Below are positions 1 to 64,000 of a DNA stretch of 64,000 bases, piece after piece. The DNA lies in contig JADBYA010000009.1 of NCBI GenBank assembly GCA_020403245.1, forward strand, positions 218,794 through 282,793, in the 5' to 3' direction. Position 1 is the first letter of the stretch; the number at the start of each line of letters is the position of its first letter. This stretch comes from Flavobacterium sp. (GTDB lineage Bacteria > Bacteroidota > Bacteroidia > Flavobacteriales > Flavobacteriaceae). The notes under the pieces were generated by a model that did not search any database, was not told the DNA's origin, and was given only the letters and a program-made list of their open reading frames with translations. The translations under genes and the position numbers were made by a program.

Positions 1-695
1 GAACAAGCGGTTGCTGCTCCAAGTACGGCAGCTAATTTTTCGATTAAACCCCAGTTTTCTGGACCTTTTAAGCCGCGACCACCAGAAACTACCACATCAG
101 CATCGGCAATGGTTACTTTTCCCGAAGCTTTTTCAACTGATTCTACTTTTACATTGAAATCAGCATCGTTTAAACTTGGTGAAAAATCTTCCTCGGTTGT
201 TGATGAAGCATTTTCAAAAACCCCATAGGAATTTTTGGCTAAGCTCAAGACTTTAACATCGGTTGAAATTTCGGTAACGTTGAAAGCTTTGTTAGAAAAA
301 GCGGTTCTTTTTACTTGAAATGGTGAAGTACTCAAAGGCAACCCAACCACATTTGAAGCAAATCCAGCTTCTAACCCTACAGCCACAAATGGTGCTAAAT
401 ACAAACTATCTGTAGTTGAAGAAAGTAAAATTATTTTTGCGCTTTCTTTTTTTGCTGCTTGTTTGATAACATCGGCAAATGCTTTGGCACTGAAATTAGC
501 TAGCTTTTCGTTAGAAACTTTCAATACTTTGTCAACTCCGTATTTTGATAATTCTGAAACGTCTCCAGCATTTACTGTTACAGCCGTTACAGTTGTTCCT
601 AATTTTTCGGCTACTTTTTTGGCATAAGAAGCCAATTCAAATGCTACTTTTTTGAATTTTCCATCTGCCGACTCTGCGTATATTAATAATGACAT
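1..695 (-). CDS. etfA: Electron transfer flavoprotein subunit alpha, 3' end cut by window edge
   Basis: Not in the ORF track because it runs off the left edge. Reading the minus strand from ATG at 695 gives MSLLIYAESADGKFKKVAF and stays open to base 1, about 231 residues of a protein that is usually near 320. The N-terminal ETF domain is followed by the linker ending VVSGGRGLKGPENW, the typical start of the FAD-binding C-terminal domain; the rest of that domain lies outside. EtfA pairs with EtfB to carry electrons from acyl-CoA dehydrogenases to the quinone pool. It lies 65 bp downstream of etfB on the same strand, so the two are probably one operon. Confidence 0.9.
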   Translation of the reverse strand, partial: MSLLIYAESADGKFKKVAFELASYAKKVAEKLGTTVTAVTVNAGDVSELSKYGVDKVLKVSNEKLANFSAKAFADVIKQAAKKESAKIILLSSTTDSLYLAPFVAVGLEAGFASNVVGLPLSTSPFQVKRTAFSNKAFNVTEISTDVKVLSLAKNSYGVFENASSTTEEDFSPSLNDADFNVKVESVEKASGKVTIADADVVVSGGRGLKGPENWGLIEKLAAVLGAATAC

Positions 696-760
696 ATTGA
701 TTTTAGATTTAAGATTAAAGATTTTAGAATTAACTGAAAACTGTGACTGAACACTGATTA

Positions 761-1507
761 CTATATTACTTTTGCTTCGTTGTGTAATAAATTAATTAGT
801 TCATCCAAATTATCTGCCGAAACAAGTTTCACAGCCGATTTTGGCATTGGCTTTTCAAATTTAACGGCATTAGTGTTATTATTTGCTGCAACGGGCTCCA
901 GTACAGTCAATACTTTTGTTCTTGCTGTCATAATCCCTCTCATGTTTGGAATGCGCAAATCTTTTTCTTCCACTAATCCTTTTTGACCACCAATTACTAA
1001 GGGCAATGAAGCCGAAATTATTTCTTTTCCACCGTCAATTTCTCTCGAAGCTTTTGCAGCAGATCCATCAACAGTAAGTTCAGTACAAGAATTCACAAAG
1101 TTGAAATCTAGTAAACTTGCTAACATTCCTGGAACCATTCCACCATTATAATCTAAAGATTCTTTTCCACAGATTACTAAATCATAATTTCCAGATTTTA
1201 CTACTTCTGCTAATTGCTTTGCAACAAAAAAACCATCAGTTGGAGTTGCGTTTACCCGAATAGCTTCATTTGCTCCAATAGCCAAAGCTTTTCTCAAAGT
1301 AGGTTCAGTATCTGGTCCACCAACATTGACAACTGTTACTGTTGCAGCTTGTTGTTCTTGAAACCAAATGGCCCTTGTTAATCCAAATTCATCATTGGGA
1401 TTAATTACAAATTGAACTCCATTTGAATCGAATTCGCTATCACCATTAACAAAATTAATTTTTGATGTAGTATCAGGCACATGACTGATACAAACTAATA
1501 TTTTCAT
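761..1507 (-). CDS. etfB: Electron transfer flavoprotein subunit beta
   Basis: A 248-residue protein of normal EtfB length. It starts MKILVCISHVPDT and contains the adenine-nucleotide-binding ETF fold, with NPNDEFGLTRA near residues 37-47, GGPDTEPTLRKALAIGA near 64-80 and CGKESLDYNGGMVPGMLA near 113-130. EtfB holds the structural AMP of the heterodimer and docks dehydrogenases. It is first in the minus-strand etfBA pair. An AT-rich gap of about 340 bp separates it from the next gene, so its promoter is probably there. The family call is secure; the specific electron donors cannot be read from this window. Confidence 0.93.
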   Translation of the reverse strand: MKILVCISHVPDTTSKINFVNGDSEFDSNGVQFVINPNDEFGLTRAIWFQEQQAATVTVVNVGGPDTEPTLRKALAIGANEAIRVNATPTDGFFVAKQLAEVVKSGNYDLVICGKESLDYNGGMVPGMLASLLDFNFVNSCTELTVDGSAAKASREIDGGKEIISASLPLVIGGQKGLVEEKDLRIPNMRGIMTARTKVLTVLEPVAANNNTNAVKFEKPMPKSAVKLVSADNLDELINLLHNEAKVI

Positions 1508-1851
1508 ATAATTTGATTAAAAAAATTTCTGCTGTAAAAGTATAAAATAAAATTCTAATTTTTGTATGCGCGCATAATAAATTTTCAATATTATATCGAT
1601 TTCGTAAAATGTAAATTGTTTACAATGTTTATTCGCCAAATAATCATTATCAACGATAAGATTATTTATGACTCAAATGTCTTTTTTAATCATTTATAAT
1701 TGTAAATTTGCCTATAGATGTACTATGGCTTTACATTATTTTTAAGAATAGTAAATTGAAAGTTCAAAATAATGATATGAATATTTTGAATTTAAGAAGC
1801 AACTTTTTGAAATAAACTTATCTTGTTAAAAATTTATAAATTATAAAAACT
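1508..1851. other. Intergenic region between divergent etfB and lipoprotein gene
   Basis: 344 bp of very AT-rich DNA. A TAAATTTG at 1703-1710 on the plus strand matches the Bacteroidota -7 consensus TAnnTTTG and could serve the lipoprotein gene about 140 bp downstream. The short palindrome TGCGCGCA lies near 1565-1572. I see no ORF, RNA gene or terminator. Confidence 0.5.
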
Positions 1852-2796
1852 ATGAAAAATCAAAACTATTTATTATTACTACTACTACCGTTTTTATTTT
1901 CGTGTTCTAATGATAATGACAATTCGGGTACAAATCAAGAAGTAAACCTATCGGGTTTTGTGCAAAAGAATTATAATGTAAGTAGCATACCGAATGTTAT
2001 TATTGACTCAACTTACTATCAATTACAAAACAATAAAATTATCAGTATTGTTAAAACTAATGTGGCCACTTCAGCATCAAATAACACGGTTTATGAATAT
2101 CTAGGAAATAAAATTGCTAATACTACAAGTTTTGTTAATGGTATTATGTCTTCAAAAAATAATTATTTATATGATACGAATGATAAGCTTATTGAATTCA
2201 GACAAGAATCTTATAATGCATCTAATCAAATCACGGCCATACAAAAACACACTTTTACACATACGTCTGACACTATTTTTTCACAATGGAACAGAAGCAT
2301 AAACAATGGTGTCAGTTATACCAACATAGCCAATTTTAAAATTGTATTAGACCAAAATAATAATAGGACTTACTTTGAAGATCAAGACATGACCAATAAT
2401 AGTGAAGAAAGAATATTGACAACTTACGACGCTAATAATAACATGCTTAGTGAGCAATATTTTAATGTGTTAAACAATGGAGACCTAATTTTAAATTTAA
2501 CTAATTCCGCAACCTATTCAAATTTTATCAATCCCCTTGCATTGATTATGGAAGCTACTTTTGGACGAAAAACTTTAATGCTTTTATACCATCTTCAAAC
2601 TAGTGCTATAAATAATATAAATTCCAGAAATGTATCACCAAAAACGATGGATTCATTTATTACTTCGTTTGACGGAATAGGATTTGATATTACCAATACG
2701 CCTTTTAATAACAATTTAACTCAAATTAGCGATTTTAAAACCTTGAATTCAGGAAGTCTTTTTGCACGATTTAGTTTGGAATACTTCTTTGAATAA
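1852..2796 (+). CDS. Secreted lipoprotein of unknown function
   Basis: A 314-residue protein with a lipoprotein signal: a short basic start, a run of leucines, then LLPFLFSC, with Cys18 as the likely lipidated residue followed by SNDNDN. The rest is rich in Asn, Ser, Thr and Tyr, with YEYLGNKI, YDTNDKLIEF and YDANNNMLSEQYF segments recalling the beta-hairpin repeats of flavobacterial DUF4595-type or YD-repeat-like lipoproteins, but I do not recognise the family with certainty. It is probably anchored in the outer membrane. It stands alone between etfB (divergent) and pdhB, which seems to have its own promoter. Confidence 0.7.
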   Translation: MKNQNYLLLLLLPFLFSCSNDNDNSGTNQEVNLSGFVQKNYNVSSIPNVIIDSTYYQLQNNKIISIVKTNVATSASNNTVYEYLGNKIANTTSFVNGIMSSKNNYLYDTNDKLIEFRQESYNASNQITAIQKHTFTHTSDTIFSQWNRSINNGVSYTNIANFKIVLDQNNNRTYFEDQDMTNNSEERILTTYDANNNMLSEQYFNVLNNGDLILNLTNSATYSNFINPLALIMEATFGRKTLMLLYHLQTSAINNINSRNVSPKTMDSFITSFDGIGFDITNTPFNNNLTQISDFKTLNSGSLFARFSLEYFFE

Positions 2797-2901
2797 TATA
2801 CGCTATATTTAATTTATATCATTTTATAAAAAGACAAGCACTTTTTTACCTTAACAAGGGATAAATTCTAAATAAAAAATATTTTTATCGCTTTTAATTT
2901 T

Positions 2902-2909
2902 TATTTTTG
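2902..2909 (+). promoter_or_regulatory. Putative -7 element for pdhB
   Basis: TATTTTTG fits the Bacteroidota consensus TAnnTTTG and lies 32 bp before the pdhB start. No convincing -33 TTTG was found, so the support is moderate. Confidence 0.45.
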
Positions 2910-2940
2910 CTCTTCAAAATAGAGACAAAGTCATATTCAT

Positions 2941-3918
2941 ATGAGAACAATACAATTTAGAGAAGCGATTGCCGAAGCGATGAGTGAAGAAATGCGTCGT
3001 GATGAATCTATATATTTAATGGGTGAAGAAGTTGCTGAATATAATGGTGCTTACAAAGCTTCGAAAGGAATGTTGGATGAATTTGGACCAAAAAGAGTTA
3101 TTGATACGCCTATTGCTGAATTAGGATTTGCCGGAATTGCAGTAGGTTCAGCAATGAATGGTTGTCGCCCTATTGTGGAATACATGACGTTCAACTTTTG
3201 CTTGGTTGGTATTGATCAAATTATCAATAACGCAGCCAAAATGCGTCAAATGTCGGCTGGACAATTTCCTATGCCAATGGTTTTTCGTGGGCCAACAGCT
3301 TCTGCAGGACAATTAGGAGCAACACATTCACAAGCTTTTGAAAATTGGTTTGCCAATACGCCAGGACTAAAAGTGGTTGTGCCATCCAATGTTTATGATG
3401 CCAAAGGTTTATTAAAAGCTGCTATTCGAGATAATGACCCAGTTATTTTCATGGAAAGTGAGCAAATGTATGGTGACAAAGGAGAAGTTCCAGAAGAAGA
3501 ATATACAATACCTCTTGGTGTAGCTGATATCAAGAGAGAAGGAACAGATGTAACCATTGTTTCTTTTGGTAAAATCATTAAAGAAGCTTTAATAGCGGCA
3601 GATGAATTGGCCAAAGAAAATATTTCTTGTGAGATTATCGATTTGAGAACTGTTCGCCCAATGGATTATGATTGTATTATCAATTCGGTTAAAAAAACAA
3701 ACCGATTAGTGGTTTTGGAGGAAGCATGGCCATTTGCTAGTGTTGCCTCTGAAATTACTTATATGGTTCAAGAGAGAGCTTTCGATTATTTGGATGCTCC
3801 AATACAAAGAATTACTACAGCCGACACTCCAGCGCCATACTCTCCAACATTGTTAAAAGAATGGTTACCGAATGCTGAAGATGTTATCAAAGCTGTAAAA
3901 AAAGTAACTTACAAGTAG
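2941..3918 (+). CDS. pdhB: Pyruvate dehydrogenase E1 component, beta subunit
   Basis: 325 residues, normal for the beta chain of an alpha2beta2 E1. It starts MRTIQFREAIAEAMSEEM and has the transketolase-like pyrimidine-binding domain (MGEEVAEYNGAYKASKGM near 27-44, TPIAELGFAGIAVG near 56-69, PTASAGQLGATHSQ near 118-131) and a C-terminal transketolase domain (DLRTVRPMDYDCI). With the alpha chain it decarboxylates pyruvate on thiamine diphosphate and acetylates lipoyl-E2. The alpha chain and E2 are not next to it, so the complex is encoded elsewhere. A branched-chain 2-oxoacid E1 beta is the main alternative; the length and motifs favour pyruvate. Confidence 0.9.
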   Translation: MRTIQFREAIAEAMSEEMRRDESIYLMGEEVAEYNGAYKASKGMLDEFGPKRVIDTPIAELGFAGIAVGSAMNGCRPIVEYMTFNFCLVGIDQIINNAAKMRQMSAGQFPMPMVFRGPTASAGQLGATHSQAFENWFANTPGLKVVVPSNVYDAKGLLKAAIRDNDPVIFMESEQMYGDKGEVPEEEYTIPLGVADIKREGTDVTIVSFGKIIKEALIAADELAKENISCEIIDLRTVRPMDYDCIINSVKKTNRLVVLEEAWPFASVASEITYMVQERAFDYLDAPIQRITTADTPAPYSPTLLKEWLPNAEDVIKAVKKVTYK

Positions 3919-3998
3919 AAATAGACCGTATGATTTTTAGTTTATAAGAAAAGCAGCTAAAAACCTAAGAAGTCTTGAATACTAGTAATCATAATAAC

Positions 3999-4044
3999 TA
4001 TATTTGAACTTCATCAAAAAACTTTTTTGATGAAGTTTTTTTTT
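3999..4044 (+). promoter_or_regulatory. Promoter plus near-perfect hairpin directly before the DUF5686 start
   Basis: TATATTTG at 3999-4006 matches TAnnTTTG. It is followed by a 15-bp perfect inverted repeat (4007-4021 and 4023-4037, one-base loop) and a T-run that ends three bases before the ATG at 4047. The hairpin plus T-run looks like an intrinsic terminator for pdhB. If the -7 element is used, much of the hairpin would instead lie in the 5' leader of the downstream mRNA. Confidence 0.6.
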
Positions 4045-4046
4045 CC

Positions 4047-6536
4047 ATGAAAAAGATATTTACACTATTTATTTTGTTTTTTGCTTTTGCAAATACTATT
4101 GCTGCACAAACAAAAGTGAGCGGAATAGTTTTGGACAATACGAATCAACCACTTCCTTATGCCAACATTGTTTTTAAGGGTTCAAAGACTGGAGTTGTAT
4201 CTAACGAAGACGGAAGGTTTTATATAGAGTCGTCCGATAATTATAGTGTTTTATTAGTATCATTTGTCGGATTTCCAACTAAGGAAGTCAAATTGCCGAA
4301 ACTCGTTAATTATGATTTCAAAATTATTTTGAGTGAAGGGAATGCCTTGAAAGAGATTGTGGTTTATGCAGGGAAAACATCCAAAAAAAACAATCCTGCT
4401 TTAGATATTCTTAGAAAAATATGGGAACGAAGAAGGAAAAACGGATTAAAAATGTTCAAGCAATATCAATATGAAAAATATGAAAAAGTAGAATTTGATA
4501 TGAACACCATAGACAGTGCTTTTATGAAAAACAAGATTTTCAAAGGAATGGAGTTTGTGTTCAAGAATATTGATACTTCAAAAGTCACTGGAAAAACCTA
4601 TTTGCCAATTTTTATTAATGAGTCTATTTCAGATTTTTATGGAGATAATGAAACCAAAAAAACAAAAGAGGTTCTTATAGCCAACAAAAATTCCGGATTA
4701 GGGAACGGAGATGGCGTAAATATGTTTATTAAGGATTTATATAATGACTTTGATATTTATGAGAATTATTTATATTTTTTTGACAAGAGCTTTACAAGTC
4801 CATTATCTAGAACTGGAATAGATGTTTACAATTATGTTCTTACCGATACCGCTTTTATCGATAACAAATGGTGTTATAATATAGTTTTTTACCCAAGACG
4901 AAAAAACGAGTTGACTTTCAAAGGCGATTTTTGGGTTAATGACTCCACATTTGCCATCAAAAAAATAAATATGGCAATCACCAAAAGTGCCAATATTAAT
5001 TGGGTAAAAGATATTTATATCGAACAAGAATTTGAAGTTTTAAACGATTCGGTTTTTCTTCCAACCCGCGATTATATGATGTCTGACTTTGCTTTAAAAA
5101 AGAAAGAGGAGTCAAAAGGAATTTATGGTAAACGCAGCACGCTTTATCGAAATTTTAAGTTTGATGAAAAAAAACCTGAAAAATTCTTTAAACAGGAAGT
5201 TAATTTTATTGACAATTTGGTGTATAAAAAAACAGATGAATTTTGGGAGGAAAATCGTTTTGAAAAGTTAAATAAAGATGAGGTTGCTATATACAAAATG
5301 ATTGACACTCTAAAAACTGTCAAAAAATTCAAGCAAATGTACAATCTTGTTTCAGTATTGGGAAGTGGATACATTGAGTTTTCTAAATTAAATTTTGATT
5401 ATGGTCCCATCTTTTCAACGGTGGGTTATAACGAGGTAGAAGGTGTTCGACTTAGAGCTGGAGGAAGAACCTATTTTGGACCAAATGACCTTTGGCGTTT
5501 ACAAGGTTATACCGCTTATGGGTTTGAAGATAATAAATTCAAATATGGTATTTCAGGAAAATGGATGGTGGATAAGAAAAATAGAATAATTCTCTCAGCA
5601 GGGAACAGAAGAGATGTAGAACAAATAGGCGCTAGTTTAACAAATACCAACGATGTTTTGGGTAGAAGTTTTGCTTCTTCGGCTTTTTTTACCACTGGAG
5701 CTAACGGAAAGCTAACCAACATCAATCTAACTACTATAGCAGGAGAAATTGAGCCAGTTAAAAATTTAGTATTTCAAGTAGGTTATTCCTATCGAACCCT
5801 AGAATCGGCATCGCCAACATTTAGTTTAGATTATTATACCGATAATACTTTTACCAATACGGCAAGCGAAGTAAAACAAGCAGAGTTAAGTCTGCAAGTT
5901 GAGTACACACCTAAAAGAAAAACCATTGGATATGGAGTGGAGAGACGCGATGTTGACAATCCGTACAGTCGCTTTTTTGTGAATTATACACAAGGTTTTA
6001 AAGGGTTTATTCAAAGTGATTTTGAATATCAAAAACTCCAACTTTACTACAAGCAACCCATTATAATTGGAGCACTTGGGCGTTCTAATTTGATTATGGA
6101 ATTAGGAAAAACCTTTGGCAAAGTACCACTTGGTTTGTTGAGTATTGTACCTGGGAATCAAACTTATTTCTTGATTGAGAATACGTTTAGTAATCTTAAT
6201 TTTTATGAGTTTGTAACCGATGAATATGCTACTTTCCAATGGGAACATAACTTTAACGGTAGATTATTATCCAGAATTCCGATGATGCGAAAATTAAACT
6301 GGAGAGAGTTAGTAGGAGTAAGAGCGGTTTATGGAACAGTATCCGACGAAAACATTGCTTTAAACGCCTCTGGGTTGGTTTATAAAGCCCCTGTAAATCC
6401 TTATTGGGAATACAATGTTGGGATAGGAAATATCTTTAAAGTATTCCGTCTTGATTTTACTTGGAGAGGAAATTACAGAGACGTACCCGATGGCAACAAC
6501 TTTACTGTAAAAGGGTCGTTTGGGTTTTATTTTTAA
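4047..6536 (+). CDS. DUF5686 family outer-membrane protein with carboxypeptidase-regulatory-like domain
   Basis: 829 residues. A signal peptide (MKKIFTLFILFFAFANTIAAQ) is followed by a CarboxypepD_reg-like beta-sandwich of about 80 residues (VSGIVLDNTNQPLPYANIVF to DFKIILSEG). Then comes a long DUF5686 region with alternating aromatic and polar strands, ending VKGSFGFYF, a C-terminal Phe typical of outer-membrane beta-barrels. It is probably an outer-membrane barrel with a periplasmic plug-like domain; the substrate is unknown. It is transcribed alone, with a -7 element and hairpin just upstream. The domain assignment is confident; no function has been established that I can cite. Confidence 0.8.
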   Translation: MKKIFTLFILFFAFANTIAAQTKVSGIVLDNTNQPLPYANIVFKGSKTGVVSNEDGRFYIESSDNYSVLLVSFVGFPTKEVKLPKLVNYDFKIILSEGNALKEIVVYAGKTSKKNNPALDILRKIWERRRKNGLKMFKQYQYEKYEKVEFDMNTIDSAFMKNKIFKGMEFVFKNIDTSKVTGKTYLPIFINESISDFYGDNETKKTKEVLIANKNSGLGNGDGVNMFIKDLYNDFDIYENYLYFFDKSFTSPLSRTGIDVYNYVLTDTAFIDNKWCYNIVFYPRRKNELTFKGDFWVNDSTFAIKKINMAITKSANINWVKDIYIEQEFEVLNDSVFLPTRDYMMSDFALKKKEESKGIYGKRSTLYRNFKFDEKKPEKFFKQEVNFIDNLVYKKTDEFWEENRFEKLNKDEVAIYKMIDTLKTVKKFKQMYNLVSVLGSGYIEFSKLNFDYGPIFSTVGYNEVEGVRLRAGGRTYFGPNDLWRLQGYTAYGFEDNKFKYGISGKWMVDKKNRIILSAGNRRDVEQIGASLTNTNDVLGRSFASSAFFTTGANGKLTNINLTTIAGEIEPVKNLVFQVGYSYRTLESASPTFSLDYYTDNTFTNTASEVKQAELSLQVEYTPKRKTIGYGVERRDVDNPYSRFFVNYTQGFKGFIQSDFEYQKLQLYYKQPIIIGALGRSNLIMELGKTFGKVPLGLLSIVPGNQTYFLIENTFSNLNFYEFVTDEYATFQWEHNFNGRLLSRIPMMRKLNWRELVGVRAVYGTVSDENIALNASGLVYKAPVNPYWEYNVGIGNIFKVFRLDFTWRGNYRDVPDGNNFTVKGSFGFYF

Positions 6537-7029
6537 GCTGACACGAGCGTAGCGAACTGACGCAGTAATTCATTTCAGCTTCACTACTAATCATTATACA
6601 AGTAGCCATTTCATTTCTAGTTGATAAAGATGTTGTTTTGAAAAAGGTGCATCAACAATATGGCGATCCTACTATTCCTTACAATCTGAACGTTTTCAAA
6701 CTTTAGACAATACATTAGTTTTAGAAGCCCTTTCTCAAAACCATCCAAACAAAGTTAGAACTAGACTCAACCCAAATATATCCATCGGTAAATTGACGAT
6801 TGATTGTTCTCATGGTCTACTTGCATTAGAAAGACATTATTCCTTTTGCTGATATTGGTAACAAAAACACCATAATTGAATTGTAATTTCACAATTTAAA
6901 TGAAGACAAGTAAACACTTTCACAAAATTGGAAAATTTACGGAACAATGACTTAGTATATTATTATAGGACATTATTACCTTAAAGGGCAAGATAAAATT
7001 TAAGTATTTTTATTGAATAATTTTTTATC
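6537..7029. other. Decayed intergenic stretch, possible unidentified gene remnant
   Basis: This stretch has broken reading frames but coding-like composition. Plus-strand frames carry FLVDKDVVLKKVHQQYGD (about 6610-6665) and, after a frame change, TLDNTLVLEALSQNHPNKV and SIGKLTIDCSHGLLALERHY (about 6700-6845), with stops between. I could not assign a family. The start (6541-6570) holds GAGCGTAGCGAAC, a short motif similar to GC-rich segments seen before kmo and after kynU. I see no terminator with a clear T-run. Confidence 0.35.
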
Positions 7030-7461
7030 TTAACTGTATTTTCCTGGCCCAGTAAAAAACAAACCTAAATAAATAATAAAATTCACAAAAGCATCGTTAA
7101 AATGAAAGCCATTTTCGCCTTTATCAACTATCGACATTGGAAAAATGACCCAAAAATATAACCCATACAAAACATCAATACAAACAAACTAAATCGAGTA
7201 AATAAACCCAAAATTAAAAAAAAAACTACAAAAGAATTCTGCAAAAACAGTTAAGAATAAAGATGTTCCGCCAGTAATTCCAAAAAAACTAACATTCTTA
7301 GCCCAAAAGTCAGAAGCTGCCATTTCATTAAAATGAATTAACTTTTCATACCCATAAAACGATATTATAACGCCAAGCATTAATCGAATAAGTAATAATC
7401 CAAAATCGCTATTAATCGAATTTGCTGAAAAAGTAAAAAGTTTGTTTATAAAATTATTTAA
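7030..7461 (-). pseudogene. DoxX family membrane protein, frameshifted pseudogene
   Basis: On the minus strand the open stretch reads LFTFSANSINSDFGLLLIRL, then MLGVIISFYGYEKLIHF, then a middle part ending FFCSFFFNFGFIYSI and a stop at 7189. This matches the first three helices of DoxX proteins. One base shifted, the sequence reads GLFTRFSLFV, the DoxX continuation, and in another frame it ends DKGENGFHFNDAF ... LFFTGPGKYS with a stop at 7030, the standard DoxX C-terminus. At least two frameshifts are needed to join the pieces, and no ATG precedes the first conserved helix. DoxX proteins are small inner-membrane proteins of about 130-150 residues. The 63-residue ORF in the track is the middle fragment. 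Confidence 0.75.
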
Positions 7462-7572
7462 CTAAATAGTTTATTCAATTCAAAAATATAAATAATAGAT
7501 AGTATAAAGAAAAGTGATAAAATCGTAAATTTTAAAATATAAATTCAATCCGAATCAGATTTTCAATATAAG

Positions 7573-7604
7573 TTGCTTTCTTTCTTAAAATTTTGTTATT
7601 TTTG
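7573..7604 (+). promoter_or_regulatory. Promoter of hppA
   Basis: TATTTTTG at 7597-7604 fits TAnnTTTG, with TTG at 7573-7575 about 21 bp upstream as the -33 element. The bases that follow make TTTGCACCCG, the same ten bases seen at the kmo and rRNA promoters. The start codon is 35 bp downstream. Confidence 0.6.
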
Positions 7605-7639
7605 CACCCGATTAAATTTATAACAAACATTTTATATTT

Positions 7640-10225
7640 ATGGGGTCAATGATGATTTATGTGCCTATAGTTATGGCAATAATTGGACTGCTTTTTATGG
7701 CAGTTAAAAGAAGTTGGGTTTTAAAACAAGACGCTGGAGATGGCAAGATGGCAGCCATTTCAGATTATATTTATGAAGGTGCATTAGCATTCTTAAAAGC
7801 AGAATACAGATTATTAGCAATATTCGTACTTATTGCAAGTGTTGTTTTAGCTGGAATTACCCAAATAGATGGTGTAAAAACACATTTATTAATTGTAATT
7901 GCCTTTATTTTTGGCGCTTTCTTTTCGGCATTAGCTGGAAACATGGGGATGAAAATTGCAACTAAAACCAATGTTAGAACTACCCAAGCTGCCCGCACCA
8001 GTTTACCACAAGCGCTAAAAGTTTCTTTTGGTGGTGGAACCGTAATGGGATTAGGAGTTGCCGGATTAGCCGTTTTAGGTTTGACAGGTTTTTTCATTAT
8101 ACTTTTTCAAAAATTCATGGGAGGTGTATGGACTTCAACTGAAGACATGACCGTTGTGTTGGAAACACTAGCTGGTTTCTCTCTTGGTGCTGAATCTATT
8201 GCATTGTTTGCTCGTGTTGGTGGTGGTATCTATACCAAAGCCGCCGACGTTGGTGCTGATTTAGTAGGTAAAGTAGAAGCGGGTATTCCAGAAGATGACC
8301 CAAGAAATCCTGCTACAATTGCAGATAACGTGGGAGACAATGTGGGAGACGTTGCCGGAATGGGTGCCGATTTATTTGGGTCTTATGTAGCAACTGTCCT
8401 TGCTGCAATGGTTTTAGGTAACTATGTTATCAAAGATATGGGCGGGAAAATTGTGGATGCTTTTGGTGGCATTGGACCTATCTTATTACCAATGGCTATT
8501 GCTGGTTTTGGAATTTTGTTTTCTATAATTGGTACAATGTTGGTGAAAATTACAAGTGATGACGCTAAAGAAGCTCAAGTTCAAAAAGCATTAAACATAG
8601 GAAACTGGGTTTCTATTGTTTTAACCGCTATTGCGTGTTTCTTCCTTGTAGATTATATGTTGCCACAAACCATGAAAATGGAATTCTTTGGTGAAGGATT
8701 ACAAGATATATCTTCAATGCGCGTTTTCTATGCAACTTTAATCGGATTATTTGTTGGTGGAGCTATTTCATCAGTAACGGAATATTACACAGGATTGGGT
8801 ACTAAACCGGTTTTGGCAATTGTACAAAAATCTTCAACTGGTGCAGGAACCAATGTAATTGCTGGTTTGGCAACAGGTATGATTTCTACTTTTCCAACAG
8901 TAATTTTATTTGCTGCTGCAATATGGTCAACTTATGCATTGGCAGGATTTTACGGAGTTGCGCTTGCTGCTTCTGCTATGATGGCTACAACAGCCATGCA
9001 ATTGGCCATCGATGCTTTCGGACCAATCTCTGATAACGCTGGTGGAATTGCTGAAATGAGCGAATTGCCAAAAGAAGTTAGAACTAGAACGGATATCTTG
9101 GATTCAGTGGGTAACACAACGGCTGCCACTGGAAAAGGTTTTGCTATCGCTTCGGCGGCATTAACCTCATTGGCATTATTTGCAGCGTATGTAACGTTTA
9201 CAGGAATTGATGGAATTAATATTTTCAAAGCACCAGTACTAGCGATGCTATTTGTTGGTGGAATGATACCTGTAGTTTTCTCGGCATTGGCCATGAACTC
9301 TGTAGGTAAAGCGGCAATGGACATGGTCTATGAAGTGCGTCGTCAGTTTAAAGAAATTCCGGGAATTATGGAAGGAACAGGCAAACCCGAATATGGTAAA
9401 TGTGTTGAAATTTCCACCAAAGCGGCTTTACGCGAAATGATGTTGCCTGGAGTTATGACTATTGGTTTCCCAATTGCAATCGTGCTTTTAGGTAAATTAG
9501 TTTATGGCGATAACAATATGTTAATCGCTGAAATGCTTGGGGGTTATATGGCTGGAGTTACTGTTTCTGGAGTGCTTTGGGCTGTGTTTCAAAACAACGC
9601 AGGTGGTGCTTGGGATAATGCTAAAAAATCGTTTGAAGCGGGTGTTATGATTAACGGTGAAATGACATACAAAGGTTCTGATGCTCACAAAGCTGCTGTA
9701 ACTGGTGATACTGTTGGTGATCCGTTTAAAGATACATCTGGGCCATCCATGAACATCTTGATTAAATTAACTTGTTTAATTGGATTGGTTATTGCGCCAA
9801 TCTTAGGTTCAGGACATGCTAATACTGCAATGGGTTCATCATGTTGTGCTCCAACAGAACAATGTGCCTCTATGAGCGAAGAAGAATGTAAAGCAAGAGG
9901 TTGTACAAAATCTGATTGTGAAAAGATGATGGCAAAATGCGACATGAGCAAATGCGCTACCATGACTAAAGAAGAATGTGCCGCTGTGTGCGACAAAAAC
10001 GGATGTTCTTCTGAAGATAAAGCAAAATGTATGGCAATGTATGACGAGAATGGTAAATTCAAAGGTGAATTTAAAAATGAAATTTCAAAAATGGTTTTTA
10101 TGGAAAAAACAGATAACGGTAAAGTAAAAGCTACTGTTTCTAAAACCATTAATGGTAAAGTAACTGAAGAAACTTTTGAAGGAACTGAAGCTGAAGTAAA
10201 AGCTAAAGTGGAAGCATTGAAATAG
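7640..10225 (+). CDS. hppA: Membrane-bound ion-pumping pyrophosphatase with Cys-rich C-terminal extension
   Basis: 861 residues, longer than the usual 680-730. The mPPase core (about 1-732) carries the catalytic motifs VGADLVGKVEAGIPEDDPRN (205-224) and DNVGDNVGDVAGMGADLFG (229-247), plus GNTTAATGKGFA, whose Ala is typical of K+-dependent enzymes. It hydrolyses pyrophosphate in the cytoplasm and pumps cations out. The Glu that Na+ pumps carry in LFESY is Gly247 here, while Glu185 appears in SLGAES. As I recall, this relocation is described for F. johnsoniae H+-pumping PPase, so H+ is the likelier ion. Residues 733-861 add 12 cysteines and then an EVKAKVEALK tail. Both mPPase termini face outward, so this tail should be periplasmic. 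It is monocistronic, with a strong terminator. Confidence 0.93.
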   Translation: MGSMMIYVPIVMAIIGLLFMAVKRSWVLKQDAGDGKMAAISDYIYEGALAFLKAEYRLLAIFVLIASVVLAGITQIDGVKTHLLIVIAFIFGAFFSALAGNMGMKIATKTNVRTTQAARTSLPQALKVSFGGGTVMGLGVAGLAVLGLTGFFIILFQKFMGGVWTSTEDMTVVLETLAGFSLGAESIALFARVGGGIYTKAADVGADLVGKVEAGIPEDDPRNPATIADNVGDNVGDVAGMGADLFGSYVATVLAAMVLGNYVIKDMGGKIVDAFGGIGPILLPMAIAGFGILFSIIGTMLVKITSDDAKEAQVQKALNIGNWVSIVLTAIACFFLVDYMLPQTMKMEFFGEGLQDISSMRVFYATLIGLFVGGAISSVTEYYTGLGTKPVLAIVQKSSTGAGTNVIAGLATGMISTFPTVILFAAAIWSTYALAGFYGVALAASAMMATTAMQLAIDAFGPISDNAGGIAEMSELPKEVRTRTDILDSVGNTTAATGKGFAIASAALTSLALFAAYVTFTGIDGINIFKAPVLAMLFVGGMIPVVFSALAMNSVGKAAMDMVYEVRRQFKEIPGIMEGTGKPEYGKCVEISTKAALREMMLPGVMTIGFPIAIVLLGKLVYGDNNMLIAEMLGGYMAGVTVSGVLWAVFQNNAGGAWDNAKKSFEAGVMINGEMTYKGSDAHKAAVTGDTVGDPFKDTSGPSMNILIKLTCLIGLVIAPILGSGHANTAMGSSCCAPTEQCASMSEEECKARGCTKSDCEKMMAKCDMSKCATMTKEECAAVCDKNGCSSEDKAKCMAMYDENGKFKGEFKNEISKMVFMEKTDNGKVKATVSKTINGKVTEETFEGTEAEVKAKVEALK

Positions 10226-10252
10226 TATTTCAATAATTTGGATATAAGAAAA

Positions 10253-10289
10253 CTCGTCTCGTTTTTAACAACCAGACGAGCTTTTTTTT
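10253..10289. terminator. Rho-independent terminator after hppA
   Basis: CTCGTCT (10253-10259) pairs with AGACGAG (10274-10280) across a 14-base loop and is followed by a run of eight T. It sits between convergent hppA and the deoxynucleoside kinase. Confidence 0.8.
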
Positions 10290-10303
10290 ATATTAAATAA
10301 TCT

Positions 10304-10918
10304 TTAAAAAAGCCCATTTATCTCAGCATCAATTCTGTTGATAACAATTCCTAAATCTTCTGGATTATTGACAAAATCAACATTGTCAACATCAATAATT
10401 AAAAGTTTCCCTTTGTCATAAGTAGTAATCCATGCTTCATAACGCTCATTTAATCTACTCAAATAATCAATAGAAATTGTGTTTTCGTAATCACGTCCGC
10501 GTTTGTGAATTTGAGAAACTAAATTTGGAATTGAGCTTCTCAGGTAAATCAATAAATCGGGTGCTCCAACCAATCCTTCCATCAATTCAAACAACGAAGT
10601 GTAGTTTTGAAAATCGCGATTCGTCATCAATCCCATGGCATGTAAATTGGGTGCAAAAATATGAGCATCTTCATAAATGGTTCTGTCCTGAATAATATTT
10701 TTACCGCTTTCGCGAATTTGTAATACTTGACGAAAACGAGAGTTCAAGAAATAAATTTGCAAGTTGAACGACCAACGTTCCATTTGATGATAAAAATCAT
10801 CCAAATAAGGATTGTCAACCACATCTTCAAAATGGGGTTCCCATTTAAAATGTTTGGCTAAAAATCGTGTCAAGGTTGTCTTTCCTGCCCCTATGTTTCC
10901 TGCTATTGCTATATGCAT
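10304..10918 (-). CDS. Deoxynucleoside kinase
   Basis: 204 residues, the usual size of the dCK/dGK-type kinase family. Walker A is GNIGAGKT at residues 7-14. EDVVDNPYLDDFY near 31-43 and QDRTIYEDAHIF near 77-88 are the substrate-binding and ERS/DRT-type motifs of the family. It phosphorylates deoxynucleosides for salvage; which base it prefers cannot be read. Its ATG overlaps the last base of the upstream minus-strand ORF (10918..11712), which suggests translational coupling. Convergent with hppA across a shared terminator. Confidence 0.9.
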   Translation of the reverse strand: MHIAIAGNIGAGKTTLTRFLAKHFKWEPHFEDVVDNPYLDDFYHQMERWSFNLQIYFLNSRFRQVLQIRESGKNIIQDRTIYEDAHIFAPNLHAMGLMTNRDFQNYTSLFELMEGLVGAPDLLIYLRSSIPNLVSQIHKRGRDYENTISIDYLSRLNERYEAWITTYDKGKLLIIDVDNVDFVNNPEDLGIVINRIDAEINGLF

Positions 10919-11712
10919 TATGGTAATTTTAATTTTAATTTTTTAATCTGCTGGTCGGTAAAAATAGCTAAAATTTGGTCTTTGTAGTAAAATTTTTGAA
11001 ACGATTTCTCAACAATTTCTATTTCGTAAATCACTTTCGATTTGTTGTTCAAACAATAAAGAACATTGTTGTAAGAAAATAAAAGTCTATCAGTATCAAT
11101 AATCTGAATATTTTCCCAAGGCGGAATGTTAGCCAGCAAATTTACTTTACCGAAAATGTCAATCGAAAACCAATTGTTATTTTCATCAATCCAATAAAAA
11201 TTATTAAAATCAGATTGTGTATATTTTATACTTTCTTGAATCGGATTTCCTATATTTTTAAAAGTGCTCTTGAGATAATTAAACAAAAGAATTTGCTGTG
11301 TTAAAGCATTATAAATCCAAAATTGGTTTAGCGAAGCCATACCTATTTTAGAAGCAAAAATGGTTTTGTCAATATCAAAAAGATTGAGTTTTTGAATTTC
11401 GTTTAGCTGATTGTCTACGATGATAATGGTATTAAAATCTTCATAGAAAACAACAATTTTTAAAGGATTTATATAATCAACAGAGGTTATTTTGCCTAAA
11501 GGAACATTCTTATATTCCCATTTTTGAGTCTCATTCTGCTTGATGAAAACATTATTTTTGATAAAATAATTATTACCCAATCCATCAAAACCTAAATAGA
11601 CTTTATTTTCTATTTCCTCTGAATGAATTGCCGAGGTCTTGAGTTTTTGGTTTTGACAAAAACTAACCGTTTGTGAATATAGAAAAAGAAATATAACAAT
11701 GTTTTTCATCAT
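10918..11712 (-). CDS. Secreted hypothetical protein, possibly beta-propeller-like
   Basis: 264 residues. A signal peptide (MKNIVIFLFLYSQTVSFCQN) is followed by repeating beta-rich segments such as YLGFDGLGNNYFIKNN, YNALTQQILLFNYL and FYWIDENNNWFSIDIFG. These look like propeller blades, as in flavobacterial six-bladed hypothetical proteins placed next to deoxynucleoside kinase genes. I do not recognise a named family. It lies just upstream of the kinase with a one-base overlap and probably shares its mRNA, though a periplasmic protein and a cytoplasmic kinase have no obvious joint role. The start could be M1 or M2. Confidence 0.65.
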   Translation of the reverse strand: MMKNIVIFLFLYSQTVSFCQNQKLKTSAIHSEEIENKVYLGFDGLGNNYFIKNNVFIKQNETQKWEYKNVPLGKITSVDYINPLKIVVFYEDFNTIIIVDNQLNEIQKLNLFDIDKTIFASKIGMASLNQFWIYNALTQQILLFNYLKSTFKNIGNPIQESIKYTQSDFNNFYWIDENNNWFSIDIFGKVNLLANIPPWENIQIIDTDRLLFSYNNVLYCLNNKSKVIYEIEIVEKSFQKFYYKDQILAIFTDQQIKKLKLKLP

Positions 11713-11831
11713 AGTGCTAATTTACAATAAACTTTGTTGATTTTATCTTTTGTAAAATAATATTTTAACAAAATATTGGTAACATTTTGGACATAGTTTC
11801 GTCATATTTGCTTTTTTATTAAAACAATATC

Positions 11832-12722
11832 ATGAAAAAAATTTATTATTCATCTGTATTTTTATTATTATTTATAGCTGCTAATGCCCAAAAGGATTTT
11901 CAAGGCATGGCGGTTTATGAATCCAAAACCAGCACATCTGATTTTAAATCTCGTTTTGAAGGGAACAAAGAAATCACTCCCGAAATTCAAAAAATGATCG
12001 AAGAACGAATGAAAAAAATGTTTGAAAAAACGTTTTTTCTCAACTTCGATAAATCGGCATCAATCTATAAAGAAGAGGAAAAGTTAGATGCTCCAGGGCA
12101 AAGTCAAGGAGGAATGCGAATGATGTCTTCCTTTATGGGTGGCGGTGGAACCTACTATAAAAATGTAAAAGAGAAAAAATATACCGTAGATAAAGAGTTT
12201 ATGGGTAAAGAATTTTTAATCAAAGATACATTAACTACCTACAAATGGCAAATGAGTTCTGAGACAAGAGTTATTGGCGGGTATAATTGTTTTAAAGCTA
12301 CAGCTGTAATTCCAGCCAGTAAAACCGATTTTAGAAATTTCAAACCCAAAAAGAAAGAAGAAGTTAAAGAAGGCGAAGCTAAAAAAGAGGAAAAAGAAAA
12401 AAGAACCAATTTCATGGATGATTTTGAGTTGCCTAAAGAAATAACAATAACAGCTTGGTACACACCTGAAATACCCATAAACCAAGGTCCAGAGGGGTAT
12501 TGGGGTTTGCCAGGATTAATATTAGAAGTTAACGATGGTAAAACCGTAATTCTTTGTTCTAAAGTTGTTTTGAATTCGAAAGACAAAGTCGAAATCAAAG
12601 CACCCAATAACGGAAAAGAAATATCACAAAAAGACTATGACGAAACCGTGACCAACAAAATGCAAGAAATGCAAGAAATGAATGGCGGAAGAGGTGGTTT
12701 TCAAATGAGAACAACACGATAA
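11832..12722 (+). CDS. GLPGLI family secreted protein (first copy)
   Basis: 296 residues. A signal peptide (MKKIYYSSVFLLLFIAANAQ) is followed by the GLPGLI domain, named for the motif read here as YWGLPGLILEVNDG near 219-232. The AWYTPEIPINQGPEG segment just before it is also conserved. The middle carries a highly charged Lys/Glu run (near 175-192), and the C-terminus is Gln/Met/Gly-rich. The family is Bacteroidota-specific and exported to the periplasm or surface; its biochemistry is unknown to me. It is convergent with the response regulator gene six bases away, and a second GLPGLI gene lies on the far side of the kinase. Confidence 0.85.
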   Translation: MKKIYYSSVFLLLFIAANAQKDFQGMAVYESKTSTSDFKSRFEGNKEITPEIQKMIEERMKKMFEKTFFLNFDKSASIYKEEEKLDAPGQSQGGMRMMSSFMGGGGTYYKNVKEKKYTVDKEFMGKEFLIKDTLTTYKWQMSSETRVIGGYNCFKATAVIPASKTDFRNFKPKKKEEVKEGEAKKEEKEKRTNFMDDFELPKEITITAWYTPEIPINQGPEGYWGLPGLILEVNDGKTVILCSKVVLNSKDKVEIKAPNNGKEISQKDYDETVTNKMQEMQEMNGGRGGFQMRTTR

Positions 12723-12728
12723 GTACCT

Positions 12729-13409
12729 CTAGCATGTCAATTTATATCCTTTACTTCTAATGTTAATGATTTGAATTGTTGTATCGAGAATTAATTTTTT
12801 TCTGAGTTTAGTAATAAATACATCCATACTTCTGCCTGAGAAAAAATCGGTATTGTTCCAAATTATTTTCAAAATCACTTCTCTGTCTATAATTTCATTT
12901 TTGTTTTCAATCAATAATTGTAGCAAAGCTGTCTCACGATGAGTAAGGTTTTCGATTTTATAATTATGAACGAGTATTTGTTTTATTGGATAAAATAAAT
13001 AATTTCCAATGGCAATAGTGTCATCGTTCGTTTTATTCTCAATTCTACCTAATAGCGATTGCATTCTAACAATTAATTCTTCCATGCTAAAGGGTTTTTT
13101 CAAATAGTCATTACCTCCGAATGCAAATCCATCAACAACATCTAATGTTTGCGATTTGGCAGTTAAAAAAATGATAGGCACATTTTTATTTATCTTTCGA
13201 ACATCTTTGGCAACGGAAAAACCATCTTTTAAAGGCATCATTACATCAAGCACTATAATATCTGGATTTTCTTTTAAGAAAAAATCAAAAGCTTCTTCAC
13301 CATTTTTTCCGTGAATAACCTCGAAGTTTCGTGTTTCTAAACTTTCTTTTATAATTTGTGCCAATGCTAGTTCATCTTCGGCTAATAAAACTCTGATTTT
13401 AGTACTCAT
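12729..13409 (-). CDS. OmpR/PhoB-family response regulator
   Basis: 226 residues. The receiver domain (about 3-117) has the acidic pair ED at 11-12, the phosphoacceptor Asp55 in IIVLDVMMP, and Lys105 in DYLKKPF. The C-terminal winged-helix DNA-binding domain (about 128-225) has LTHRETALLQLLIENKNEII, a SMDVFITKLRKKL recognition helix and the end NIRSKGYKL. It overlaps the start of the histidine kinase gene by 11 bp on the same strand, so the two are a translationally coupled pair. Likely targets are the neighbouring GLPGLI and barrel genes, because TTAAC repeats spaced 10 bp apart lie in the divergent promoter at 15021-15046. Confidence 0.92.
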   Translation of the reverse strand: MSTKIRVLLAEDELALAQIIKESLETRNFEVIHGKNGEEAFDFFLKENPDIIVLDVMMPLKDGFSVAKDVRKINKNVPIIFLTAKSQTLDVVDGFAFGGNDYLKKPFSMEELIVRMQSLLGRIENKTNDDTIAIGNYLFYPIKQILVHNYKIENLTHRETALLQLLIENKNEIIDREVILKIIWNNTDFFSGRSMDVFITKLRKKLILDTTIQIINIRSKGYKLTC

Positions 13410-14982
13410 TTGGCAATGTTATTTTAAATAAAGTTGGATTTGAATTTGATAATAATTCAAGCGAACCTCCGTGTTTTTCTATAATTTTTTTCGAATAATA
13501 TAAGCCAATTCCAAATCCTTTTACGTTGTGAATGTTCCCTTTTGGAATTCGATAAAACTTATCAAATATTTTTTCTTCATGAATTTTGTCAATTCCAAAT
13601 CCGTTATCTTCAATCAAAACAGTATTTTGGAATTTGTCACAATTTAAGGTAATCTTGATTTCATTTCCGCCATATTTTACGGCGTTATCTATAATATTCG
13701 AAAAGGCATTTTCCAAATGAAAACTATCAACATTGGCAAAAAAATCGGTAGTTTTTGTTTCTAATACAATATTTTTTTCCTGAAAATTTAACTGGTGTTT
13801 TTCGATACAGTTTTGCAATAATAAAAGCAGGTTTGCTTTTTCTTTTTTAATTGATAACTGATTTGTTTCTAGTGTTGCCGTTTCTAGTAATCGTTCGACC
13901 ATTTCTTCCAATTTTTTGAGCTGATTGCCTGATATTTCTAAATACCTATTCGTTTTTTCTATATCTTTTTCGGTATTAAAACTTTTTATTCCTTCAATAG
14001 CTGTTCCGATTGTGGTAATTGGCGTTTTGAATTCATGAGTAATATTGCTAATCAAATCATTCTTTATTTCATCTATTTTTTTCTGTTTATTGATGGTTTT
14101 TAACAGATAAAGTAAGCAAGTAATAATAGATAAAGAGAGTACTAAAGAAAGCAAAATCTCTGATAAACTTCTTTTTAGGACCAGTGTAATTGGATTTGAA
14201 AAAAGAATTGCGATTTCTTCTTTTTTTGGTAAATACGCTGATTTTGATATGCTTTTCAATGACAAAGAACCATTTTTGTTGGTTTGAAAAGTGTTGTATA
14301 ATGTATCGCCTTTATAATGTTGAAGCTGATAATCAATAAGTATGTTTTTTCGGTTTAGTTCTTTTTCTAAAGCATTGCTTAATGCTTTAAACTCGATAGT
14401 ATCTTGAAACATTGAAATAACAATTTTATTGGCAAGATTTTTAATAGCCATGATGCTGTCTGTGTCTTTTTTCCCTTTAAAAACACTTATCGCTTTGATA
14501 GAAGTTGGCTCGATTTCTTTAAAAGAAACTTTTGGCGAACGTAATGAAGTTTCGCTTGAAATAATTTCATTTTCAATTTGCATTTTTATCGAATCGCTTG
14601 ATTTTTTAATGGTTTTTGAATCTGATTTTATTTCTACGCTTACAAAAGTGGAAGTTGTATCCACTTTTGAATCTATAATCTTTTTTTTGTTCTTTTTTTT
14701 CTGCTGAGGAATATTTTTTAATGCCGATTTTAGGTCAACCGATTCAAAAAACTGTTCCGAGTTTACCTTTTTATCATTTTTTACAAAAGCTACAAAATTA
14801 TCCTTTAAATAATCAACATAATAATATTCAATACTTTTGTCCAAAGCGGTCTGTACTTCGGCAATTAACCTTGTTTTATTTTGATTATAGTTTTTTATAT
14901 TCCAAAATACTTGAAGTCCAATGGTGGCAACAATTGTAATCGAAATAAACAAAACAAGATAGAAGTTTTTTTCCCTTTTCAT
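13399..14982 (-). CDS. Membrane sensor histidine kinase
   Basis: 527 residues. There are two membrane segments (about 7-27 and 273-295), and the roughly 245 residues between them form a Lys/Ser-rich periplasmic sensor region without a recognised domain. The HisKA motif ISNITHEFKTPITTIG puts the phosphorylated His at about residue 316. The HATPase_c domain shows the N-box (NAFSNIIDNAVKYG), EDNGFGIDKIHEEK and GFGIGLYYSKKI. It transfers phosphate to the response regulator encoded immediately downstream. The signal is unknown; the neighbouring genes suggest an envelope cue. The start at 14982 is supported by the transmembrane segment beginning at residue 7. Confidence 0.93.
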   Translation of the reverse strand: MKREKNFYLVLFISITIVATIGLQVFWNIKNYNQNKTRLIAEVQTALDKSIEYYYVDYLKDNFVAFVKNDKKVNSEQFFESVDLKSALKNIPQQKKKNKKKIIDSKVDTTSTFVSVEIKSDSKTIKKSSDSIKMQIENEIISSETSLRSPKVSFKEIEPTSIKAISVFKGKKDTDSIMAIKNLANKIVISMFQDTIEFKALSNALEKELNRKNILIDYQLQHYKGDTLYNTFQTNKNGSLSLKSISKSAYLPKKEEIAILFSNPITLVLKRSLSEILLSLVLSLSIITCLLYLLKTINKQKKIDEIKNDLISNITHEFKTPITTIGTAIEGIKSFNTEKDIEKTNRYLEISGNQLKKLEEMVERLLETATLETNQLSIKKEKANLLLLLQNCIEKHQLNFQEKNIVLETKTTDFFANVDSFHLENAFSNIIDNAVKYGGNEIKITLNCDKFQNTVLIEDNGFGIDKIHEEKIFDKFYRIPKGNIHNVKGFGIGLYYSKKIIEKHGGSLELLSNSNPTLFKITLPNEY

Positions 14983-15020
14983 AAATCAAAAATAGTAACA
15001 AAAGGAGTTTCATTATCAAC

Positions 15021-15046
15021 GTTAACAAACGTTAACTTTATTTAAC
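15021..15046. promoter_or_regulatory. Three 10-bp-phased TTAAC repeats, candidate response-regulator site
   Basis: TTAAC occurs at 15022, 15032 and 15042, exactly 10 bp apart (units GTTAACAAAC, GTTAACTTTA, TTTAACAATT). They lie in the 121-bp gap between the divergent histidine kinase and the second GLPGLI gene. OmpR-family regulators commonly bind tandem direct repeats with 10-11 bp phasing. The assignment to this regulator is inference. Confidence 0.5.
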
Positions 15047-15103
15047 AATTTGTGTGATTTATTATATTTTAATTTGTATCATTAACAACAAATTAAAAAT
15101 TAT

Positions 15104-15952
15104 ATGAATACAACATTAACAAAAATAGCATCAGCATTTTTATTAGTAACTACAAGTGCAATTACTGCACAAGAATTTCAAGGAAAAGCGGAATATTTTT
15201 CGAAAAGAGTTTTTACTGAAAAAATAGAATTAAATAAAGCTACAGGAGAAAACGAAATGAGTCCTGAAATGGGGAAAGCGCTTCAGGAAGCCATGAAAAA
15301 AGCTAGTGAAAAGCAATATTTGCTTTCATTTAATAAATCAGAGTGCCTTTATGAAGAACAAGAACAATTACAAAAACCTGAAGCAGCTAATGGAGGATTT
15401 AGTATTTCTGTTGCTTTCTCAGGAGAAGGAAAAAAGTATCTCAATCTTAAAGACAAAATCTGCATCGAAGAAGCAGATATTTTCGGCAAGGAATTTTTAA
15501 TCGTCGAACCGCTTGAAAAACCCAATTGGAAACTACTAAATGAAACCAAGAAAATAGGCGATTACAATTGCTTAAAAGCCGAACTTGTAGTTCAAGTTAC
15601 TGAGAAGCAAAGAACAGAATACGAAGAATTTCTCAAAAAAGAAGCAGTAAAACCAGCGTTGTTTAAAATGGATGAACCTAAAGACAAAGTAATTATGGCA
15701 TGGTACACTCCTGAAATCCCTGTGAGTTTTGGTCCAAACAAGTATTGGGGCTTACCGGGATTAATTCTAGAAATCAACGAAGAAGAGACTATTATTCTTT
15801 GTTCTAAAGTAACGTTGAGTAACAAAGAAAAATCAAAGATTAAAGTGCCTAATACAGGTGAAAAAGTAACCCAAAAGAAATTTGACGAAATCGAAAAGAA
15901 AAAAATGGATAGCATGAAAAATGAAGATGGCGTGATTATTTTTGAACGTTAA
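15104..15952 (+). CDS. GLPGLI family secreted protein (second copy)
   Basis: 282 residues, paralogous to the protein at 11832. After a signal peptide (MNTTLTKIASAFLLVTTSAITAQ) it has EFQGKAEYFSKRVF, a charged middle region, and the signature KYWGLPGLILEINEEETIIL near 212-231 preceded by AWYTPEIPVSFGPN. Function is unknown; the family is exported. It lies 25 bp upstream of the large beta-barrel gene on the same strand, so they are likely cotranscribed, and it is divergent from the histidine kinase. The common flavobacterial pairing of GLPGLI proteins with beta-barrel proteins suggests joint work at the outer membrane. Confidence 0.87.
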   Translation: MNTTLTKIASAFLLVTTSAITAQEFQGKAEYFSKRVFTEKIELNKATGENEMSPEMGKALQEAMKKASEKQYLLSFNKSECLYEEQEQLQKPEAANGGFSISVAFSGEGKKYLNLKDKICIEEADIFGKEFLIVEPLEKPNWKLLNETKKIGDYNCLKAELVVQVTEKQRTEYEEFLKKEAVKPALFKMDEPKDKVIMAWYTPEIPVSFGPNKYWGLPGLILEINEEETIILCSKVTLSNKEKSKIKVPNTGEKVTQKKFDEIEKKKMDSMKNEDGVIIFER

Positions 15953-15977
15953 CATACAAGTTTTATAAGCCATAATC

Positions 15978-18707
15978 ATGAAAAACAAAATACTCTTTTT
16001 TTTCCTTCTTGTTTCATCAGTTTCCATAGCTCAGAACGTTCGATTCGAAGGCACCATTCTCGACAATAATAAAGTGCCATTAGAAATGGCCAATGTCATG
16101 GCAATGAACCAAGGCACCAAAGCCATGGATGCTTATGCTATTACCAATGAAAAAGGTAAATTTATTTTGAATTTAAATACCAATGCTACCTACATCATAA
16201 AATTGAGTTATTTAGGAATGCAAAGCAAAGAGATTACTATAACTACCCAAACTCAAAATATTACACAAACCATTACAATGGAAAGCGGCGGAATTGACCT
16301 TGAAGGGGTTGAAATTGTGCGCGAAATGCCTGTTTCCATAAAAGGAGATACCATCGTTTATAATTCTGATTCTTTTACCAACGGAACTGAAAGAAAATTG
16401 GAAGACGTTCTTAAAAAACTTCCCGGAGTAGAGGTTGATGCTGATGGACAAGTAAAAGTGGAAGGTAAAGCGGTTACAAAGTTGATGGTAGAAGGAAAAG
16501 ATTTCTTTGATGGCGATACAAAACTTGGCGTAAAAAATATTCCTGCCGATGCTATCGATAAAGTACAAGTACTGAGAAACTACAATGAAAACTCTATTCT
16601 TAAAGGCGTAGAGAATAATCAAGACAATCTTGCGATGAATATTAAACTAAAAGAAGGAAAGAAAAACTTTTGGTTTGGCGATATGACTGCCGGAATTGGT
16701 GTTGGTCATGAGGATACCCGATATAATATCGCGCCAAAAGCGTTTTATTATAGTCCAAAATACAGTATCAACATCATGGGCAATAGCAATAATGTAGGAG
16801 AACAAGCTTTTACAATACAAGATTATTTTAGGTTTAGTGGCGGTTTTAGAAACATTATGGGAAAAGGTGGCGGAAACATAAATGTAGGAAGTAATTCATT
16901 GGGAATTAACTTTTTTCAAGATGATAGAGTAAAAGAAATCGAATCGCATTTTGGAGCCACAAATTTTTCGTATAATCCTTCAAAGAGCTGGAGTTTCAGC
17001 GGATTTGTCATTGCTACTTCAACTTTGGTTGATACCGACACACAATCGACTGTAAATTTTTTACAGCCAAATTCGGAACAAGTTGCTTCTGCCGAAATTA
17101 GAGATGATATTGGTAATCAAAAAAATAATCTAGGATTGTTTAAGTTTAGTTCTGTCTATAAACCAAGCACCAAATTTCAACTCGATTATGATATTCTAAC
17201 CCGACTTTCGGCACAAAGAGAAAATAATAATTTGAACCGACAAGTATTTGATTATTTAGAAGACACCACTTCGAGTGAAAATATTTTAACCTCAAAAAGG
17301 CAAGATCCAATAAATATCAATCAAAATCTTAGTTTTTATTACACCCCTACAGACAAACATATTTTTGCGTTTGAAAGTCAATATTTATATCAAAACGAAG
17401 ACCCTTTGTATAATGCCAATCTAGAATTTCAGCCCTTTGTTTTCATTGGGTATAATCCAGATCAAAATCGAAACGATATTACCCAAAGTCGCTTTATCAA
17501 AACTAATAAATTAGACAGCAGACTCGATTATTATTATGTGCTTACTCCAAAAGTGAACTTCAATTTTACTTTGGCCAATTCCTATGTATATCAAAGTTTG
17601 AATTCTTCTGTTTTTCAACGTTTGGATAACGGAACCATTAATAATTTGACTGCCACAGAAAACACCAATGATGTGGGTTATCGCTTTAACGACTCTAGCT
17701 TAGGGTTTCATTTAAAATGGTTAACAGGTAAATTTACCTTTACACCAGGAGTAACATTGCATCGTTTTAATTTAACAAATTCACAGCTAGCAACTAATAC
17801 CAAGCAAGAATTGACACGATTTTTACCCGATTTTCAAATGATTTATCAAATAAAGAAATCGGAATCATTAACCTTTAACTATGCGTTGACCAACAATTTC
17901 ACCAACGTCAATAACTTTGCATTAGGCACGATTTTTAATAGCTATAACAGTTTGTTTTCCGGAAATCGAGACTTAGAAAACTCAGTAGTTCATTCGCATA
18001 CACTGACTTACCAAAAATTCAACATGTTTAATTTCGAAAATTTTGGAGGGTCAATTAATTACACTCGAACCACCGAAGCAATTAAAACAAGAGCCTTATT
18101 TGAAGGAGTAAATCAAATAGGTTCGCCTTTTAATTCTCCTTTCGGCGACGAAGTTATTTCAGGAAATTTTCGCTACGGTCGTTCCTTTTTAAAATATTAT
18201 AAAGCTAATTTTAGTGCCAATGTTAATTGGAGTAAGTTTTATAATATTCAAATAAACCCTCAAACCTTGGTCGATGATGTTGTAAATACCGAAAGTTTTA
18301 CTCAAAATTACAGAATAGGCGCTTCTACTAATTTTAAAGACATTCCAAATATTGAATTATCCTATAATTATACGGTTAATCAATATCCAAATGACACTTT
18401 TTATACCGATAGTCCTTCGGTTAAATTGGATTATTTCTTCTTGAAAAGTTTCTCCTTTGTTTCTGAATATGAGTTTTTTCATTACTACAATAACGATAAT
18501 ACCGTTGATCAAGAATACGACTTTCTATCGGCAAGCTTGACCTATCAAAAAACAAAAGCCAGTCATATGGAGTATAAAATTGCTGCAACTAACATTTTGA
18601 ATACTACTTCAATCAATGATGATAGTTTCTCTCAGTTTTCTACTAGAAATTCTCAATATCAAGTACAGCCGAGATATATAATTTTTAGTTTAAAATATAA
18701 TTTGTAG
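15978..18707 (+). CDS. Outer-membrane beta-barrel protein with carboxypeptidase-regulatory-like and plug-like domains
   Basis: 909 residues. The signal peptide MKNKILFFFLLVSSVSIAQ is followed by a CarboxypepD_reg-like domain (about 22-110, FEGTILDNNKVPLEMANVM). A plug-like region (about 118-220) contains RKLEDVLKKLPGVEVDADG and VEGKDFFDGDTKLGVKNIPA, and the rest is a large barrel of the OMP_b-brl_3 type. This is TonB-dependent-receptor-like architecture, but I see no clear TonB box. It is downstream of the second GLPGLI gene and probably in its operon, under the adjacent two-component system. A 52-bp palindromic terminator lies about 110 bp after the stop. The transported or secreted substrate is unknown. 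Confidence 0.85.
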   Translation: MKNKILFFFLLVSSVSIAQNVRFEGTILDNNKVPLEMANVMAMNQGTKAMDAYAITNEKGKFILNLNTNATYIIKLSYLGMQSKEITITTQTQNITQTITMESGGIDLEGVEIVREMPVSIKGDTIVYNSDSFTNGTERKLEDVLKKLPGVEVDADGQVKVEGKAVTKLMVEGKDFFDGDTKLGVKNIPADAIDKVQVLRNYNENSILKGVENNQDNLAMNIKLKEGKKNFWFGDMTAGIGVGHEDTRYNIAPKAFYYSPKYSINIMGNSNNVGEQAFTIQDYFRFSGGFRNIMGKGGGNINVGSNSLGINFFQDDRVKEIESHFGATNFSYNPSKSWSFSGFVIATSTLVDTDTQSTVNFLQPNSEQVASAEIRDDIGNQKNNLGLFKFSSVYKPSTKFQLDYDILTRLSAQRENNNLNRQVFDYLEDTTSSENILTSKRQDPININQNLSFYYTPTDKHIFAFESQYLYQNEDPLYNANLEFQPFVFIGYNPDQNRNDITQSRFIKTNKLDSRLDYYYVLTPKVNFNFTLANSYVYQSLNSSVFQRLDNGTINNLTATENTNDVGYRFNDSSLGFHLKWLTGKFTFTPGVTLHRFNLTNSQLATNTKQELTRFLPDFQMIYQIKKSESLTFNYALTNNFTNVNNFALGTIFNSYNSLFSGNRDLENSVVHSHTLTYQKFNMFNFENFGGSINYTRTTEAIKTRALFEGVNQIGSPFNSPFGDEVISGNFRYGRSFLKYYKANFSANVNWSKFYNIQINPQTLVDDVVNTESFTQNYRIGASTNFKDIPNIELSYNYTVNQYPNDTFYTDSPSVKLDYFFLKSFSFVSEYEFFHYYNNDNTVDQEYDFLSASLTYQKTKASHMEYKIAATNILNTTSINDDSFSQFSTRNSQYQVQPRYIIFSLKYNL

Positions 18708-18708
18708 C

Positions 18709-18816
18709 CAAGAACCTGCTGTCCGATTTATTTTTTTTGTTTTGTCATGCTGAGCTTGTCGAAGCACAAAACAAAAAAAGGATGCTGCTGCCTTCAGGCC
18801 TGCCTGTCGGTAGACA
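18709..18816. repeat. Composite dispersed repeat (repeat E carrying repeat A at its tip)
   Basis: An imperfect hairpin with T-rich and A-rich arms (about 18730-18742 and 18766-18779) holds TGTCATGCTGAGCTTGTCG (repeat A) in its loop, followed by a CCTGCCTGTCGGTAGACAG-type segment (repeat E). A similar arrangement recurs at 63461-63600. Confidence 0.65.
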
Positions 18817-18868
18817 GAGCTAAAAACAAAAAACCTGTTCAATTGAACAGGTTTTTTGTTTTTAGCTC
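18817..18868. terminator. 52-bp perfect palindrome, bidirectional terminator
   Basis: The left half GAGCTAAAAACAAAAAACCT... (26 bases, 18817-18842) is the exact reverse complement of 18843-18868, with no spacer. The core AACCTGTTC/GAACAGGTT is flanked by A-runs and T-runs, so it gives a stem plus U-run on both strands. It sits between convergent barrel and metK genes. Confidence 0.85.
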
Positions 18869-18904
18869 TTTACGCCAATATCTTTGAGTCTTTGCGTTTA
18901 AATA

Positions 18905-20155
18905 TTAAATTCCAAAAGCTGCTTTTACTTTATCTACAAAATCTAATTTCTCCCAAGTAAATAATTCTACTGATACAGTTTTTGGCACACCATTTGGCAA
19001 TTGGAACGTTTTAGTAACGGTTTCCGGAGTTCTTCCCATATGGCCATAAGCAGCCGTTTCACTATAAATTGGATTTCTCAACTTCAAACGTTGCTCAATA
19101 AAGTACGGACGCATATCAAATACATTTTCTACCACTTTACTAATTTCTCCATCGGTCATATTCACTTTGGAAGTACCATAAGTAACCACATTGATAGAAG
19201 TTGGTTTAGCCACTCCAATCGCATAGGAAACCTGCACTAAAACTTCATCACACAATCCGGCAGCCACTAAGTTTTTTGCAATATGACGGGTAGCGTACGC
19301 CGCCGAACGATCTACTTTTGATGGATCTTTTCCAGAGAAAGCACCGCCACCATGAGCTCCTTTTCCACCATACGTATCCACAATGATTTTTCTTCCTGTC
19401 AAGCCAGTATCACCATGTGGTCCACCAATTACAAATTTTCCAGTTGGATTAATGTGATACGTAATATTATCATTAAAGAAATGAGCATATTGAGGGTATT
19501 TTGCCTTAATTCTTGGAATTAAAATAGACACTAAATCACTTTTAATTTTGGCCAACATTTCTGCTTCAGCGGCAAAATCATCGTGTTGTGTAGAAATTAC
19601 TATCGCATCTATACGTTGTGGTTTGTTATCGTCAGAATACTCTAAAGTTACTTGTGATTTTGCATCAGGGCGAAGGTATTTAATTTCGTTATTTTCTCTT
19701 CTTAAGTTGGCTAATTCAATTAATAAAGCATGTGCGATATCCAAAGCCAATGGCATGTAGTTTTCCGTTTCATTAGTAGCATAACCAAACATCATTCCTT
19801 GGTCGCCAGCACCTTGCTCTTCTTTACTAGCTCTATCTACACCTTGATTAATATCGGCTGATTGCTCATGAATAGCCGATAATACACCACAAGAATCAGC
19901 TTCAAACATGTATTCGCTTTTGGTATATCCAATTTTACGAATAACTTCTCTTGCAATAGATTGTACATCAAGATAGGTGCTTGACTTTACTTCACCAGCC
20001 AAAATAACTTGTCCGGTTGTAACTAGTGTTTCGCAAGCTACTTTTGACTCAGGGTCAAACGCCAAAAAATTGTCGATTAATGCATCTGAAATTTGATCAG
20101 CAACTTTGTCCGGATGTCCTTCACTCACTGACTCCGACGTAAATAAATAAGCCAT
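18905..20155 (-). CDS. metK: S-adenosylmethionine synthetase
   Basis: Makes SAM from methionine and ATP. The ORF track starts at 20191, but the family start is [21 protein letters not shown] at residue 13 of that ORF, so I place the start at 20155 (416 residues, normal for flavobacterial MetK). Motifs include [24 protein letters not shown] and [19 protein letters not shown] (the P-loop-like GGGAFSGKD). Together with metH and metF downstream on the other strand it covers the methionine/SAM cycle. A palindromic repeat (repeat D) lies 16 bp upstream of the chosen start and would be in the leader. Confidence 0.96.
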
Positions 20156-20170
20156 AATTTTTTTATTTTT

Positions 20171-20191
20171 ATGCTGAATATATTTCAGCAT
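20171..20191. repeat. Palindromic repeat D upstream of metK
   Basis: ATGCTGAA and TTCAGCAT flank a 5-base centre. The element lies in the 5' leader of metK and belongs to the same family as the copies at 20270 and 60249 and the nested copies in the SAM riboswitch. Confidence 0.7.
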
Positions 20192-20269
20192 CTGTTAAAA
20201 TTAATTGTATAGAAAAAAAATCGGATTGCTTTGAAAGCTAAAGAAGAAATTCTGCTTTAGCATTTTTTT

Positions 20270-20306
20270 ATTCTGAACTTGTTTAGAATCTCATAAAAGA
20301 TTCAAG
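20270..20306. repeat. Palindromic repeat D, two-hairpin form
   Basis: ATTCTGAACTTGTTTAGAAT (one C shorter than the perfect palindrome) is followed by a second small hairpin GAATCT...AGATTC. The same two-hairpin arrangement occurs at 60249-60281. Confidence 0.6.
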
Positions 20307-20500
20307 TTCGAATAGAGGTTGCAATCAGTACAAATTTTTCCTCTTAATTTCGAGTGCAAATGTATAAAATCAAATTGAATTGCAAATTATTATCTGTTTT
20401 TTTTATAATATTAGTCGAATGAAAAATTAAAATCAAAAAAAATCCTTGCAAATTCCAAATCTATATCATTACTTTGTAACGTTCATAAACTTATTGATTG

Positions 20501-20684
20501 TTATCACGAAAGCTGGAGGGAATAGACCCGATGAAAGCTTAGCAACCTCCACCTCCGTGGAAAGGTGCTACATTCTATCTTTATGCTGAACACTTGAACT
20601 GAACTTGTTTCAGTTTGTTTCAGTAGCTGTTAAATCAGAAATAGAGAACAGATAACCCGAGAATTCTCCTCCCTTTCACGATAA
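20501..20684 (+). promoter_or_regulatory. SAM-I (S-box) riboswitch upstream of metH
   Basis: The conserved core reads GCTGGAGGGAATAGACCCG, then GATGAAAGCTTAGCAACC, a short P3 (CCTCCAC...GTGGAAAGG), GGTGCTA and finally AGATAACC. P1 forms between TTATCACGAAAG (20501-20512) and CTTTCACGATAA (20673-20684), with a two-base mismatch. It should bind SAM and reduce metH expression when SAM is plentiful. P4 is abnormally long because it contains nested palindromic repeats (20583-20629). A possible terminator follows: CCAATA (20685-20690) can pair with TATTGG (20727-20732), with T-run 20739-20745 after it. Confidence 0.87.
20583..20629. repeat. Nested copies of palindromic repeat D inside riboswitch P4
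   Basis: An inner copy, CTGAACTTGTTTCAG, sits within the split arms of an outer copy (ATGCTGAACACTTG ... TTGTTTCAGTAGC). Together they extend the P4 hairpin of the SAM riboswitch. Confidence 0.65.
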
Positions 20685-20994
20685 CCAATAACATAATGTC
20701 AGACTCAGCTTGTCGAAGTCATGAGCTATTGGATTGCGTTTTTTTGTAATCCATACCTGCATGCCTGCCGGCAGCTACCTGCTGTACGTTGCAAGTCCCA
20801 AAAAAAAGGGAGCTTTCCACTTCCATCAGGGCTATAGAACAAACCATTTTTGTATAATTAAGTTTTCAAAAGAGCCATTTCTTAATGAACCTTAAATTTC
20901 TTAATGGTTTAAAAATAAGAGCTGGGGCTTTGCGTCTCTGCGAGAATTATAAAATAAAAGTCAACGTCCCAAAATTTCGGGATTTAGGTTAAAA
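20685..20994. repeat. Leader between riboswitch and metH, filled with dispersed repeats
   Basis: 310 bp. It contains repeat A (TGTCAGACTCAGCTTGTCGA at 20698-20717 and beyond), a T-run at 20739-20745, and repeat E segments (CATGCCTGCCGGCAGCTACC near 20770 and GCTTTCCACTTCCATCAGGG near 20812). A TTTGCGTCTCTGCGAG segment (20931-20946) is related to one before aroA. No ORF seen. Confidence 0.65.
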
Positions 20995-21999
20995 ATGAAA
21001 ATTATGCTACAAATTCAAGACGCCATAAAAGAAAGAATCCTTGTCCTCGACGGGGCCATGGGAACCATGTTACAACGCAATAACTTTTCCGAAGAAGATT
21101 TCCGCGGCGAACGATTCGCAACTTTTCCACATCCGTTAAAAGGAAACAACGATTTGCTTTCCATAACCCAACCCGAAGCTGTAAAAGAAGTACACCGACT
21201 GTATTTTGCAGCCGGTGCTGATATTGTTGAAACCAATACATTTTCAGGAACCACCATCGGAATGGCCGATTATCACCTGGAAGATTTGGTTTATGAATTA
21301 AATTTTGAATCAGCCAAAATTGCCCGCGAAGTGGCCAACGAATTTAAAGATAAACCCCGCTTTGTTGCAGGTTCTATTGGTCCAACAAACCGAACAGCAA
21401 GTATGTCTCCCGATGTTAACGATCCTGGATTTCGTGCCGTGACTTTTGACGATTTACGAATTGCCTACAAACAACAAGTAGAAGCTCTAATTGATGGAGG
21501 CGTTGACGTACTTTTAGTAGAAACAATTTTCGATACTTTAAATGCAAAAGCAGCATTATTTGCCATAGAAGAAGTAAAAGAAGAACGCAATCTCGATATT
21601 CCCGTTATGGTTTCGGGAACCATTACCGATGCTTCTGGAAGAACACTTTCAGGGCAAACAGTAGAAGCATTCCTAATTTCAATTGCCCACATCGATTTAC
21701 TAAGTATCGGATTTAACTGCGCACTAGGAGCTGACCAATTAAAACCGTATTTAAAACGTTTGGCCATGAACACCCAACTCAATATTTCCGCACACCCAAA
21801 CGCAGGTTTACCTAATGCTTTTGGGCAATACGACCAAACTCCAGAAGAAATGCAGGCGTTAATCAAAGAATATTTAGAAGATAATTTAGTGAATATTATT
21901 GGCGGTTGCTGTGGGACAACACCCGAACATATCAATGCAATTGCAGAAGTGGCTAAGAAGTTTAAACCAAGATCAATTAACAACCCTGTCAGAGTTTAA
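20995..21999 (+). CDS. Methionine synthase, homocysteine-binding half (split MetH)
   Basis: 334 residues, equal to the N-terminal Hcy (S-methyltransferase) module of cobalamin-dependent methionine synthase. It has [14 protein letters not shown] near 14-27, ETNTFSGTT near 78-86, FNCALG and the zinc-binding end [13 protein letters not shown] near 301-313. It binds and activates homocysteine on zinc for methylation by the cobalamin module encoded next. It is preceded by the SAM riboswitch. The last codons and stop lie in a 33-bp inverted repeat, so the split between halves falls on a palindrome. An internal M4 start is equally possible. Separate Hcy and folate/cobalamin ORFs are usual in flavobacteria. 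Confidence 0.9.
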
Positions 22000-22014
22000 A
22001 ACTCTGACAGGGTT
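21982..22014. repeat. 33-bp inverted repeat at the boundary of the two metH parts
   Basis: AACCCTGTCAGAGTTT (21982-21997) and its exact reverse complement (21999-22014) are separated by one base. The stem contains the stop codon of the upstream ORF (21997-21999) and ends 12 bp before the next ATG. No T-run follows, so it should not terminate. Confidence 0.8.
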
Positions 22015-22026
22015 AATCAGAATAAA

Positions 22027-24714
22027 ATGTCGTTAAATAAATACTTAAAATTATCCGGTCTCGAACCTTTAGTTGTAACTCCTGAAACTAATTTTATTAA
22101 CGTAGGCGAACGAACAAACGTTACAGGTTCACGAAAATTCCTTCGATTAATTAAAGAGGAGAAATACGACGAAGCACTTTCTGTAGCTCGTGATCAAGTA
22201 GAAGGTGGCGCACAAATCATCGATGTCAATATGGACGAAGGAATGTTGGATGGCGTTTTCGCCATGACCAAATTTTTAAACCTTATTGCAGCCGAACCCG
22301 ATATCGCTCGTGTTCCCGTAATGATTGATAGTTCCAAATGGGAAATCATTGAAGCGGGATTAAAAGTCATACAGGGAAAAGGTGTTGTAAATTCGATTTC
22401 CCTAAAAGAAGGCGAAGCGGCATTTATTCATCACGCTAAATTAATAAAAAGATATGGTGCAGCGGTAATCGTTATGGCTTTTGATGAAAATGGGCAAGCC
22501 GATACTTACGAACGCAGAATTGAAATCTGTAAAAGAAGCTATGATATTTTAGTAAATGAAGTACATTTTCCTGCCGAAGATATCATTTTTGATCCAAATA
22601 TTTTTCCGGTGGCAACCGGAATGGACGAACACAAATTAAATGCACTAGATTTTTTCCGAGCTACCAAATGGATTCGGGAAAATCTACCCTATGCTGGGAT
22701 TTCTGGGGGTGTGAGTAACGTTTCTTTTTCTTTTCGTGGAAACGATAAAGTACGTGAAGCCATGCATTCTGCTTTCTTATATCATGCTATTCAAAACGGG
22801 ATGACTATGGGTATCGTAAATCCAGAAATGTTGGAGATTTATGATGAAATTGATAAAACACTACTAGAACATGTTGAAGATGTTTTGCTCAACAGAAGAG
22901 AAGACGCAACCGAGAGATTATTAGGTTTAGCCGAAAGTTTTAAAGGGGAAAGTTCCCCTATCCTTAGCAGAAGTGCTGGGGGAGAGGCAGAATGGCGTAA
23001 TGGTTCGGTTCAAGATAGACTAACACATTCCTTAGTAAAAGGAATAGATGAATTTATAGAAATAGATGTAGAAGAAGCCAGATTAAATGCTGAAAAAGCC
23101 ATTGATGTTATCGAAATCAATTTGATGGCAGGAATGAATGTAGTGGGTGATTTATTTGGAAGTGGAAAAATGTTTTTGCCTCAAGTTGTAAAATCGGCGA
23201 GAGTAATGAAAAAAGCTGTGGCATATCTTCTTCCATTCATTGAACATGAAAAAGGAGACTCGACTTCGTCGAGTAATGGGAGGATCCTGATGGCCACGGT
23301 AAAAGGCGATGTACACGATATCGGTAAAAATATAGTAGCCGTAGTTTTGGGCTGTAATAATTTTGAAATTATTGATTTGGGTGTGATGGTACCACCCGAA
23401 AAAATCATACAAGCAGCTATAGAACATCATGTGGATATCATTGGATTAAGCGGATTGATAACACCTTCGCTTGACGAAATGGTGTATCTAGCCAAAGAAC
23501 TGAATAAACTAAACATCAAAATTCCAATTATGATTGGTGGTGCTACAACTTCTCGAGCTCATACTGCCGTTAAAATTGCGCCAGAATATCAAGCAACAGT
23601 GGTTCACGTAAACGATGCTTCACGGGCGGTTACTGTGGCTAGCAATTTACTTCAAACCGAAACTAAAGAAGAATATACTAAAACCGTTCGTGCCGAATAC
23701 GACAAGTTGCGTGAAGGGTATTTAAATAGAAGTCGGGATAAAGATTATCTATCTATTGAAGATGCTCGTAAAAACAAATTACAGTTGGATTGGAATAATT
23801 TTCAACCCGTGAAGCCAAATTTTATAGGCACCAAAACTGTTGCCGTTGAACTTTCCGAATTGGTTGATTTTATAGACTGGACACCCTTTTTTAATTCATG
23901 GGAATTGTACGGAAAATATCCCGCAATCTTAACGGATGAGGTTGTTGGCGAACAAGCCACTTCTTTATATGCTGATGCTCAAAAAATGTTAACACAAATC
24001 GTTTCCGAAAAGTGGTTGACTGCCAAAGGAATTCTCGGAATTTTCCCTGCTAATACATTAAATGACGATGACATAGCGGTTTGTCAGACTGAGCTTGTCG
24101 AAGTCCATTTCCTTACTTTACGTCAGCAATCCCAAAAAACGGCTGGCGCACCTAACATCGCTTTAGCTGATTTTATAGCCCCAAAAGATTCTGGTAAACA
24201 AGATTATATAGGTTGTTTTTGTGTAACCACTGGATTTGGAGTAGATGAAAAAGCTGCCGAATTTGAAAAACAGTTAGACGATTATAATTCGATTTTAGTA
24301 AAAGCTTTGGGCGACAGATTGGCCGAAGCTTTCGCGGAATATTTGCACCTGAAAGTCAGAACGGAAATTTGGGGTTATGCTTCAGAAGAAAGTTTATCTA
24401 ATCAAGATTTAATCGAAGAAGAATACAAAGGAATTCGTCCTGCCCCCGGTTATCCAGCATGTCCAGACCATCTAGAAAAACCTACGATTTGGAAATTGCT
24501 AAATGTAGAACAAGAAATCGGAGTACGATTAACCGAAAGTATGGCCATGTGGCCAGCGTCATCAGTGTCAGGATATTATTTTGCCCATCCTGATAGTAAG
24601 TATTTTGGACTCGGAAAAATAAAAGAAGACCAAGTAATAGATTACGCCAAACGAAGAGGAATTTCCACTGAAATGGCTGCCAAATGGCTTGCGCCGAATA
24701 TAAGCCCCACCTAA
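22027..24714 (+). CDS. metH: Methionine synthase, folate/cobalamin/activation part
   Basis: 895 residues. It has a pterin-binding domain ([13 protein letters not shown] near 26-38), a cobalamin cap region, a B12-binding domain with the cobalt-ligand His in [17 protein letters not shown], and a SAM-dependent reactivation domain ([16 protein letters not shown]). It transfers methyl from methyltetrahydrofolate through cobalamin to homocysteine held by the upstream protein. Three segments look repeat-derived and fall in linkers: [16 protein letters not shown] (about 308-323), GDSTSSSNG beside a CTCGAC/GTCGAG palindrome (about 411-419), and CQTELVEVH encoded by repeat A (about 686-694). The stop codon lies in a repeat B arm. 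Confidence 0.95.
22944..22988. repeat. Repeat-like in-frame segment in metH (first)
   Basis: AAGGGGAAAGTTCCCCTATC followed by TAGCAGAAGTGCTGGGGGAG resembles the C/G-run hairpins of repeat B. It encodes [16 protein letters not shown] in the MetH cap-region linker, which looks atypical for the family. Confidence 0.5.
23258..23274. repeat. In-frame palindrome in metH (second)
   Basis: ACTCGAC TTC GTCGAGT is a 7-bp perfect stem with a 3-base loop. It encodes part of GDSTSSSNG, in the linker just before the cobalamin-binding domain. Confidence 0.6.
24082..24107. repeat. In-frame copy of repeat A in metH (third)
   Basis: TGTCAGACTGAGCTTGTCGA(AGTCCA) differs by one base over its first 24 from the intergenic copy at 20698. 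It is read as CQTELVEV just before the activation-domain motif FLTLRQQS. Confidence 0.85.
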
Positions 24715-24825
24715 CCTCCCCAAAGGGGAGGAATATAAACCCGATGAATGATATTAAAAACTTAATTTAAAACCTGATATACCCCAGTCAGTAAGCCCCT
24801 CCTTTGGAGGGGTCGGGGGAGGCAA
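24702..24825. repeat. MITE-like element filling the metH-metF gap (repeat B arms)
   Basis: The left arm contains CCTCCCCAAAGGGGAGG and the right arm CCCCTCCTTTGGAGGGG then TCGGGGGAGG. The arms are imperfect inverted copies of about 30 bp around an AT-rich centre. The left arm includes the metH stop codon, and the right arm ends with GGGGGAGGCAAATG, placing a purine-rich block directly before the metF start. Confidence 0.7.
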
Positions 24826-25782
24826 ATGAAAGTAACACAACATATAGAAAACGCCAACGGAAAACCATTGTTTTCTTTTGAAATCCTTCCGCCTTTGAAA
24901 GGACAAAATATTCAATCCATTTTTGATAGTATTGATCCATTGATAGAGTTTCAACCTCCGTTTATTGATGTGACCTACCATCGGGAAGAGTATGAATATA
25001 AGGAATTGCCCAGCGGTTTATTGGAAAAGAAAATTGTCAAAAAACGGCCCGGAACCGTTGGAATTTGTGCAGCAATTCAAAATAGATATGCTGTAGATGC
25101 TATTCCACATATTTTGTGCGGCGGGTTTTCAAAAGAAGACACGGAGAACTTATTGATTGATTTGGATTTTCTCGGAATTGAAAATGTAGTAGCACTTCGT
25201 GGCGATGCCCTGAAAACCGAAACCTATTTTCATCCAGAAAAGGATGGGAATGAGTATGCTACCGATTTGGTCCTGCAAATTAGTAATTTGAATAAGGGAA
25301 TATATTTAGACGAGGATTTACAAAACTCGGCGCAGACAAATTTTTGTATTGGAGTTGCTGGCTATCCCGAAAAGCATATGGAAGCGCCGAGTTTGGATAG
25401 CGACATACATTTCTTAAAACAAAAAATTAAAAACGGAGCCGATTATATTATTACGCAAATGTTTTTTGATAATAAAAAGTTTTTTGATTATGTAGAAAAA
25501 GTTCGTGCCGCCGGAATAACCATTCCTATTATTCCGGGTCTAAAACCAATTGCAACCAAGAAACAATTGAATTTAATTCCCCATCGATTTTCTTTAGAAT
25601 TGCCTGATGATTTGATTATGGCTGTAGTAAAAGCAAAAGATAACGACGCGGTAAAGCAAATCGGAATAGAATGGTGTACACAACAAAGTAAAGAATTAGT
25701 CGCTGCTGGAATTCCAGTTTTGCATTATTATTCTATGGGAAAAGCCGAGAATATTAAGGCGATAGCGAAAGAAGTTTTTTAA
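24826..25782 (+). CDS. metF: Methylenetetrahydrofolate reductase
   Basis: 318 residues, standard for bacterial MetF. MKVTQHIENANGKPLFSFEILPP carries the FAD-domain FEILPPL motif, followed by FIDVTYH, LRGD in VVALRGDA, and GADYIITQMFFDNKKFFDYV. It reduces methylenetetrahydrofolate to the methyl donor used by MetH. It is third in the methionine cluster and is probably cotranscribed with metH under the SAM riboswitch. The only DNA between metH and metF is a MITE-like repeat, whose right arm provides GGGGGAGG five to six bases before the ATG. This is an unusually Shine-Dalgarno-like site for this phylum. Confidence 0.96.
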   Translation: MKVTQHIENANGKPLFSFEILPPLKGQNIQSIFDSIDPLIEFQPPFIDVTYHREEYEYKELPSGLLEKKIVKKRPGTVGICAAIQNRYAVDAIPHILCGGFSKEDTENLLIDLDFLGIENVVALRGDALKTETYFHPEKDGNEYATDLVLQISNLNKGIYLDEDLQNSAQTNFCIGVAGYPEKHMEAPSLDSDIHFLKQKIKNGADYIITQMFFDNKKFFDYVEKVRAAGITIPIIPGLKPIATKKQLNLIPHRFSLELPDDLIMAVVKAKDNDAVKQIGIEWCTQQSKELVAAGIPVLHYYSMGKAENIKAIAKEVF

Positions 25783-25809
25783 TTCTGAATTCACAAAATT
25801 ATAATCTGT

Positions 25810-25817
25810 TATATTTG
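25810..25817 (+). promoter_or_regulatory. Putative -7 element for the PagL-like gene
   Basis: TATATTTG matches TAnnTTTG, 17 bp before the ATG at 25835. It suggests transcription independent of metF. Confidence 0.5.
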
Positions 25818-25834
25818 TGACTTAAATTTTTTGA

Positions 25835-26923
25835 ATGAGGAAGTTTTACCTTATTTTTTTGTTTTTTTCTTTTTCGATTTTTGGCCAAAATAAAAATCCT
25901 TTCACCTTAGACGTATCCCTGTTAAGAGGAAATGCTTTGCCACATAAAGAAGATATGTACCATCTAGTTAATGGTCATCCTGATGGGATAATGGTTAATT
26001 TTGGCAAAAGAACTGATGGTTCCAAAGAATGGCATCAAGCTTATAATTATCCTGAATATGGCGGTTATTTTTTGTATCAAGATTTTAAAAGTCAGCCATT
26101 GGGACAAAACTATGCTGTAGGTGCTTTTTATAATTTTTATTTTTGGAAAAGGCAACTTCAATTCAAAATTTCTCAAGGAATTGCATTCACTACCAATCCT
26201 TATGACAAAGTAGATAATAGCAAAAATAAAGCATTTGGAAGCAAATTAATGGGAAATACCAATTTCGGATTTTCCTATGATAACCAAACACTTTTCAAAA
26301 ACATTGGTTTTCACGCCGGAATTTTATTTACACATTATTCCAACGGAAGAGTAAAATCGCCCAATAGTGGCATTAATACTTACCTTTTAAATCTTGGGGT
26401 TAATTATAATTTTTCTGAAAATTTTAACCGAATAGCGGATACAACTCAAGTCAAAAAATCATACAAAGAACCAATAAAATATAATGTTATTCTTAGAACT
26501 GGTATCAATGAAAACCCCATAGTCAATAGCGGACAATTTCCTTTTTACCATATAGGTTTTTATGCCGACAAAAGATTGAATAGAAAAACGGCGCTACAGT
26601 TTGGCGCCGAATTGTTTTTAACACAATCCATCAAAGAATACATAAAATATTTTTCTGTTGCCTATCCAAATCAAAATATTGACGCCAACACCGATTATAA
26701 AAGAATTGGAGTTTTTATTGGTCACGAATTAATAATTAACCGAATTTCTCTCGAAGCACAAATTGGTTATTATGTTTATCAACCTTTCAAAAAGGATATC
26801 CCAATTTATGATAGAGTTGGTATAAAATATTATTTTACCGATAAAATATTTTTAGGATTTACAATTAAAACGCATCTTTTTTTAGCTGAAGCATTGGAAT
26901 TTGGTGTCGGATATAGAATTTAA
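25835..26923 (+). CDS. Acyloxyacyl hydrolase / PagL-like lipid A deacylase family protein
   Basis: 362 residues with a signal peptide (MRKFYLIFLFFSFSIFGQ) and an outer-membrane barrel. The HYSN motif in FTHYSNGRVKSPNSGINTYL (about 167-186) matches the catalytic His-Ser of PagL, and the C-terminus EFGVGYRI fits a barrel end. PagL removes an acyl chain from lipid A in the outer membrane. This protein is about twice the length of Gammaproteobacterial PagL, as flavobacterial members are, so the exact substrate is uncertain. It lies close to the next lipoprotein gene (10 bp from stop to the chosen start), suggesting cotranscription. Confidence 0.7.
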   Translation: MRKFYLIFLFFSFSIFGQNKNPFTLDVSLLRGNALPHKEDMYHLVNGHPDGIMVNFGKRTDGSKEWHQAYNYPEYGGYFLYQDFKSQPLGQNYAVGAFYNFYFWKRQLQFKISQGIAFTTNPYDKVDNSKNKAFGSKLMGNTNFGFSYDNQTLFKNIGFHAGILFTHYSNGRVKSPNSGINTYLLNLGVNYNFSENFNRIADTTQVKKSYKEPIKYNVILRTGINENPIVNSGQFPFYHIGFYADKRLNRKTALQFGAELFLTQSIKEYIKYFSVAYPNQNIDANTDYKRIGVFIGHELIINRISLEAQIGYYVYQPFKKDIPIYDRVGIKYYFTDKIFLGFTIKTHLFLAEALEFGVGYRI

Positions 26924-26933
26924 AATTAAACCC

Positions 26934-27683
26934 ATGAAAAAGCTATCTTTATTACTATTTTTATATATTTTTTTAAATTCCTGCGAAAAACCAAGCGATT
27001 GCATCGAAAGTTCGGGAACAATTATTATCAAAGACATTCCTGTAACTAATTTCAAAAAAATAAAAGTATATCGCGGAATTGAAGTGATTATTACTCAAGG
27101 AACAGAATACAAAGTGCAAATTGTTGCCGGCGAAAATTTTATTGATAATATTGAAGTAAATCAAAATGGTGACCAACTTATTTTCAAAGACAATACCAGT
27201 TGCAATTGGGTGCGCGATTATGGTCAAACCAAAATTTTAGTCACAACGCCAACACTAGAAGAAGTCTATTCGAAAACCGATAGGAATATTAGTTCTAATG
27301 GTGTTTTGAGTTTTCCTAACTTGACAGTTTTGTCGCTAGATAAAGATGCCGATGGCGAAAGCGGCGCGGGGACAGGCGATTTTATTTTGAATATCAATAA
27401 TTCCACACTGACTATTGGCAATAATAATGTATCACGGTTTTATCTTTCGGGACAAACGATCAACGCCAATTTTAATTTCTATTTTGGCGATGGTAGAATT
27501 GAAGCCCAGAACTTAATTGCACAAGATATTGTTGTTTACCATCGGGGTTCAAACGATATGATTGTGAATCCTATCCAAAGTGTAACTGGTGTTTTGAACA
27601 GCACAGGCAATTTAATCTTGAAACATGTGCCACTTAGTGTAGATGTTGAAGAATTGTATCAGGGGAACGTAATTTATCCGTAA
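26934..27683 (+). CDS. Lipoprotein with GIN (DUF2807) domain
   Basis: The ORF track starts at 26901 inside the preceding gene. The ATG at 26934 gives MKKLSLLLFLYIFLNSCEKP, a clean lipoprotein signal with Cys17, so I use it (249 residues). The mature part is a right-handed parallel beta-helix type GIN/DUF2807 domain (FKKIKVYRGIEVIITQG, VQIVAGENFIDNIEVNQNGD), the putative auto-transporter adhesin head family. It is probably surface- or periplasm-facing and anchored in the outer membrane; function is unknown. It is convergent with gldA three bases away, with no obvious terminator between them. Confidence 0.8.
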   Translation: MKKLSLLLFLYIFLNSCEKPSDCIESSGTIIIKDIPVTNFKKIKVYRGIEVIITQGTEYKVQIVAGENFIDNIEVNQNGDQLIFKDNTSCNWVRDYGQTKILVTTPTLEEVYSKTDRNISSNGVLSFPNLTVLSLDKDADGESGAGTGDFILNINNSTLTIGNNNVSRFYLSGQTINANFNFYFGDGRIEAQNLIAQDIVVYHRGSNDMIVNPIQSVTGVLNSTGNLILKHVPLSVDVEELYQGNVIYP

Positions 27684-27686
27684 GGA

Positions 27687-28586
27687 CTACTTCTTAGTTT
27701 TCTCTCTAAAAATTTGTTCCAGATTTTTGTTTTTCAGACTAATTTGTAGTGTTTTCAATCCATTGTCATGAGCAAAATCGAATACTTTTGGACGCATGTC
27801 TTCTGCGGTATTGAAAGTCAGTAACCAAATATTATCAGCAGTGTTTTTATAGGTTTTAATGTTTATTAAATTTGCCAATAAAGTTGCATCAATAGTTTTG
27901 TCAAATTCCACTTCTATAATTTGTTCTTTTTCCTCAGAAACTAATTTGTTTAATTTTTTATCGGTTACAATTTTTCCATTATCAATAATAATGATACGGT
28001 CGCAAATTGCTTCCACTTCCTGCATGATGTGTGTGGAAAGAAAAACGGTTTTGTCTTTACCAACATTTTTTATCACATTTCTAATTTCGACTAATTGATT
28101 TGGGTCTAAACCTGTTGTTGGCTCATCTAAAATCAAAACATCTGGATTGTGTAACAATGCTGTTGCTAGTCCAACTCTTTGGCGATACCCTTTGGATAAC
28201 TGTCCAATTTTCTTATGACTTTCGGGCGTTAAACCTGTTAATTGAATTACTTCTTCAATTCGGGTTTTGCTCACTTTATAGACATCAGCATTGAAAGCTA
28301 AATACTCTCTTACATACAAATCCAAATACAACGGGTTGTGTTCGGGTAGGTAGCCTACAGAAAGTTGTACTGCTTTTTGGTTTTCAGAAACATTACTCCC
28401 GTTTACCGAAGCAGTTCCTTCATCAGCATGGATAAAGGTGGTTAAAATTTTCATTAAAGTAGATTTTCCCGCACCATTTGGACCAAGAAAACCAACGATT
28501 TCTCCTTTTTTGATAGAAAAAGAAACATTGTCTAGCGCTTTTTGAGCACCATAACTTTTCGAAATATTTTGAACTTCTATTGACAC
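27687..28586 (-). CDS. gldA: ABC transporter ATP-binding protein GldA (gliding-associated)
   Basis: 299 residues. Walker A is GPNGAGKS at 35-42, the signature is LSKGYRQRVGLA, Walker B is VLILDEPTTGLDP, and the H-loop is in FLSTHIMQE. The C-terminal part (EQIIEVEFDKTIDATLLANL to LEQIFREKTKK) is the extension seen in GldA. GldA works with GldF and GldG as an ABC transporter needed for gliding in Flavobacterium; gldFG are not in this window, which is normal because gldA is often separate. A general ABC-2 ATPase is the alternative. Confidence 0.82.
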   Translation of the reverse strand: MSIEVQNISKSYGAQKALDNVSFSIKKGEIVGFLGPNGAGKSTLMKILTTFIHADEGTASVNGSNVSENQKAVQLSVGYLPEHNPLYLDLYVREYLAFNADVYKVSKTRIEEVIQLTGLTPESHKKIGQLSKGYRQRVGLATALLHNPDVLILDEPTTGLDPNQLVEIRNVIKNVGKDKTVFLSTHIMQEVEAICDRIIIIDNGKIVTDKKLNKLVSEEKEQIIEVEFDKTIDATLLANLINIKTYKNTADNIWLLTFNTAEDMRPKVFDFAHDNGLKTLQISLKNKNLEQIFREKTKK

Positions 28587-28899
28587 ATTTCACGATTTGG
28601 AACAAAAGTAAATAATAGTGGAGGATTTTTTTTAAAAAATTAAATCTTTTGTCAAACTTTAACCCAAATAAAAAGAATAGAAACCAACTTATGATAACTT
28701 TAGAAGAATAGGTTATAAATTTGTAGCAGCAAATTTGATTTTGTTGCAATTTAATTCGAAAGCGTTTATTAGAGGAAATGCAAAATACAAATAGAATAAA
28801 AAATAATTAAAATAGCACGATGTTAGAAGATACAACTTGGAAGAAAGACTTCCCTCATCCAACTTCCAACTCCCGCTTCCAACTTCCATCTCATAAACT
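28587..28899. other. Intergenic region between gldA and the DAHP synthase gene
   Basis: 313 bp, AT-rich. The right end (28848-28893) is a copy of repeat C (CTTCCAACTCCCGCTTCCAA and neighbours) that reaches seven bases from the DAHP synthase start. No ORF of substance. Confidence 0.6.
28848..28893. repeat. Repeat C, CTTCCAACTTCC-type low-complexity repeat
   Basis: Units related to AACTTCCAACT and AACTTCCATCTC occur in tandem. The same units appear between mazG-like and aroA (38699-38724) and twice inside aroA. Confidence 0.7.
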
Positions 28900-29985
28900 A
28901 TGAATATAACAACACAAAACAGAAAATGGTTAGATGATTTCAACTTACATCATCCACTTGTTATCGCTGGACCATGCAGTGCTGAAACCGAAGACCAAGT
29001 ATTGAAAATTGCACACGAATTGAAAAATTCTGATGTATCTATTTTTAGAGCCGGAATATGGAAACCCAGAACGCGGCCCGGAGGTTTTGAAGGTGTTGGT
29101 GAGATAGGATTGAAATGGTTGCAAAAAGCCAAAGCCGAAACAGGACTATTGATGGCCATAGAAGTCGCAAATGCAACTCATGCAAAATTAGCATTAGAGC
29201 ATGATATTGATGTTTTGTGGATAGGTGCACGAACAACTGTAAATCCGTTTGCGGTTCAGGAAATAGCCGATGCTTTGCAAAATACCGATAAAATAGTATT
29301 AGTAAAAAATCCAGTAAACCCTGATTTGGCTTTGTGGATTGGTGGAGTGGAACGTTTGTATAATGCTGGAATAAAAAAATTGGGTGTAATTCATAGAGGG
29401 TTTTCTACCTATGAAAAAACCAAATACAGAAACATTCCCGAATGGCAAATTGCTATTGAACTGCAAAGTAAATTTCCTGATTTGCCATTGTTGTGTGATC
29501 CTTCTCACATCACAGGAAGAAGAGATATGATTCAAGAAGTAGCACAGCAGGCACTTGATTTGAATTATGATGGATTGATGATTGAAACCCACACCGACCC
29601 TGATAATGCCTGGAGCGATGTTGCCCAGCAAGTAACTCCAAAAGTTTTAAAGCAGATTTTTGTAGATTTAAAAGTTAAAAAAGTAACTACCGAAGATGAC
29701 GATTTTAATGCCAAAATGATAAAACTAAGAGTCAATATTGATATCGCTGATAGTAAATTATTGGAAATTTTAGGGAATCGGATGAAAGTAGCAGAACAAA
29801 TTGGTGCCTTGAAAAAAGAAAAAAATATTGCTGTACTTCAAAATAAAAGGTGGAATGAAATTTTAGGAAAAATGATTTTAGACGGTAGTGAAAGAGGATT
29901 AAGTGAGGAATTTATTCTAAAACTGTTCAAAGCCATTCATCAGGAAAGTATTAGTCATCAGGAAAAAATTATTAATTCTAGATGA
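28900..29985 (+). CDS. Bifunctional 3-deoxy-7-phosphoheptulonate synthase / chorismate mutase type II
   Basis: 361 residues. The N-terminal KDSA/AroAbeta-type DAHP synthase (about 1-258) has VIAGPCSAET near 22-31, GIWKPRTRPGGFEG, KNPVNPD, GVIHRGFS and DPSHITGRRD. The C-terminal AroQ chorismate mutase (about 268-357) starts KMIKLRVNIDIADSKLLEIL and has GNRMKVAEQIGALKK. It catalyses the first step of the shikimate pathway and the step toward prephenate. The fused mutase can also act as a feedback sensor. The pathway gene aroA lies 10 kb downstream, not in an operon. Repeat C lies immediately upstream, so the promoter must be on its far side. Confidence 0.93.
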   Translation: MNITTQNRKWLDDFNLHHPLVIAGPCSAETEDQVLKIAHELKNSDVSIFRAGIWKPRTRPGGFEGVGEIGLKWLQKAKAETGLLMAIEVANATHAKLALEHDIDVLWIGARTTVNPFAVQEIADALQNTDKIVLVKNPVNPDLALWIGGVERLYNAGIKKLGVIHRGFSTYEKTKYRNIPEWQIAIELQSKFPDLPLLCDPSHITGRRDMIQEVAQQALDLNYDGLMIETHTDPDNAWSDVAQQVTPKVLKQIFVDLKVKKVTTEDDDFNAKMIKLRVNIDIADSKLLEILGNRMKVAEQIGALKKEKNIAVLQNKRWNEILGKMILDGSERGLSEEFILKLFKAIHQESISHQEKIINSR

Positions 29986-30058
29986 ATACAATAATATATG
30001 TATTTCTGTTTATATATTTTTTGTATCATTGCAAAAAAACAAATAAAACTTAAAACAA

Positions 30059-30583
30059 ATGAAAAAAATTATTTTATCTATTGTCTTAGTATTTAGCTTT
30101 GGAATAGCTAATGCACAATTAGACAAAATCTACAAACACAGCGGCGAAACTGTTGAAGGGAAAGTACTTCGCTTAGATGAGTACACAATTGTTTTTAAGT
30201 ATGATGGAGAAGATGCAGAAAATACCATTGGTAAATATGCAGTTGAAAAAATCATCTATGGTAAAACAAAAAGACAAGAAGATGTTACAGAAAAAATCGT
30301 AATCAATGGCGAAGACGATTGGGAAAAAGTGGTAATCCTTGAAGATAAATCGTACATCTCTGGTTTGAAAAAAGTAGGGGAAGTTCGTGGGAAAACTGGA
30401 TTAATTAACTTCCAGACAGGAAATACAGGAGATAAAAAAGCAGCTAAAAAATTAAAAATGGACGCTGCAAAACAGGGTTGCGCTTTTGTCTTGTTAATGG
30501 CTGATAAAGCAACTGTTGGAGCTAATTCTAATGGACTTGGAGGTTCTCAAGCTATCAAAACTGGAGTAGCTTACAAATACTAA
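30059..30583 (+). CDS. Secreted hypothetical protein
   Basis: 174 residues with a signal peptide (MKKIILSIVLVFSFGIANAQ), then LDKIYKHSGETVEGKVLRLD, EYTIVFKYDGEDAENTIGKYA and a Gly-rich C-terminus. The early part resembles short flavobacterial periplasmic proteins whose beta strands describe a substrate-binding SHOCT-less fold, but I cannot name a family. Monocistronic, with a hairpin terminator after it. Confidence 0.6.
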   Translation: MKKIILSIVLVFSFGIANAQLDKIYKHSGETVEGKVLRLDEYTIVFKYDGEDAENTIGKYAVEKIIYGKTKRQEDVTEKIVINGEDDWEKVVILEDKSYISGLKKVGEVRGKTGLINFQTGNTGDKKAAKKLKMDAAKQGCAFVLLMADKATVGANSNGLGGSQAIKTGVAYKY

Positions 30584-30606
30584 TAAATTTAGGATTTTAA
30601 AAATTT

Positions 30607-30633
30607 AAGTTGTCAGAAATGGCAACTTTTTTT
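30607..30633 (+). terminator. Intrinsic terminator after the secreted hypothetical gene
   Basis: AAGTTGTC pairs with GGCAACTT (8 bp with one G-T), loop AGAAAT, followed by TTTTT. Confidence 0.7.
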
Positions 30634-30660
30634 ATGACTTAAAATATAAATAGGAAATGG

Positions 30661-30668
30661 TATCTTTG
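30661..30668 (+). promoter_or_regulatory. -7 element for rsgA only four bases before the start codon
   Basis: TATCTTTG fits TAnnTTTG and the ATG starts at 30673, so transcription would begin at or next to the start codon, giving a leaderless mRNA. Confidence 0.55.
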
Positions 30669-30672
30669 CCAC

Positions 30673-31656
30673 ATGACTGGACACGTTTATAAATCTACCG
30701 GAAGTTGGTACACTGTAAAATCGGAACAAGGCGATTTTATAGAATGCCGTATCAAAGGGAAGTTCCGCATGCAAGGCATCAAAAGTACCAATCCAATTGC
30801 AGTGGGCGATATAGTAGATTTTGAACTCGATGAAACATCAGATACAACTACAGGAACTATTCACAATATTCACGACCGAAAGAATTATATTGTTCGAAAA
30901 TCAGTGAACCTGTCCAAGCAAACCCATATAATCGCTTCCAATATCGATATCGTTTTTCTACTAGTCACTATCAACAATCCGCCAACCACTACTAGTTTTA
31001 TCGACCGTTTTTTGGTTACTGCCGAGGCCTATGGTATTGAAGCGGTATTGATTTTTAATAAAATTGACACCTACGATGATGCCATGCTCGATGAACAATT
31101 GTATTTACAACACATCTATTCACAAATTGGTTATAAATGTTTGAAAGTTTCTGCTTTAGAGAAAAAAGGATTGGAACAGCTCAAGGAAATGATGATTGGA
31201 AAAGTGAATATGTTCTCTGGACATTCAGGTGTTGGAAAATCTACCTTGGTCAATGCATTAGAACCCAGTCTAAATCTGAAAACCAAACACATTTCCGAGC
31301 AAAGCAAACAAGGACAACACACCACGACTTTTGCCGAAATGTATGATTTATCATTTGAAGCCAAAATAATAGATACGCCTGGCATTAAAGGTTTCGGAAT
31401 TGTAGACATGGAGTCAACAGAAATAAATGGGTTTTTCCCTGAGTTTTTCAAGCTGAAAGACCAATGCAAATTCAACAATTGTTTGCATAAAGAAGAGCCG
31501 CATTGTGCTGTTAAAAAGGCCTTAGAAGAAAACAAAATTGCCTGGTCACGCTATAACAGTTACCTCAAAATTCTAGAAGGTGATGATGAACATTACCGTT
31601 CTGATATTAATAATGAGGATCGAATTGCTAGTGATGAAACGAGAAAAGCCCCCTAA
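30673..31656 (+). CDS. rsgA: Small ribosomal subunit biogenesis GTPase RsgA
   Basis: 327 residues. An N-terminal OB-fold is followed by a circularly permuted GTPase with the G4 motif NKID (129-132) before the P-loop GHSGVGKS (183-190) and G3 DTPG. The C-terminal zinc-binding segment is CKFNNCLHKEEPHC. It checks late 30S assembly near the decoding site using GTP. The last residues (KAP and stop) are encoded by the left arm of a MITE-like repeat that fills the gap to dtd. The likely promoter puts transcription start at the ATG. Confidence 0.96.
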   Translation: MTGHVYKSTGSWYTVKSEQGDFIECRIKGKFRMQGIKSTNPIAVGDIVDFELDETSDTTTGTIHNIHDRKNYIVRKSVNLSKQTHIIASNIDIVFLLVTINNPPTTTSFIDRFLVTAEAYGIEAVLIFNKIDTYDDAMLDEQLYLQHIYSQIGYKCLKVSALEKKGLEQLKEMMIGKVNMFSGHSGVGKSTLVNALEPSLNLKTKHISEQSKQGQHTTTFAEMYDLSFEAKIIDTPGIKGFGIVDMESTEINGFFPEFFKLKDQCKFNNCLHKEEPHCAVKKALEENKIAWSRYNSYLKILEGDDEHYRSDINNEDRIASDETRKAP

Positions 31657-31748
31657 CCCCCAAAGAGGGAACTCTAAATAAATCTAAAAAATGCACAAAC
31701 AAGCTATTATTTCAATTTTTAATTCCCCCTCTAGGGGTTAGGGGGCTT
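31648..31748. repeat. MITE-like element filling the rsgA-dtd gap (repeat B arms)
   Basis: AGCCCCCTAACCCCCAAAGA (left) and TCTAGGGGTTAGGGGGCT (right) are imperfect inverted arms of about 25 bp around a 50-bp AT-rich centre. The left arm contains the rsgA stop codon; the right arm ends one base before the dtd ATG at 31749. Confidence 0.75.
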
Positions 31749-32201
31749 ATGAAAGCAATCATTCAACGCGTTTCCGAATCTTCTGTAACTATCAATGCTA
31801 AAATAGTTGCCCAAATCCAAAAAGGGCTATTAGTCCTAATAGGTTTTGAAGATGCCGATACCCAAGAAGACATCCATTGGCTCACGGCAAAAATTGCTAA
31901 CCTCAGAATTTTTGGAGATGAGAACAATGTGATGAATTTATCTTTAAAAGATGTTGAAGGCGACATGATTATTGTGAGTCAATTTACGCTTCATGCCTCA
32001 ACCAAAAAAGGCAATCGTCCATCCTACATCAAAGCGGCCAAACCCGAAATAGCTATTCCATTATATGAAGCTTTCATCGCTCAAATGGAAAACGAACTGG
32101 GCAAAAAAGTGCAAACAGGACAGTTTGGTGCCGACATGAAAGTAGCACTGGAAAATGATGGACCAGTGACGATAATTATTGACACAAAAAATAAAGAATA
32201 A
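31749..32201 (+). CDS. dtd: D-aminoacyl-tRNA deacylase
   Basis: 150 residues, standard length. MKAIIQRVSESSVTI is the typical start. SQFTLHASTKKGNRPSY and FGADMKVALENDGPVTIIIDT carry the SQFTL and Gly-Pro (NxGPVT) active-site motifs. It removes D-amino acids or glycine from mischarged tRNAs. It starts directly at the end of the repeat B arm with no other leader, so its ribosome loading region is repeat DNA. It is probably cotranscribed with rsgA through the repeat. Confidence 0.95.
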   Translation: MKAIIQRVSESSVTINAKIVAQIQKGLLVLIGFEDADTQEDIHWLTAKIANLRIFGDENNVMNLSLKDVEGDMIIVSQFTLHASTKKGNRPSYIKAAKPEIAIPLYEAFIAQMENELGKKVQTGQFGADMKVALENDGPVTIIIDTKNKE

Positions 32202-32227
32202 GATTATTAATAAAATTATAATTTTTT

Positions 32228-32235
32228 TATATTTG
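32228..32235 (+). promoter_or_regulatory. -7 element for the DUF3857 operon
   Basis: TATATTTG matches TAnnTTTG, 17 bp before the ATG at 32253. Confidence 0.5.
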
Positions 32236-32252
32236 GAAAAAACTTAGTAAAG

Positions 32253-34157
32253 ATGAAACTAAAACTTTTACCAATTCTATTTTTATTCTCCATTCTTTCA
32301 ACGGCACAAAAGTTAGAATACGCTACCTTTAATATTCCTGATAGTTTAAAACAAAATGCTAATGCAGTAGTGCGTTTAAGTCAAATTAACATTGACATTA
32401 CTTCCCAAAAATCTATGACTATAAAGTTACTTCAAGTAACAACGGTGTTGAATGAGTTAGGACTTAGAAATTTAGATCTTGTTGAGAATTATGACAAAAA
32501 CAGACGAATAAATAAAATTGAAGCTACGGTATATGACGCTTTTGGTAAGCAATTGAAAGCATACAGAAAAGGCGATTTCAAAGATCAATCTGCTGCAGAT
32601 GGTGTAACCCTTTTTTCTGATAATAGATTACTATATTTAGATTATACACCAACAACTTATCCTTTTACGATGGTTTTTGAAGTCGAAATCGAGACATCGA
32701 ATACTGCATTTATTCCGTCGTGGCGTCCTATAAATGATTATTTAGCTAGTACAGAAAAGGCTTCTTTGACAATTAATTTTATTCCTGATTTACGGTTAAA
32801 GTATAAAGAATTTAATTTTTCAAACAAGTATTCAATAGAAAAAAAAGAAACGGAGTCATCCTTAACTTACGCAGCAAAAAATATTGTTGCTCATAAATAT
32901 GAAGAATTAGCTCCGTCTTTTGATTTATTATTTCCTAGAGTTATGTTTGGTCTTGAGTTATTCAATTTAGAAGGCATTACAGGAAATGCAAAATCATGGA
33001 AAGAAATGGGCAAATGGTTTTATGATGAGATTTTATCAGGAACAGTAGAGCTACCCGAAGAAACTAAAATCAAAATTAAAAACTTAGTTGGCAATGAAAA
33101 AGACCCATTAAAAAAAGCTGAAGTAGTCTACAAATACGTACAAGAAAAAACACGCTATGTTAGTATTCAAGAGGGAATTGGTGGATGGAAACCTATGTTG
33201 GCTAAAGACGTAGATAAATTGGGTTATGGCGATTGTAAAGCTTTAACTAATTATACAAGAACACTTCTTAACGAAGTAGGTGTTACATCTTACTATGCAA
33301 GATTATATGGGCAAAGAGAAAAAAGAGAAATCTACACCGATATTGTTTCTTTTCAAAGTAATCATGTGATATTGGCAATTCCTGATAACTCTGATTATGT
33401 TTGGTTAGAATGTACAAGTCAAGTACAACCGTTTGGTTTTCAGGGTGATTTTACCGATGATAGAAATGCATATTTGATAAAACCCGATGGCGGTGAAATT
33501 GTAAAAACTAAAACCTTTACAGAAAAAGATAATTTACAAATTGTAAAAGGTGCTTACCAAATTACTGAAACTGGAGATTTTATTGGGAAAGTCAGAATCA
33601 TTTCAAAAGGGCTGCAATATGATAATGAGTTCGGAAAAGAACGCTTAAGCAGAGAAAATCAAATTAAAAACTATAAAGAAGAATTTAGCAATATTAATAA
33701 TCTTAACGTAACAAAAATTACATTTAATAATAATCAAGCTGGTATAGAATTTACAGAAGAGCTAGAACTAGAAGCCGAAGGTTATGCTCAAATTTCTGGA
33801 GGAAAATTAATGTTTGTAGTGAATGCGTTTGCGCAAAGTTATTATGTTCCAAAAAAATATAGAATACGCGAACTTCCATTTGAAATCGATAGAGGTTATA
33901 CCGATGAAGAAGAAATTGAAGTTACCATTCCGGAAGGGTATATTGTTGAAGCAAAACCAAATGCGTTTGAACAAGAAACCGAATTTGGGTTTTATAAAAT
34001 CGAATTTAATTTAATTAACCCAAGTAAAATACTGTGCAAACGAAAATTAATAATAAAAAAGGGAATTTATGACAAATCTAAATATGAAAGTTATAGAAAG
34101 TTTAGAGAAATCATTGCCAAAACCGATAATTCGAAAGTAGTTATCACAAAATCATAA
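32253..34157 (+). CDS. DUF3857 and transglutaminase-like protein (putatively active copy)
   Basis: 634 residues with a signal peptide (MKLKLLPILFLFSILSTAQ). The DUF3857 beta-sandwich occupies roughly 55-220. The transglutaminase-like domain has the catalytic Cys in GYGDCKALTNYTRTLL (about residue 328) and His in SNHVILAI. The third position reads VWLECT where Asp would be usual. A C-terminal DUF2569/DUF3858-like region follows. It is secreted to the periplasm or outer membrane; its substrate is unknown. It is first of three tandem paralogues with 2-3 bp gaps, so surely one operon. It is the only one that keeps Cys and His. Confidence 0.85.
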   Translation: MKLKLLPILFLFSILSTAQKLEYATFNIPDSLKQNANAVVRLSQINIDITSQKSMTIKLLQVTTVLNELGLRNLDLVENYDKNRRINKIEATVYDAFGKQLKAYRKGDFKDQSAADGVTLFSDNRLLYLDYTPTTYPFTMVFEVEIETSNTAFIPSWRPINDYLASTEKASLTINFIPDLRLKYKEFNFSNKYSIEKKETESSLTYAAKNIVAHKYEELAPSFDLLFPRVMFGLELFNLEGITGNAKSWKEMGKWFYDEILSGTVELPEETKIKIKNLVGNEKDPLKKAEVVYKYVQEKTRYVSIQEGIGGWKPMLAKDVDKLGYGDCKALTNYTRTLLNEVGVTSYYARLYGQREKREIYTDIVSFQSNHVILAIPDNSDYVWLECTSQVQPFGFQGDFTDDRNAYLIKPDGGEIVKTKTFTEKDNLQIVKGAYQITETGDFIGKVRIISKGLQYDNEFGKERLSRENQIKNYKEEFSNINNLNVTKITFNNNQAGIEFTEELELEAEGYAQISGGKLMFVVNAFAQSYYVPKKYRIRELPFEIDRGYTDEEEIEVTIPEGYIVEAKPNAFEQETEFGFYKIEFNLINPSKILCKRKLIIKKGIYDKSKYESYRKFREIIAKTDNSKVVITKS

Positions 34158-34160
34158 ATT

Positions 34161-36173
34161 ATGAAGAAAATATTTACCATCGCTTTATTAGTGGCGAGTA
34201 CATTTGGTTTTTCACAAGCGTACGAATTAGGAAAAGTAACCATCGACGAGCTTAAACAAAAAGTCTGTCCAACAGATACATCTGCCGTTGCGGCTTATTT
34301 ATTTAATATTGCGAAAACACACTTTAATTATTCTGGTGACGACGGTTTTGAAATTATTACAGAAATTGATGTGAAGATCAAAATTTATAAAAAAGAAGGG
34401 TATGATTATGCCAATCAATCAGAGGATTTGTACATCGGAAATAGAGGAACTGAAAGAATAGATGTATCTAAGGCAGCAACTTATAATTTAGTAGGCGACA
34501 AAATTGTAAAATCGAAATTAACAAATGATGGCGAATTTGTTGAAAAGGTAAATCAATATTGGAATAGAAAAAAAATAACAATGCCAAATGTAAAAGAAGG
34601 TTCTATTATCGAATATAGAATTACTTTGCGATCACCCTATTTTAGTAATTTTCCCGATTGGGAGTTTCAAAAAGATGTTCCTGTTATTTATTCAGAATAT
34701 AGAACAAATATTCCCGAGTATTTTACGTACAACACCTATTTTAAAGGGTATTTCGCGCCAGAGTCTTCAAAAGAAATTAAAAATAGACAAATTAATTATA
34801 GCTACACATTAAGTCCTAGTGAAGTGTTACAAAGAGGTTTAAACACAGGCAAGGTAAATTCATCCATAGATTTTTCTGAAACGATAACTAAGTTTTTTAT
34901 TGCAAATGTTCCACCATTAAAGAATGAAGTTTTTGTTAATAATATAAACAATTACCGCTGTACAGTTGTACATGAATTAGCAGGAACAAAATTTCCTAAT
35001 GCTAATTATGAGTCTTATTCAACCAATTGGGAGTCAGTTGTAAAAACCATATATCAAGATCCAAATTTTGGTGGAGAATTAAACAAAACAGGTTATTTCG
35101 AAAAAGACATAGATGCTATTATTAATAGTATTTCTTCGCTAGAAGAAAGAGCAGGACTTATATTTAACTACGTAAAATCGAAGATAAACTGGAACGAAAC
35201 ATTTGGTGTTTACTGTCCTGATGGAGTAAAAAAAGCTTATCAAGAAAAAAAAGGTAGTGCAGCAGAAATCAACTTAATGCTCACCGCTATGTTGAGATAT
35301 GCAGGAGTTGATGCAAACCCTATATTGGTCAGTACGCGTTCTAACGGAATTTCAATTTTCCCAAGTAGATCAGCCTACAACTATGTGATTTCGGGTATTG
35401 AATTGCAAAATCAAGTACTTTTATTAGACGCCACCAACAGGTATTCATTACCTAATATATTACCAATTCGAGACTTAAATTGGTTTGGACGAATTATCAG
35501 AAAAAATGAAAGTTCAGCTCAAATTGATTTAATGCCAAAGACTAATTCCAATGATGTAATTAATCTAATGGCAACAATCGACTTGCAAGGCGAAGTATCA
35601 GGAAAAATTAGAGAGCAATATTTTGATTACAACGCATTTCTTTTTAGAAATAGCCATAACGGATTATCAAAAGAAAGCGTCATTGATAGGCTCGAAAAGA
35701 AATATTCAGGAATAGAAATTGGTGAATATGAAGTACAAAACTCAACCGATTTATCGAAGCAAATTATTGAAAATTATGATTTTAAAACCAATAATGTCGT
35801 AGAAATAATAGGTGATAAGATGTATTTTTCTCCGTTTTTGTTTTTAGCCATGACAGAAAATCCGTTCAAACAAGAAGTAAGAGAATATCCAGTTGATTTT
35901 GTTTTCCCAAATCAGGATAAATTTAATATCAGTTTAAAACTACCCGATGGATATACTGTGGAGACTTTACCAAAATCAATTTCTGTTGCAATGCCCGATA
36001 ATTTGGGTAGTTTCAAATATAATATTTCTAATAATGGCAGCCAAGTTCAGTTAGTTTCTACAGTAGATATCAATCAAGCGATTATTAATTCCGAAGATTA
36101 TGAAGCATTGAAGAATTTCTTTAAAGAAATTGTCAATAAGCAAACAGAAAAAATTGTACTCAAAAAAGGATAG
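34161..36173 (+). CDS. DUF3857 and transglutaminase-like protein, catalytic residues lost (second copy)
   Basis: 670 residues with a signal peptide (MKKIFTIALLVASTFGFSQ), a DUF3857 domain and a transglutaminase-like fold. Where the active paralogue has GDCKAL this one has GSAAEINLML, and the His position reads YNYVIS; only the Asp of LLLDATNRY remains. It is likely a non-catalytic binding or scaffold protein. The C-terminus (YFSPFLFLAMTENPFKQE, VEIIGDKMYFSP) is almost repeated in the next gene. It starts three bases after the previous stop. Confidence 0.85.
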   Translation: MKKIFTIALLVASTFGFSQAYELGKVTIDELKQKVCPTDTSAVAAYLFNIAKTHFNYSGDDGFEIITEIDVKIKIYKKEGYDYANQSEDLYIGNRGTERIDVSKAATYNLVGDKIVKSKLTNDGEFVEKVNQYWNRKKITMPNVKEGSIIEYRITLRSPYFSNFPDWEFQKDVPVIYSEYRTNIPEYFTYNTYFKGYFAPESSKEIKNRQINYSYTLSPSEVLQRGLNTGKVNSSIDFSETITKFFIANVPPLKNEVFVNNINNYRCTVVHELAGTKFPNANYESYSTNWESVVKTIYQDPNFGGELNKTGYFEKDIDAIINSISSLEERAGLIFNYVKSKINWNETFGVYCPDGVKKAYQEKKGSAAEINLMLTAMLRYAGVDANPILVSTRSNGISIFPSRSAYNYVISGIELQNQVLLLDATNRYSLPNILPIRDLNWFGRIIRKNESSAQIDLMPKTNSNDVINLMATIDLQGEVSGKIREQYFDYNAFLFRNSHNGLSKESVIDRLEKKYSGIEIGEYEVQNSTDLSKQIIENYDFKTNNVVEIIGDKMYFSPFLFLAMTENPFKQEVREYPVDFVFPNQDKFNISLKLPDGYTVETLPKSISVAMPDNLGSFKYNISNNGSQVQLVSTVDINQAIINSEDYEALKNFFKEIVNKQTEKIVLKKG

Positions 36174-36175
36174 AT

Positions 36176-38170
36176 ATGCGCAGTTGTTTTTTAATTTTTT
36201 TTTGGGTTTTTCTGTTTTCACTAACCTCTGTTGCCCAAAAACTCGAGTTAGGACAGGTGACCAAAGCAGAATTGCTGGAAAAGCAACATAAAAGCGATAC
36301 TTCGGCCGTGGCGGCTTATATTTTCAAAAAAGCAAAAACGGATTTCCTTTATGCCGAAGAAAATGGATTTACATCAACTACAACTTTCCAAGTAAAAATC
36401 AAGATTTATAAAAAAGAAGGATTAAACTGGGCAAACTTTAAAATCCCTTACTACATTGGTTATGAAACTCTAGAGGATGAAAATGTAAACATAAGCAGCG
36501 GGTACACTTACAATTTAGAGAATGATAAAGTAATAAAAACCAAAGTGACATCAGGCGGTAAATTTATTGAAAAGATAAATGAATATTGGGAAATGAAGTC
36601 AGTTGCTTTTCCAAATGTTAAAGTGGGTTCCATAATTGAATTAGAATACAAGTTGAAATCGGAAAATTTAACAACACTGCCAGAATTTCAATACCAATAT
36701 AATATACCGGTTAATTATGCAGAATATAATTCATTTATACCAGAATTTTATATTTATAAAAGCATACGTAAAGGATACATTGATTTGAGTCTAGATCAAA
36801 AGATTGAATCAACCTCACAATCATTTGAAGGGAAAGTAGACCATGCATCTCTAACAAAAATTCTAAGATTCAAACAAATTATAAGTCAGTATAAAGCAAC
36901 CAATATTCCTGCATTAATAGAAGAAGATTTTGTCAATAACATTGCTAATTATTATGGTAAACTTGAACAAGAGTTACAAACAATAAGATATCCAGAACAA
37001 GAGCCAAAGCAAATTGCCACGACCTGGGAAGACGTTGCAAAATCTATTTATGACGATAAAGATTTCAATTCAGCCATTACAAGTTTTGAATACTTTAAAA
37101 ATGATATTTTATCCATTAAGAATAGTGCACAAACACAGGAAGAATTAGTCAAACGCATTTTCAGTTATGTCAAAAATAGGATGAATTGGAATGAAAAATA
37201 TGGGTATTACCCTCGACAAAAAGTTGAAATTGCCTATGTCGAAAAAGTAGGTAATGTTGCCGAAATAAATTTAATGTTAGTTTCCATGCTTCGTATGTCA
37301 GGAATTGATGCAAATCCCGTTTTAGTGAGTACAAGAGAAAATGGAATTGCTTATTTTCCTAATAAAACTCTTTTCAACTACGTTATTGTTGCAGTCAATG
37401 TCAATAACACTATTTTAATGATGGACGCCACAGAGAAGCTGTCCGATAGTAACAGACTACCAGTGAGAGTTTTAAACGGAAGCGGACGATTGATTAGAAA
37501 AGATGGAACATCGGAAGAAATAGATTTAATGCCCAAAACAAATTCAAATAATGTAACAACCATCATTGCTAGTATAAATCAACAAGGAGAAGTTGCGGGA
37601 AAAGTTCGAGAACAATACTTTGATTATAATGCATTTCTATTCAGAAAAAACTATAACGGATTTTCGTCTCAAAGTCAGGTTGAAAAATTAGAAAAAATTT
37701 ATCCAGGTATTGAAATAAGTTCCTACACAGTGCAAAATAGTGAAGAATTAGATTTGCCAATTATTGAAAATTACAATTTTACTACATCAAATGTTGTGGA
37801 GATTATAGGCGATAAAATGTATTTTTCACCTTTTTTGTTTTTAATGAAAACTGAGAATCCATTCAAACAAGAAAAACGTGAATATCCAATAGATTTTATT
37901 TATCCAAATAAAGATAAAGTGATAATCAATTTCACCATTCCAGAAGGATATGTAGTTGAAACGTTGCCAAAGGAAATGGCGCTATCAATGCCTGATAATT
38001 TGGCAAATTTGAGGTACATTATTTCAAATACTGGAAAACAAATACAATTGGTTTATACTCATGATACTAATCAAGCGACTATAGAATCGGGATATTACGA
38101 AATATTGAAAAATTTTTATAAAAAAATCATTGAAGTACAAACGGAAAAGATTGTTCTGAAAAAAGGGTAA
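36176..38170 (+). CDS. DUF3857 and transglutaminase-like protein, catalytic residues lost (third copy)
   Basis: 664 residues, closely related to the second copy along its whole length. It has a signal peptide (MRSCFLIFFWVFLFSLTSVAQ) and DUF3857. The transglutaminase Cys is replaced in GNVAEINLML, the His site reads FNYVIV, and Asp is kept in MMDATEK. It shares VEIIGDKMYFSPFLFL and EKIVLKKG at the end with its neighbour, evidence of tandem duplication. It begins two bases after the previous stop, and its own stop overlaps the next ATG. Confidence 0.85.
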   Translation: MRSCFLIFFWVFLFSLTSVAQKLELGQVTKAELLEKQHKSDTSAVAAYIFKKAKTDFLYAEENGFTSTTTFQVKIKIYKKEGLNWANFKIPYYIGYETLEDENVNISSGYTYNLENDKVIKTKVTSGGKFIEKINEYWEMKSVAFPNVKVGSIIELEYKLKSENLTTLPEFQYQYNIPVNYAEYNSFIPEFYIYKSIRKGYIDLSLDQKIESTSQSFEGKVDHASLTKILRFKQIISQYKATNIPALIEEDFVNNIANYYGKLEQELQTIRYPEQEPKQIATTWEDVAKSIYDDKDFNSAITSFEYFKNDILSIKNSAQTQEELVKRIFSYVKNRMNWNEKYGYYPRQKVEIAYVEKVGNVAEINLMLVSMLRMSGIDANPVLVSTRENGIAYFPNKTLFNYVIVAVNVNNTILMMDATEKLSDSNRLPVRVLNGSGRLIRKDGTSEEIDLMPKTNSNNVTTIIASINQQGEVAGKVREQYFDYNAFLFRKNYNGFSSQSQVEKLEKIYPGIEISSYTVQNSEELDLPIIENYNFTTSNVVEIIGDKMYFSPFLFLMKTENPFKQEKREYPIDFIYPNKDKVIINFTIPEGYVVETLPKEMALSMPDNLANLRYIISNTGKQIQLVYTHDTNQATIESGYYEILKNFYKKIIEVQTEKIVLKKG

Positions 38171-38376
38171 TGAGACCAAAAATAATCACATTTAGTATAG
38201 GTTTTATACTTTATGGCCTGATGTTTGGAACTTTAATGTTCATTATCGAGGACAACATGACAGGCTATAAAGCTGTTAAATCGGGATTTATTTTCGTTAC
38301 TTTTATGGGTTTGTACGAAGTATTTATATATCCCAAAATTCGAAACTATTTTTCAAAAAAAAACAATAAAACATGA
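38170..38376 (+). CDS. Small membrane protein of unknown function
   Basis: 68 residues with two predicted membrane segments (about 5-26 and 39-55) and a basic C-terminal tail (RNYFSKKNNK). I do not recognise the family. The ATG overlaps the stop of the third DUF3857 gene by one base, and its stop overlaps the next gene by four bases. Tight coupling and plausible helices support it as real despite its length. Confidence 0.6.
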   Translation: MRPKIITFSIGFILYGLMFGTLMFIIEDNMTGYKAVKSGFIFVTFMGLYEVFIYPKIRNYFSKKNNKT

Positions 38377-38699
38377 ACCTAAAGAACTCCCAACTCGAAG
38401 TAGACAACTGGATAAAAAACCACGGTGTTCGCTATTTTAACGAACTGACCAACATGGCGCAACTCACCGAAGAAGTAGGCGAAGTAGCCCGAATAATCGC
38501 TCGCAGATATGGCGAACAATCCGAAAAAGAAAGCGATAAAAACAAAGACCTTGGCGAAGAACTCGCCGATGTCGTTTTTGTAGTGTTGTGTCTCGCCAAT
38601 CAAACCGGGATAGACTTGCAAGCCGCTTTCGACAAAAAAATGGAACTTAAAACCAACCGCGACCACGACAGGCATCAGAATAATGATAAACTTAAATAA
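38373..38699 (+). CDS. MazG-like nucleotide pyrophosphohydrolase
   Basis: 108 residues of the all-alpha NTP pyrophosphohydrolase superfamily. The metal-binding motifs are EEVGEVARIIARRYGEQ (about 33-49) and LGEELADVVFVVL (about 61-73). It probably hydrolyses non-canonical nucleoside triphosphates to monophosphates. It overlaps the upstream small membrane gene by four bases, so it is coexpressed with the DUF3857 operon. The exact substrate is unknown. Confidence 0.88.
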   Translation: MNLKNSQLEVDNWIKNHGVRYFNELTNMAQLTEEVGEVARIIARRYGEQSEKESDKNKDLGEELADVVFVVLCLANQTGIDLQAAFDKKMELKTNRDHDRHQNNDKLK

Positions 38700-38773
38700 G
38701 AGGGAAGCTGGGAGATGGAAGTTTCTCGGTGTATCTTTGCGCTACTCTGTGTGTCTCTGTGAAACAACTAAAA
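38699..38773. repeat. Repeat C (inverted) and short leader before aroA
   Basis: GAAGCTGGGAGATGGAAG (within 38699-38724) is the reverse complement of repeat C. It is followed by TATCTTTG (38731-38738), a good TAnnTTTG match, and CTGTGTGTCTCTGTG, related to the CTTTGCGTCTCTGCG segment before metH. Confidence 0.6.
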
Positions 38774-40039
38774 ATGAATCTACTTTTAAAACATAGCTTC
38801 CAGCTTCAAGCTTCCAGCTTTCAACTACAAATCACAGGGAGTAAATCCGAAACCAATAGATTGTTATTGCTACAAGCGTTGTATCCAAATATTTCATTAG
38901 AAAACACCTCCAATTCCGATGATTCAGAAGTGATGGTAAAAGCATTACAAAACTTCCATCTCCCAACTTCCATCTCCCAGCTTATAGACGTTCACCACGC
39001 AGGAACTGCCATGCGATTTCTAACCGCTTTTTTTGCTATTCAAGAAAATAGAGAAGTCATTCTTATGGGTTCATCCCGAATGAAAGAACGCCCAATTAAA
39101 ATCCTAGTTGATGCTTTACGTCAATTGGGAGCCGAAATCACTTATGAAGAAAATGAAGGTTTTCCACCCATCAAGATTAAAGGAAAAAAACTAACTTCAA
39201 ATAAAGTTTCTTTGGATGCTAATATTAGTAGTCAATACATTTCGGCATTATTACTAATTGCTCCAAAACTAGAAAACGGCATCGAAGTAACTCTTGAAGG
39301 CGAAATCACTTCCGTTCCCTATATCAAAATGACCTTAGCTTTGCTAAACCAAATAGGTGTTGAAACTTCTTTTGAAGAAAACACAATTAAAGTATATCAT
39401 CTTCCACAAATTCCCCCTTTGAGGGTTAGGGGGATTATAGAATCCGATTGGTCTTCCGCCTCTTATTTTTATTCTATTGTAGCACTTTCCGAAATCGGAA
39501 CCGAAATCACACTCGCTAGTTACAAAGAAAACAGTCTGCAAGGCGATTCTATATTGGTAGAAATCTATAAAAACTTTGGTGTAGAAACTGTTTTTAAAAA
39601 CAATAATTCAATTGTAATAAAAAAAATCAACTTTCACAACTCCTTCTCCTTCGAGGAAGGTTGGGATGGGGCAAATTCTCCCGACATTGCACAAACCATT
39701 GCCATAACTTGTTTCGGATTAGGCATTGGCTGTCATCTAACAGGTTTACACACACTCAAAATAAAAGAAACCGACAGGTTAGTAGCCTTGAAAAACGAAT
39801 TGACAAAACTAGGAGCAACGATTTCGGTAACCAATGATAGTCTTACTTTAGAACCATCAAAAAAAATCAACGAAAATTGTCTTATAAAAACCTATCAAGA
39901 CCACCGAATGGCAATGGCCTTTGCACCATTAGCACTCAAAAAACCTATCATCATTGAAGAAGCGGAAGTGGTTTCGAAATCCTACCCAACTTTCTGGGAT
40001 GATTTAAAAAAGATTGGCTTTTCAATAAAAGAAGAATAA
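38774..40039 (+). CDS. aroA: 3-phosphoshikimate 1-carboxyvinyltransferase with repeat-encoded insertions
   Basis: I start at ATG 38774 (MNLLLKHS, 421 residues); the track start at 38729 lies in repeat-like leader. Family motifs are QITGSKSETNRLLLLQAL, the HAGTAMRFLTAFF substrate loop, SSRMKERPI, SSQYISALLL, SDWSSASYF, ETDRLVALK and YQDHRMAMAFAPLAL. It joins shikimate-3-phosphate and PEP to make EPSP. Four segments match dispersed repeats: SFQLQASSFQLQ near 8-19 and NFHLPTSISQL near 59-69 (repeat C), QIPPLRVRGI near 212-221 (repeat B), and SFSFEEGWDG near 290-299 (repeat B). All are in frame and avoid the catalytic motifs. Confidence 0.95.
   Translation: MNLLLKHSFQLQASSFQLQITGSKSETNRLLLLQALYPNISLENTSNSDDSEVMVKALQNFHLPTSISQLIDVHHAGTAMRFLTAFFAIQENREVILMGSSRMKERPIKILVDALRQLGAEITYEENEGFPPIKIKGKKLTSNKVSLDANISSQYISALLLIAPKLENGIEVTLEGEITSVPYIKMTLALLNQIGVETSFEENTIKVYHLPQIPPLRVRGIIESDWSSASYFYSIVALSEIGTEITLASYKENSLQGDSILVEIYKNFGVETVFKNNNSIVIKKINFHNSFSFEEGWDGANSPDIAQTIAITCFGLGIGCHLTGLHTLKIKETDRLVALKNELTKLGATISVTNDSLTLEPSKKINENCLIKTYQDHRMAMAFAPLALKKPIIIEEAEVVSKSYPTFWDDLKKIGFSIKEE
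38795..38826. repeat. In-frame repeat C in aroA, N-terminal copy
   Basis: AGCTTCCAGCTTCAAGCTTC and the following CAGCTTTCAACT encode SFQLQASSFQLQ just before the conserved ITGSKSETNR. Confidence 0.8.
38950..38983. repeat. In-frame repeat C in aroA, second copy
   Basis: A tandem AACTTCCATCTCCC unit (twice) is read as NFHLPTSISQL, directly before the substrate loop VHHAGTAMR. Confidence 0.8.
39408..39436. repeat. In-frame repeat B in aroA
   Basis: AATTCCCCCTTTGAGGGTTA then GGGGGATTA is a repeat B arm, the same type as between rsgA and dtd. It is read as QIPPLRVRGI before ESDWSSASYF. Confidence 0.8.
39640..39673. repeat. In-frame repeat B-like segment in aroA
   Basis: TCCTTCTCCTTCGAGGAAGG then TTGGGATGGGGC is read as SFSFEEGWDGA before the conserved PDIAQT. 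Confidence 0.7.
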
Positions 40040-40042
40040 AAG

Positions 40043-40116
40043 TCGGGATGACTGGATTCGAACCAGCGACCCCTAACACCCCATGCTAGTACGCTACCTG
40101 GCTGCGCTACATCCCG
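40043..40116 (-). tRNA. tRNA-Pro (anticodon GGG)
   Basis: The minus strand gives a complete cloverleaf of 74 bases without encoded CCA. Acceptor stem CGGGATG/CATCCCG, D arm GCGC...GCGT, anticodon stem CTAGC/GTTAG with loop ATGGGGT (anticodon GGG), T arm GCTGG-TTCGAAT-CCAGT, discriminator A. The 3' end is three bases from the aroA stop on the opposite strand, and a strong promoter lies upstream. Confidence 0.95.
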
Positions 40117-40274
40117 AATTTTGTTGCAAAAATAGTAAAAATAAAAATAAACATCAAAACACTTGACATCGGCTATCTCACAATCGTATATTCGCAATCT
40201 GAATTTTAAAGGTCTATAGGAAACAACCTTAAACCTTTAAACTCTTAAAATCTTAAACTCTTAAACACTTTTAA
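40117..40274. other. Gap between tRNA-Pro and queA
   Basis: 158 bp. Besides the tRNA promoter it contains a low-complexity series of CTTAAA units (about 40226-40272), also seen in other gaps (near 44085, 46650 and 60340). Confidence 0.5.
40127..40158 (-). promoter_or_regulatory. Promoter of tRNA-Pro
   Basis: On the minus strand TTTG (40155-40158), a 20-bp spacer and TATTTTTG (40127-40134) fit the TTTG-N(19-20)-TAnnTTTG consensus very well; transcription would start a few bases before the mature tRNA. Confidence 0.75.
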
Positions 40275-41324
40275 ATGAAATTATCTCATTTCCAGTTCCA
40301 TTTACCACCCGAATTATTAGCAGAATATCCAGCAGAAAACAGAGACGAATCAAGATTGATGGTCGTTAACAGAAAAACTAAAACCATTGAACACAAGTTA
40401 TTCAAAGACATTATCGATTATTTTGATGATGGAGATGTCATGATTTTGAACAATACTAAAGTTTTTCCGGCGCGTATGTATGGAAATAAAGAAAAAACCG
40501 GAGCGCGTATTGAAGTTTTCTTATTAAGAGAATTGAATTCAGAGCAACGTCTTTGGGATGTTTTAGTGGATCCTGCTCGTAAAATCAGAATTGGAAACAA
40601 ACTATATTTTGGTGATGATGACTCATTGGTCGCTGAGGTAATCGATAACACGACATCTCGCGGAAGAACCTTACGTTTTTTATATGATGGTTCTTATGAA
40701 GAATTCAGAAAAAAATTAACTGAGCTCGGTGAAACGCCAATTCCAAAATACATCAATCGTGAAGTTACCGCAGAAGACGCAGAAAGATACCAAACCATTT
40801 ATGCCAAAGAAGAAGGAGCAGTAGCCGCACCAACAGCTGGTTTGCATTTCTCAAAACATCTTTTAAAAAGATTAGAAATCAAAGGAATTGATTTTGCAGA
40901 AGTTACATTACATGTTGGTTTAGGAACGTTCAATCCAGTGGAAGTAGAAGATTTATCTAAACACAAAATGGATTCTGAAGAATTGATTATTACACAAAAA
41001 GCTTGTGATATTATCAATCAAGCCAAAGAAAGAAAAAATAAAGTATGCTGCATTGGAACAACTTCTATGCGCGCCATCGAAAGCTCGGTTTCATCACAAA
41101 GGACACTAAATCCATTTACTGGATGGACGAATAAATTTATTTTTCCACCTTATGATTTTAGTATCGCCGATTGCATGGTTACAAATTTCCATACCCCAAA
41201 ATCAACCTTGTTAATGATGATTTCGGCATTCTGCGGACATGATTTAATGAAAAAAGCATACGAAGAAGCCGTTAAAGAAAAATACCGTTTCTATTCTTAT
41301 GGTGATGCCATGTTGATTATTTAA
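40275..41324 (+). CDS. queA: S-adenosylmethionine:tRNA ribosyltransferase-isomerase
   Basis: 349 residues, standard length. [21 protein letters not shown] is the typical start. [37 protein letters not shown], and [12 protein letters not shown] with [15 protein letters not shown] are QueA signatures. It transfers the ribosyl part of SAM to preQ1 in tRNA, making epoxyqueuosine. queE, an early step of the same pathway, lies 16 kb downstream. Monocistronic; a weak hairpin with T-run lies about 70 bp after the stop. Confidence 0.96.
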
Positions 41325-41336
41325 TCATTAGAGTGT

Positions 41337-41382
41337 CACACTGAGCGTCTACCTGGCGGAAGACAGGCAGTCGAAGTGCTTT
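41337..41382. repeat. Repeat A variant interrupted by another palindrome
   Basis: CACACTGAGC and TCGAAGTGC, the two sides of repeat A, are separated by GTCTACCTGGCGGAAGACAG-type sequence (repeat E-like). This reads as one repeat inserted into another. Confidence 0.55.
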
Positions 41383-41393
41383 ACTAAATATTC

Positions 41394-41429
41394 CCCAATC
41401 TCGTTATTATGATGTGATTGGGATTTTTT
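41394..41429 (+). terminator. Putative terminator after queA
   Basis: CCCAATC (41394-41400) pairs with GATTGGG (41416-41422), followed by ATTTTTT. Confidence 0.55.
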
Positions 41430-41433
41430 ATGA

Positions 41434-41561
41434 TTCAACCTGCCTGTCGCCTAACGGCACTGCATCCATCAGGGCTAGATAAAATCTTTGTTTTTTTCTT
41501 TGTTCTTTATTCTTTACTCTTTACTCTTTTTTCTACTTTTACACCACAAACAAACTATGTA
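41434..41561. repeat. Repeat E segment and leader of kynU
   Basis: ACCTGCCTGTCGCC and CATCCATCAGGGCTAG are repeat E pieces. They are followed by a TCTTTACTCTTTACTC low-complexity tract. The track ORF reads through this as an artificial N-terminal extension of KynU. Confidence 0.6.
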
Positions 41562-42848
41562 ATGACTTTTCAAAATACTCTCGAATTTGCACAACAACTC
41601 GATGCTCATGACGAATTAAGAAGCTATCGTAACGAATTTATTTTTCCACAACACAAGGGTAAAGATGTCATTTATTTTACAGGAAACTCCTTAGGATTGC
41701 AGCCAAAACGAACCAAACATTACGTTGATGAGGTCATGAACGATTGGGCAAATATGGCAGTCGAAGGACACTTTTATGCCGAAAAACCTTGGTGGGATTA
41801 CCACGAACGTTTTGCCAATCCGTTGGGTAAATTAATGGGAGCAAAACCATCCGAAATTACGGTAATGAATACACTAACAGTAAATTTACATTTACTTATG
41901 GTGTCGTTTTATCAACCAACCAAAACGCGCTATAAAATCATTTGCGAAGAGAAAGCATTCCCATCCGACCAGTACATGTTTCAAACGCAACTCAACTTTA
42001 GGGGTTATAAAACAGAAGACGCACTAGTTGAAATCAACAGAAGAGAAGGAGAACACAACATACGATTAGAAGATATTATAGCTAAAATTAATGAAGTTGG
42101 TGATGAATTAGCATTAGTATTAATTGGTGGAGTAAATTATTATACCGGACAGGTTTTTGATATGAAAGCCATCACCGAAGCAGGTCATAAAGTAGGCGCA
42201 ATAGTAGGTTTTGACTTAGCGCATGCCGCTGGTAATATCGAATTACAACTCCACGATTGGAACGTCGATTTTGCCTCTTGGTGTTCCTATAAATACATGA
42301 ATTCAGGACCAGGAAACGCTTCGGGTTGTTTTATTCATGAAAAGCATCATACCAATAAAGACTTGGCAAGGTTTGGCGGTTGGTGGGCTCAAAATAAAGA
42401 ACGTCGTTTCAAAATGGAACCAGAATTTGACCCAATTATTGGTGCTGATGGCTGGCAAGTAAGTAATTTACCTATTTTATCTTTAGCACCTTATTTAGCT
42501 TCAGTAGAAATGTTTGCCGAAGTGGGAATGGAAAAACTAATTAGAAAGAGAAATCAAATCACGGCCTACTTAGAATTCATCCTTCATGAAATCGATAATG
42601 AAATCGAAGGGACTGAATTTGAAATTATAACACCATCAAATCAAGAAGAACGTGCCTGTCAACTTTCTGTTTTTCTCCATGGTCAAGGCAGAAGCTTATT
42701 TGATTATTTAATGAAAAATGGGGTGATCACCGATTGGCGAGAACCTCATGTAATTCGATTTGCACCTGTACCTTTTTATTGTTCCTATGAAGACATGTAT
42801 AATTTTGGGCAAATATTAAAAAACGGAATACTATCATTAAATAAATAA
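41562..42848 (+). CDS. kynU: Kynureninase
   Basis: The track start (41418) lies in repeat DNA; the family start is MTFQNTLEFAQQLDAHDEL at 41562, giving 428 residues, normal for KynU. PLP-binding features are FDLAHAAGNIELQLHDW and WCSYKYMNSGPGNASG with the Schiff-base Lys; also FYQPTKTRYKIICEEKAFPSD. It cleaves kynurenine or 3-hydroxykynurenine to (hydroxy)anthranilate and alanine. It is first in a same-strand series with an arginase-family hydrolase, an acylase and kmo, so the locus handles tryptophan breakdown or quinolinate supply. Confidence 0.96.
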   Translation: MTFQNTLEFAQQLDAHDELRSYRNEFIFPQHKGKDVIYFTGNSLGLQPKRTKHYVDEVMNDWANMAVEGHFYAEKPWWDYHERFANPLGKLMGAKPSEITVMNTLTVNLHLLMVSFYQPTKTRYKIICEEKAFPSDQYMFQTQLNFRGYKTEDALVEINRREGEHNIRLEDIIAKINEVGDELALVLIGGVNYYTGQVFDMKAITEAGHKVGAIVGFDLAHAAGNIELQLHDWNVDFASWCSYKYMNSGPGNASGCFIHEKHHTNKDLARFGGWWAQNKERRFKMEPEFDPIIGADGWQVSNLPILSLAPYLASVEMFAEVGMEKLIRKRNQITAYLEFILHEIDNEIEGTEFEIITPSNQEERACQLSVFLHGQGRSLFDYLMKNGVITDWREPHVIRFAPVPFYCSYEDMYNFGQILKNGILSLNK

Positions 42849-42856
42849 TTTACAAT

Positions 42857-42961
42857 AGTGTCATTTCGACAAAGGAGGCCCGAACGTAACGAACAGATAA
42901 AATAAATAACATCACACAAATCATCAATTTAATGAGATTCCTCCTTCCATGCGATGACAAA
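42857..42961. repeat. MITE-like element between kynU and the arginase-family gene
   Basis: TGTCATTTCGACAAAGGAGG on the left and GAGATTCCTCCTTCCATGCG then ATGACA on the right are imperfect inverted arms around an AT-rich centre. The left part also holds GCCCGAACGTAACGAACAG. It fills nearly the whole gap. Confidence 0.6.
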
Positions 42962-42978
42962 AATGAACTTAAAAAGAA

Positions 42979-44064
42979 ATGAACAAACAACAAATCATTG
43001 ACACTTTTGATCCCTCTCAACCCGGACTAGCAGATGCTACCATTTTTGGATTGCCGTTCTCAGCCGAACAATCAGAAATAATTATTATTCCCGTTCCTTG
43101 GGAAGTAACGGTAAGTTATGGTGCCGGAGCTTCAGATGGGCCAGAGGCTGTTCTGAATGCTTCATTTCAAGTTGATTTACATCATCAAGAGTTTCCAGAA
43201 TTATGGAAATTAGGAATGTATTTTGATGAAGCACCTGAGCATTGGAAAATCAATTCCAATTCCTACAAAGCCTTAGCGCAACCTATCATTCAGGCACTGG
43301 AAAAAGGGGAAGATCTTAATAATCATCCAAATTTAGAAGCCGATCTAGCCATCATCAACAAAGTATGTCGCGATCTACATACCGAAGTAAAAGAAAAAGT
43401 TTTGTTTTGGATGAACCAAGGCAAAAAAGTGGCCTTATTGGGAGGCGACCATTCTACACCATTCGGATATTACGAAGCTTTGGCTTCTATTCATGATACC
43501 TTTGGAATATTGCATCTCGATGCCCACATGGATTTGCGTATAGCTTACGAAGGGTTTACCTATTCACACGCATCCATAATGTACAATGCATTGCAAATTC
43601 CTCAGATTTCAAAAATTGTTCAAGTTGGTATTCGCGATTTCTGTGAGCAAGAAGTAGCAGTAGTTCAACAATCAAAAGGAAGAGTGCTTATTAATACAAG
43701 TGCCGATTTACAAACGGGAGCTTTTGAAGGCAAAACGTGGGCAAAACAATGCGATGAGATCATCGCAACACTTCCACAAAAAGTATGCATCAGTTTTGAT
43801 ATTGACGGAATGTACCAATGGTATGCACCAAACACAGGAACACCCGTCCCAGGTGGATTTTCATTCGAACAAGCTACTTATTTGTTTAACAAATTAGCCG
43901 AAAGCGGTAAGGAAATCATCGGTTTTGATTTGGTAGAAGTAGCACCAGGTGAAACCGATTGGGATGGCAATGTTGGTGCCCGAATGTTATTTCACATGTG
44001 TGGTGTGTTGGCAAAAAATAACGGAATGAATACAGGTAATCCAATTCAATTTCCCAGAAAATAA
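42979..44064 (+). CDS. Arginase/formimidoylglutamase-family metallohydrolase in the kynurenine locus
   Basis: 361 residues of the ureohydrolase fold. All six Mn ligands are present: His158 in GGDH, Asp181/His183/Asp185 in DAHMD, and Asp274/Asp276 in SFDID. The following YAPNTGTPVPGG is conserved too, but the usual DP after SxDxD is replaced by GMYQW, so it is not a plain arginase or agmatinase. Annotators often call such proteins formimidoylglutamase, yet no hut genes are nearby. Placement between kynU and kmo suggests N-formylkynurenine hydrolysis, chemically similar C-N cleavage releasing formate. This role is inference. Confidence 0.82.
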   Translation: MNKQQIIDTFDPSQPGLADATIFGLPFSAEQSEIIIIPVPWEVTVSYGAGASDGPEAVLNASFQVDLHHQEFPELWKLGMYFDEAPEHWKINSNSYKALAQPIIQALEKGEDLNNHPNLEADLAIINKVCRDLHTEVKEKVLFWMNQGKKVALLGGDHSTPFGYYEALASIHDTFGILHLDAHMDLRIAYEGFTYSHASIMYNALQIPQISKIVQVGIRDFCEQEVAVVQQSKGRVLINTSADLQTGAFEGKTWAKQCDEIIATLPQKVCISFDIDGMYQWYAPNTGTPVPGGFSFEQATYLFNKLAESGKEIIGFDLVEVAPGETDWDGNVGARMLFHMCGVLAKNNGMNTGNPIQFPRK

Positions 44065-44177
44065 AAAACTACTTCTATTTTTAAACCATTAAACTTAAGA
44101 AAACTTAAGACAAAACTTAATTCATCTTCACTATCTTAATGGTTTATTTTTTACATTTGGAATTCAATGTACTCCTG

Positions 44178-46571
44178 ATGAAAAAAATAAAAAAAGTTGC
44201 CTTAATTATTCTAATAATTATAATTGTAATTTTTCTTTCACTATACGCTTATCTTCAATTCACTAAACCCAATTGCGAAGGAGAAGCAACACTAAAAAAC
44301 ATCAGTAAACCAACTACCGTTTATTTTGACGAGTACGGTGTTCCTCATATCTATGCCGATAATCAAAAAGATGCCATGACTACATTGGGATATGTACATG
44401 CGCAAGATCGATTGTGGCAAATGGAACTCATGCGTCGCATTGCGCCAGGAAGACTATCCGAAATCTTTGGCGCCCCAGCGCTAAAAACCGATATGTTCTT
44501 TTCCGGAATTGGAATAGACGAAAACTCAGCAAAAGCAGTTGCCCAACTCAACAAAAACTCCCAAACCTACATTTTAGCGAATGCCTACCTAGACGGCATC
44601 AACCAATACATGGATGTAGGAACAACGCCAGTGGAGTTTTCATTACTTGGTATCAAAAAAGAAAAGTTCACGTTAAAAGATGTTTATAATATTTTTGGAT
44701 TTATGTCATTCAGCTTTGCCATGGCGCAAAAAACCGACCCATTATTAACCGATATCCGAGATCGTTTTGGGATGGAATATCTAAAGGATTTTGGTATTTG
44801 TGGCGAATTCGGAACCAAACAATTAAAACCCTTTAAAGGCGATTATAAAGCATATACTGAAATATCAAAATCAGTTGCTAGTTTATTAGAATCATCACCA
44901 GTTCCGGCATTTATTGGGAGTAATAGTTGGGTAATTGCTGGTGCTAAAACCAAAAGTGGTAAAGTAATTTTAGCCAATGACCCACATATTATGTACTCGC
45001 AACCTGGCACATGGTACGAAGCCCATATAGTGTGTCCCAATTATGAGATGTATGGCTACTATATTGCCGGAACACCCTTTCCGCTTTTAGGACATAACCG
45101 TGATTATGCTTATGGACTGACGATGTTCGAAAACGACGACATTGATTTTTTTCTTGAAGAACCCCAAAGCTTAGTGGCGAATAATGACAAACAATACAAA
45201 ACCATCGAGGGATTTAAAAGCTATACCTACAAACAAAAGACCATCAAAGTAAAAGACAGCTCCGATGTAAAAATTAACATAAAAACCAGCCAACACGGAC
45301 CAATTATTACCGGATTACTGGAAGGGCTAAAAACAGAGAAATCAGTAGCCATGTCATGGATTTATACGCAGCAAAAAAACGAAATCCTCGATGCGGTTTA
45401 TGAATTATCGCATGCCAAAAATCTGGAAAGTTTCCACAAAAATATTGAGCTCATTAAAGCACCAGGATTAAACATTATGTATGGCGATGCTAAAGGCAAC
45501 ATCGCTTGGATTACTTCGGGCAAATTATATAAAGTGGACAAAAGTGTTAATACCAATTTTATTTTAAATGGTGCTAACGGGATTGATGATAAGAAAGAGT
45601 TTATTCCGTTTACCAAAAACCCAGCAGCTATAAATCCACCGTGGAATTATGTATACAGCTCCAACAACCAGCCCCAAGCGATTGACGGGTATTTGTATCC
45701 GGGTTATTATCTTCCTAAAGACAGAGCGTTGCGGATAGACGGATTATTGTCAACAAAAAATAACTGGACTAAAGAAGAGGTCAGCAAGATGATAGTCGAT
45801 AATACATCGGCATCAGCCAAAACCATAGTGGCAAACATGACTAAACCAGTAAACGTTTCCCAGTTTTCTGAAAATGAAAACAAAGCTTTTGCCGTTTTAA
45901 ACGAATGGAAAGCCACGCATACTCTAGAAGACATTGCGCCAAGCATCTACAACAAATGGATTTATTTTTACTTAAAAGATACTTTTGAAGACGAATTCGG
46001 AGTTGATAATTTTAAATTGCTATTGAGTACGCATATCATCAAACAAGTGATTGAAAATCAATCTCAAAACATATCATCCGTTTGGTGGGACAACATCAAT
46101 ACAAAAAACAAAAAAGAAACACAATCTGAAATCTTAACCCAATCGTTCAAGGAAGCAATAACCTCTTTAGAACATCAATTAGGTCCCGATATCAATCAAT
46201 GGCAATGGGGAAAAGTTCACCAAGTAGCGTTCCAACACCCAATTGGGAAAGTGAAACTACTTAGTAAGTTTTTTAACGTAGGTACATTTCCAATTGCAGG
46301 AACAAACGAAGTCATCAATAACCAACTCTTCATTTACACTGATGATGCACAAATTAATACCAAAGGCGGACCATCAACGAGAAGAATAATTGACTTTTCC
46401 GATATTGAAAACAGCTGGAGTGTATTGCCAACAGGGCAATCAGGAAACCCTATGAGTAAACATTACGACGATCAAACCGATTTATTTGTAAAAGGAAAAT
46501 TCAGAAAAATGAAACTCAATAAAAGGGAAATCGAAGCGACATCAACAAAAATAATTTTCAAGCCAAAGTAA
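44178..46571 (+). CDS. Penicillin acylase family (Ntn-hydrolase) protein
   Basis: I start at ATG 44178 (MKKIKKVALIILIII; 797 residues), because the track start at 44139 adds 13 residues before the basic-hydrophobic signal anchor. The order is alpha chain, spacer, then beta chain beginning at the self-cleavage site GSNSWVIAGAK (Gly-Ser, Ser about residue 248). PHIYADN, YVHAQDRLWQMELMRR and NDPHIMYSQPGTWYEAHI are family hallmarks. It hydrolyses amide bonds of acylated small molecules, possibly N-acyl amino acids or homoserine lactones, in the periplasm. It lies between the arginase-family gene and kmo on the same strand, which may or may not be functional. Confidence 0.85.
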   Translation: MKKIKKVALIILIIIIVIFLSLYAYLQFTKPNCEGEATLKNISKPTTVYFDEYGVPHIYADNQKDAMTTLGYVHAQDRLWQMELMRRIAPGRLSEIFGAPALKTDMFFSGIGIDENSAKAVAQLNKNSQTYILANAYLDGINQYMDVGTTPVEFSLLGIKKEKFTLKDVYNIFGFMSFSFAMAQKTDPLLTDIRDRFGMEYLKDFGICGEFGTKQLKPFKGDYKAYTEISKSVASLLESSPVPAFIGSNSWVIAGAKTKSGKVILANDPHIMYSQPGTWYEAHIVCPNYEMYGYYIAGTPFPLLGHNRDYAYGLTMFENDDIDFFLEEPQSLVANNDKQYKTIEGFKSYTYKQKTIKVKDSSDVKINIKTSQHGPIITGLLEGLKTEKSVAMSWIYTQQKNEILDAVYELSHAKNLESFHKNIELIKAPGLNIMYGDAKGNIAWITSGKLYKVDKSVNTNFILNGANGIDDKKEFIPFTKNPAAINPPWNYVYSSNNQPQAIDGYLYPGYYLPKDRALRIDGLLSTKNNWTKEEVSKMIVDNTSASAKTIVANMTKPVNVSQFSENENKAFAVLNEWKATHTLEDIAPSIYNKWIYFYLKDTFEDEFGVDNFKLLLSTHIIKQVIENQSQNISSVWWDNINTKNKKETQSEILTQSFKEAITSLEHQLGPDINQWQWGKVHQVAFQHPIGKVKLLSKFFNVGTFPIAGTNEVINNQLFIYTDDAQINTKGGPSTRRIIDFSDIENSWSVLPTGQSGNPMSKHYDDQTDLFVKGKFRKMKLNKREIEATSTKIIFKPK

Positions 46572-46815
46572 CACCACCAATTTTATCATTCCGTCTCGTC
46601 TTTTGGGACGAGAGAGAAATCTGATGAAGTAAATTAACTAGCATCCTTAATGAAAACCTTAATTTGACTTAATTTCTTAATGTTAAAATTAATGTTAAAT
46701 AAAAGTTCTCAAAATAACATAAATTTGCACCCGAGGCCGAAAGGCCGAATTGTATGACCCGAGCTGCGAAGCGGCGAACGGAACGAAGTTAAATAAAAAC
46801 CGTTAGTAAAATTAA
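46572..46815. other. Leader region of kmo
   Basis: 244 bp. TCTCGTC and GACGAGA (46593-46612) form a hairpin without T-run. A TTAAT-rich tract follows. TAAATTTG (46720-46727) matches TAnnTTTG and continues as TTTGCACCCG. Then comes a GC-rich leader (46731-46790) with GGCCGAAAGGCC and GCGAAGCGGCGAACGGAACG, unlike the AT-rich surroundings. It has no ORF. Confidence 0.6.
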
Positions 46816-48162
46816 ATGCAAACACCCAAAAAAATTGCTGTTGTTGGTTCCGGATTAGTTGGTTCTTTGTTAGGAATTTATCTAAAAAAAAGAGGGCATA
46901 CCGTACATGTGTATGACAGGAGTCCAGATATAAGAAAAATCAATTTTTCGGGACGTTCTATCAATTTAGTTTTATCCAACAGAGGCATAAAAACCCTTCA
47001 GGATGTTGGATTAGAAAAGGAAGTTTTAGCAATAGGAATTCCTGTTGACAGACGCGCCATACACGTTGGGAAAGATACGGTTAACGAACAGTTTTACGGA
47101 CAAAACGGAGAGGTAATCTACTCCATTTCAAGAGGACTTTTGAATAAAAAAATGGTCGATTTGGCAGAGAAAGCCGGAGTTGAATTTTTCTTTGAAGAAA
47201 AAGTATGGGATGTCGATCTTACAACCGCCACTATTTCTATTGGTGAAACAGAGCGAGGCGAATGGACAACCCATAATTATGATCTAACTTTTGGTGCCGA
47301 TGGCGCTTTTTCAAGAATTCGACATAGAATGCAGCGTCAGAGTATGTTTGATTACTCGCAGGAGTTTATGAAAATGGGCTATAAAGAATTGCATATTCCT
47401 GCTAATGCAGACGGAAGTCATAAATTAAACAAAAATGCTTTACACATTTGGCCACGCGGTAATTTTATGTTGATGGCTTTAGCCAATTTAGACGGAAGTT
47501 TTACCTGCACGTTATTTATGCCTCATGATGGTGAAAATTCATTTGCATCTTTAAAAACGATAGAACAATTGGTCGATTTTTTTGCCAAAAACTTCCCCGA
47601 TACCAAAGAAGTTATTCCGGACTTAGTAGATGATTTTTTCAAAAACCCAACCAGTTATTTGGTTACGATGAAATGTTTTCCGTGGACATTTAGTGATAAA
47701 GTTGCCCTTATCGGTGATGCCTGCCATGCTATTGTACCGTTTTATGGACACGGAATGAATTCAGGCTTTGAAGACATTACTGTCTTAGAAGAAATGATGG
47801 AAAAATATGGCGATGATTGGGCAAACTTACTCAACGATTATGAAAATTCTAGAAAACCAAATGCTGATGCAATAGCGGAATTATCATTTAGAAATTTCAT
47901 GGAAATGAGTACCAAAACCGCAGATGCCAATTTTTTATTACAGAAGAAAATAGAAAAATGGTTTTCAGATAAACATCCCGATAAATGGATGCCCTTATAC
48001 AGCAGAGTAACATTTAGTTTACAGCCCTATTCCGAAGCTTTGGCCATAGGCGATTTCCAAAACAAAATCATGGAAGAAGTGATGCAAATGCCAAATATTG
48101 CAGAAAAATGGAATAGTCAGGAAGTAGAGCAAAAAATTATTCGACTTTTAAACTCCAAATAA
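46816..48162 (+). CDS. kmo: Kynurenine 3-monooxygenase
   Basis: 448 residues. The FAD-binding Rossmann motif GSGLVG is at 11-16; GRSINLVLSNRG and the second FAD motif LIGDACHAIVPFYGHGMNSG follow. It hydroxylates kynurenine to 3-hydroxykynurenine with NADPH and oxygen, and KynU from the same locus takes the product. The C-terminus (FSLQPYSEALAIGDFQNKIM) is hydrophobic, as in membrane-associated KMO. It appears to have its own promoter with an unusual GC-rich leader. Confidence 0.95.
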   Translation: MQTPKKIAVVGSGLVGSLLGIYLKKRGHTVHVYDRSPDIRKINFSGRSINLVLSNRGIKTLQDVGLEKEVLAIGIPVDRRAIHVGKDTVNEQFYGQNGEVIYSISRGLLNKKMVDLAEKAGVEFFFEEKVWDVDLTTATISIGETERGEWTTHNYDLTFGADGAFSRIRHRMQRQSMFDYSQEFMKMGYKELHIPANADGSHKLNKNALHIWPRGNFMLMALANLDGSFTCTLFMPHDGENSFASLKTIEQLVDFFAKNFPDTKEVIPDLVDDFFKNPTSYLVTMKCFPWTFSDKVALIGDACHAIVPFYGHGMNSGFEDITVLEEMMEKYGDDWANLLNDYENSRKPNADAIAELSFRNFMEMSTKTADANFLLQKKIEKWFSDKHPDKWMPLYSRVTFSLQPYSEALAIGDFQNKIMEEVMQMPNIAEKWNSQEVEQKIIRLLNSK

Positions 48163-48219
48163 CAAATTCCAAATCCCAATTCGGTTTTTATTGGAATTTG
48201 GAATTTGACTTTTTGGAAT

Positions 48220-48582
48220 TTATTCCTCCCGATGCACTTTGTTAAAATCAAAAGCAGGTTTGCAAATCGCAATGTATTCACAAGGTTCGTCAAACGGATT
48301 GGAGTATTGCACTCTAGTATTGGCTTCAATTTTTATTGATTGGCCAGCTTCAAGAATAACTATTTCGCCTTCAATAAAAAACTGCTTTTTCCCCGAAATG
48401 ACATAAGTGTATTCTTCAAACTCCGGTGTTTGAAATGGTTCACTCCATTTGGGTGGCGCAATCATGTGTGCAATTGAGATTTCGGCATTGTTGGTTGTGG
48501 CTTTCCCATGATGCTCTTCTATGAGTTTGCCATCATTGGTTGGAACAATAAAGGGAGATTTTTGGATAGTATACTTGCTCAT
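48220..48582 (-). CDS. Cupin-domain protein
   Basis: 120 residues forming a single cupin barrel: PEFEEYTYVISGKKQFFIEGE is motif 1 with the first histidine missing, and LEAGQSIKIEANTRVQY covers motif 2. A small cupin may bind a metal or ligand, but with few His residues catalysis is doubtful. It begins two bases after the HerA-like gene stops on the same strand, so they are one unit. It is convergent with kmo. It is too short and divergent for me to call 3-hydroxyanthranilate dioxygenase, although the neighbourhood made me consider it. Confidence 0.75.
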   Translation of the reverse strand: MSKYTIQKSPFIVPTNDGKLIEEHHGKATTNNAEISIAHMIAPPKWSEPFQTPEFEEYTYVISGKKQFFIEGEIVILEAGQSIKIEANTRVQYSNPFDEPCEYIAICKPAFDFNKVHREE

Positions 48583-48584
48583 AC

Positions 48585-50105
48585 TTATTTTCTAAAAATT
48601 TTGTTCAATACCCCAAAAACACCCCGAATAAAAGTAGCGCTGGTAACCACTTTCACGACTGATTTTCCGATGACTTCTGTTGTGCTGGGTTCACTGCTTT
48701 TTCTTTTTGCTTCTTGTTGGGTTTCTTGTGCTGCTTCGACTTGTTGATTGGCGGCTTCTATTTTATTAGTTAGCATTTCATAGGCGCTTTCACGATCTAT
48801 TTCTTCCGAATATTTTTTAACTAATTTCGATTGGCTGTTTATTTCATCAATTTCAGTATCGCTCAAAACATCCATTCGGCTCATAGGTGCACGCATCATA
48901 GTAGCAGCTAACGGTGTTGGAATTCCCTTTTCGTTCAAAGCAGTAACAAAAGCTTCTCCAATTCCGAGCGAAGTCAAAACTTCGGCGGTTTTATAGTAAT
49001 CAGACAGCGGATAATTTTCGGCAGTTTGTTTGATGGCTTGCCTATCATTGGCAGTAAAAGCTCTTAAGGCATGTTGGATTTTTAAACCTAATTGTGCTAA
49101 AACACTTGCTGGAACATCCATTGGATTTTGCGTTACAAAATATACACCAATACCTTTCGAACGAATTAACTTGATGATGGTTTCAATTTGGTTCAACAAA
49201 GCATTACTGGCTTCATTAAAAATCAAATGGGCCTCGTCTATAAAAATTACCAATTCAGGTTGTTCTACATCTCCTTTTTCGGGCATTTGCTGATAAATTT
49301 CTGCTAACAAGCTCAACATGAAAGTGGAGAATAATTTAGGTTTATCTTGAATATCCGTTAGCCGAATAATATTCACATATCCCTTTCCGTTTTCATCAAT
49401 GCGCATTAAATCATCAATTTCAAATGACTTTTCGCCAAAGAAAATAGCACCGCCTTGTTGTTCAAGTTCAATAATCTTTCGCAGAATAATTCCGGTTGTT
49501 GCCGTAGAAATTTTAACATAATTTTCAGTGATTTCATCTTTCCCATCTTCCGTGATGTAGTTGATGACCTTTTTAATGTCTTTTAAATCCAATAAAGGCA
49601 TTTGGTTGTCATCACAATATTTGAAAATCACGGCAACTACGCCAGCTTGTGTATCGTTTAAATCAAGAATTCTCGAAAACAATACTGGACCAAATTCCGA
49701 AACTGTGGCACGCAATCGAACACCATCTTGTTGTGATAATGACATCAATTCTACGGGAAAACTCTGAACAGAAAATGGAATATTGAGTTTGGTATGACGT
49801 TCAGTTATAAAAGGTTTTTCTTCACCTTCTTTCGCAATTCCCGAAAAATCACCTTTGATATCCATCATCAACACAGGAATTCCAAAGGATGACAATTGTT
49901 CGGATAGTACCTGAATTGTTTTTGTTTTTCCAGTTCCTGTAGCACCAGCAATTAAACCATGACGGTTTAACGTTTTTAGAGGCACTTTTACAAAAGTATT
50001 AGCTACAGCTTCTCCATTTAAAATTGCGCCACCTAGGACAATACTTTCTCCTTTGAAGGTGTAATTTTCGTTAATGTGTTTCGTAAAATCAGTAGCTGTT
50101 GCCAT
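48585..50105 (-). CDS. HerA-like (DUF853) AAA ATPase
   Basis: 506 residues of the DUF853/HerA-type helicase-like family. Walker A is GATGTGKT at 54-61, Walker B is LVIFIDEAHLIFN, and GIGVYFVTQNPMDVPASVLAQLG contains sensor and motor motifs. The C-terminus carries a coiled Glu/Gln-rich stretch (NKIEAANQQVEAAQETQQE) then a basic end. Cytoplasmic; the family is widespread, with no established role that I can cite. There is no NurA-like nuclease nearby, which argues against a HerA-NurA repair pair. The cupin gene follows. Confidence 0.85.
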   Translation of the reverse strand: MATATDFTKHINENYTFKGESIVLGGAILNGEAVANTFVKVPLKTLNRHGLIAGATGTGKTKTIQVLSEQLSSFGIPVLMMDIKGDFSGIAKEGEEKPFITERHTKLNIPFSVQSFPVELMSLSQQDGVRLRATVSEFGPVLFSRILDLNDTQAGVVAVIFKYCDDNQMPLLDLKDIKKVINYITEDGKDEITENYVKISTATTGIILRKIIELEQQGGAIFFGEKSFEIDDLMRIDENGKGYVNIIRLTDIQDKPKLFSTFMLSLLAEIYQQMPEKGDVEQPELVIFIDEAHLIFNEASNALLNQIETIIKLIRSKGIGVYFVTQNPMDVPASVLAQLGLKIQHALRAFTANDRQAIKQTAENYPLSDYYKTAEVLTSLGIGEAFVTALNEKGIPTPLAATMMRAPMSRMDVLSDTEIDEINSQSKLVKKYSEEIDRESAYEMLTNKIEAANQQVEAAQETQQEAKRKSSEPSTTEVIGKSVVKVVTSATFIRGVFGVLNKIFRK

Positions 50106-50492
50106 TTTTTGTTGTTTTTTTGATTAAATTATAAATGTATTGCAAATTACTATTTTTTTTGAAAGCAAGAAATGTAAATTTATTTTTATCTTATCGTTAA
50201 TAAAAAATCAAAAAAAAATAAAAAAAGTTTCATTTAAAAATACATTTTCAATCCTTTTTGCGTTATAGTATAAAAAATACTCATTAAAACCTTAAAAATC
50301 AGCCCTATTTTTATGTGTTATATAATGTTAGTATGTATTCATAAAATCGCACTTGGGAGTAGATTTAATTCGTTAAAGTATAAATAGAAAAAAAAGTTTT
50401 TTTATATCAAGTAAAAAATTAAATTTGCTACCAATCAAGTTTATTAACAACTAAAACTTATAAATTAATTAAAACTATTAAAATTTAAAAAA
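50106..50492. promoter_or_regulatory. Divergent intergenic region with the Ton-operon promoter
   Basis: 387 bp, very AT-rich, without ORFs. TAAATTTG at 50420-50427 fits TAnnTTTG and lies 65 bp before exbB. Several A-runs and T-runs occur but no stem-loop with confidence. Confidence 0.55.
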
Positions 50493-51314
50493 ATGGCAAA
50501 CGTTAAAAAAGAATCTGGTTCAAATGGTTTAGGGATGATGTCAGGAATCATCATAGTAACATGTATTTTTGTTGGTTGGTTAATCTGGCAGTTTATCATG
50601 GGTAATGGAGCTAACTTTGAAGGTGGCGTAAATACAGGTCATCCAATTCCAGGAAATTATTTGGCAATGGTATATAAAGGAGGAGCAGTCGTACCAGTCT
50701 TGATGGGATTATTTTTGATGGTAATTGTATTCTCAATCGAGCGTTTTTTTGTTATCTCTAAAGCAGGTGGAAAAGGAAACTTAGATGTATTTATGAGAAA
50801 TGTACAAACTAGTATTAAAGGGGGAAACATCGATGATGCTATTTCAGCTTGTGATAAGCAACAAGGATCAGTAGCTAATTCAATAAAAGCAGCTTTGATT
50901 AAATACCAAGAAGTTAAAAAAGAAGGGTTTAACAGCGAAGAAGCATCTGAGACAATTCATAAAGAAATTGAAGAAGCTACTTCATTAGAAATGCCAATGT
51001 TAGAGAAAAACATGACAATCTTATCAACTTTAGTTGCATTAGGAACACTAGCAGGTTTATTAGGAACGGTTACAGGGATGATTAAAGCTTTTGGTGCATT
51101 AGCAACTGCTGGTTCTCCTGACCAAGCAGCACTAGCAAATGGTATCTCTGAGGCATTGATTAATACAGCAACAGGTATCTCAACTTCGGCATTAGCTATT
51201 GTAACTTACAATTTCTTTACGTCTAAAATAGATACATTGACATATTCAATTGATGAAGCAGGTTCTACTATAGTAAATACCTACAGAAAATTCAGAGGTA
51301 GTTTAAAATCATAA
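50493..51314 (+). CDS. exbB: ExbB/TolQ/MotA-family proton channel
   Basis: 273 residues with three membrane segments (about 17-38, 57-80 and a C-terminal pair around 168-230). The MotA/TolQ/ExbB domain contains MPMLEKNMTILSTLVALGTLAGLLGTVTGMIKAF. It forms the pentameric inner-membrane channel that uses proton flow to energise TonB. It is first in an operon with two exbD, tonB, a small membrane gene, a PstS-like gene and a TPR gene. A Gly-rich N-terminus is unusual but seen in flavobacterial ExbB. Confidence 0.92.
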   Translation: MANVKKESGSNGLGMMSGIIIVTCIFVGWLIWQFIMGNGANFEGGVNTGHPIPGNYLAMVYKGGAVVPVLMGLFLMVIVFSIERFFVISKAGGKGNLDVFMRNVQTSIKGGNIDDAISACDKQQGSVANSIKAALIKYQEVKKEGFNSEEASETIHKEIEEATSLEMPMLEKNMTILSTLVALGTLAGLLGTVTGMIKAFGALATAGSPDQAALANGISEALINTATGISTSALAIVTYNFFTSKIDTLTYSIDEAGSTIVNTYRKFRGSLKS

Positions 51315-51359
51315 TGCAAAAATTAGTGAATCTAATTGTTGTAATAAAACAAATAAATA

Positions 51360-51986
51360 ATGGCTAAAGTAAAAATGTCCAAAAAAGCAACGTCTATCGA
51401 TATGACGGCAATGTGTGATGTAGCTTTCCTTTTGCTAACATTCTTTATTCTTACGGCAACGGCCAAAGCGCCTGAGCCATTACCAGTAGACACCCCTTCT
51501 TCAACGGTTCAGACCAAATTACCAGAAACAGATTTGGCAACCTTAACAGTTGGGAAAAGTGATGGCAAAGAGCAAGTGTTTTTTGGGGTAAAAGGTAGAG
51601 ATGTTCGTATAAAAACATTAGAGTTAATGGCTCAAAAATATAATTTAACCTTCACAGAGGATGAACTAAAGCAATTTTCATTAGTGGATGAATTTGGAGT
51701 TCCCATAGAAGCAATGAAACAATTATTAGCCATGAAAGGAGCAGATAGAGCCAAAAAAGGAGTTCAACCAGGAATTCCATGTGATTCTATCAATAACCAA
51801 TTAAAAGATTGGATTTATACCGCAAGACAAGCAAATATTGAAGTAGCGGACAAAGAGTTGCAATTTGCTATCAAAGGTGATGCGAAAGAAGAATATCCAC
51901 AAATCAAAAAAGTGATGGATATTTTACAAGACCAAAAAATCAATAGCTTTAACTTAGTTACGGGTTTAAGAGGAAAAGATTATTAA
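51360..51986 (+). CDS. exbD: ExbD-family biopolymer transport protein (first)
   Basis: 208 residues. A single N-terminal membrane helix with the proton-carrying Asp in MTAMCDVAFLLLTFFIL (about 15-31) is followed by a periplasmic domain longer than in proteobacterial ExbD, with an extra segment near 80-135. It works in the ExbB pore to energise TonB. A second exbD follows 17 bp later; such tandem exbD genes are typical of Flavobacterium. Confidence 0.9.
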   Translation: MAKVKMSKKATSIDMTAMCDVAFLLLTFFILTATAKAPEPLPVDTPSSTVQTKLPETDLATLTVGKSDGKEQVFFGVKGRDVRIKTLELMAQKYNLTFTEDELKQFSLVDEFGVPIEAMKQLLAMKGADRAKKGVQPGIPCDSINNQLKDWIYTARQANIEVADKELQFAIKGDAKEEYPQIKKVMDILQDQKINSFNLVTGLRGKDY

Positions 51987-52003
51987 TTTAATAATACTAT
52001 AAA

Positions 52004-52570
52004 ATGGCTGAATTAAATACCGGCGACGGTGGAGGCAAAAAAGGTAGTGGTAAAGTAAGAAGTAAAAAATCCAATGCGAAGGTAGATTTAACTGCCATGG
52101 TGGATTTGGCATTTTTATTAATTACCTTTTTTATGTTGACCACATCGTTATCAAAACCTCAATCTATGGATTTAGGTTTGCCAGATAAAGAAAAAGATCC
52201 TCTTAAAAAAGATCTTGACATTAAAGTTGACCAAAGAAGAACCATGACAGTTATCATGGGTGATAATGATAAAATCAAATGGTATCACGGACTTTTAGAA
52301 GCTCCTGAACCAAACGGAAAGCCAACGGATGCCCAGTATGGTAAAAACGGGTTAAGGAAAGAAATTTTAAAGAGAGTGGTTTCTATACCTCAAGTAACAG
52401 GTGATAAAGAGAAAGGTTTAATTGTAATTATTAAACCATCTAAGAAATCTACTTATAGAAACTTAGTGGATGTTTTAGATGAAATGGCAATTTGCAAAGT
52501 TCCAACCTATGCAATTGTAAATGATATTACACCAGAGGAAAAAGCCCTCATTGAGGAAATGAACAAATAA
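52004..52570 (+). CDS. exbD: ExbD-family biopolymer transport protein (second)
   Basis: 188 residues. The membrane helix VDLTAMVDLAFLLITFFML (about 28-46) carries the key Asp; a Gly/Lys-rich cytoplasmic N-terminus precedes it. The periplasmic domain ends with VDVLDEMAICKVPTYAIVND, the conserved ExbD C-terminal part. It is a partner of the first ExbD, probably in a mixed complex with ExbB. Confidence 0.9.
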   Translation: MAELNTGDGGGKKGSGKVRSKKSNAKVDLTAMVDLAFLLITFFMLTTSLSKPQSMDLGLPDKEKDPLKKDLDIKVDQRRTMTVIMGDNDKIKWYHGLLEAPEPNGKPTDAQYGKNGLRKEILKRVVSIPQVTGDKEKGLIVIIKPSKKSTYRNLVDVLDEMAICKVPTYAIVNDITPEEKALIEEMNK

Positions 52571-52599
52571 TCCAATGTTAATCAAAAATATACTAAAAA

Positions 52600-53385
52600 A
52601 TGAAATTAGACTTATTTAAAAGACAGTGGATAGACATCGTTTTTGAAGGGAAAAACAAAGCTTATGGTGCCTATGAATTACGTAAAGAAAATCCAAAAAC
52701 AACTTTACGTGCCCTAATTATTGGTGCTATAATATTTGGACTGGCGGTTAGCGCTCCACTTATCATCAGTTTTCTTCCCGATTTTTCAAAAAACGAAGAA
52801 GTATTGGATCAAAAAATAGTAACTATTAAGTTGCCTCCTAAAGAGCAACCAAAAGACCTCCCACCACCACCACCGCCTCCTCCAAAAGTAGATCAGGTGA
52901 AGTTTGTTAAGCCAGTTGTGGCTAAAACAGAAGAAATTGTTGAAGAACCACCTAAAGTAGAGGAAATAAAAGACAAAAAGTTAGGTGATGAAACGATAAA
53001 AGGAGATCCCGATGCGCCTTTAACAGTAGAGCCAGTGGGTAATGGGCCAAGTGTTGTTGAAGAGGACAATACCATCTACAATACGGCTGGTATTGAGGTA
53101 AAACCTGATTTCCCTGGTGGATTAGATAAATTCTACAAATTTATTGGTAAAAATTTCCAAGTTCCAGAAGAGGAAGGTTTAAAAGGAAGAGTATTTGTAA
53201 CCTTTGTAGTTGAAAAAGATGGCTCGTTAACCGATATCAAAGTAATTCGAGATATTGGATATGGTACAGGAAAAGAAGCCATTAGAGTTTTAAAATCTTG
53301 TCCAAGATGGAATCCAGGTGAGCAGAATGGAAAAAAAGTTAGGGTTTTATATTCCTTACCGATAACAATACAATCAACAGAATAA
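52600..53385 (+). CDS. tonB: TonB energy transducer
   Basis: 261 residues. The N-terminal cytoplasmic part (KRQWIDIVFEGKNKAYGAYE) is followed by a membrane helix (about 37-58), a Pro-rich spacer (LPPPPPPPPKVDQ near 88-100) and a C-terminal TonB domain (about 172-258; FPGGLDKFYKFIGKNFQVP, GRVFVTFVVEKDGSL, CPRWNPGEQNGKKVRV). It delivers ExbBD energy to outer-membrane receptors. Its C-terminal domain is closely related to the stand-alone protein at 57745. Confidence 0.94.
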   Translation: MKLDLFKRQWIDIVFEGKNKAYGAYELRKENPKTTLRALIIGAIIFGLAVSAPLIISFLPDFSKNEEVLDQKIVTIKLPPKEQPKDLPPPPPPPPKVDQVKFVKPVVAKTEEIVEEPPKVEEIKDKKLGDETIKGDPDAPLTVEPVGNGPSVVEEDNTIYNTAGIEVKPDFPGGLDKFYKFIGKNFQVPEEEGLKGRVFVTFVVEKDGSLTDIKVIRDIGYGTGKEAIRVLKSCPRWNPGEQNGKKVRVLYSLPITIQSTE

Positions 53386-53610
53386 ATGGTTTCAAAATTT
53401 ATAGAAAACTTTCAGAAGAAATCGCTTAAAGAGCGATTTCTTTTCGTTATAGGGATTTTGTTTTTTTTGATTTATTTAACATTTGGGTTGATAATTATTT
53501 TTTGGAAGTCGTTACCGTTAGCATTAGATTATAAATATCGAATTGTTTTCGGAATTTTGTTAATTGTATATTCTTTTTTCCGATTTTTGCGTTTCTTTAA
53601 TAAAGAATAA
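53386..53610 (+). CDS. Small two-helix membrane protein in the Ton operon
   Basis: 74 residues with membrane segments around 17-41 and 51-68 and a basic N-terminus. It begins directly after the tonB stop codon with zero spacing, so it is translationally linked. Its first part contains a 10-bp hairpin (AGAAATCGCT/AGCGATTTCT, 53417-53441) followed by TTTT. This could reduce readthrough into the downstream genes. Family unknown. Confidence 0.65.
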   Translation: MVSKFIENFQKKSLKERFLFVIGILFFLIYLTFGLIIIFWKSLPLALDYKYRIVFGILLIVYSFFRFLRFFNKE

Positions 53611-53618
53611 TTTTTAAA

Positions 53619-54539
53619 ATGAATAAAGTAACAAAAACAATTATTGGTTTTTTACTACTCACTTTACTTTTTGTTTTCTCTTGTCAAACTAAAACGGATA
53701 ACGATGAGGAAACCATTATAAAGGGGAAAGCTACTATTTATGTAGACGAGTCCATATTGCCTATTGTTGAAGATGAAGAAGCTGTTTTTGAAACCCAGTA
53801 TGAGGCAAAGTTGCATTTGGTCCCAAAATCAGAAAATGAAGTTTTGAATTCAATGTTACATGATACCGCTAAAATTGCCATCTTAACTCGGACATTATCA
53901 GTAAATGAATTAAAATCTTTTAAAGCTAAAAAAATTCGACCCAGAATTACTCCTTTTGCAACAGATGCTGTGGCATTCATAAAAAATAAAACTACAAATG
54001 ATACTCTGATAGCGTTACAAGACGTTGTTGATTTTGTGCACGGGAAATCTGTTACAAATATAAAAGGATTGGTATTTGACAATGCCAATTCGAGTACAGC
54101 ACGATACATCTCTGAAATTGCCGGAATGGCAGTTTCTAATCAAAAAAACATCTTCTCATTTAAAACAAATGAGGAGGTAATTAAATATGTAGCTGAAAAC
54201 TCAGGTATGATAGGAGTAATAGGAATGAATTGGATTTTTCAACCGCCATTAGATTTACAAGAAGTTGTAGATAAAGTCAATGTAATGGGAGTTAGAGGTA
54301 AGAATTCTAACGAATATGTTTTCCCAACACAAGATAATCTAGCATTAGGAAAGTATCCTTTGGCACGGCGTTTGTATATCATCAATTGTCAAGGATATAC
54401 TGGATTGGGAATGGGATTTGCTTCCTTCCTGACAGGCGAAAGAGGACAACGCATTATTTTAAAATCAGGTTTAGTGCCTGAGCGCGTCCCAACCAGAAAA
54501 ATAATTATAAGAAATAAAATTACTAAAGATAAAAATTAA
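53619..54539 (+). CDS. PstS-like substrate-binding lipoprotein
   Basis: 306 residues. Lipoprotein signal with Cys22 (LLTLLFVFSCQTK). The rest has the PBP type II phosphate-binding-like fold: KAKKIRPRITPFATDAVAFI, FDNANSSTARYI (the Ser/Thr phosphate-binding loop region) and GLGMGFASFLTGERGQRIIL. Known relatives bind phosphate for PstABC, but no pst permease genes are here. Its place in the Ton operon suggests a periplasmic or surface binding role linked to TonB transport, which is inference. Confidence 0.78.
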   Translation: MNKVTKTIIGFLLLTLLFVFSCQTKTDNDEETIIKGKATIYVDESILPIVEDEEAVFETQYEAKLHLVPKSENEVLNSMLHDTAKIAILTRTLSVNELKSFKAKKIRPRITPFATDAVAFIKNKTTNDTLIALQDVVDFVHGKSVTNIKGLVFDNANSSTARYISEIAGMAVSNQKNIFSFKTNEEVIKYVAENSGMIGVIGMNWIFQPPLDLQEVVDKVNVMGVRGKNSNEYVFPTQDNLALGKYPLARRLYIINCQGYTGLGMGFASFLTGERGQRIILKSGLVPERVPTRKIIIRNKITKDKN

Positions 54540-54549
54540 ATACTGCAAG

Positions 54550-56211
54550 ATGAACAAGTTTAAAATTTTCAGCTTAGTGTTAGTAGCAACTACCATTGCG
54601 AAAGCACAAGAATTAGAGCCAGCGAAGAAAGCGATTGATGCAGAGCAGTTTGAAAAAGCAAAATCAATGCTGAAATCAGTGATACAGGCAAAACCAACAA
54701 ATGGAAAGGCGTCCTTTCTTTTAGGAAATATTTATTTGAAACAAAACATTTCAGATTCAGCTTCTATTTATTTTCAAAAAGGATTGGCTTCTAAAGATGA
54801 TGCAAAGTTCAATAACATTGGATTGGGTCAAATGGATTTGGATGCTAATAACAAAACGGCAGCTCAAGCAAAATTTGATTTGGTTACCAAAGACATGAAA
54901 AAGAAAGACACCGAAGAATATGTTTATATAGCACGTGCCTTTATGAATGCTGATAAACCAGATTATAAAAGCGCCATAGCGGTTTTAACGAAAGCAAAAG
55001 CTGCCAATCCCACAGACGCACAAGTGCAATTGGCTCTAGGCGATGCCTATTATGGTGACAAAAATCAAAACGACTCCTATGTTGCCTACAGAAATGCTTA
55101 CCAAACGGATCCTTCATTGATAAGAGCAAAAATGCAATTGGGTGTTTTATTAAAAGGCGCCAAAGCTTACACAGAAGCTGTAAAAGCTTATGATGAAGTA
55201 ATCGCAATCAACCAAAATTATGGTCCGGTTTACAGAGAATTGGCAGAAACCTACTATTTATGGGGAAGTAATGTGCCGTCTACATACGATGTGAATATTA
55301 AAAAAGCACTTGGTTTCTATGAAAAGTACATGAGTTTAACAGATTACTCACTTAACTCTCGTATGCGTCACGCTGATTTTTTAATATTAGCCAAAGATTA
55401 TAAAGCATTAGAATTGGAAGCGAATAAAATGAAAGAAATAGACGGTGTAAATCCAAGAATACTTCGTTATTTGGGATATTCAGCGTATGAAAATGGAAAC
55501 CCAGATGTCGCTTTAGACGCATTACAAAAGTTTACTTCAAATTCATCAAACAAAATTATACCACGTGATTATTTGTATTTGGCACAAGCCAAAATAAAAA
55601 AAGGAACTAGTGCCGATGGGAAAACGGTTGATGCCACTTTATTAGCTTCTGCAATTGAAGATATTAAAAAAGCTGTTGCAATGGAGCCATTAGCAGCCAA
55701 CGAATTAAACGAATTGGGTAAAAAATTATACGACCAAAAAGCGTTTGCCGCAGCAGCAGCAGTTTTTGAAGTTGCCGTAACAGTTCCAACATCAAAGAAC
55801 TATTTACTCGATAATTTTTATTTAGGGAATTCATTATATTATGATAATACCAGAAAAGATGTCGTAAAACCAGATCCAATTGCTTTGCAAAAAGCAGATG
55901 TGGCTTTCGGAAATGTAATCACCGCTTCTCCAACAACACAAGATGCCTATTTATTCAGAGCAAGAACCAATAACTTGTTAGAAAAAGATGATTTGATGGC
56001 GACCTATTATCAACAATATATCGATACTGTGACTGCAAAAGGCGAGGCAGAAATCACAAAAAATAAAAACAAGTTCATCGAATCTTACAACAGCATAGCT
56101 TCTTTTTATGCAAATACAGATAAAGCAAAGGCAATTGAGTTGTTGAACAAAACTTTAGCTCTTGATCCTGCAAATGCTTATGCGCTTGAGGCATTGAAAA
56201 TGTTGAAATAA
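54550..56211 (+). CDS. Secreted TPR protein
   Basis: 553 residues. A signal peptide (MNKFKIFSLVLVATTIAKAQ) is followed by tetratricopeptide repeats along the protein, e.g. AKSMLKSVIQAKPTNGKASFLLG, VQLALGDAYYGDKNQNDSYV and KAIELLNKTLALDPANAYAL. Such periplasmic repeat proteins act as assembly scaffolds. It is the last gene of the Ton operon, 10 bp after the PstS-like gene, and a strong terminator follows. Partner unknown; the operon suggests the ExbBD/TonB complex or its receptors. Confidence 0.85.
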   Translation: MNKFKIFSLVLVATTIAKAQELEPAKKAIDAEQFEKAKSMLKSVIQAKPTNGKASFLLGNIYLKQNISDSASIYFQKGLASKDDAKFNNIGLGQMDLDANNKTAAQAKFDLVTKDMKKKDTEEYVYIARAFMNADKPDYKSAIAVLTKAKAANPTDAQVQLALGDAYYGDKNQNDSYVAYRNAYQTDPSLIRAKMQLGVLLKGAKAYTEAVKAYDEVIAINQNYGPVYRELAETYYLWGSNVPSTYDVNIKKALGFYEKYMSLTDYSLNSRMRHADFLILAKDYKALELEANKMKEIDGVNPRILRYLGYSAYENGNPDVALDALQKFTSNSSNKIIPRDYLYLAQAKIKKGTSADGKTVDATLLASAIEDIKKAVAMEPLAANELNELGKKLYDQKAFAAAAAVFEVAVTVPTSKNYLLDNFYLGNSLYYDNTRKDVVKPDPIALQKADVAFGNVITASPTTQDAYLFRARTNNLLEKDDLMATYYQQYIDTVTAKGEAEITKNKNKFIESYNSIASFYANTDKAKAIELLNKTLALDPANAYALEALKMLK

Positions 56212-56232
56212 AATTTAAAAATTATATTTTAG

Positions 56233-56263
56233 AACCGTTCTGATTTTTCAGGGCGGTTTTTTT
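56233..56263 (+). terminator. Intrinsic terminator of the Ton operon
   Basis: AACCGTTCTGA pairs with TCAGGGCGGTT (11 bp with two G-T pairs), loop TTTT, then TTTTT. Confidence 0.85.
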
Positions 56264-56286
56264 ATTACGGCAATTTGCAAATTAAG

Positions 56287-56294
56287 TATCTTTG
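56287..56294 (+). promoter_or_regulatory. -7 element for queE
   Basis: TATCTTTG fits TAnnTTTG, 18 bp before the start codon at 56313. Confidence 0.5.
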
Positions 56295-56312
56295 CCCACT
56301 AGAGTTTAAAAA

Positions 56313-56945
56313 ATGTTATCAAAAGAAACACAATTAGCAGTCGATAAAGGAGAAATGCTTCCGTTAATGGAAGAGTTTTACACCATTCAAGGCGAAGGAT
56401 ATCACACGGGTACTGCTGCTTATTTTATTAGAATTGGTGGTTGCGATGTAGGTTGTCATTGGTGTGATGTGAAAGAAAGCTGGAATGCAGCGTTGCATCC
56501 GCCAACTGCCACAGATATTATTGTTGCCAATGCTAAAAAATATGCAGACACGGTTGTGGTTACTGGTGGCGAACCCTTGACTTGGGATATGTCATTGCTT
56601 ACACAAAAATTAAAAGATAACAATTTAAAAGTGCACATCGAAACTTCGGGAGCGTATCCTGTAACTGGATCTTGGGATTGGTTTTGTCTTTCTCCCAAGA
56701 AAAATAAATTACCAGTCGACGATGCGTATGCAATTGCCAATGAATTAAAAGTGATTGTGTATAACAAACACGATTTCATTTTTGCCGAAGAACAAGCAGT
56801 GAAAGTTAACAATAACGCCATTCTTTTCTTGCAACCCGAGTGGAGCAAAAAAGAAGAAATGACTCCATTAATTGTTGACTATGTGATGAATAACCCAAAA
56901 TGGCGCGTGTCATTGCAAACCCATAAATATTTGAATATTCCTTAA
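56313..56945 (+). CDS. queE: 7-carboxy-7-deazaguanine synthase
   Basis: 210 residues. The radical-SAM cluster motif is CDVGCHWC (Cys44, 48, 51; CX3CX2C) in GGCDVGCHWCDVKESW, after EEFYTIQGEGYHTG. VTGGEPLTWD and a C-terminus LQTHKYLNIP complete the family pattern. It converts carboxytetrahydropterin to CDG in queuosine synthesis, the pathway that ends with QueA encoded 16 kb upstream. A decayed copy of its last 270 bp lies 0.5 kb downstream. Confidence 0.95.
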   Translation: MLSKETQLAVDKGEMLPLMEEFYTIQGEGYHTGTAAYFIRIGGCDVGCHWCDVKESWNAALHPPTATDIIVANAKKYADTVVVTGGEPLTWDMSLLTQKLKDNNLKVHIETSGAYPVTGSWDWFCLSPKKNKLPVDDAYAIANELKVIVYNKHDFIFAEEQAVKVNNNAILFLQPEWSKKEEMTPLIVDYVMNNPKWRVSLQTHKYLNIP

Positions 56946-57028
56946 TTTTTTTTTAAGTATTATTGATAAATTCTTTTTTTGAATCAAAATAAATACTATT
57001 TTTAAGAAAAATTTTAAATATAACAAAA

Positions 57029-57433
57029 ATGAAAAAATTACTAGTGGCAGTTGCCTTTGCGTTTGTAACTCAAGTTGGTTTTGCACAAGACAAACCAAGT
57101 AAAGAAGAAGTATTACAAGTAATAGAGAAAAGTGGAGGTTCAGGCCAATTAAATGCTGCTAAAAAACAATTACTGGGTATGGTACCCGCTGATAAACAAG
57201 CAGCATTTATAGTTGAATTTGATGTACTGATAAAAAAAGTTAATGATGCAACAGCCGAAATTTATATGAATGAATATACTAAAGAGGACGTCAAAGCAAT
57301 GTTAGCGTTTTACAACAGTCCAGTAGGAAAAAAAATGGCTGAGAAATCAGAAGTAATTACTGAAAAATCGCAAGCAGCAATGATGAGTTTGCAAGGAGAA
57401 ATGCAAACCATGATGATGAAATATGCACAATAA
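57029..57433 (+). CDS. DUF2059 family secreted protein
   Basis: 134 residues. A signal peptide (MKKLLVAVAFAFVTQVGFAQ) is followed by an all-alpha DUF2059 domain with EYTKEDVKAMLAFYNSPVGKKMAEKS, the family signature. Function unknown; probably periplasmic. It sits between queE and a decayed copy of the queE 3' end, meaning the gene is bracketed by direct repeats about 800 bp apart. Confidence 0.85.
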   Translation: MKKLLVAVAFAFVTQVGFAQDKPSKEEVLQVIEKSGGSGQLNAAKKQLLGMVPADKQAAFIVEFDVLIKKVNDATAEIYMNEYTKEDVKAMLAFYNSPVGKKMAEKSEVITEKSQAAMMSLQGEMQTMMMKYAQ

Positions 57434-57468
57434 TTTTTTATTGAAAATTAATTTTTAATTTTTAATTG

Positions 57469-57738
57469 ATTGGGATTGGTTTTGCCTTTCAACAAATAAA
57501 ATAAGCTTCCTGATGCTTATACAATTTTCAATGAATTAAAAGTAATCAGTTATACCAAACTCTATTTTATTTTTGCTGAGGGACAAGCGCTAAAGTAATT
57601 GTTTGTGCTATTCTTTTGCTGTAACCCGAGTGGAGCAAAAAAGAAGAAATGACATCGCTTATTTTAGATTATGTGATGAAAAATCCATAACGACATGTGA
57701 AGTTACAAATGCCTAAATATTTGAAAAATCCTAAATTT
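57469..57738 (+). pseudogene. Decayed partial duplicate of the queE 3' end
   Basis: The stretch aligns with queE 56671-56950 at an offset of about 790-800 bp. Shared pieces are TGGGATTGGTTTTG (start), CAATGAATTAAAAGT, an exact 31-bp match that includes AACCCGAGTGGAGCAAAAAA (57622-57652 against 56832-56862), TATGTGATGAA and AAATATTTGAA near the end. Stops and frameshifts break the frame. It explains the spurious N-terminal extension of the next ORF (KLQMPKYLKNPKF resembles LQTHKYLNIP). Confidence 0.9.
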
Positions 57739-57744
57739 TTTTTC

Positions 57745-58155
57745 ATGAAACACATACATTTATTAGCAGTTGTTTTTTTTACAATGCAAATTACAGTTGC
57801 TCAAGAAATAAAAGTCGAGACAGATAAAGGTATTGATGAAAGCGCAATTTACAATACAGCCGGTATCGAGATAAAACCTGAATATCCGGGAGGAATGACA
57901 GAGTTTTATAATTTTATTGGTAAAAATTTTAGAGTTCCCAATGTTAAAGGACTTGCAGGCAAAATCTTTGTTACTTTCGTGATTGAAAAAGACGGCAGTA
58001 TTACGGAAATTAAAGTCATTAGGGATATTGGATATGGAACTGGTGAAGAAGCAAAAAGAGTTTTGGAAATGAGTCCGAAATGGTTGCCCGGTGAACAATC
58101 TGGTAAGAAAGTTAGAGTTTTATATTCTTTACCCATTGTGATTCAAACAAAATAA
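57745..58155 (+). CDS. Secreted stand-alone TonB C-terminal domain protein
   Basis: The track start (57697) lies in the queE remnant. ATG 57745 gives MKHIHLLAVVFFTMQITVAQ, a signal peptide, so 136 residues. The mature part is a TonB C-terminal domain almost identical in pattern to residues 163-259 of the nearby TonB: IYNTAGIEIKPEYPGG, FYNFIGKNFRVP, VIRDIGYGTGEEA and GKKVRVLYSLP. There is no membrane anchor or Pro-rich spacer, so it cannot transmit ExbBD energy on its own. It may be a soluble receptor-binding regulator or a stray duplicate. Confidence 0.85.
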   Translation: MKHIHLLAVVFFTMQITVAQEIKVETDKGIDESAIYNTAGIEIKPEYPGGMTEFYNFIGKNFRVPNVKGLAGKIFVTFVIEKDGSITEIKVIRDIGYGTGEEAKRVLEMSPKWLPGEQSGKKVRVLYSLPIVIQTK

Positions 58156-58159
58156 AGTT

Positions 58160-58188
58160 AATCCTAATCATTTTTGATTGGGATTTTT
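58160..58188 (+). terminator. Intrinsic terminator after the TonB-C gene
   Basis: AATCCTAATC pairs with GATTGGGATT (10 bp, one G-T), 6-base loop, followed by TTT and further T-rich sequence. Confidence 0.75.
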
Positions 58189-58211
58189 ATTTTTACCAAA
58201 AATCATTAATA

Positions 58212-59369
58212 ATGAAACCACAATTTTTACTTGACCCAACAATTACTTTTCTTAATCATGGTTCCTTTGGGGCTTGTCCAAAACCCATTTTTGAGGAACA
58301 CCAGCGCATTCAATTGGAACTCGAAACGGAACCTGTTGAGTTTATTCAAATAAAGCAACCCAAGTATTTAAAAATTGCTCGAGAAAGTTTAGCTAAATTT
58401 GTGGGTTGTCAAGCTGGAGATTTGTTCTTTACATCTAACCCAACGTTTGCGATTAACATAATTATGCGTAGCATAAAGCTAAATGCAGGCGATGAAATTT
58501 TAGCCACCAATCACGAGTATGGCGCCATGGACAGAACGTGGAATTTTTATTGCAAAAAATCTGGAGCCAAATACATTCGACAAAATATAAGTTTGCCAGT
58601 AGTTTCTAAAAAACAAATGATAGAGGAATTTTGGAAAGGATATACTTCCAAAACCAAAGTAATTTTTTTAAATCAAATTTCAAGTGCCACAGCATTAATT
58701 TTTCCCGTAAAAGAAATTTGCGACAAAGCCGCAGCATTGGGTTTGATTACCATTGTTGATGGCGCTCATGTTCCTGGTCATATTGATTTAGATATTTCAG
58801 ATCTAAACCCTGATTACTACACAGGAACCTTGCACAAATGGATGTTGGCTCCCAAAGGAAGTTCGTTCTTATATGTAAAACCAGAACTGCAAAATGATTT
58901 AGAACCTTTGGTAGTGAGTTGGGGTTATGAAAGTGTGTCGCCGGGCGAAAGTCAGTTTTTAGATTATCATGAATTACAAGGCACTCGTGATGTTTCGGCG
59001 TTTTTGTGTACACCAAAAGTGGTGGAATTTTTAGAAGATAATAATTGGAATGAAGTTTCAAAAGCATGCAAAAAAATAGTGTTGGATAATTACCAACGGT
59101 TTTGTGATTTGGTAAACACCAATCCGTTGTGTCCAATTAGCTCTGATTTTTTAGGACAAATGGTAAGTATTCCTATTAATACCAAAAAACCGGCTGAACT
59201 TAAAGAAATATTGTACTCTAAATATAAAATTCAAATTCCGGTGATGCCTTTGAATGGGAATTATTATTTAAGATATTCGATAAATGTTTATAACTCAGAA
59301 GCCGATTTAGATATTTTATACAATGCTTTGGAAGAGATTATTAAAACAACCGATTTGATAGAATCATGA
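58212..59369 (+). CDS. Class V aminotransferase, isopenicillin N epimerase-like
   Basis: 385 residues. FLNHGSFGACPKPIFEEHQRI starts the family. The PLP region is VDGAHVPGHIDLDISDL, and the Schiff-base Lys is in GTLHKWMLAPKGSSFLYV. The relatives include isopenicillin N epimerases, cysteine desulfurase-like enzymes and ergothioneine EgtE-like lyases; I cannot pick the substrate. Monocistronic. The following 178 bp hold repeat-like hairpins. Confidence 0.85.
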   Translation: MKPQFLLDPTITFLNHGSFGACPKPIFEEHQRIQLELETEPVEFIQIKQPKYLKIARESLAKFVGCQAGDLFFTSNPTFAINIIMRSIKLNAGDEILATNHEYGAMDRTWNFYCKKSGAKYIRQNISLPVVSKKQMIEEFWKGYTSKTKVIFLNQISSATALIFPVKEICDKAAALGLITIVDGAHVPGHIDLDISDLNPDYYTGTLHKWMLAPKGSSFLYVKPELQNDLEPLVVSWGYESVSPGESQFLDYHELQGTRDVSAFLCTPKVVEFLEDNNWNEVSKACKKIVLDNYQRFCDLVNTNPLCPISSDFLGQMVSIPINTKKPAELKEILYSKYKIQIPVMPLNGNYYLRYSINVYNSEADLDILYNALEEIIKTTDLIES

Positions 59370-59371
59370 TG

Positions 59372-59530
59372 CCCTAGCCCAGATTATTTCACATAACTTT
59401 TATTTTCATAGGAGTTCAGTGAATTTCATTTAAAGTGGAAATCCTTTTTTAAACTTGAAAGGTTTTCAAAATCTTTAAAGTTTAAAAAAGATTGTAACGG
59501 ATAGCTGGAAATAGCTCCAAAAGAGTGAAC
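59372..59530. repeat. Repeat-like intergenic hairpins after the aminotransferase
   Basis: CCCTAGCCCAGATTA near the start and AAACTTGAAAGG...AAAGTTT in the middle form hairpins; ATTGTAACGGATAGC resembles part of repeat E. No coding potential. Confidence 0.45.
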
Positions 59531-59547
59531 TGGCGAAGCAAATAGTT

Positions 59548-60246
59548 TCAAAATAGTTTAGCTAAATAATCAAAGTGTTTTCCTTCCAAAATTAATTCGC
59601 ATTGCAAACCGTTGTCATGTGCTGCATTTTGCAACGTATTATAATCAAGATACAACCAAGGAAAAGCAACATCGGTTTCTCCTTTGTAAGTAACAGTAAA
59701 AATCAATTCGCCATAATAACCATCAGTCGGAACTATAAAACCACCATCTTCTTCTTGGTCAAACATATAAATGATATCGGAACTATCAATAAGGATTTGC
59801 CCGTTTGTATTTAAAAGGGACTTAAGTTTTTGCAAATAGTTCGAAGTCTTAGCCAATGTTCTAAATATTCCGGTGCCATTCATCAGTAAAATAATGGTAT
59901 CGAATTTTTCGTTTTCAACCTCTAAGAGATTTTGAACTCGTGCATTTTGCAACCCACGAAGTTGACAAGCTTTAATAGCGTTTTCGGAGATGTCTATCGA
60001 AGTAACATCAAATCCTTTTTTCTGAAGATGCAAACTATGACTTCCAGCGCCGCAACCAATGTCGAGAACTTTTCCTTTGGCAAGTTGTAACGCTTTTTTT
60101 TCCAGTTTAGGCATTTCCTTGTAACTTCTAAAAAGATATTCCACACTCATTTCATCGGCTTCCGAAATGTTGGTTTCTGTGACTAAGTCTTCGGGTGAAT
60201 TACTAGTTTGAAAATCGAGTATGGCTTTGCCGAATATATCTTTCAT
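59548..60246 (-). CDS. Class I SAM-dependent methyltransferase
   Basis: 232 residues with the Rossmann SAM-binding motif VLDIGCGAGSHSLHL near 66-80 and the acidic loop VTSIDIS after it. The C-terminus has FPWLYLDYNTLQNAAHDNG. The substrate is unknown. A palindromic repeat (D) begins three bases before its start codon. It is convergent with the aminotransferase gene. Confidence 0.85.
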   Translation of the reverse strand: MKDIFGKAILDFQTSNSPEDLVTETNISEADEMSVEYLFRSYKEMPKLEKKALQLAKGKVLDIGCGAGSHSLHLQKKGFDVTSIDISENAIKACQLRGLQNARVQNLLEVENEKFDTIILLMNGTGIFRTLAKTSNYLQKLKSLLNTNGQILIDSSDIIYMFDQEEDGGFIVPTDGYYGELIFTVTYKGETDVAFPWLYLDYNTLQNAAHDNGLQCELILEGKHFDYLAKLF

Positions 60247-60248
60247 TT

Positions 60249-60281
60249 ATTCTGAATTTATTTCAGAATCTTTTTTAAAGA
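60249..60281. repeat. Palindromic repeat D immediately upstream of the methyltransferase
   Basis: ATTCTGAA and TTCAGAAT flank five bases; AGAATCTTT and AAAGATTCT then form a second hairpin. It occupies the 5' leader from two bases before the minus-strand ATG. Confidence 0.75.
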
Positions 60282-60365
60282 TTCTATTTTTAAGTTATTT
60301 GGTTATTCGTTTTGTGTAATTTTGTTTACAAATAAGGATTTAACAACCTTAAACAATTTTAAACA

Positions 60366-60860
60366 ATGTTAAACCAACTCGAACAATTACAAAAGCTTGC
60401 CAAAGATAAGCATATCGAAAACAAAAAGTATTTTGATAAGCTCAAAAAGAAAACACCTAAGAATTTGGATTATGTAATGCAGGATTTACACGATACCGAG
60501 TTCAAACGAACCAATTGTTTGAATTGTGCTAATTGTTGTAAAACGACAGGACCTTTATTTACTTCGGCTGATATTGAAAGAATTTCAAAGCATTTGAAAC
60601 AAAAACCACAACAATTCATCGACCAATATCTTCGCATTGATGAAGATAAGGATTATGTGTTGCAAAGCGTTCCGTGTACTTTTTTGGATGACCAAAACTA
60701 TTGTATGATATACGATTTGCGACCAAAAGCGTGTCGCGAATTCCCGCATACCGACAGAAAAAAATTTCAGCAAATAGCTGATTTGACATTAAAGAATGTA
60801 GCTATTTGCCCAGCAGCTTATAATATTGTAGAAGAAATGAAAAAAAAATTGCCTTTGTAA
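60366..60860 (+). CDS. YkgJ family cysteine-cluster protein
   Basis: 164 residues. The Cys cluster CLNCANCC (near 55-62), CTFLDD, YCMIYDLRPKACREFP and a later IC fit the zinc/iron chelate (Fe-S-like) domain of YkgJ proteins. A role in metal handling is assumed for the family, without a known reaction. A repeat B copy lies directly after the stop. Confidence 0.9.
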   Translation: MLNQLEQLQKLAKDKHIENKKYFDKLKKKTPKNLDYVMQDLHDTEFKRTNCLNCANCCKTTGPLFTSADIERISKHLKQKPQQFIDQYLRIDEDKDYVLQSVPCTFLDDQNYCMIYDLRPKACREFPHTDRKKFQQIADLTLKNVAICPAAYNIVEEMKKKLPL

Positions 60861-60864
60861 TCTT

Positions 60865-60901
60865 AGCTCCCCTCTACTTTGGAGAGGGGTTGGGGTGAGG
60901 T
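60865..60901. repeat. Repeat B between convergent YkgJ and namZ genes
   Basis: AGCTCCCCTCTACTTTGGAG then AGGGGTTGGGGTGAGG. The stem CCCCTCT/GGAGAGGGG is followed by a G-rich tail. It ends at the namZ stop codon. Confidence 0.75.
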
Positions 60902-62188
60902 TTAATAAATCAAATACTTTTTTCTCATCACTTTAAATTCATTCAATCCCTTTTCCCAGGATTTTCGAATTTCATTTTCCGAAGTTCCAGCTTCAATTTG
61001 CTGTTGTAGTTTTTTGGTTCCAGCAAGTTTGGTAAAAAATGAATTGAAAAATTTGTTTTTATCCGAAGTGGTATTGTACGCTTTTATTAACCATTTCAAT
61101 TCTAATTGTTTTACTTTTTCTATTTTGGATAAATCTTCTCCATAACATAATTGTCCTTTATGCATTGGTTCTTTGGCGCCAAAATTCGGAATCGGAGTAA
61201 AACTAAAATTACTCTTTGGTAAAAAAGGAGAACCATAAATCTGGAATTGCTTTTCGGTGCCTCGACCCACACTCACATTCGTTCCTTCAAACAAACACAA
61301 ACTAGCATACAAGTTTATGGCTTGGTCATTAGGTAAATTTGGAGAAGGTTTTACGGGTAAACTATAGTACTTTTCTCGTTTGTAATTGAGACAAGGAATT
61401 ACAGTTAAATTACATTGAATTCCCGGTCCTGAGCTTGTCAAAGGATTCAACCATTTTTCTCCATTAATCATTTTAGCATACTCACCAATGGTCATTCCGT
61501 GTAGTAATGGAATGGGATGCATCCCAACAAAACTCGTATATTCTTTTTCTAAAATCGGTCCATCTACAATTCCGCCATTCGGATTGGGTCTGTCAAGAAC
61601 AATAAGTTGAATATTATTCTCTGCACAAGCCTCCATCACATAATGTAACGAGGAGATATACGTGTAAAAACGGGCACCTACATCCTGCAAATCAAAAACC
61701 AAAATATCAAGACCAGCTAATTGTTCCGGTTTTGGTTTTTTATTATCGCCGTAAAGCGAAATAATTGGTAATCCGGTTTTGGTGTCTTTGCCATCTACTA
61801 CTTGTTCGCCCGCATCCGCTGTTCCTCGAAAACCATGTTCGGGAGCAAAGATTTTTTGGAGATTTATTTTTTCAGAAAGTAAATAGTCGACTATAGAAGT
61901 TTTAATAAACCTAACAGCTTCTTCACTTCCTATATTAGTATTATTTTTCACTTCTGTAAATTCTTTTATTGAAATAATCCCCGTCTGATTAGTCACAATC
62001 CCAATTTTATTATCTTTTAAAAAAGGTAAATAAGCAATATAATTGTCAGCGCCAGTTATAATGTCTTTATTATATTCGGTTTCAGCTCCCATCTCCTTTG
62101 GAGAGGGGTTGGGGGTGAGGCTTCCACAAGAAACCATTAGCAAAACCGAGAATAAAACTGTAATTTTGAACACTAAATTTGAAATCAT
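60902..62188 (-). CDS. namZ: Exo-beta-N-acetylmuramidase NamZ (DUF1343) lipoprotein with repeat-encoded insertions
   Basis: The track ORF begins at 62413 inside the divergent permease gene. The ATG at 62188 gives MISNLVFKITVLFSVLLMVSC, a lipoprotein signal (Cys21), so 428 residues. DUF1343 motifs are FAPEHGFRGTADAGE, FDLQDVGARFYTYISSLHYVM, LDRPNPNGG, GMHPIPLLHGMTIGEYAKM and KPSPNLPN. NamZ releases terminal MurNAc from muropeptides. Residues 23-35 (SLTPNPSPKEMGA) are encoded by repeat B directly after the lipobox, and NPLTSSGPG (about 246-254) by repeat A. The start is only four bases from the divergent gene's start. Confidence 0.92.
   Translation of the reverse strand: MISNLVFKITVLFSVLLMVSCGSLTPNPSPKEMGAETEYNKDIITGADNYIAYLPFLKDNKIGIVTNQTGIISIKEFTEVKNNTNIGSEEAVRFIKTSIVDYLLSEKINLQKIFAPEHGFRGTADAGEQVVDGKDTKTGLPIISLYGDNKKPKPEQLAGLDILVFDLQDVGARFYTYISSLHYVMEACAENNIQLIVLDRPNPNGGIVDGPILEKEYTSFVGMHPIPLLHGMTIGEYAKMINGEKWLNPLTSSGPGIQCNLTVIPCLNYKREKYYSLPVKPSPNLPNDQAINLYASLCLFEGTNVSVGRGTEKQFQIYGSPFLPKSNFSFTPIPNFGAKEPMHKGQLCYGEDLSKIEKVKQLELKWLIKAYNTTSDKNKFFNSFFTKLAGTKKLQQQIEAGTSENEIRKSWEKGLNEFKVMRKKYLIY
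61428..61452. repeat. In-frame repeat A in namZ
   Basis: CCTGAGCTTGTCAAAGGATT, a variant of repeat A, is read on the minus strand as NPLTSSG between GEKWL and IQCNLTVIP. Confidence 0.75.
62083..62122. repeat. In-frame repeat B in namZ
   Basis: CAGCTCCCATCTCCTTTGGA then GAGGGGTTGGGGGTGAGGC. On the minus strand it is read as SLTPNPSPKEMGA, right after the lipidated cysteine. Confidence 0.85.
62161..62168 (+). promoter_or_regulatory. Putative -7 element for the permease gene inside namZ
   Basis: TAATTTTG fits TAnnTTTG and lies 24 bp before the TTG at 62193, within the coding sequence of the namZ signal peptide. Confidence 0.4.
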
Positions 62189-62192
62189 TCCA

Positions 62193-63425
62193 TTGAAATT
62201 AGAATATTTTATAGCAAAACGACTCATTACTGCTAAAGACCATAAAAGTAGTATATCCGCGCCAATAATAAAAATTGCCATCATTGCCATCGCCCTCGGA
62301 ATGATTATGATGATTGTTTCCATTGCTACTGGTATAGGTTTGCAACAAAAAATACGCCAAAAAGTATCGGCTTTTAACGGACATATAATTATCTCCGGAT
62401 ATAACGATAACAATTCGGATGTTAGTACTAAACCAATTTCTATTCAACAAAGTTTTTATCCAAATTTTAAAAACGTTGACGGTATTCAACACGTTCAAGC
62501 TGTTGCAAGCAAAGCTGGATTCATCAGAACCGAATCGGCTTTCGAGGGAATTATTTTCAAAGGCGTAGGCAATGATTATCAAACTGAAAATTTAAAAGAG
62601 TATTTAACCGAAGGAAGACTACCCAATTTCAAGTCCAATCTCAACGAAGAAGTGCTTATTTCTCAATATTTATGTAACAGGTTGGGGTTAAAACTCGGAG
62701 ACAAGTTTGTAACCTACTTCATGAAAGAGAATGACGAAGGTTTTAACCTGCGCAATTTCAAAATAGTCGGAATATACAATTCCGGCTTTCAAGAATTCGA
62801 CGCTAGTTACGTCATTGGCGATATTCGCCATTTGCAACGTATCAACAAATGGAAACCCGATCAAATTGGTGCATTCGAAGTGTTTGTTAACAATTTTACC
62901 CAAATTGAACCAATAGGACAGCAGGTGTATCAAGAAACCTCCTCCATTTTAGATTCCCAAACCATTGTCGAAAAATACTATTATATTTTCGAATGGCTTA
63001 AACTTTTCGATTTCAATATTATTATTATTTTAATAGTCATGATAGCAGTATCTACTATTAATATGGTCGTGGCGCTTTTGGTTTTAATTCTGGAAAGAAC
63101 CCAGATGATCGGAATCCTAAAATCACTCGGTGCCAACAATTGGTCCATACGAAAAGTGTTTCTCTACAACGCCGCCTACTTAATCGGTCGCGGATTACTT
63201 TGGGGAAATGTTATTGGAATTGGGCTGCTTTTAATTCAAAAATATTTTGGCATCATCAAACTTAACCCCGAGAGTTATTATGTCAATGTAGCACCAGTAG
63301 ATATTAATTTGTTCTACATTTTTTTACTCAATATCGGAACTGTTGTAATCTGTCTTTTAGTTCTGCTTATTCCTTCTTTTATCATTACTAAAATTACACC
63401 CTCTAAATCCATTCGCTTCGAGTGA
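62193..63425 (+). CDS. FtsX/LolE-type ABC transporter permease
   Basis: The conserved part begins KLEYFIAKRLITAKDHKSSISAP, so TTG at 62193 is the best start (410 residues); the track start at 62043 adds residues read through the opposite-strand namZ. There are four membrane segments: one near 25-48 after SAPIIKI and three in the C-terminal FtsX domain (VMIAVSTINMVVALLVLILE, AYLIGRGLLWGNVIGIGLLL, LLNIGTVVICLLVLLIPSF). A MacB-like periplasmic domain lies between. The end SKSIRFE is typical of flavobacterial LolC/E-like permeases. It probably extracts lipoproteins or another lipid-linked substrate; the ATPase partner is not here. Confidence 0.82.
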   Translation: MKLEYFIAKRLITAKDHKSSISAPIIKIAIIAIALGMIMMIVSIATGIGLQQKIRQKVSAFNGHIIISGYNDNNSDVSTKPISIQQSFYPNFKNVDGIQHVQAVASKAGFIRTESAFEGIIFKGVGNDYQTENLKEYLTEGRLPNFKSNLNEEVLISQYLCNRLGLKLGDKFVTYFMKENDEGFNLRNFKIVGIYNSGFQEFDASYVIGDIRHLQRINKWKPDQIGAFEVFVNNFTQIEPIGQQVYQETSSILDSQTIVEKYYYIFEWLKLFDFNIIIILIVMIAVSTINMVVALLVLILERTQMIGILKSLGANNWSIRKVFLYNAAYLIGRGLLWGNVIGIGLLLIQKYFGIIKLNPESYYVNVAPVDINLFYIFLLNIGTVVICLLVLLIPSFIITKITPSKSIRFE

Positions 63426-64000
63426 TTTGAAGCACAAGATTTCCCGTCTTCAGGATGTTTAGTCCCGCTATCCGCTATATCTTTTTAGTTTGTCATGCTG
63501 AGCCTTTCGAAGCACAAACTAAAAAGGACCTATCTGCCTGCCGGAAGGTCGGGGCTAGAGTAGACTTTCTACTTTCATCAGGAAGAGGGCTGCCCTAGGT
63601 AGCTAGTAGGTGTAGCTTTGTAAACAACAAGTTATCAACAGATTAAACAAACTTCAAAAAAAGCATGAAATTTATTTGGATTGAGTTTGATTTAGTACTT
63701 ATATTTGCCCCCCTGCAAAGGGATAAAAGTTCTTTAAAAACTGTAAAAACGAGGATTTAGAATAAATTCAAAAATAATTTTAAAATTTCTTGTTGTTTAA
63801 AAAAGAATAATTACTTTTGCACCCGCTTTGAGAATGAATGTAGAGACAAGTTGAGACTTGTCTTTGAGAATGAAATTAGAGAATCTGAAACAATTTCAGG
63901 TTAAATACAAAGAAGAACACGTTCCTAGACATATTGAATTGACAGCCGTCTCGTTTATAAGACGAGACAACAAAAGAGAGTAATGTAATCGAGAGATTAA
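63426..64000 (+). other. Gene-free right end: repeats, then promoter and leader of a probable rRNA operon
   Basis: 575 bp without a gene. The first part is the composite repeat. TTG (63790-63792), a 19-bp spacer and TACTTTTG (63812-63819), followed by GCACCCG, form a strong promoter. The transcribed leader holds an 8-bp hairpin AGACAAGT/ACTTGTCT (63844-63863) between two copies of CTTTGAGAATGAA, a second hairpin GTCTCGT/ACGAGAC near 63948-63968, and AGACATATTGAATTGACAGC, which I recall from flavobacterial 16S leaders. The 16S gene is expected just past the edge. Confidence 0.6.
63461..63600. repeat. Composite dispersed repeat (E with repeat A at its tip)
   Basis: CTTTTTAGTTT (63481-63491) and AAACTAAAAAG (63517-63527) form an 11-bp stem whose loop is repeat A (TGTCATGCTGAGCCTTTCGA). 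CTGCCTGCCGGAAGG and CTTTCTACTTTCATCAGGA pieces of repeat E follow. Confidence 0.7.

Follow-up and report, generated by a model that had tools for sequence, protein, structure and literature searches.

A nested palindromic repeat in the P4 arm of a SAM-I riboswitch upstream of metH in Flavobacterium

Can a structured regulatory RNA take in a repeat of its own genome and still keep its fold? The question is raised by an intergenic region in a 64,000-nucleotide stretch of Flavobacterium sp. DNA (contig JADBYA010000009.1, hereafter the window), part of a genome of 3.13 Mb. On one side lies metK, encoding methionine adenosyltransferase (18905-20155, minus strand; TIGR01034, 524.5 bits). Divergent from it are an N-terminal, homocysteine-binding part of metH (20995-21999), a C-terminal part of metH (22027-24714) and metF (24826-25782), all on the plus strand and recognized by NCBIfam metH and fadh2 profiles. 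Between metK and metH-metF lie a SAM-II riboswitch, a SAM-I riboswitch, a Flavo-1 element and several short palindrome copies. An earlier note on this DNA had proposed that the SAM-I aptamer has an intact core, that its P4 is stretched by one copy of a repeat, D, inside another, and that a second repeat, A, sits in the loop of a downstream terminator.

The SAM-I (S-box) aptamer extends over 20498-20658 (plus strand), as supported by RF00162, by a model that we built from 56 relatives with a plain P4 (R1), and by an unconstrained fold. The covariance search suggested in the earlier note gave 49.7 bits against a gathering cut-off of 44.4, with a single copy in this genome, upstream of the methionine genes metH-metF. 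Relatives usually score 70-80 bits with RF00162, and the lower score in the window is due to length, not to changes in the core. The Rfam local match covers 20501-20592 and stops inside repeat D, which gives a wrong 3′ end. By alignment with the 56 plain-P4 relatives we located the 3′ strand of P1 at 20651-20656 (GATAAC), opposite 20500-20505. The core columns are invariant across these 56 sequences and the window core matches them; P3 is short throughout the aligned relatives. R1 gives the window 84.2 bits; its match is cut off at 20605, probably by the length limit of cmsearch, which the insert would exceed. In the D-bearing relatives tested all 111 model positions are covered, at 84-112 bits. 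Folded without constraints, 20498-20658 adopts the canonical P1, P2 and P3 together with a P4 in the shape of a Y (z = -2.8). The claim of an intact core is supported. Read by eye, UAG in the P2 loop (20523-20525) and CUA in J3/4 (20568-20570) could pair in a putative pseudoknot. The aptamer shares with RF00162 the core, P1-P4 and the site before methionine genes, and differs from it in the Y-shaped P4 with its nested genomic repeat.

P4 spans 20578-20647 on the plus strand, with a base formed by 20578-20584 and 20641-20647. One arm of the predicted Y is the nested repeat D, and the other is the short helix CUG 20627-20629 / CAG 20636-20638. The outer D copy, TTTATGCTGAAC...TTGTTTCAGtagCT (20580-20628, plus strand), fits the genome consensus TTTATG-CTGAA..TTTCAG-NATCT and is split by an exact inner copy, CTGAACTTGTTTCAG (20599-20613, plus strand), so the description of P4 as stretched by D within D was correct. 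The distance from ATTCTA to AGATAAC is accordingly 72 nt in the window, compared with about 18-22 nt in most relatives. The relative loci L147, L211, L213, L214 and L215 are predicted to fold into this Y layout as well, with one D in place of two.

The insert in P4 is a member of a genome-wide family. From 64 non-riboswitch copies in this and related genomes we derived the consensus TTTATG-CTGAAYTNRTTTCAG-NATCT, in which the flanks TTTAT (before) and NATCT (after) lie outside the palindrome. The P4 copies have these flanks too. Lying outside the palindrome, the flanks give each D copy a direction and distinguish it from a chance hairpin. Copy numbers come from pattern searches, with reversed patterns as controls, and one palindrome can count on both strands. 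The genome has 12 exact copies of the core CTGAACTTGTTTCAG; allowing up to two mismatches raises the number of placements to 53 (14 for the reversed control), and a longer form of D gives 93 (12 in the control). Tens of copies per genome are found at the correct spacing and few in the reversed controls, and a pattern with one extra N returns almost no matches, which indicates that the spacing of D is fixed. The stretch between metK and metH contains two more D copies: the SAM-II riboswitch has one in its long loop, and the other is near the metK start. The latter, TTTATG CTGAATATATTTCAG CATCT, is at 20168-20193 (plus strand), between SAM-II and metK.

We considered whether nesting is unique to the riboswitch and rejected this idea. 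A "D inside D" pattern has 25 matches in 18 of 400 Flavobacterium genomes and none in the controls, although a few of the 25 are likely due to chance (e.g. L294, L295 and L301). Most of these matches lie outside riboswitches, and one genome (G126) carries a nested unit almost identical to that of the window at a different place. Nesting is therefore a property of repeat D and not of the window riboswitch, and what lies in the window P4 is a long form of D that recurs.

The relatives, found via their metH gene, are Flavobacterium species, and D recurs in P4 across the genus. A long-P4 pattern was matched in 150 of 400 Flavobacterium genomes, a few of the matches overrunning a plain P4 to a second GATAAC downstream. 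Of the 71 distinct long P4s among the matches listed, at least 34 contain the D core when one mismatch is allowed (0.02 on average after shuffling), and the copies with an NATCT tail are 22 in sense and 0 in antisense orientation. In 17 D-bearing P4s of equal length, pairing is kept in 93% of cells, with double changes at four pairs. The earlier note had named one P4 sequence shared by all related strains as grounds for doubt; the P4s are not identical, most being plain (18-22 nt), others holding a single D and one, in G183 (L170), a nested D with an intact aptamer core. Its suggestion that the repeats may be neutral, since P4 length varies, is probably right. A search for other repeat families among the plain P4 hairpins found little support in the loci examined.

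The metH tree has 120 rows, of which 28 were scored as D and 69 as plain P4. D versus plain requires 12 changes; the D group versus all other rows requires 13, at least nine of them forced by well-supported branches, and these counts are blind to gain versus loss. Horizontal exchange of the leader, or loss, may explain part of the pattern, since Y-shaped P4s with the CUG..CAG arm stand at distant positions of the tree (the window, L147, L149, L083 and L156). The clearest separate case is G183, whose leader is like that of a plain-P4 group while its P4 holds nested D; the plain P4s of its tree neighbours are unrelated in sequence. In three genomes (G179, G300 and G370) SAM-I riboswitches in a second gene setting also bear D. 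One large clade has nearly all of its P4s made of D, or of an apparently decayed D that still pairs. That a single repeat family is found in the same arm of SAM-I riboswitches in several lineages of Flavobacterium is new relative to the literature searched. That the distal P4 of SAM-I is a recurrent safe harbour for D genus-wide, with D acquired in a single orientation by several branches and turned into the P4 helix itself by one clade, is a tentative reading to which we give rather less than even weight.

No Y1_Tnp gene was found next to D copies. The only such (RAYT-like) gene of the genome (L173) is flanked by repeats of the CCCGTTAGGGAT type, a family other than D. Among 14 Y1 loci of relatives (L280-L293), 13 lack a D-like core and one (L286) has a weak match; the Y1_Tnp family is missing in 5 of the 12 relatives searched, and several D-bearing genomes are without it. 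Judged by these Y1_Tnp loci, mobilization of D by a RAYT was rejected; D presumably moves at the DNA level. Like REP elements (RepRanger counts for Flavobacterium, PMC12306157), D is a short imperfect palindrome in tens of copies that mostly keeps one core with variable flanking pairs; unlike them, it has no adjacent RAYT partner that we could find, and some of its copies lie inside an RNA aptamer.

Downstream of the aptamer, CTTTCACGATAAC (20673-20685, plus strand) is complementary to 20500-20512 and is a candidate alternative (anti-P1) strand. The predicted energy of the leader is -68.1 with the alternative helix and -60.5 with P1 forced, i.e. the alternative leads by 7.6 kcal/mol in the absence of ligand. 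Among metH-type leaders (n = 66), the best match averages 9.9 of 13 positions, and 7.4 after shuffling. As modelled, the switch probably works by this conserved alternative helix. SAM binding would stabilize P1 (20500-20505 with 20651-20656), and without SAM the 5′ strand of P1 would pair instead with the conserved downstream copy. The result would be an OFF switch for methionine synthase; both SAM binding and the direction of regulation are what we infer for the window riboswitch. Between the alternative strand and the metH start there are more than 300 nt. In a few relatives (e.g. L107, L109 and L114) GTTATCAG comes after a strand complementary to the 5′ side of P1 and immediately precedes the metH ATG; judged from sequence, the released strand could pair by the metH start there, which suggests translation control.

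A copy of repeat A, TCAGACTCAGCTTGTCGAAGTCATGA, lies at 20698-20724 (plus strand; core AGCTTGTCGAAG at 20707-20718), 3′ of the conserved alternative helix. The elements of the proposed terminator around it are present, namely CCAATA (20685-20690), TATTGG (20727-20732) and seven T (20739-20745), but the terminator itself is not supported. The T run begins 6 nt past the stem, where an intrinsic terminator has a GC-rich stem directly followed by its T run, and the fold places it in the loop of another hairpin, TTGGATTGCG...TGTAATCCA. On visual inspection, both CCAATA and the stem are missing from the relatives, and TATTGG aligns with their GAGCTAATGG. A consensus scan of the plus strand found no intrinsic terminator-like site there. 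The view that repeats sit in both parts of the riboswitch consequently stands for the ligand-binding part, where D is in P4, and is reduced, for the expression part, to a copy of repeat A past the alternative helix. Another copy of repeat A is in frame inside MetH (24082-24105, plus strand), where it encodes CQTELVEV, in a loop that varies in sequence among relatives; the operon thus seems to tolerate repeats in a protein loop as well.

The second riboswitch of the region, a SAM-II with a long loop before metK (20247-20349, minus strand; RF01726, 51.9 bits, cut-off 44), is also a single copy in the genome and is divergent from SAM-I, the two standing back to back 148 bp apart. The same divergent pair is found in ten relative loci at 116-236 bp, and in others at 1-2.6 kb. 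A survey in 2007 found no species with both SAM-I and SAM-II (PMC2258182), with which the arrangement in the window and several relatives contrasts. Scoring over the cut-off and lying before metK in a member of the Bacteroidetes, this SAM-II agrees with the long-loop SAM-II class described by Weinberg in 2010 (PMC2864571); it differs in that the long loop holds D in the window species and two relatives. The D-derived hairpin (20267-20310, minus strand) consists of CTGAACTTGTTTAG minus one letter and an inverted partner. It is also present in L147 (G327) and in L146/L067 (G363), and is absent from L149 and most others. Between SAM-I and metH is a Flavo-1 element (20771-20837, minus strand; RF01705, 49.9 bits); of 38 relative loci scanned, 13 have it at the same site and on the same strand. 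Its strand is opposite to metH, and its Rfam strand or role may need review.

How, then, is the nested D in P4 to be understood? We consider it likely that a working SAM-I riboswitch controls metH-metF, with the solvent-facing P4 a tolerated landing place for D and the insertion nearly neutral. As D is an inverted repeat, a copy that lands at the tip of a hairpin would lengthen it rather than break P4; with the hairpin longer and unbroken, the core, P1 and the expression platform would be kept, so that the insertion would cost little. Two findings weigh against parts of this interpretation: the uniform orientation of the P4 copies counts against neutrality with free orientation and independent gains, and the lack of a mobilizing enzyme for D among the Y1_Tnp loci counts against a mobile passenger. 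The uniform orientation would also follow if D had been inserted once, in the common ancestor of the genus, and often lost or overwritten since. Such a history is compatible with a neutral passenger, and the Y-shaped P4 common to distant positions lends it weight. We nevertheless think such an origin unlikely, though it is the strongest of the alternatives, as the flanks of D differ by group (ATCTTTATG, GTCATTATG, CTTTATG), G183 stands amid plain-P4 relatives of unrelated P4 sequence, and the SAM-I copies of the second gene setting appear to have acquired D separately.

Selection for D in P4 would explain the orientation as well, if the hairpin were now a working part of the RNA through folding speed, RNase protection or a protein that binds the sense hairpin. 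It would also suit the clade in which even decayed-looking D keeps its pairing, and the genomes whose SAM-I riboswitches bear D in two gene settings. Most relatives, including close ones with a plain P4 (L063, L157 and L167), do without D, and compensatory changes are expected too of a palindrome that is tolerated or re-inserted, so we regard selection as improbable. A harmful insertion, in which nested D slows or misfolds P1 and weakens metH control in the window species, is more doubtful still: the extra 50 nt postpone synthesis of the 3′ strand of P1, the ligand-free energy already favours the alternative helix and the Rfam score is depressed, but the score is lost through length, the free fold is right and G183 carries nested D with its core intact. 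As P4 has to be a hairpin and short stems may look alike, convergence outside the repeat family could be imagined. It is very improbable, given the exact or near-exact 15-nt core with the non-palindromic flanks TTTAT and NATCT, the shuffled yield of 0.02 of 71, and, for the long forms as distinct from very short ones such as L063, the directional flanks shared with the genomic copies.

The tolerance of P4 for D, our preferred reading, has precedents. Riboswitches accept "variable insertions" that fold as stem-loops (PMC2258182), and in Rickettsia the genes for tmRNA and RNase P RNA carry insertions of Rickettsia palindromic elements (RPE; Ogata 2002, with a review in PMC2229807). Like RPE, D is a palindromic repeat family within conserved structured RNAs and is probably neutral there; it is about 27 nt long, whereas RPE are 105-146 nt, and it occupies riboswitches, in the same arm on several branches. 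No report of palindromic repeat insertion in riboswitches was found in the literature searched. In practical terms, Rfam matches to SAM-I riboswitches with the longest P4s end at a wrong place (the window and L149) or miss the cut-off, as in the nested-D SAM-I of G183 when relative loci were scanned, and SAM-I riboswitches with long P4 inserts may escape annotation. Within one riboswitch class of one genus, Flavobacterium offers a natural series of plain P4, single D, nested D and apparently decayed D. This series makes neutrality, as against the incorporation of a selfish palindrome into a regulatory RNA, directly testable.
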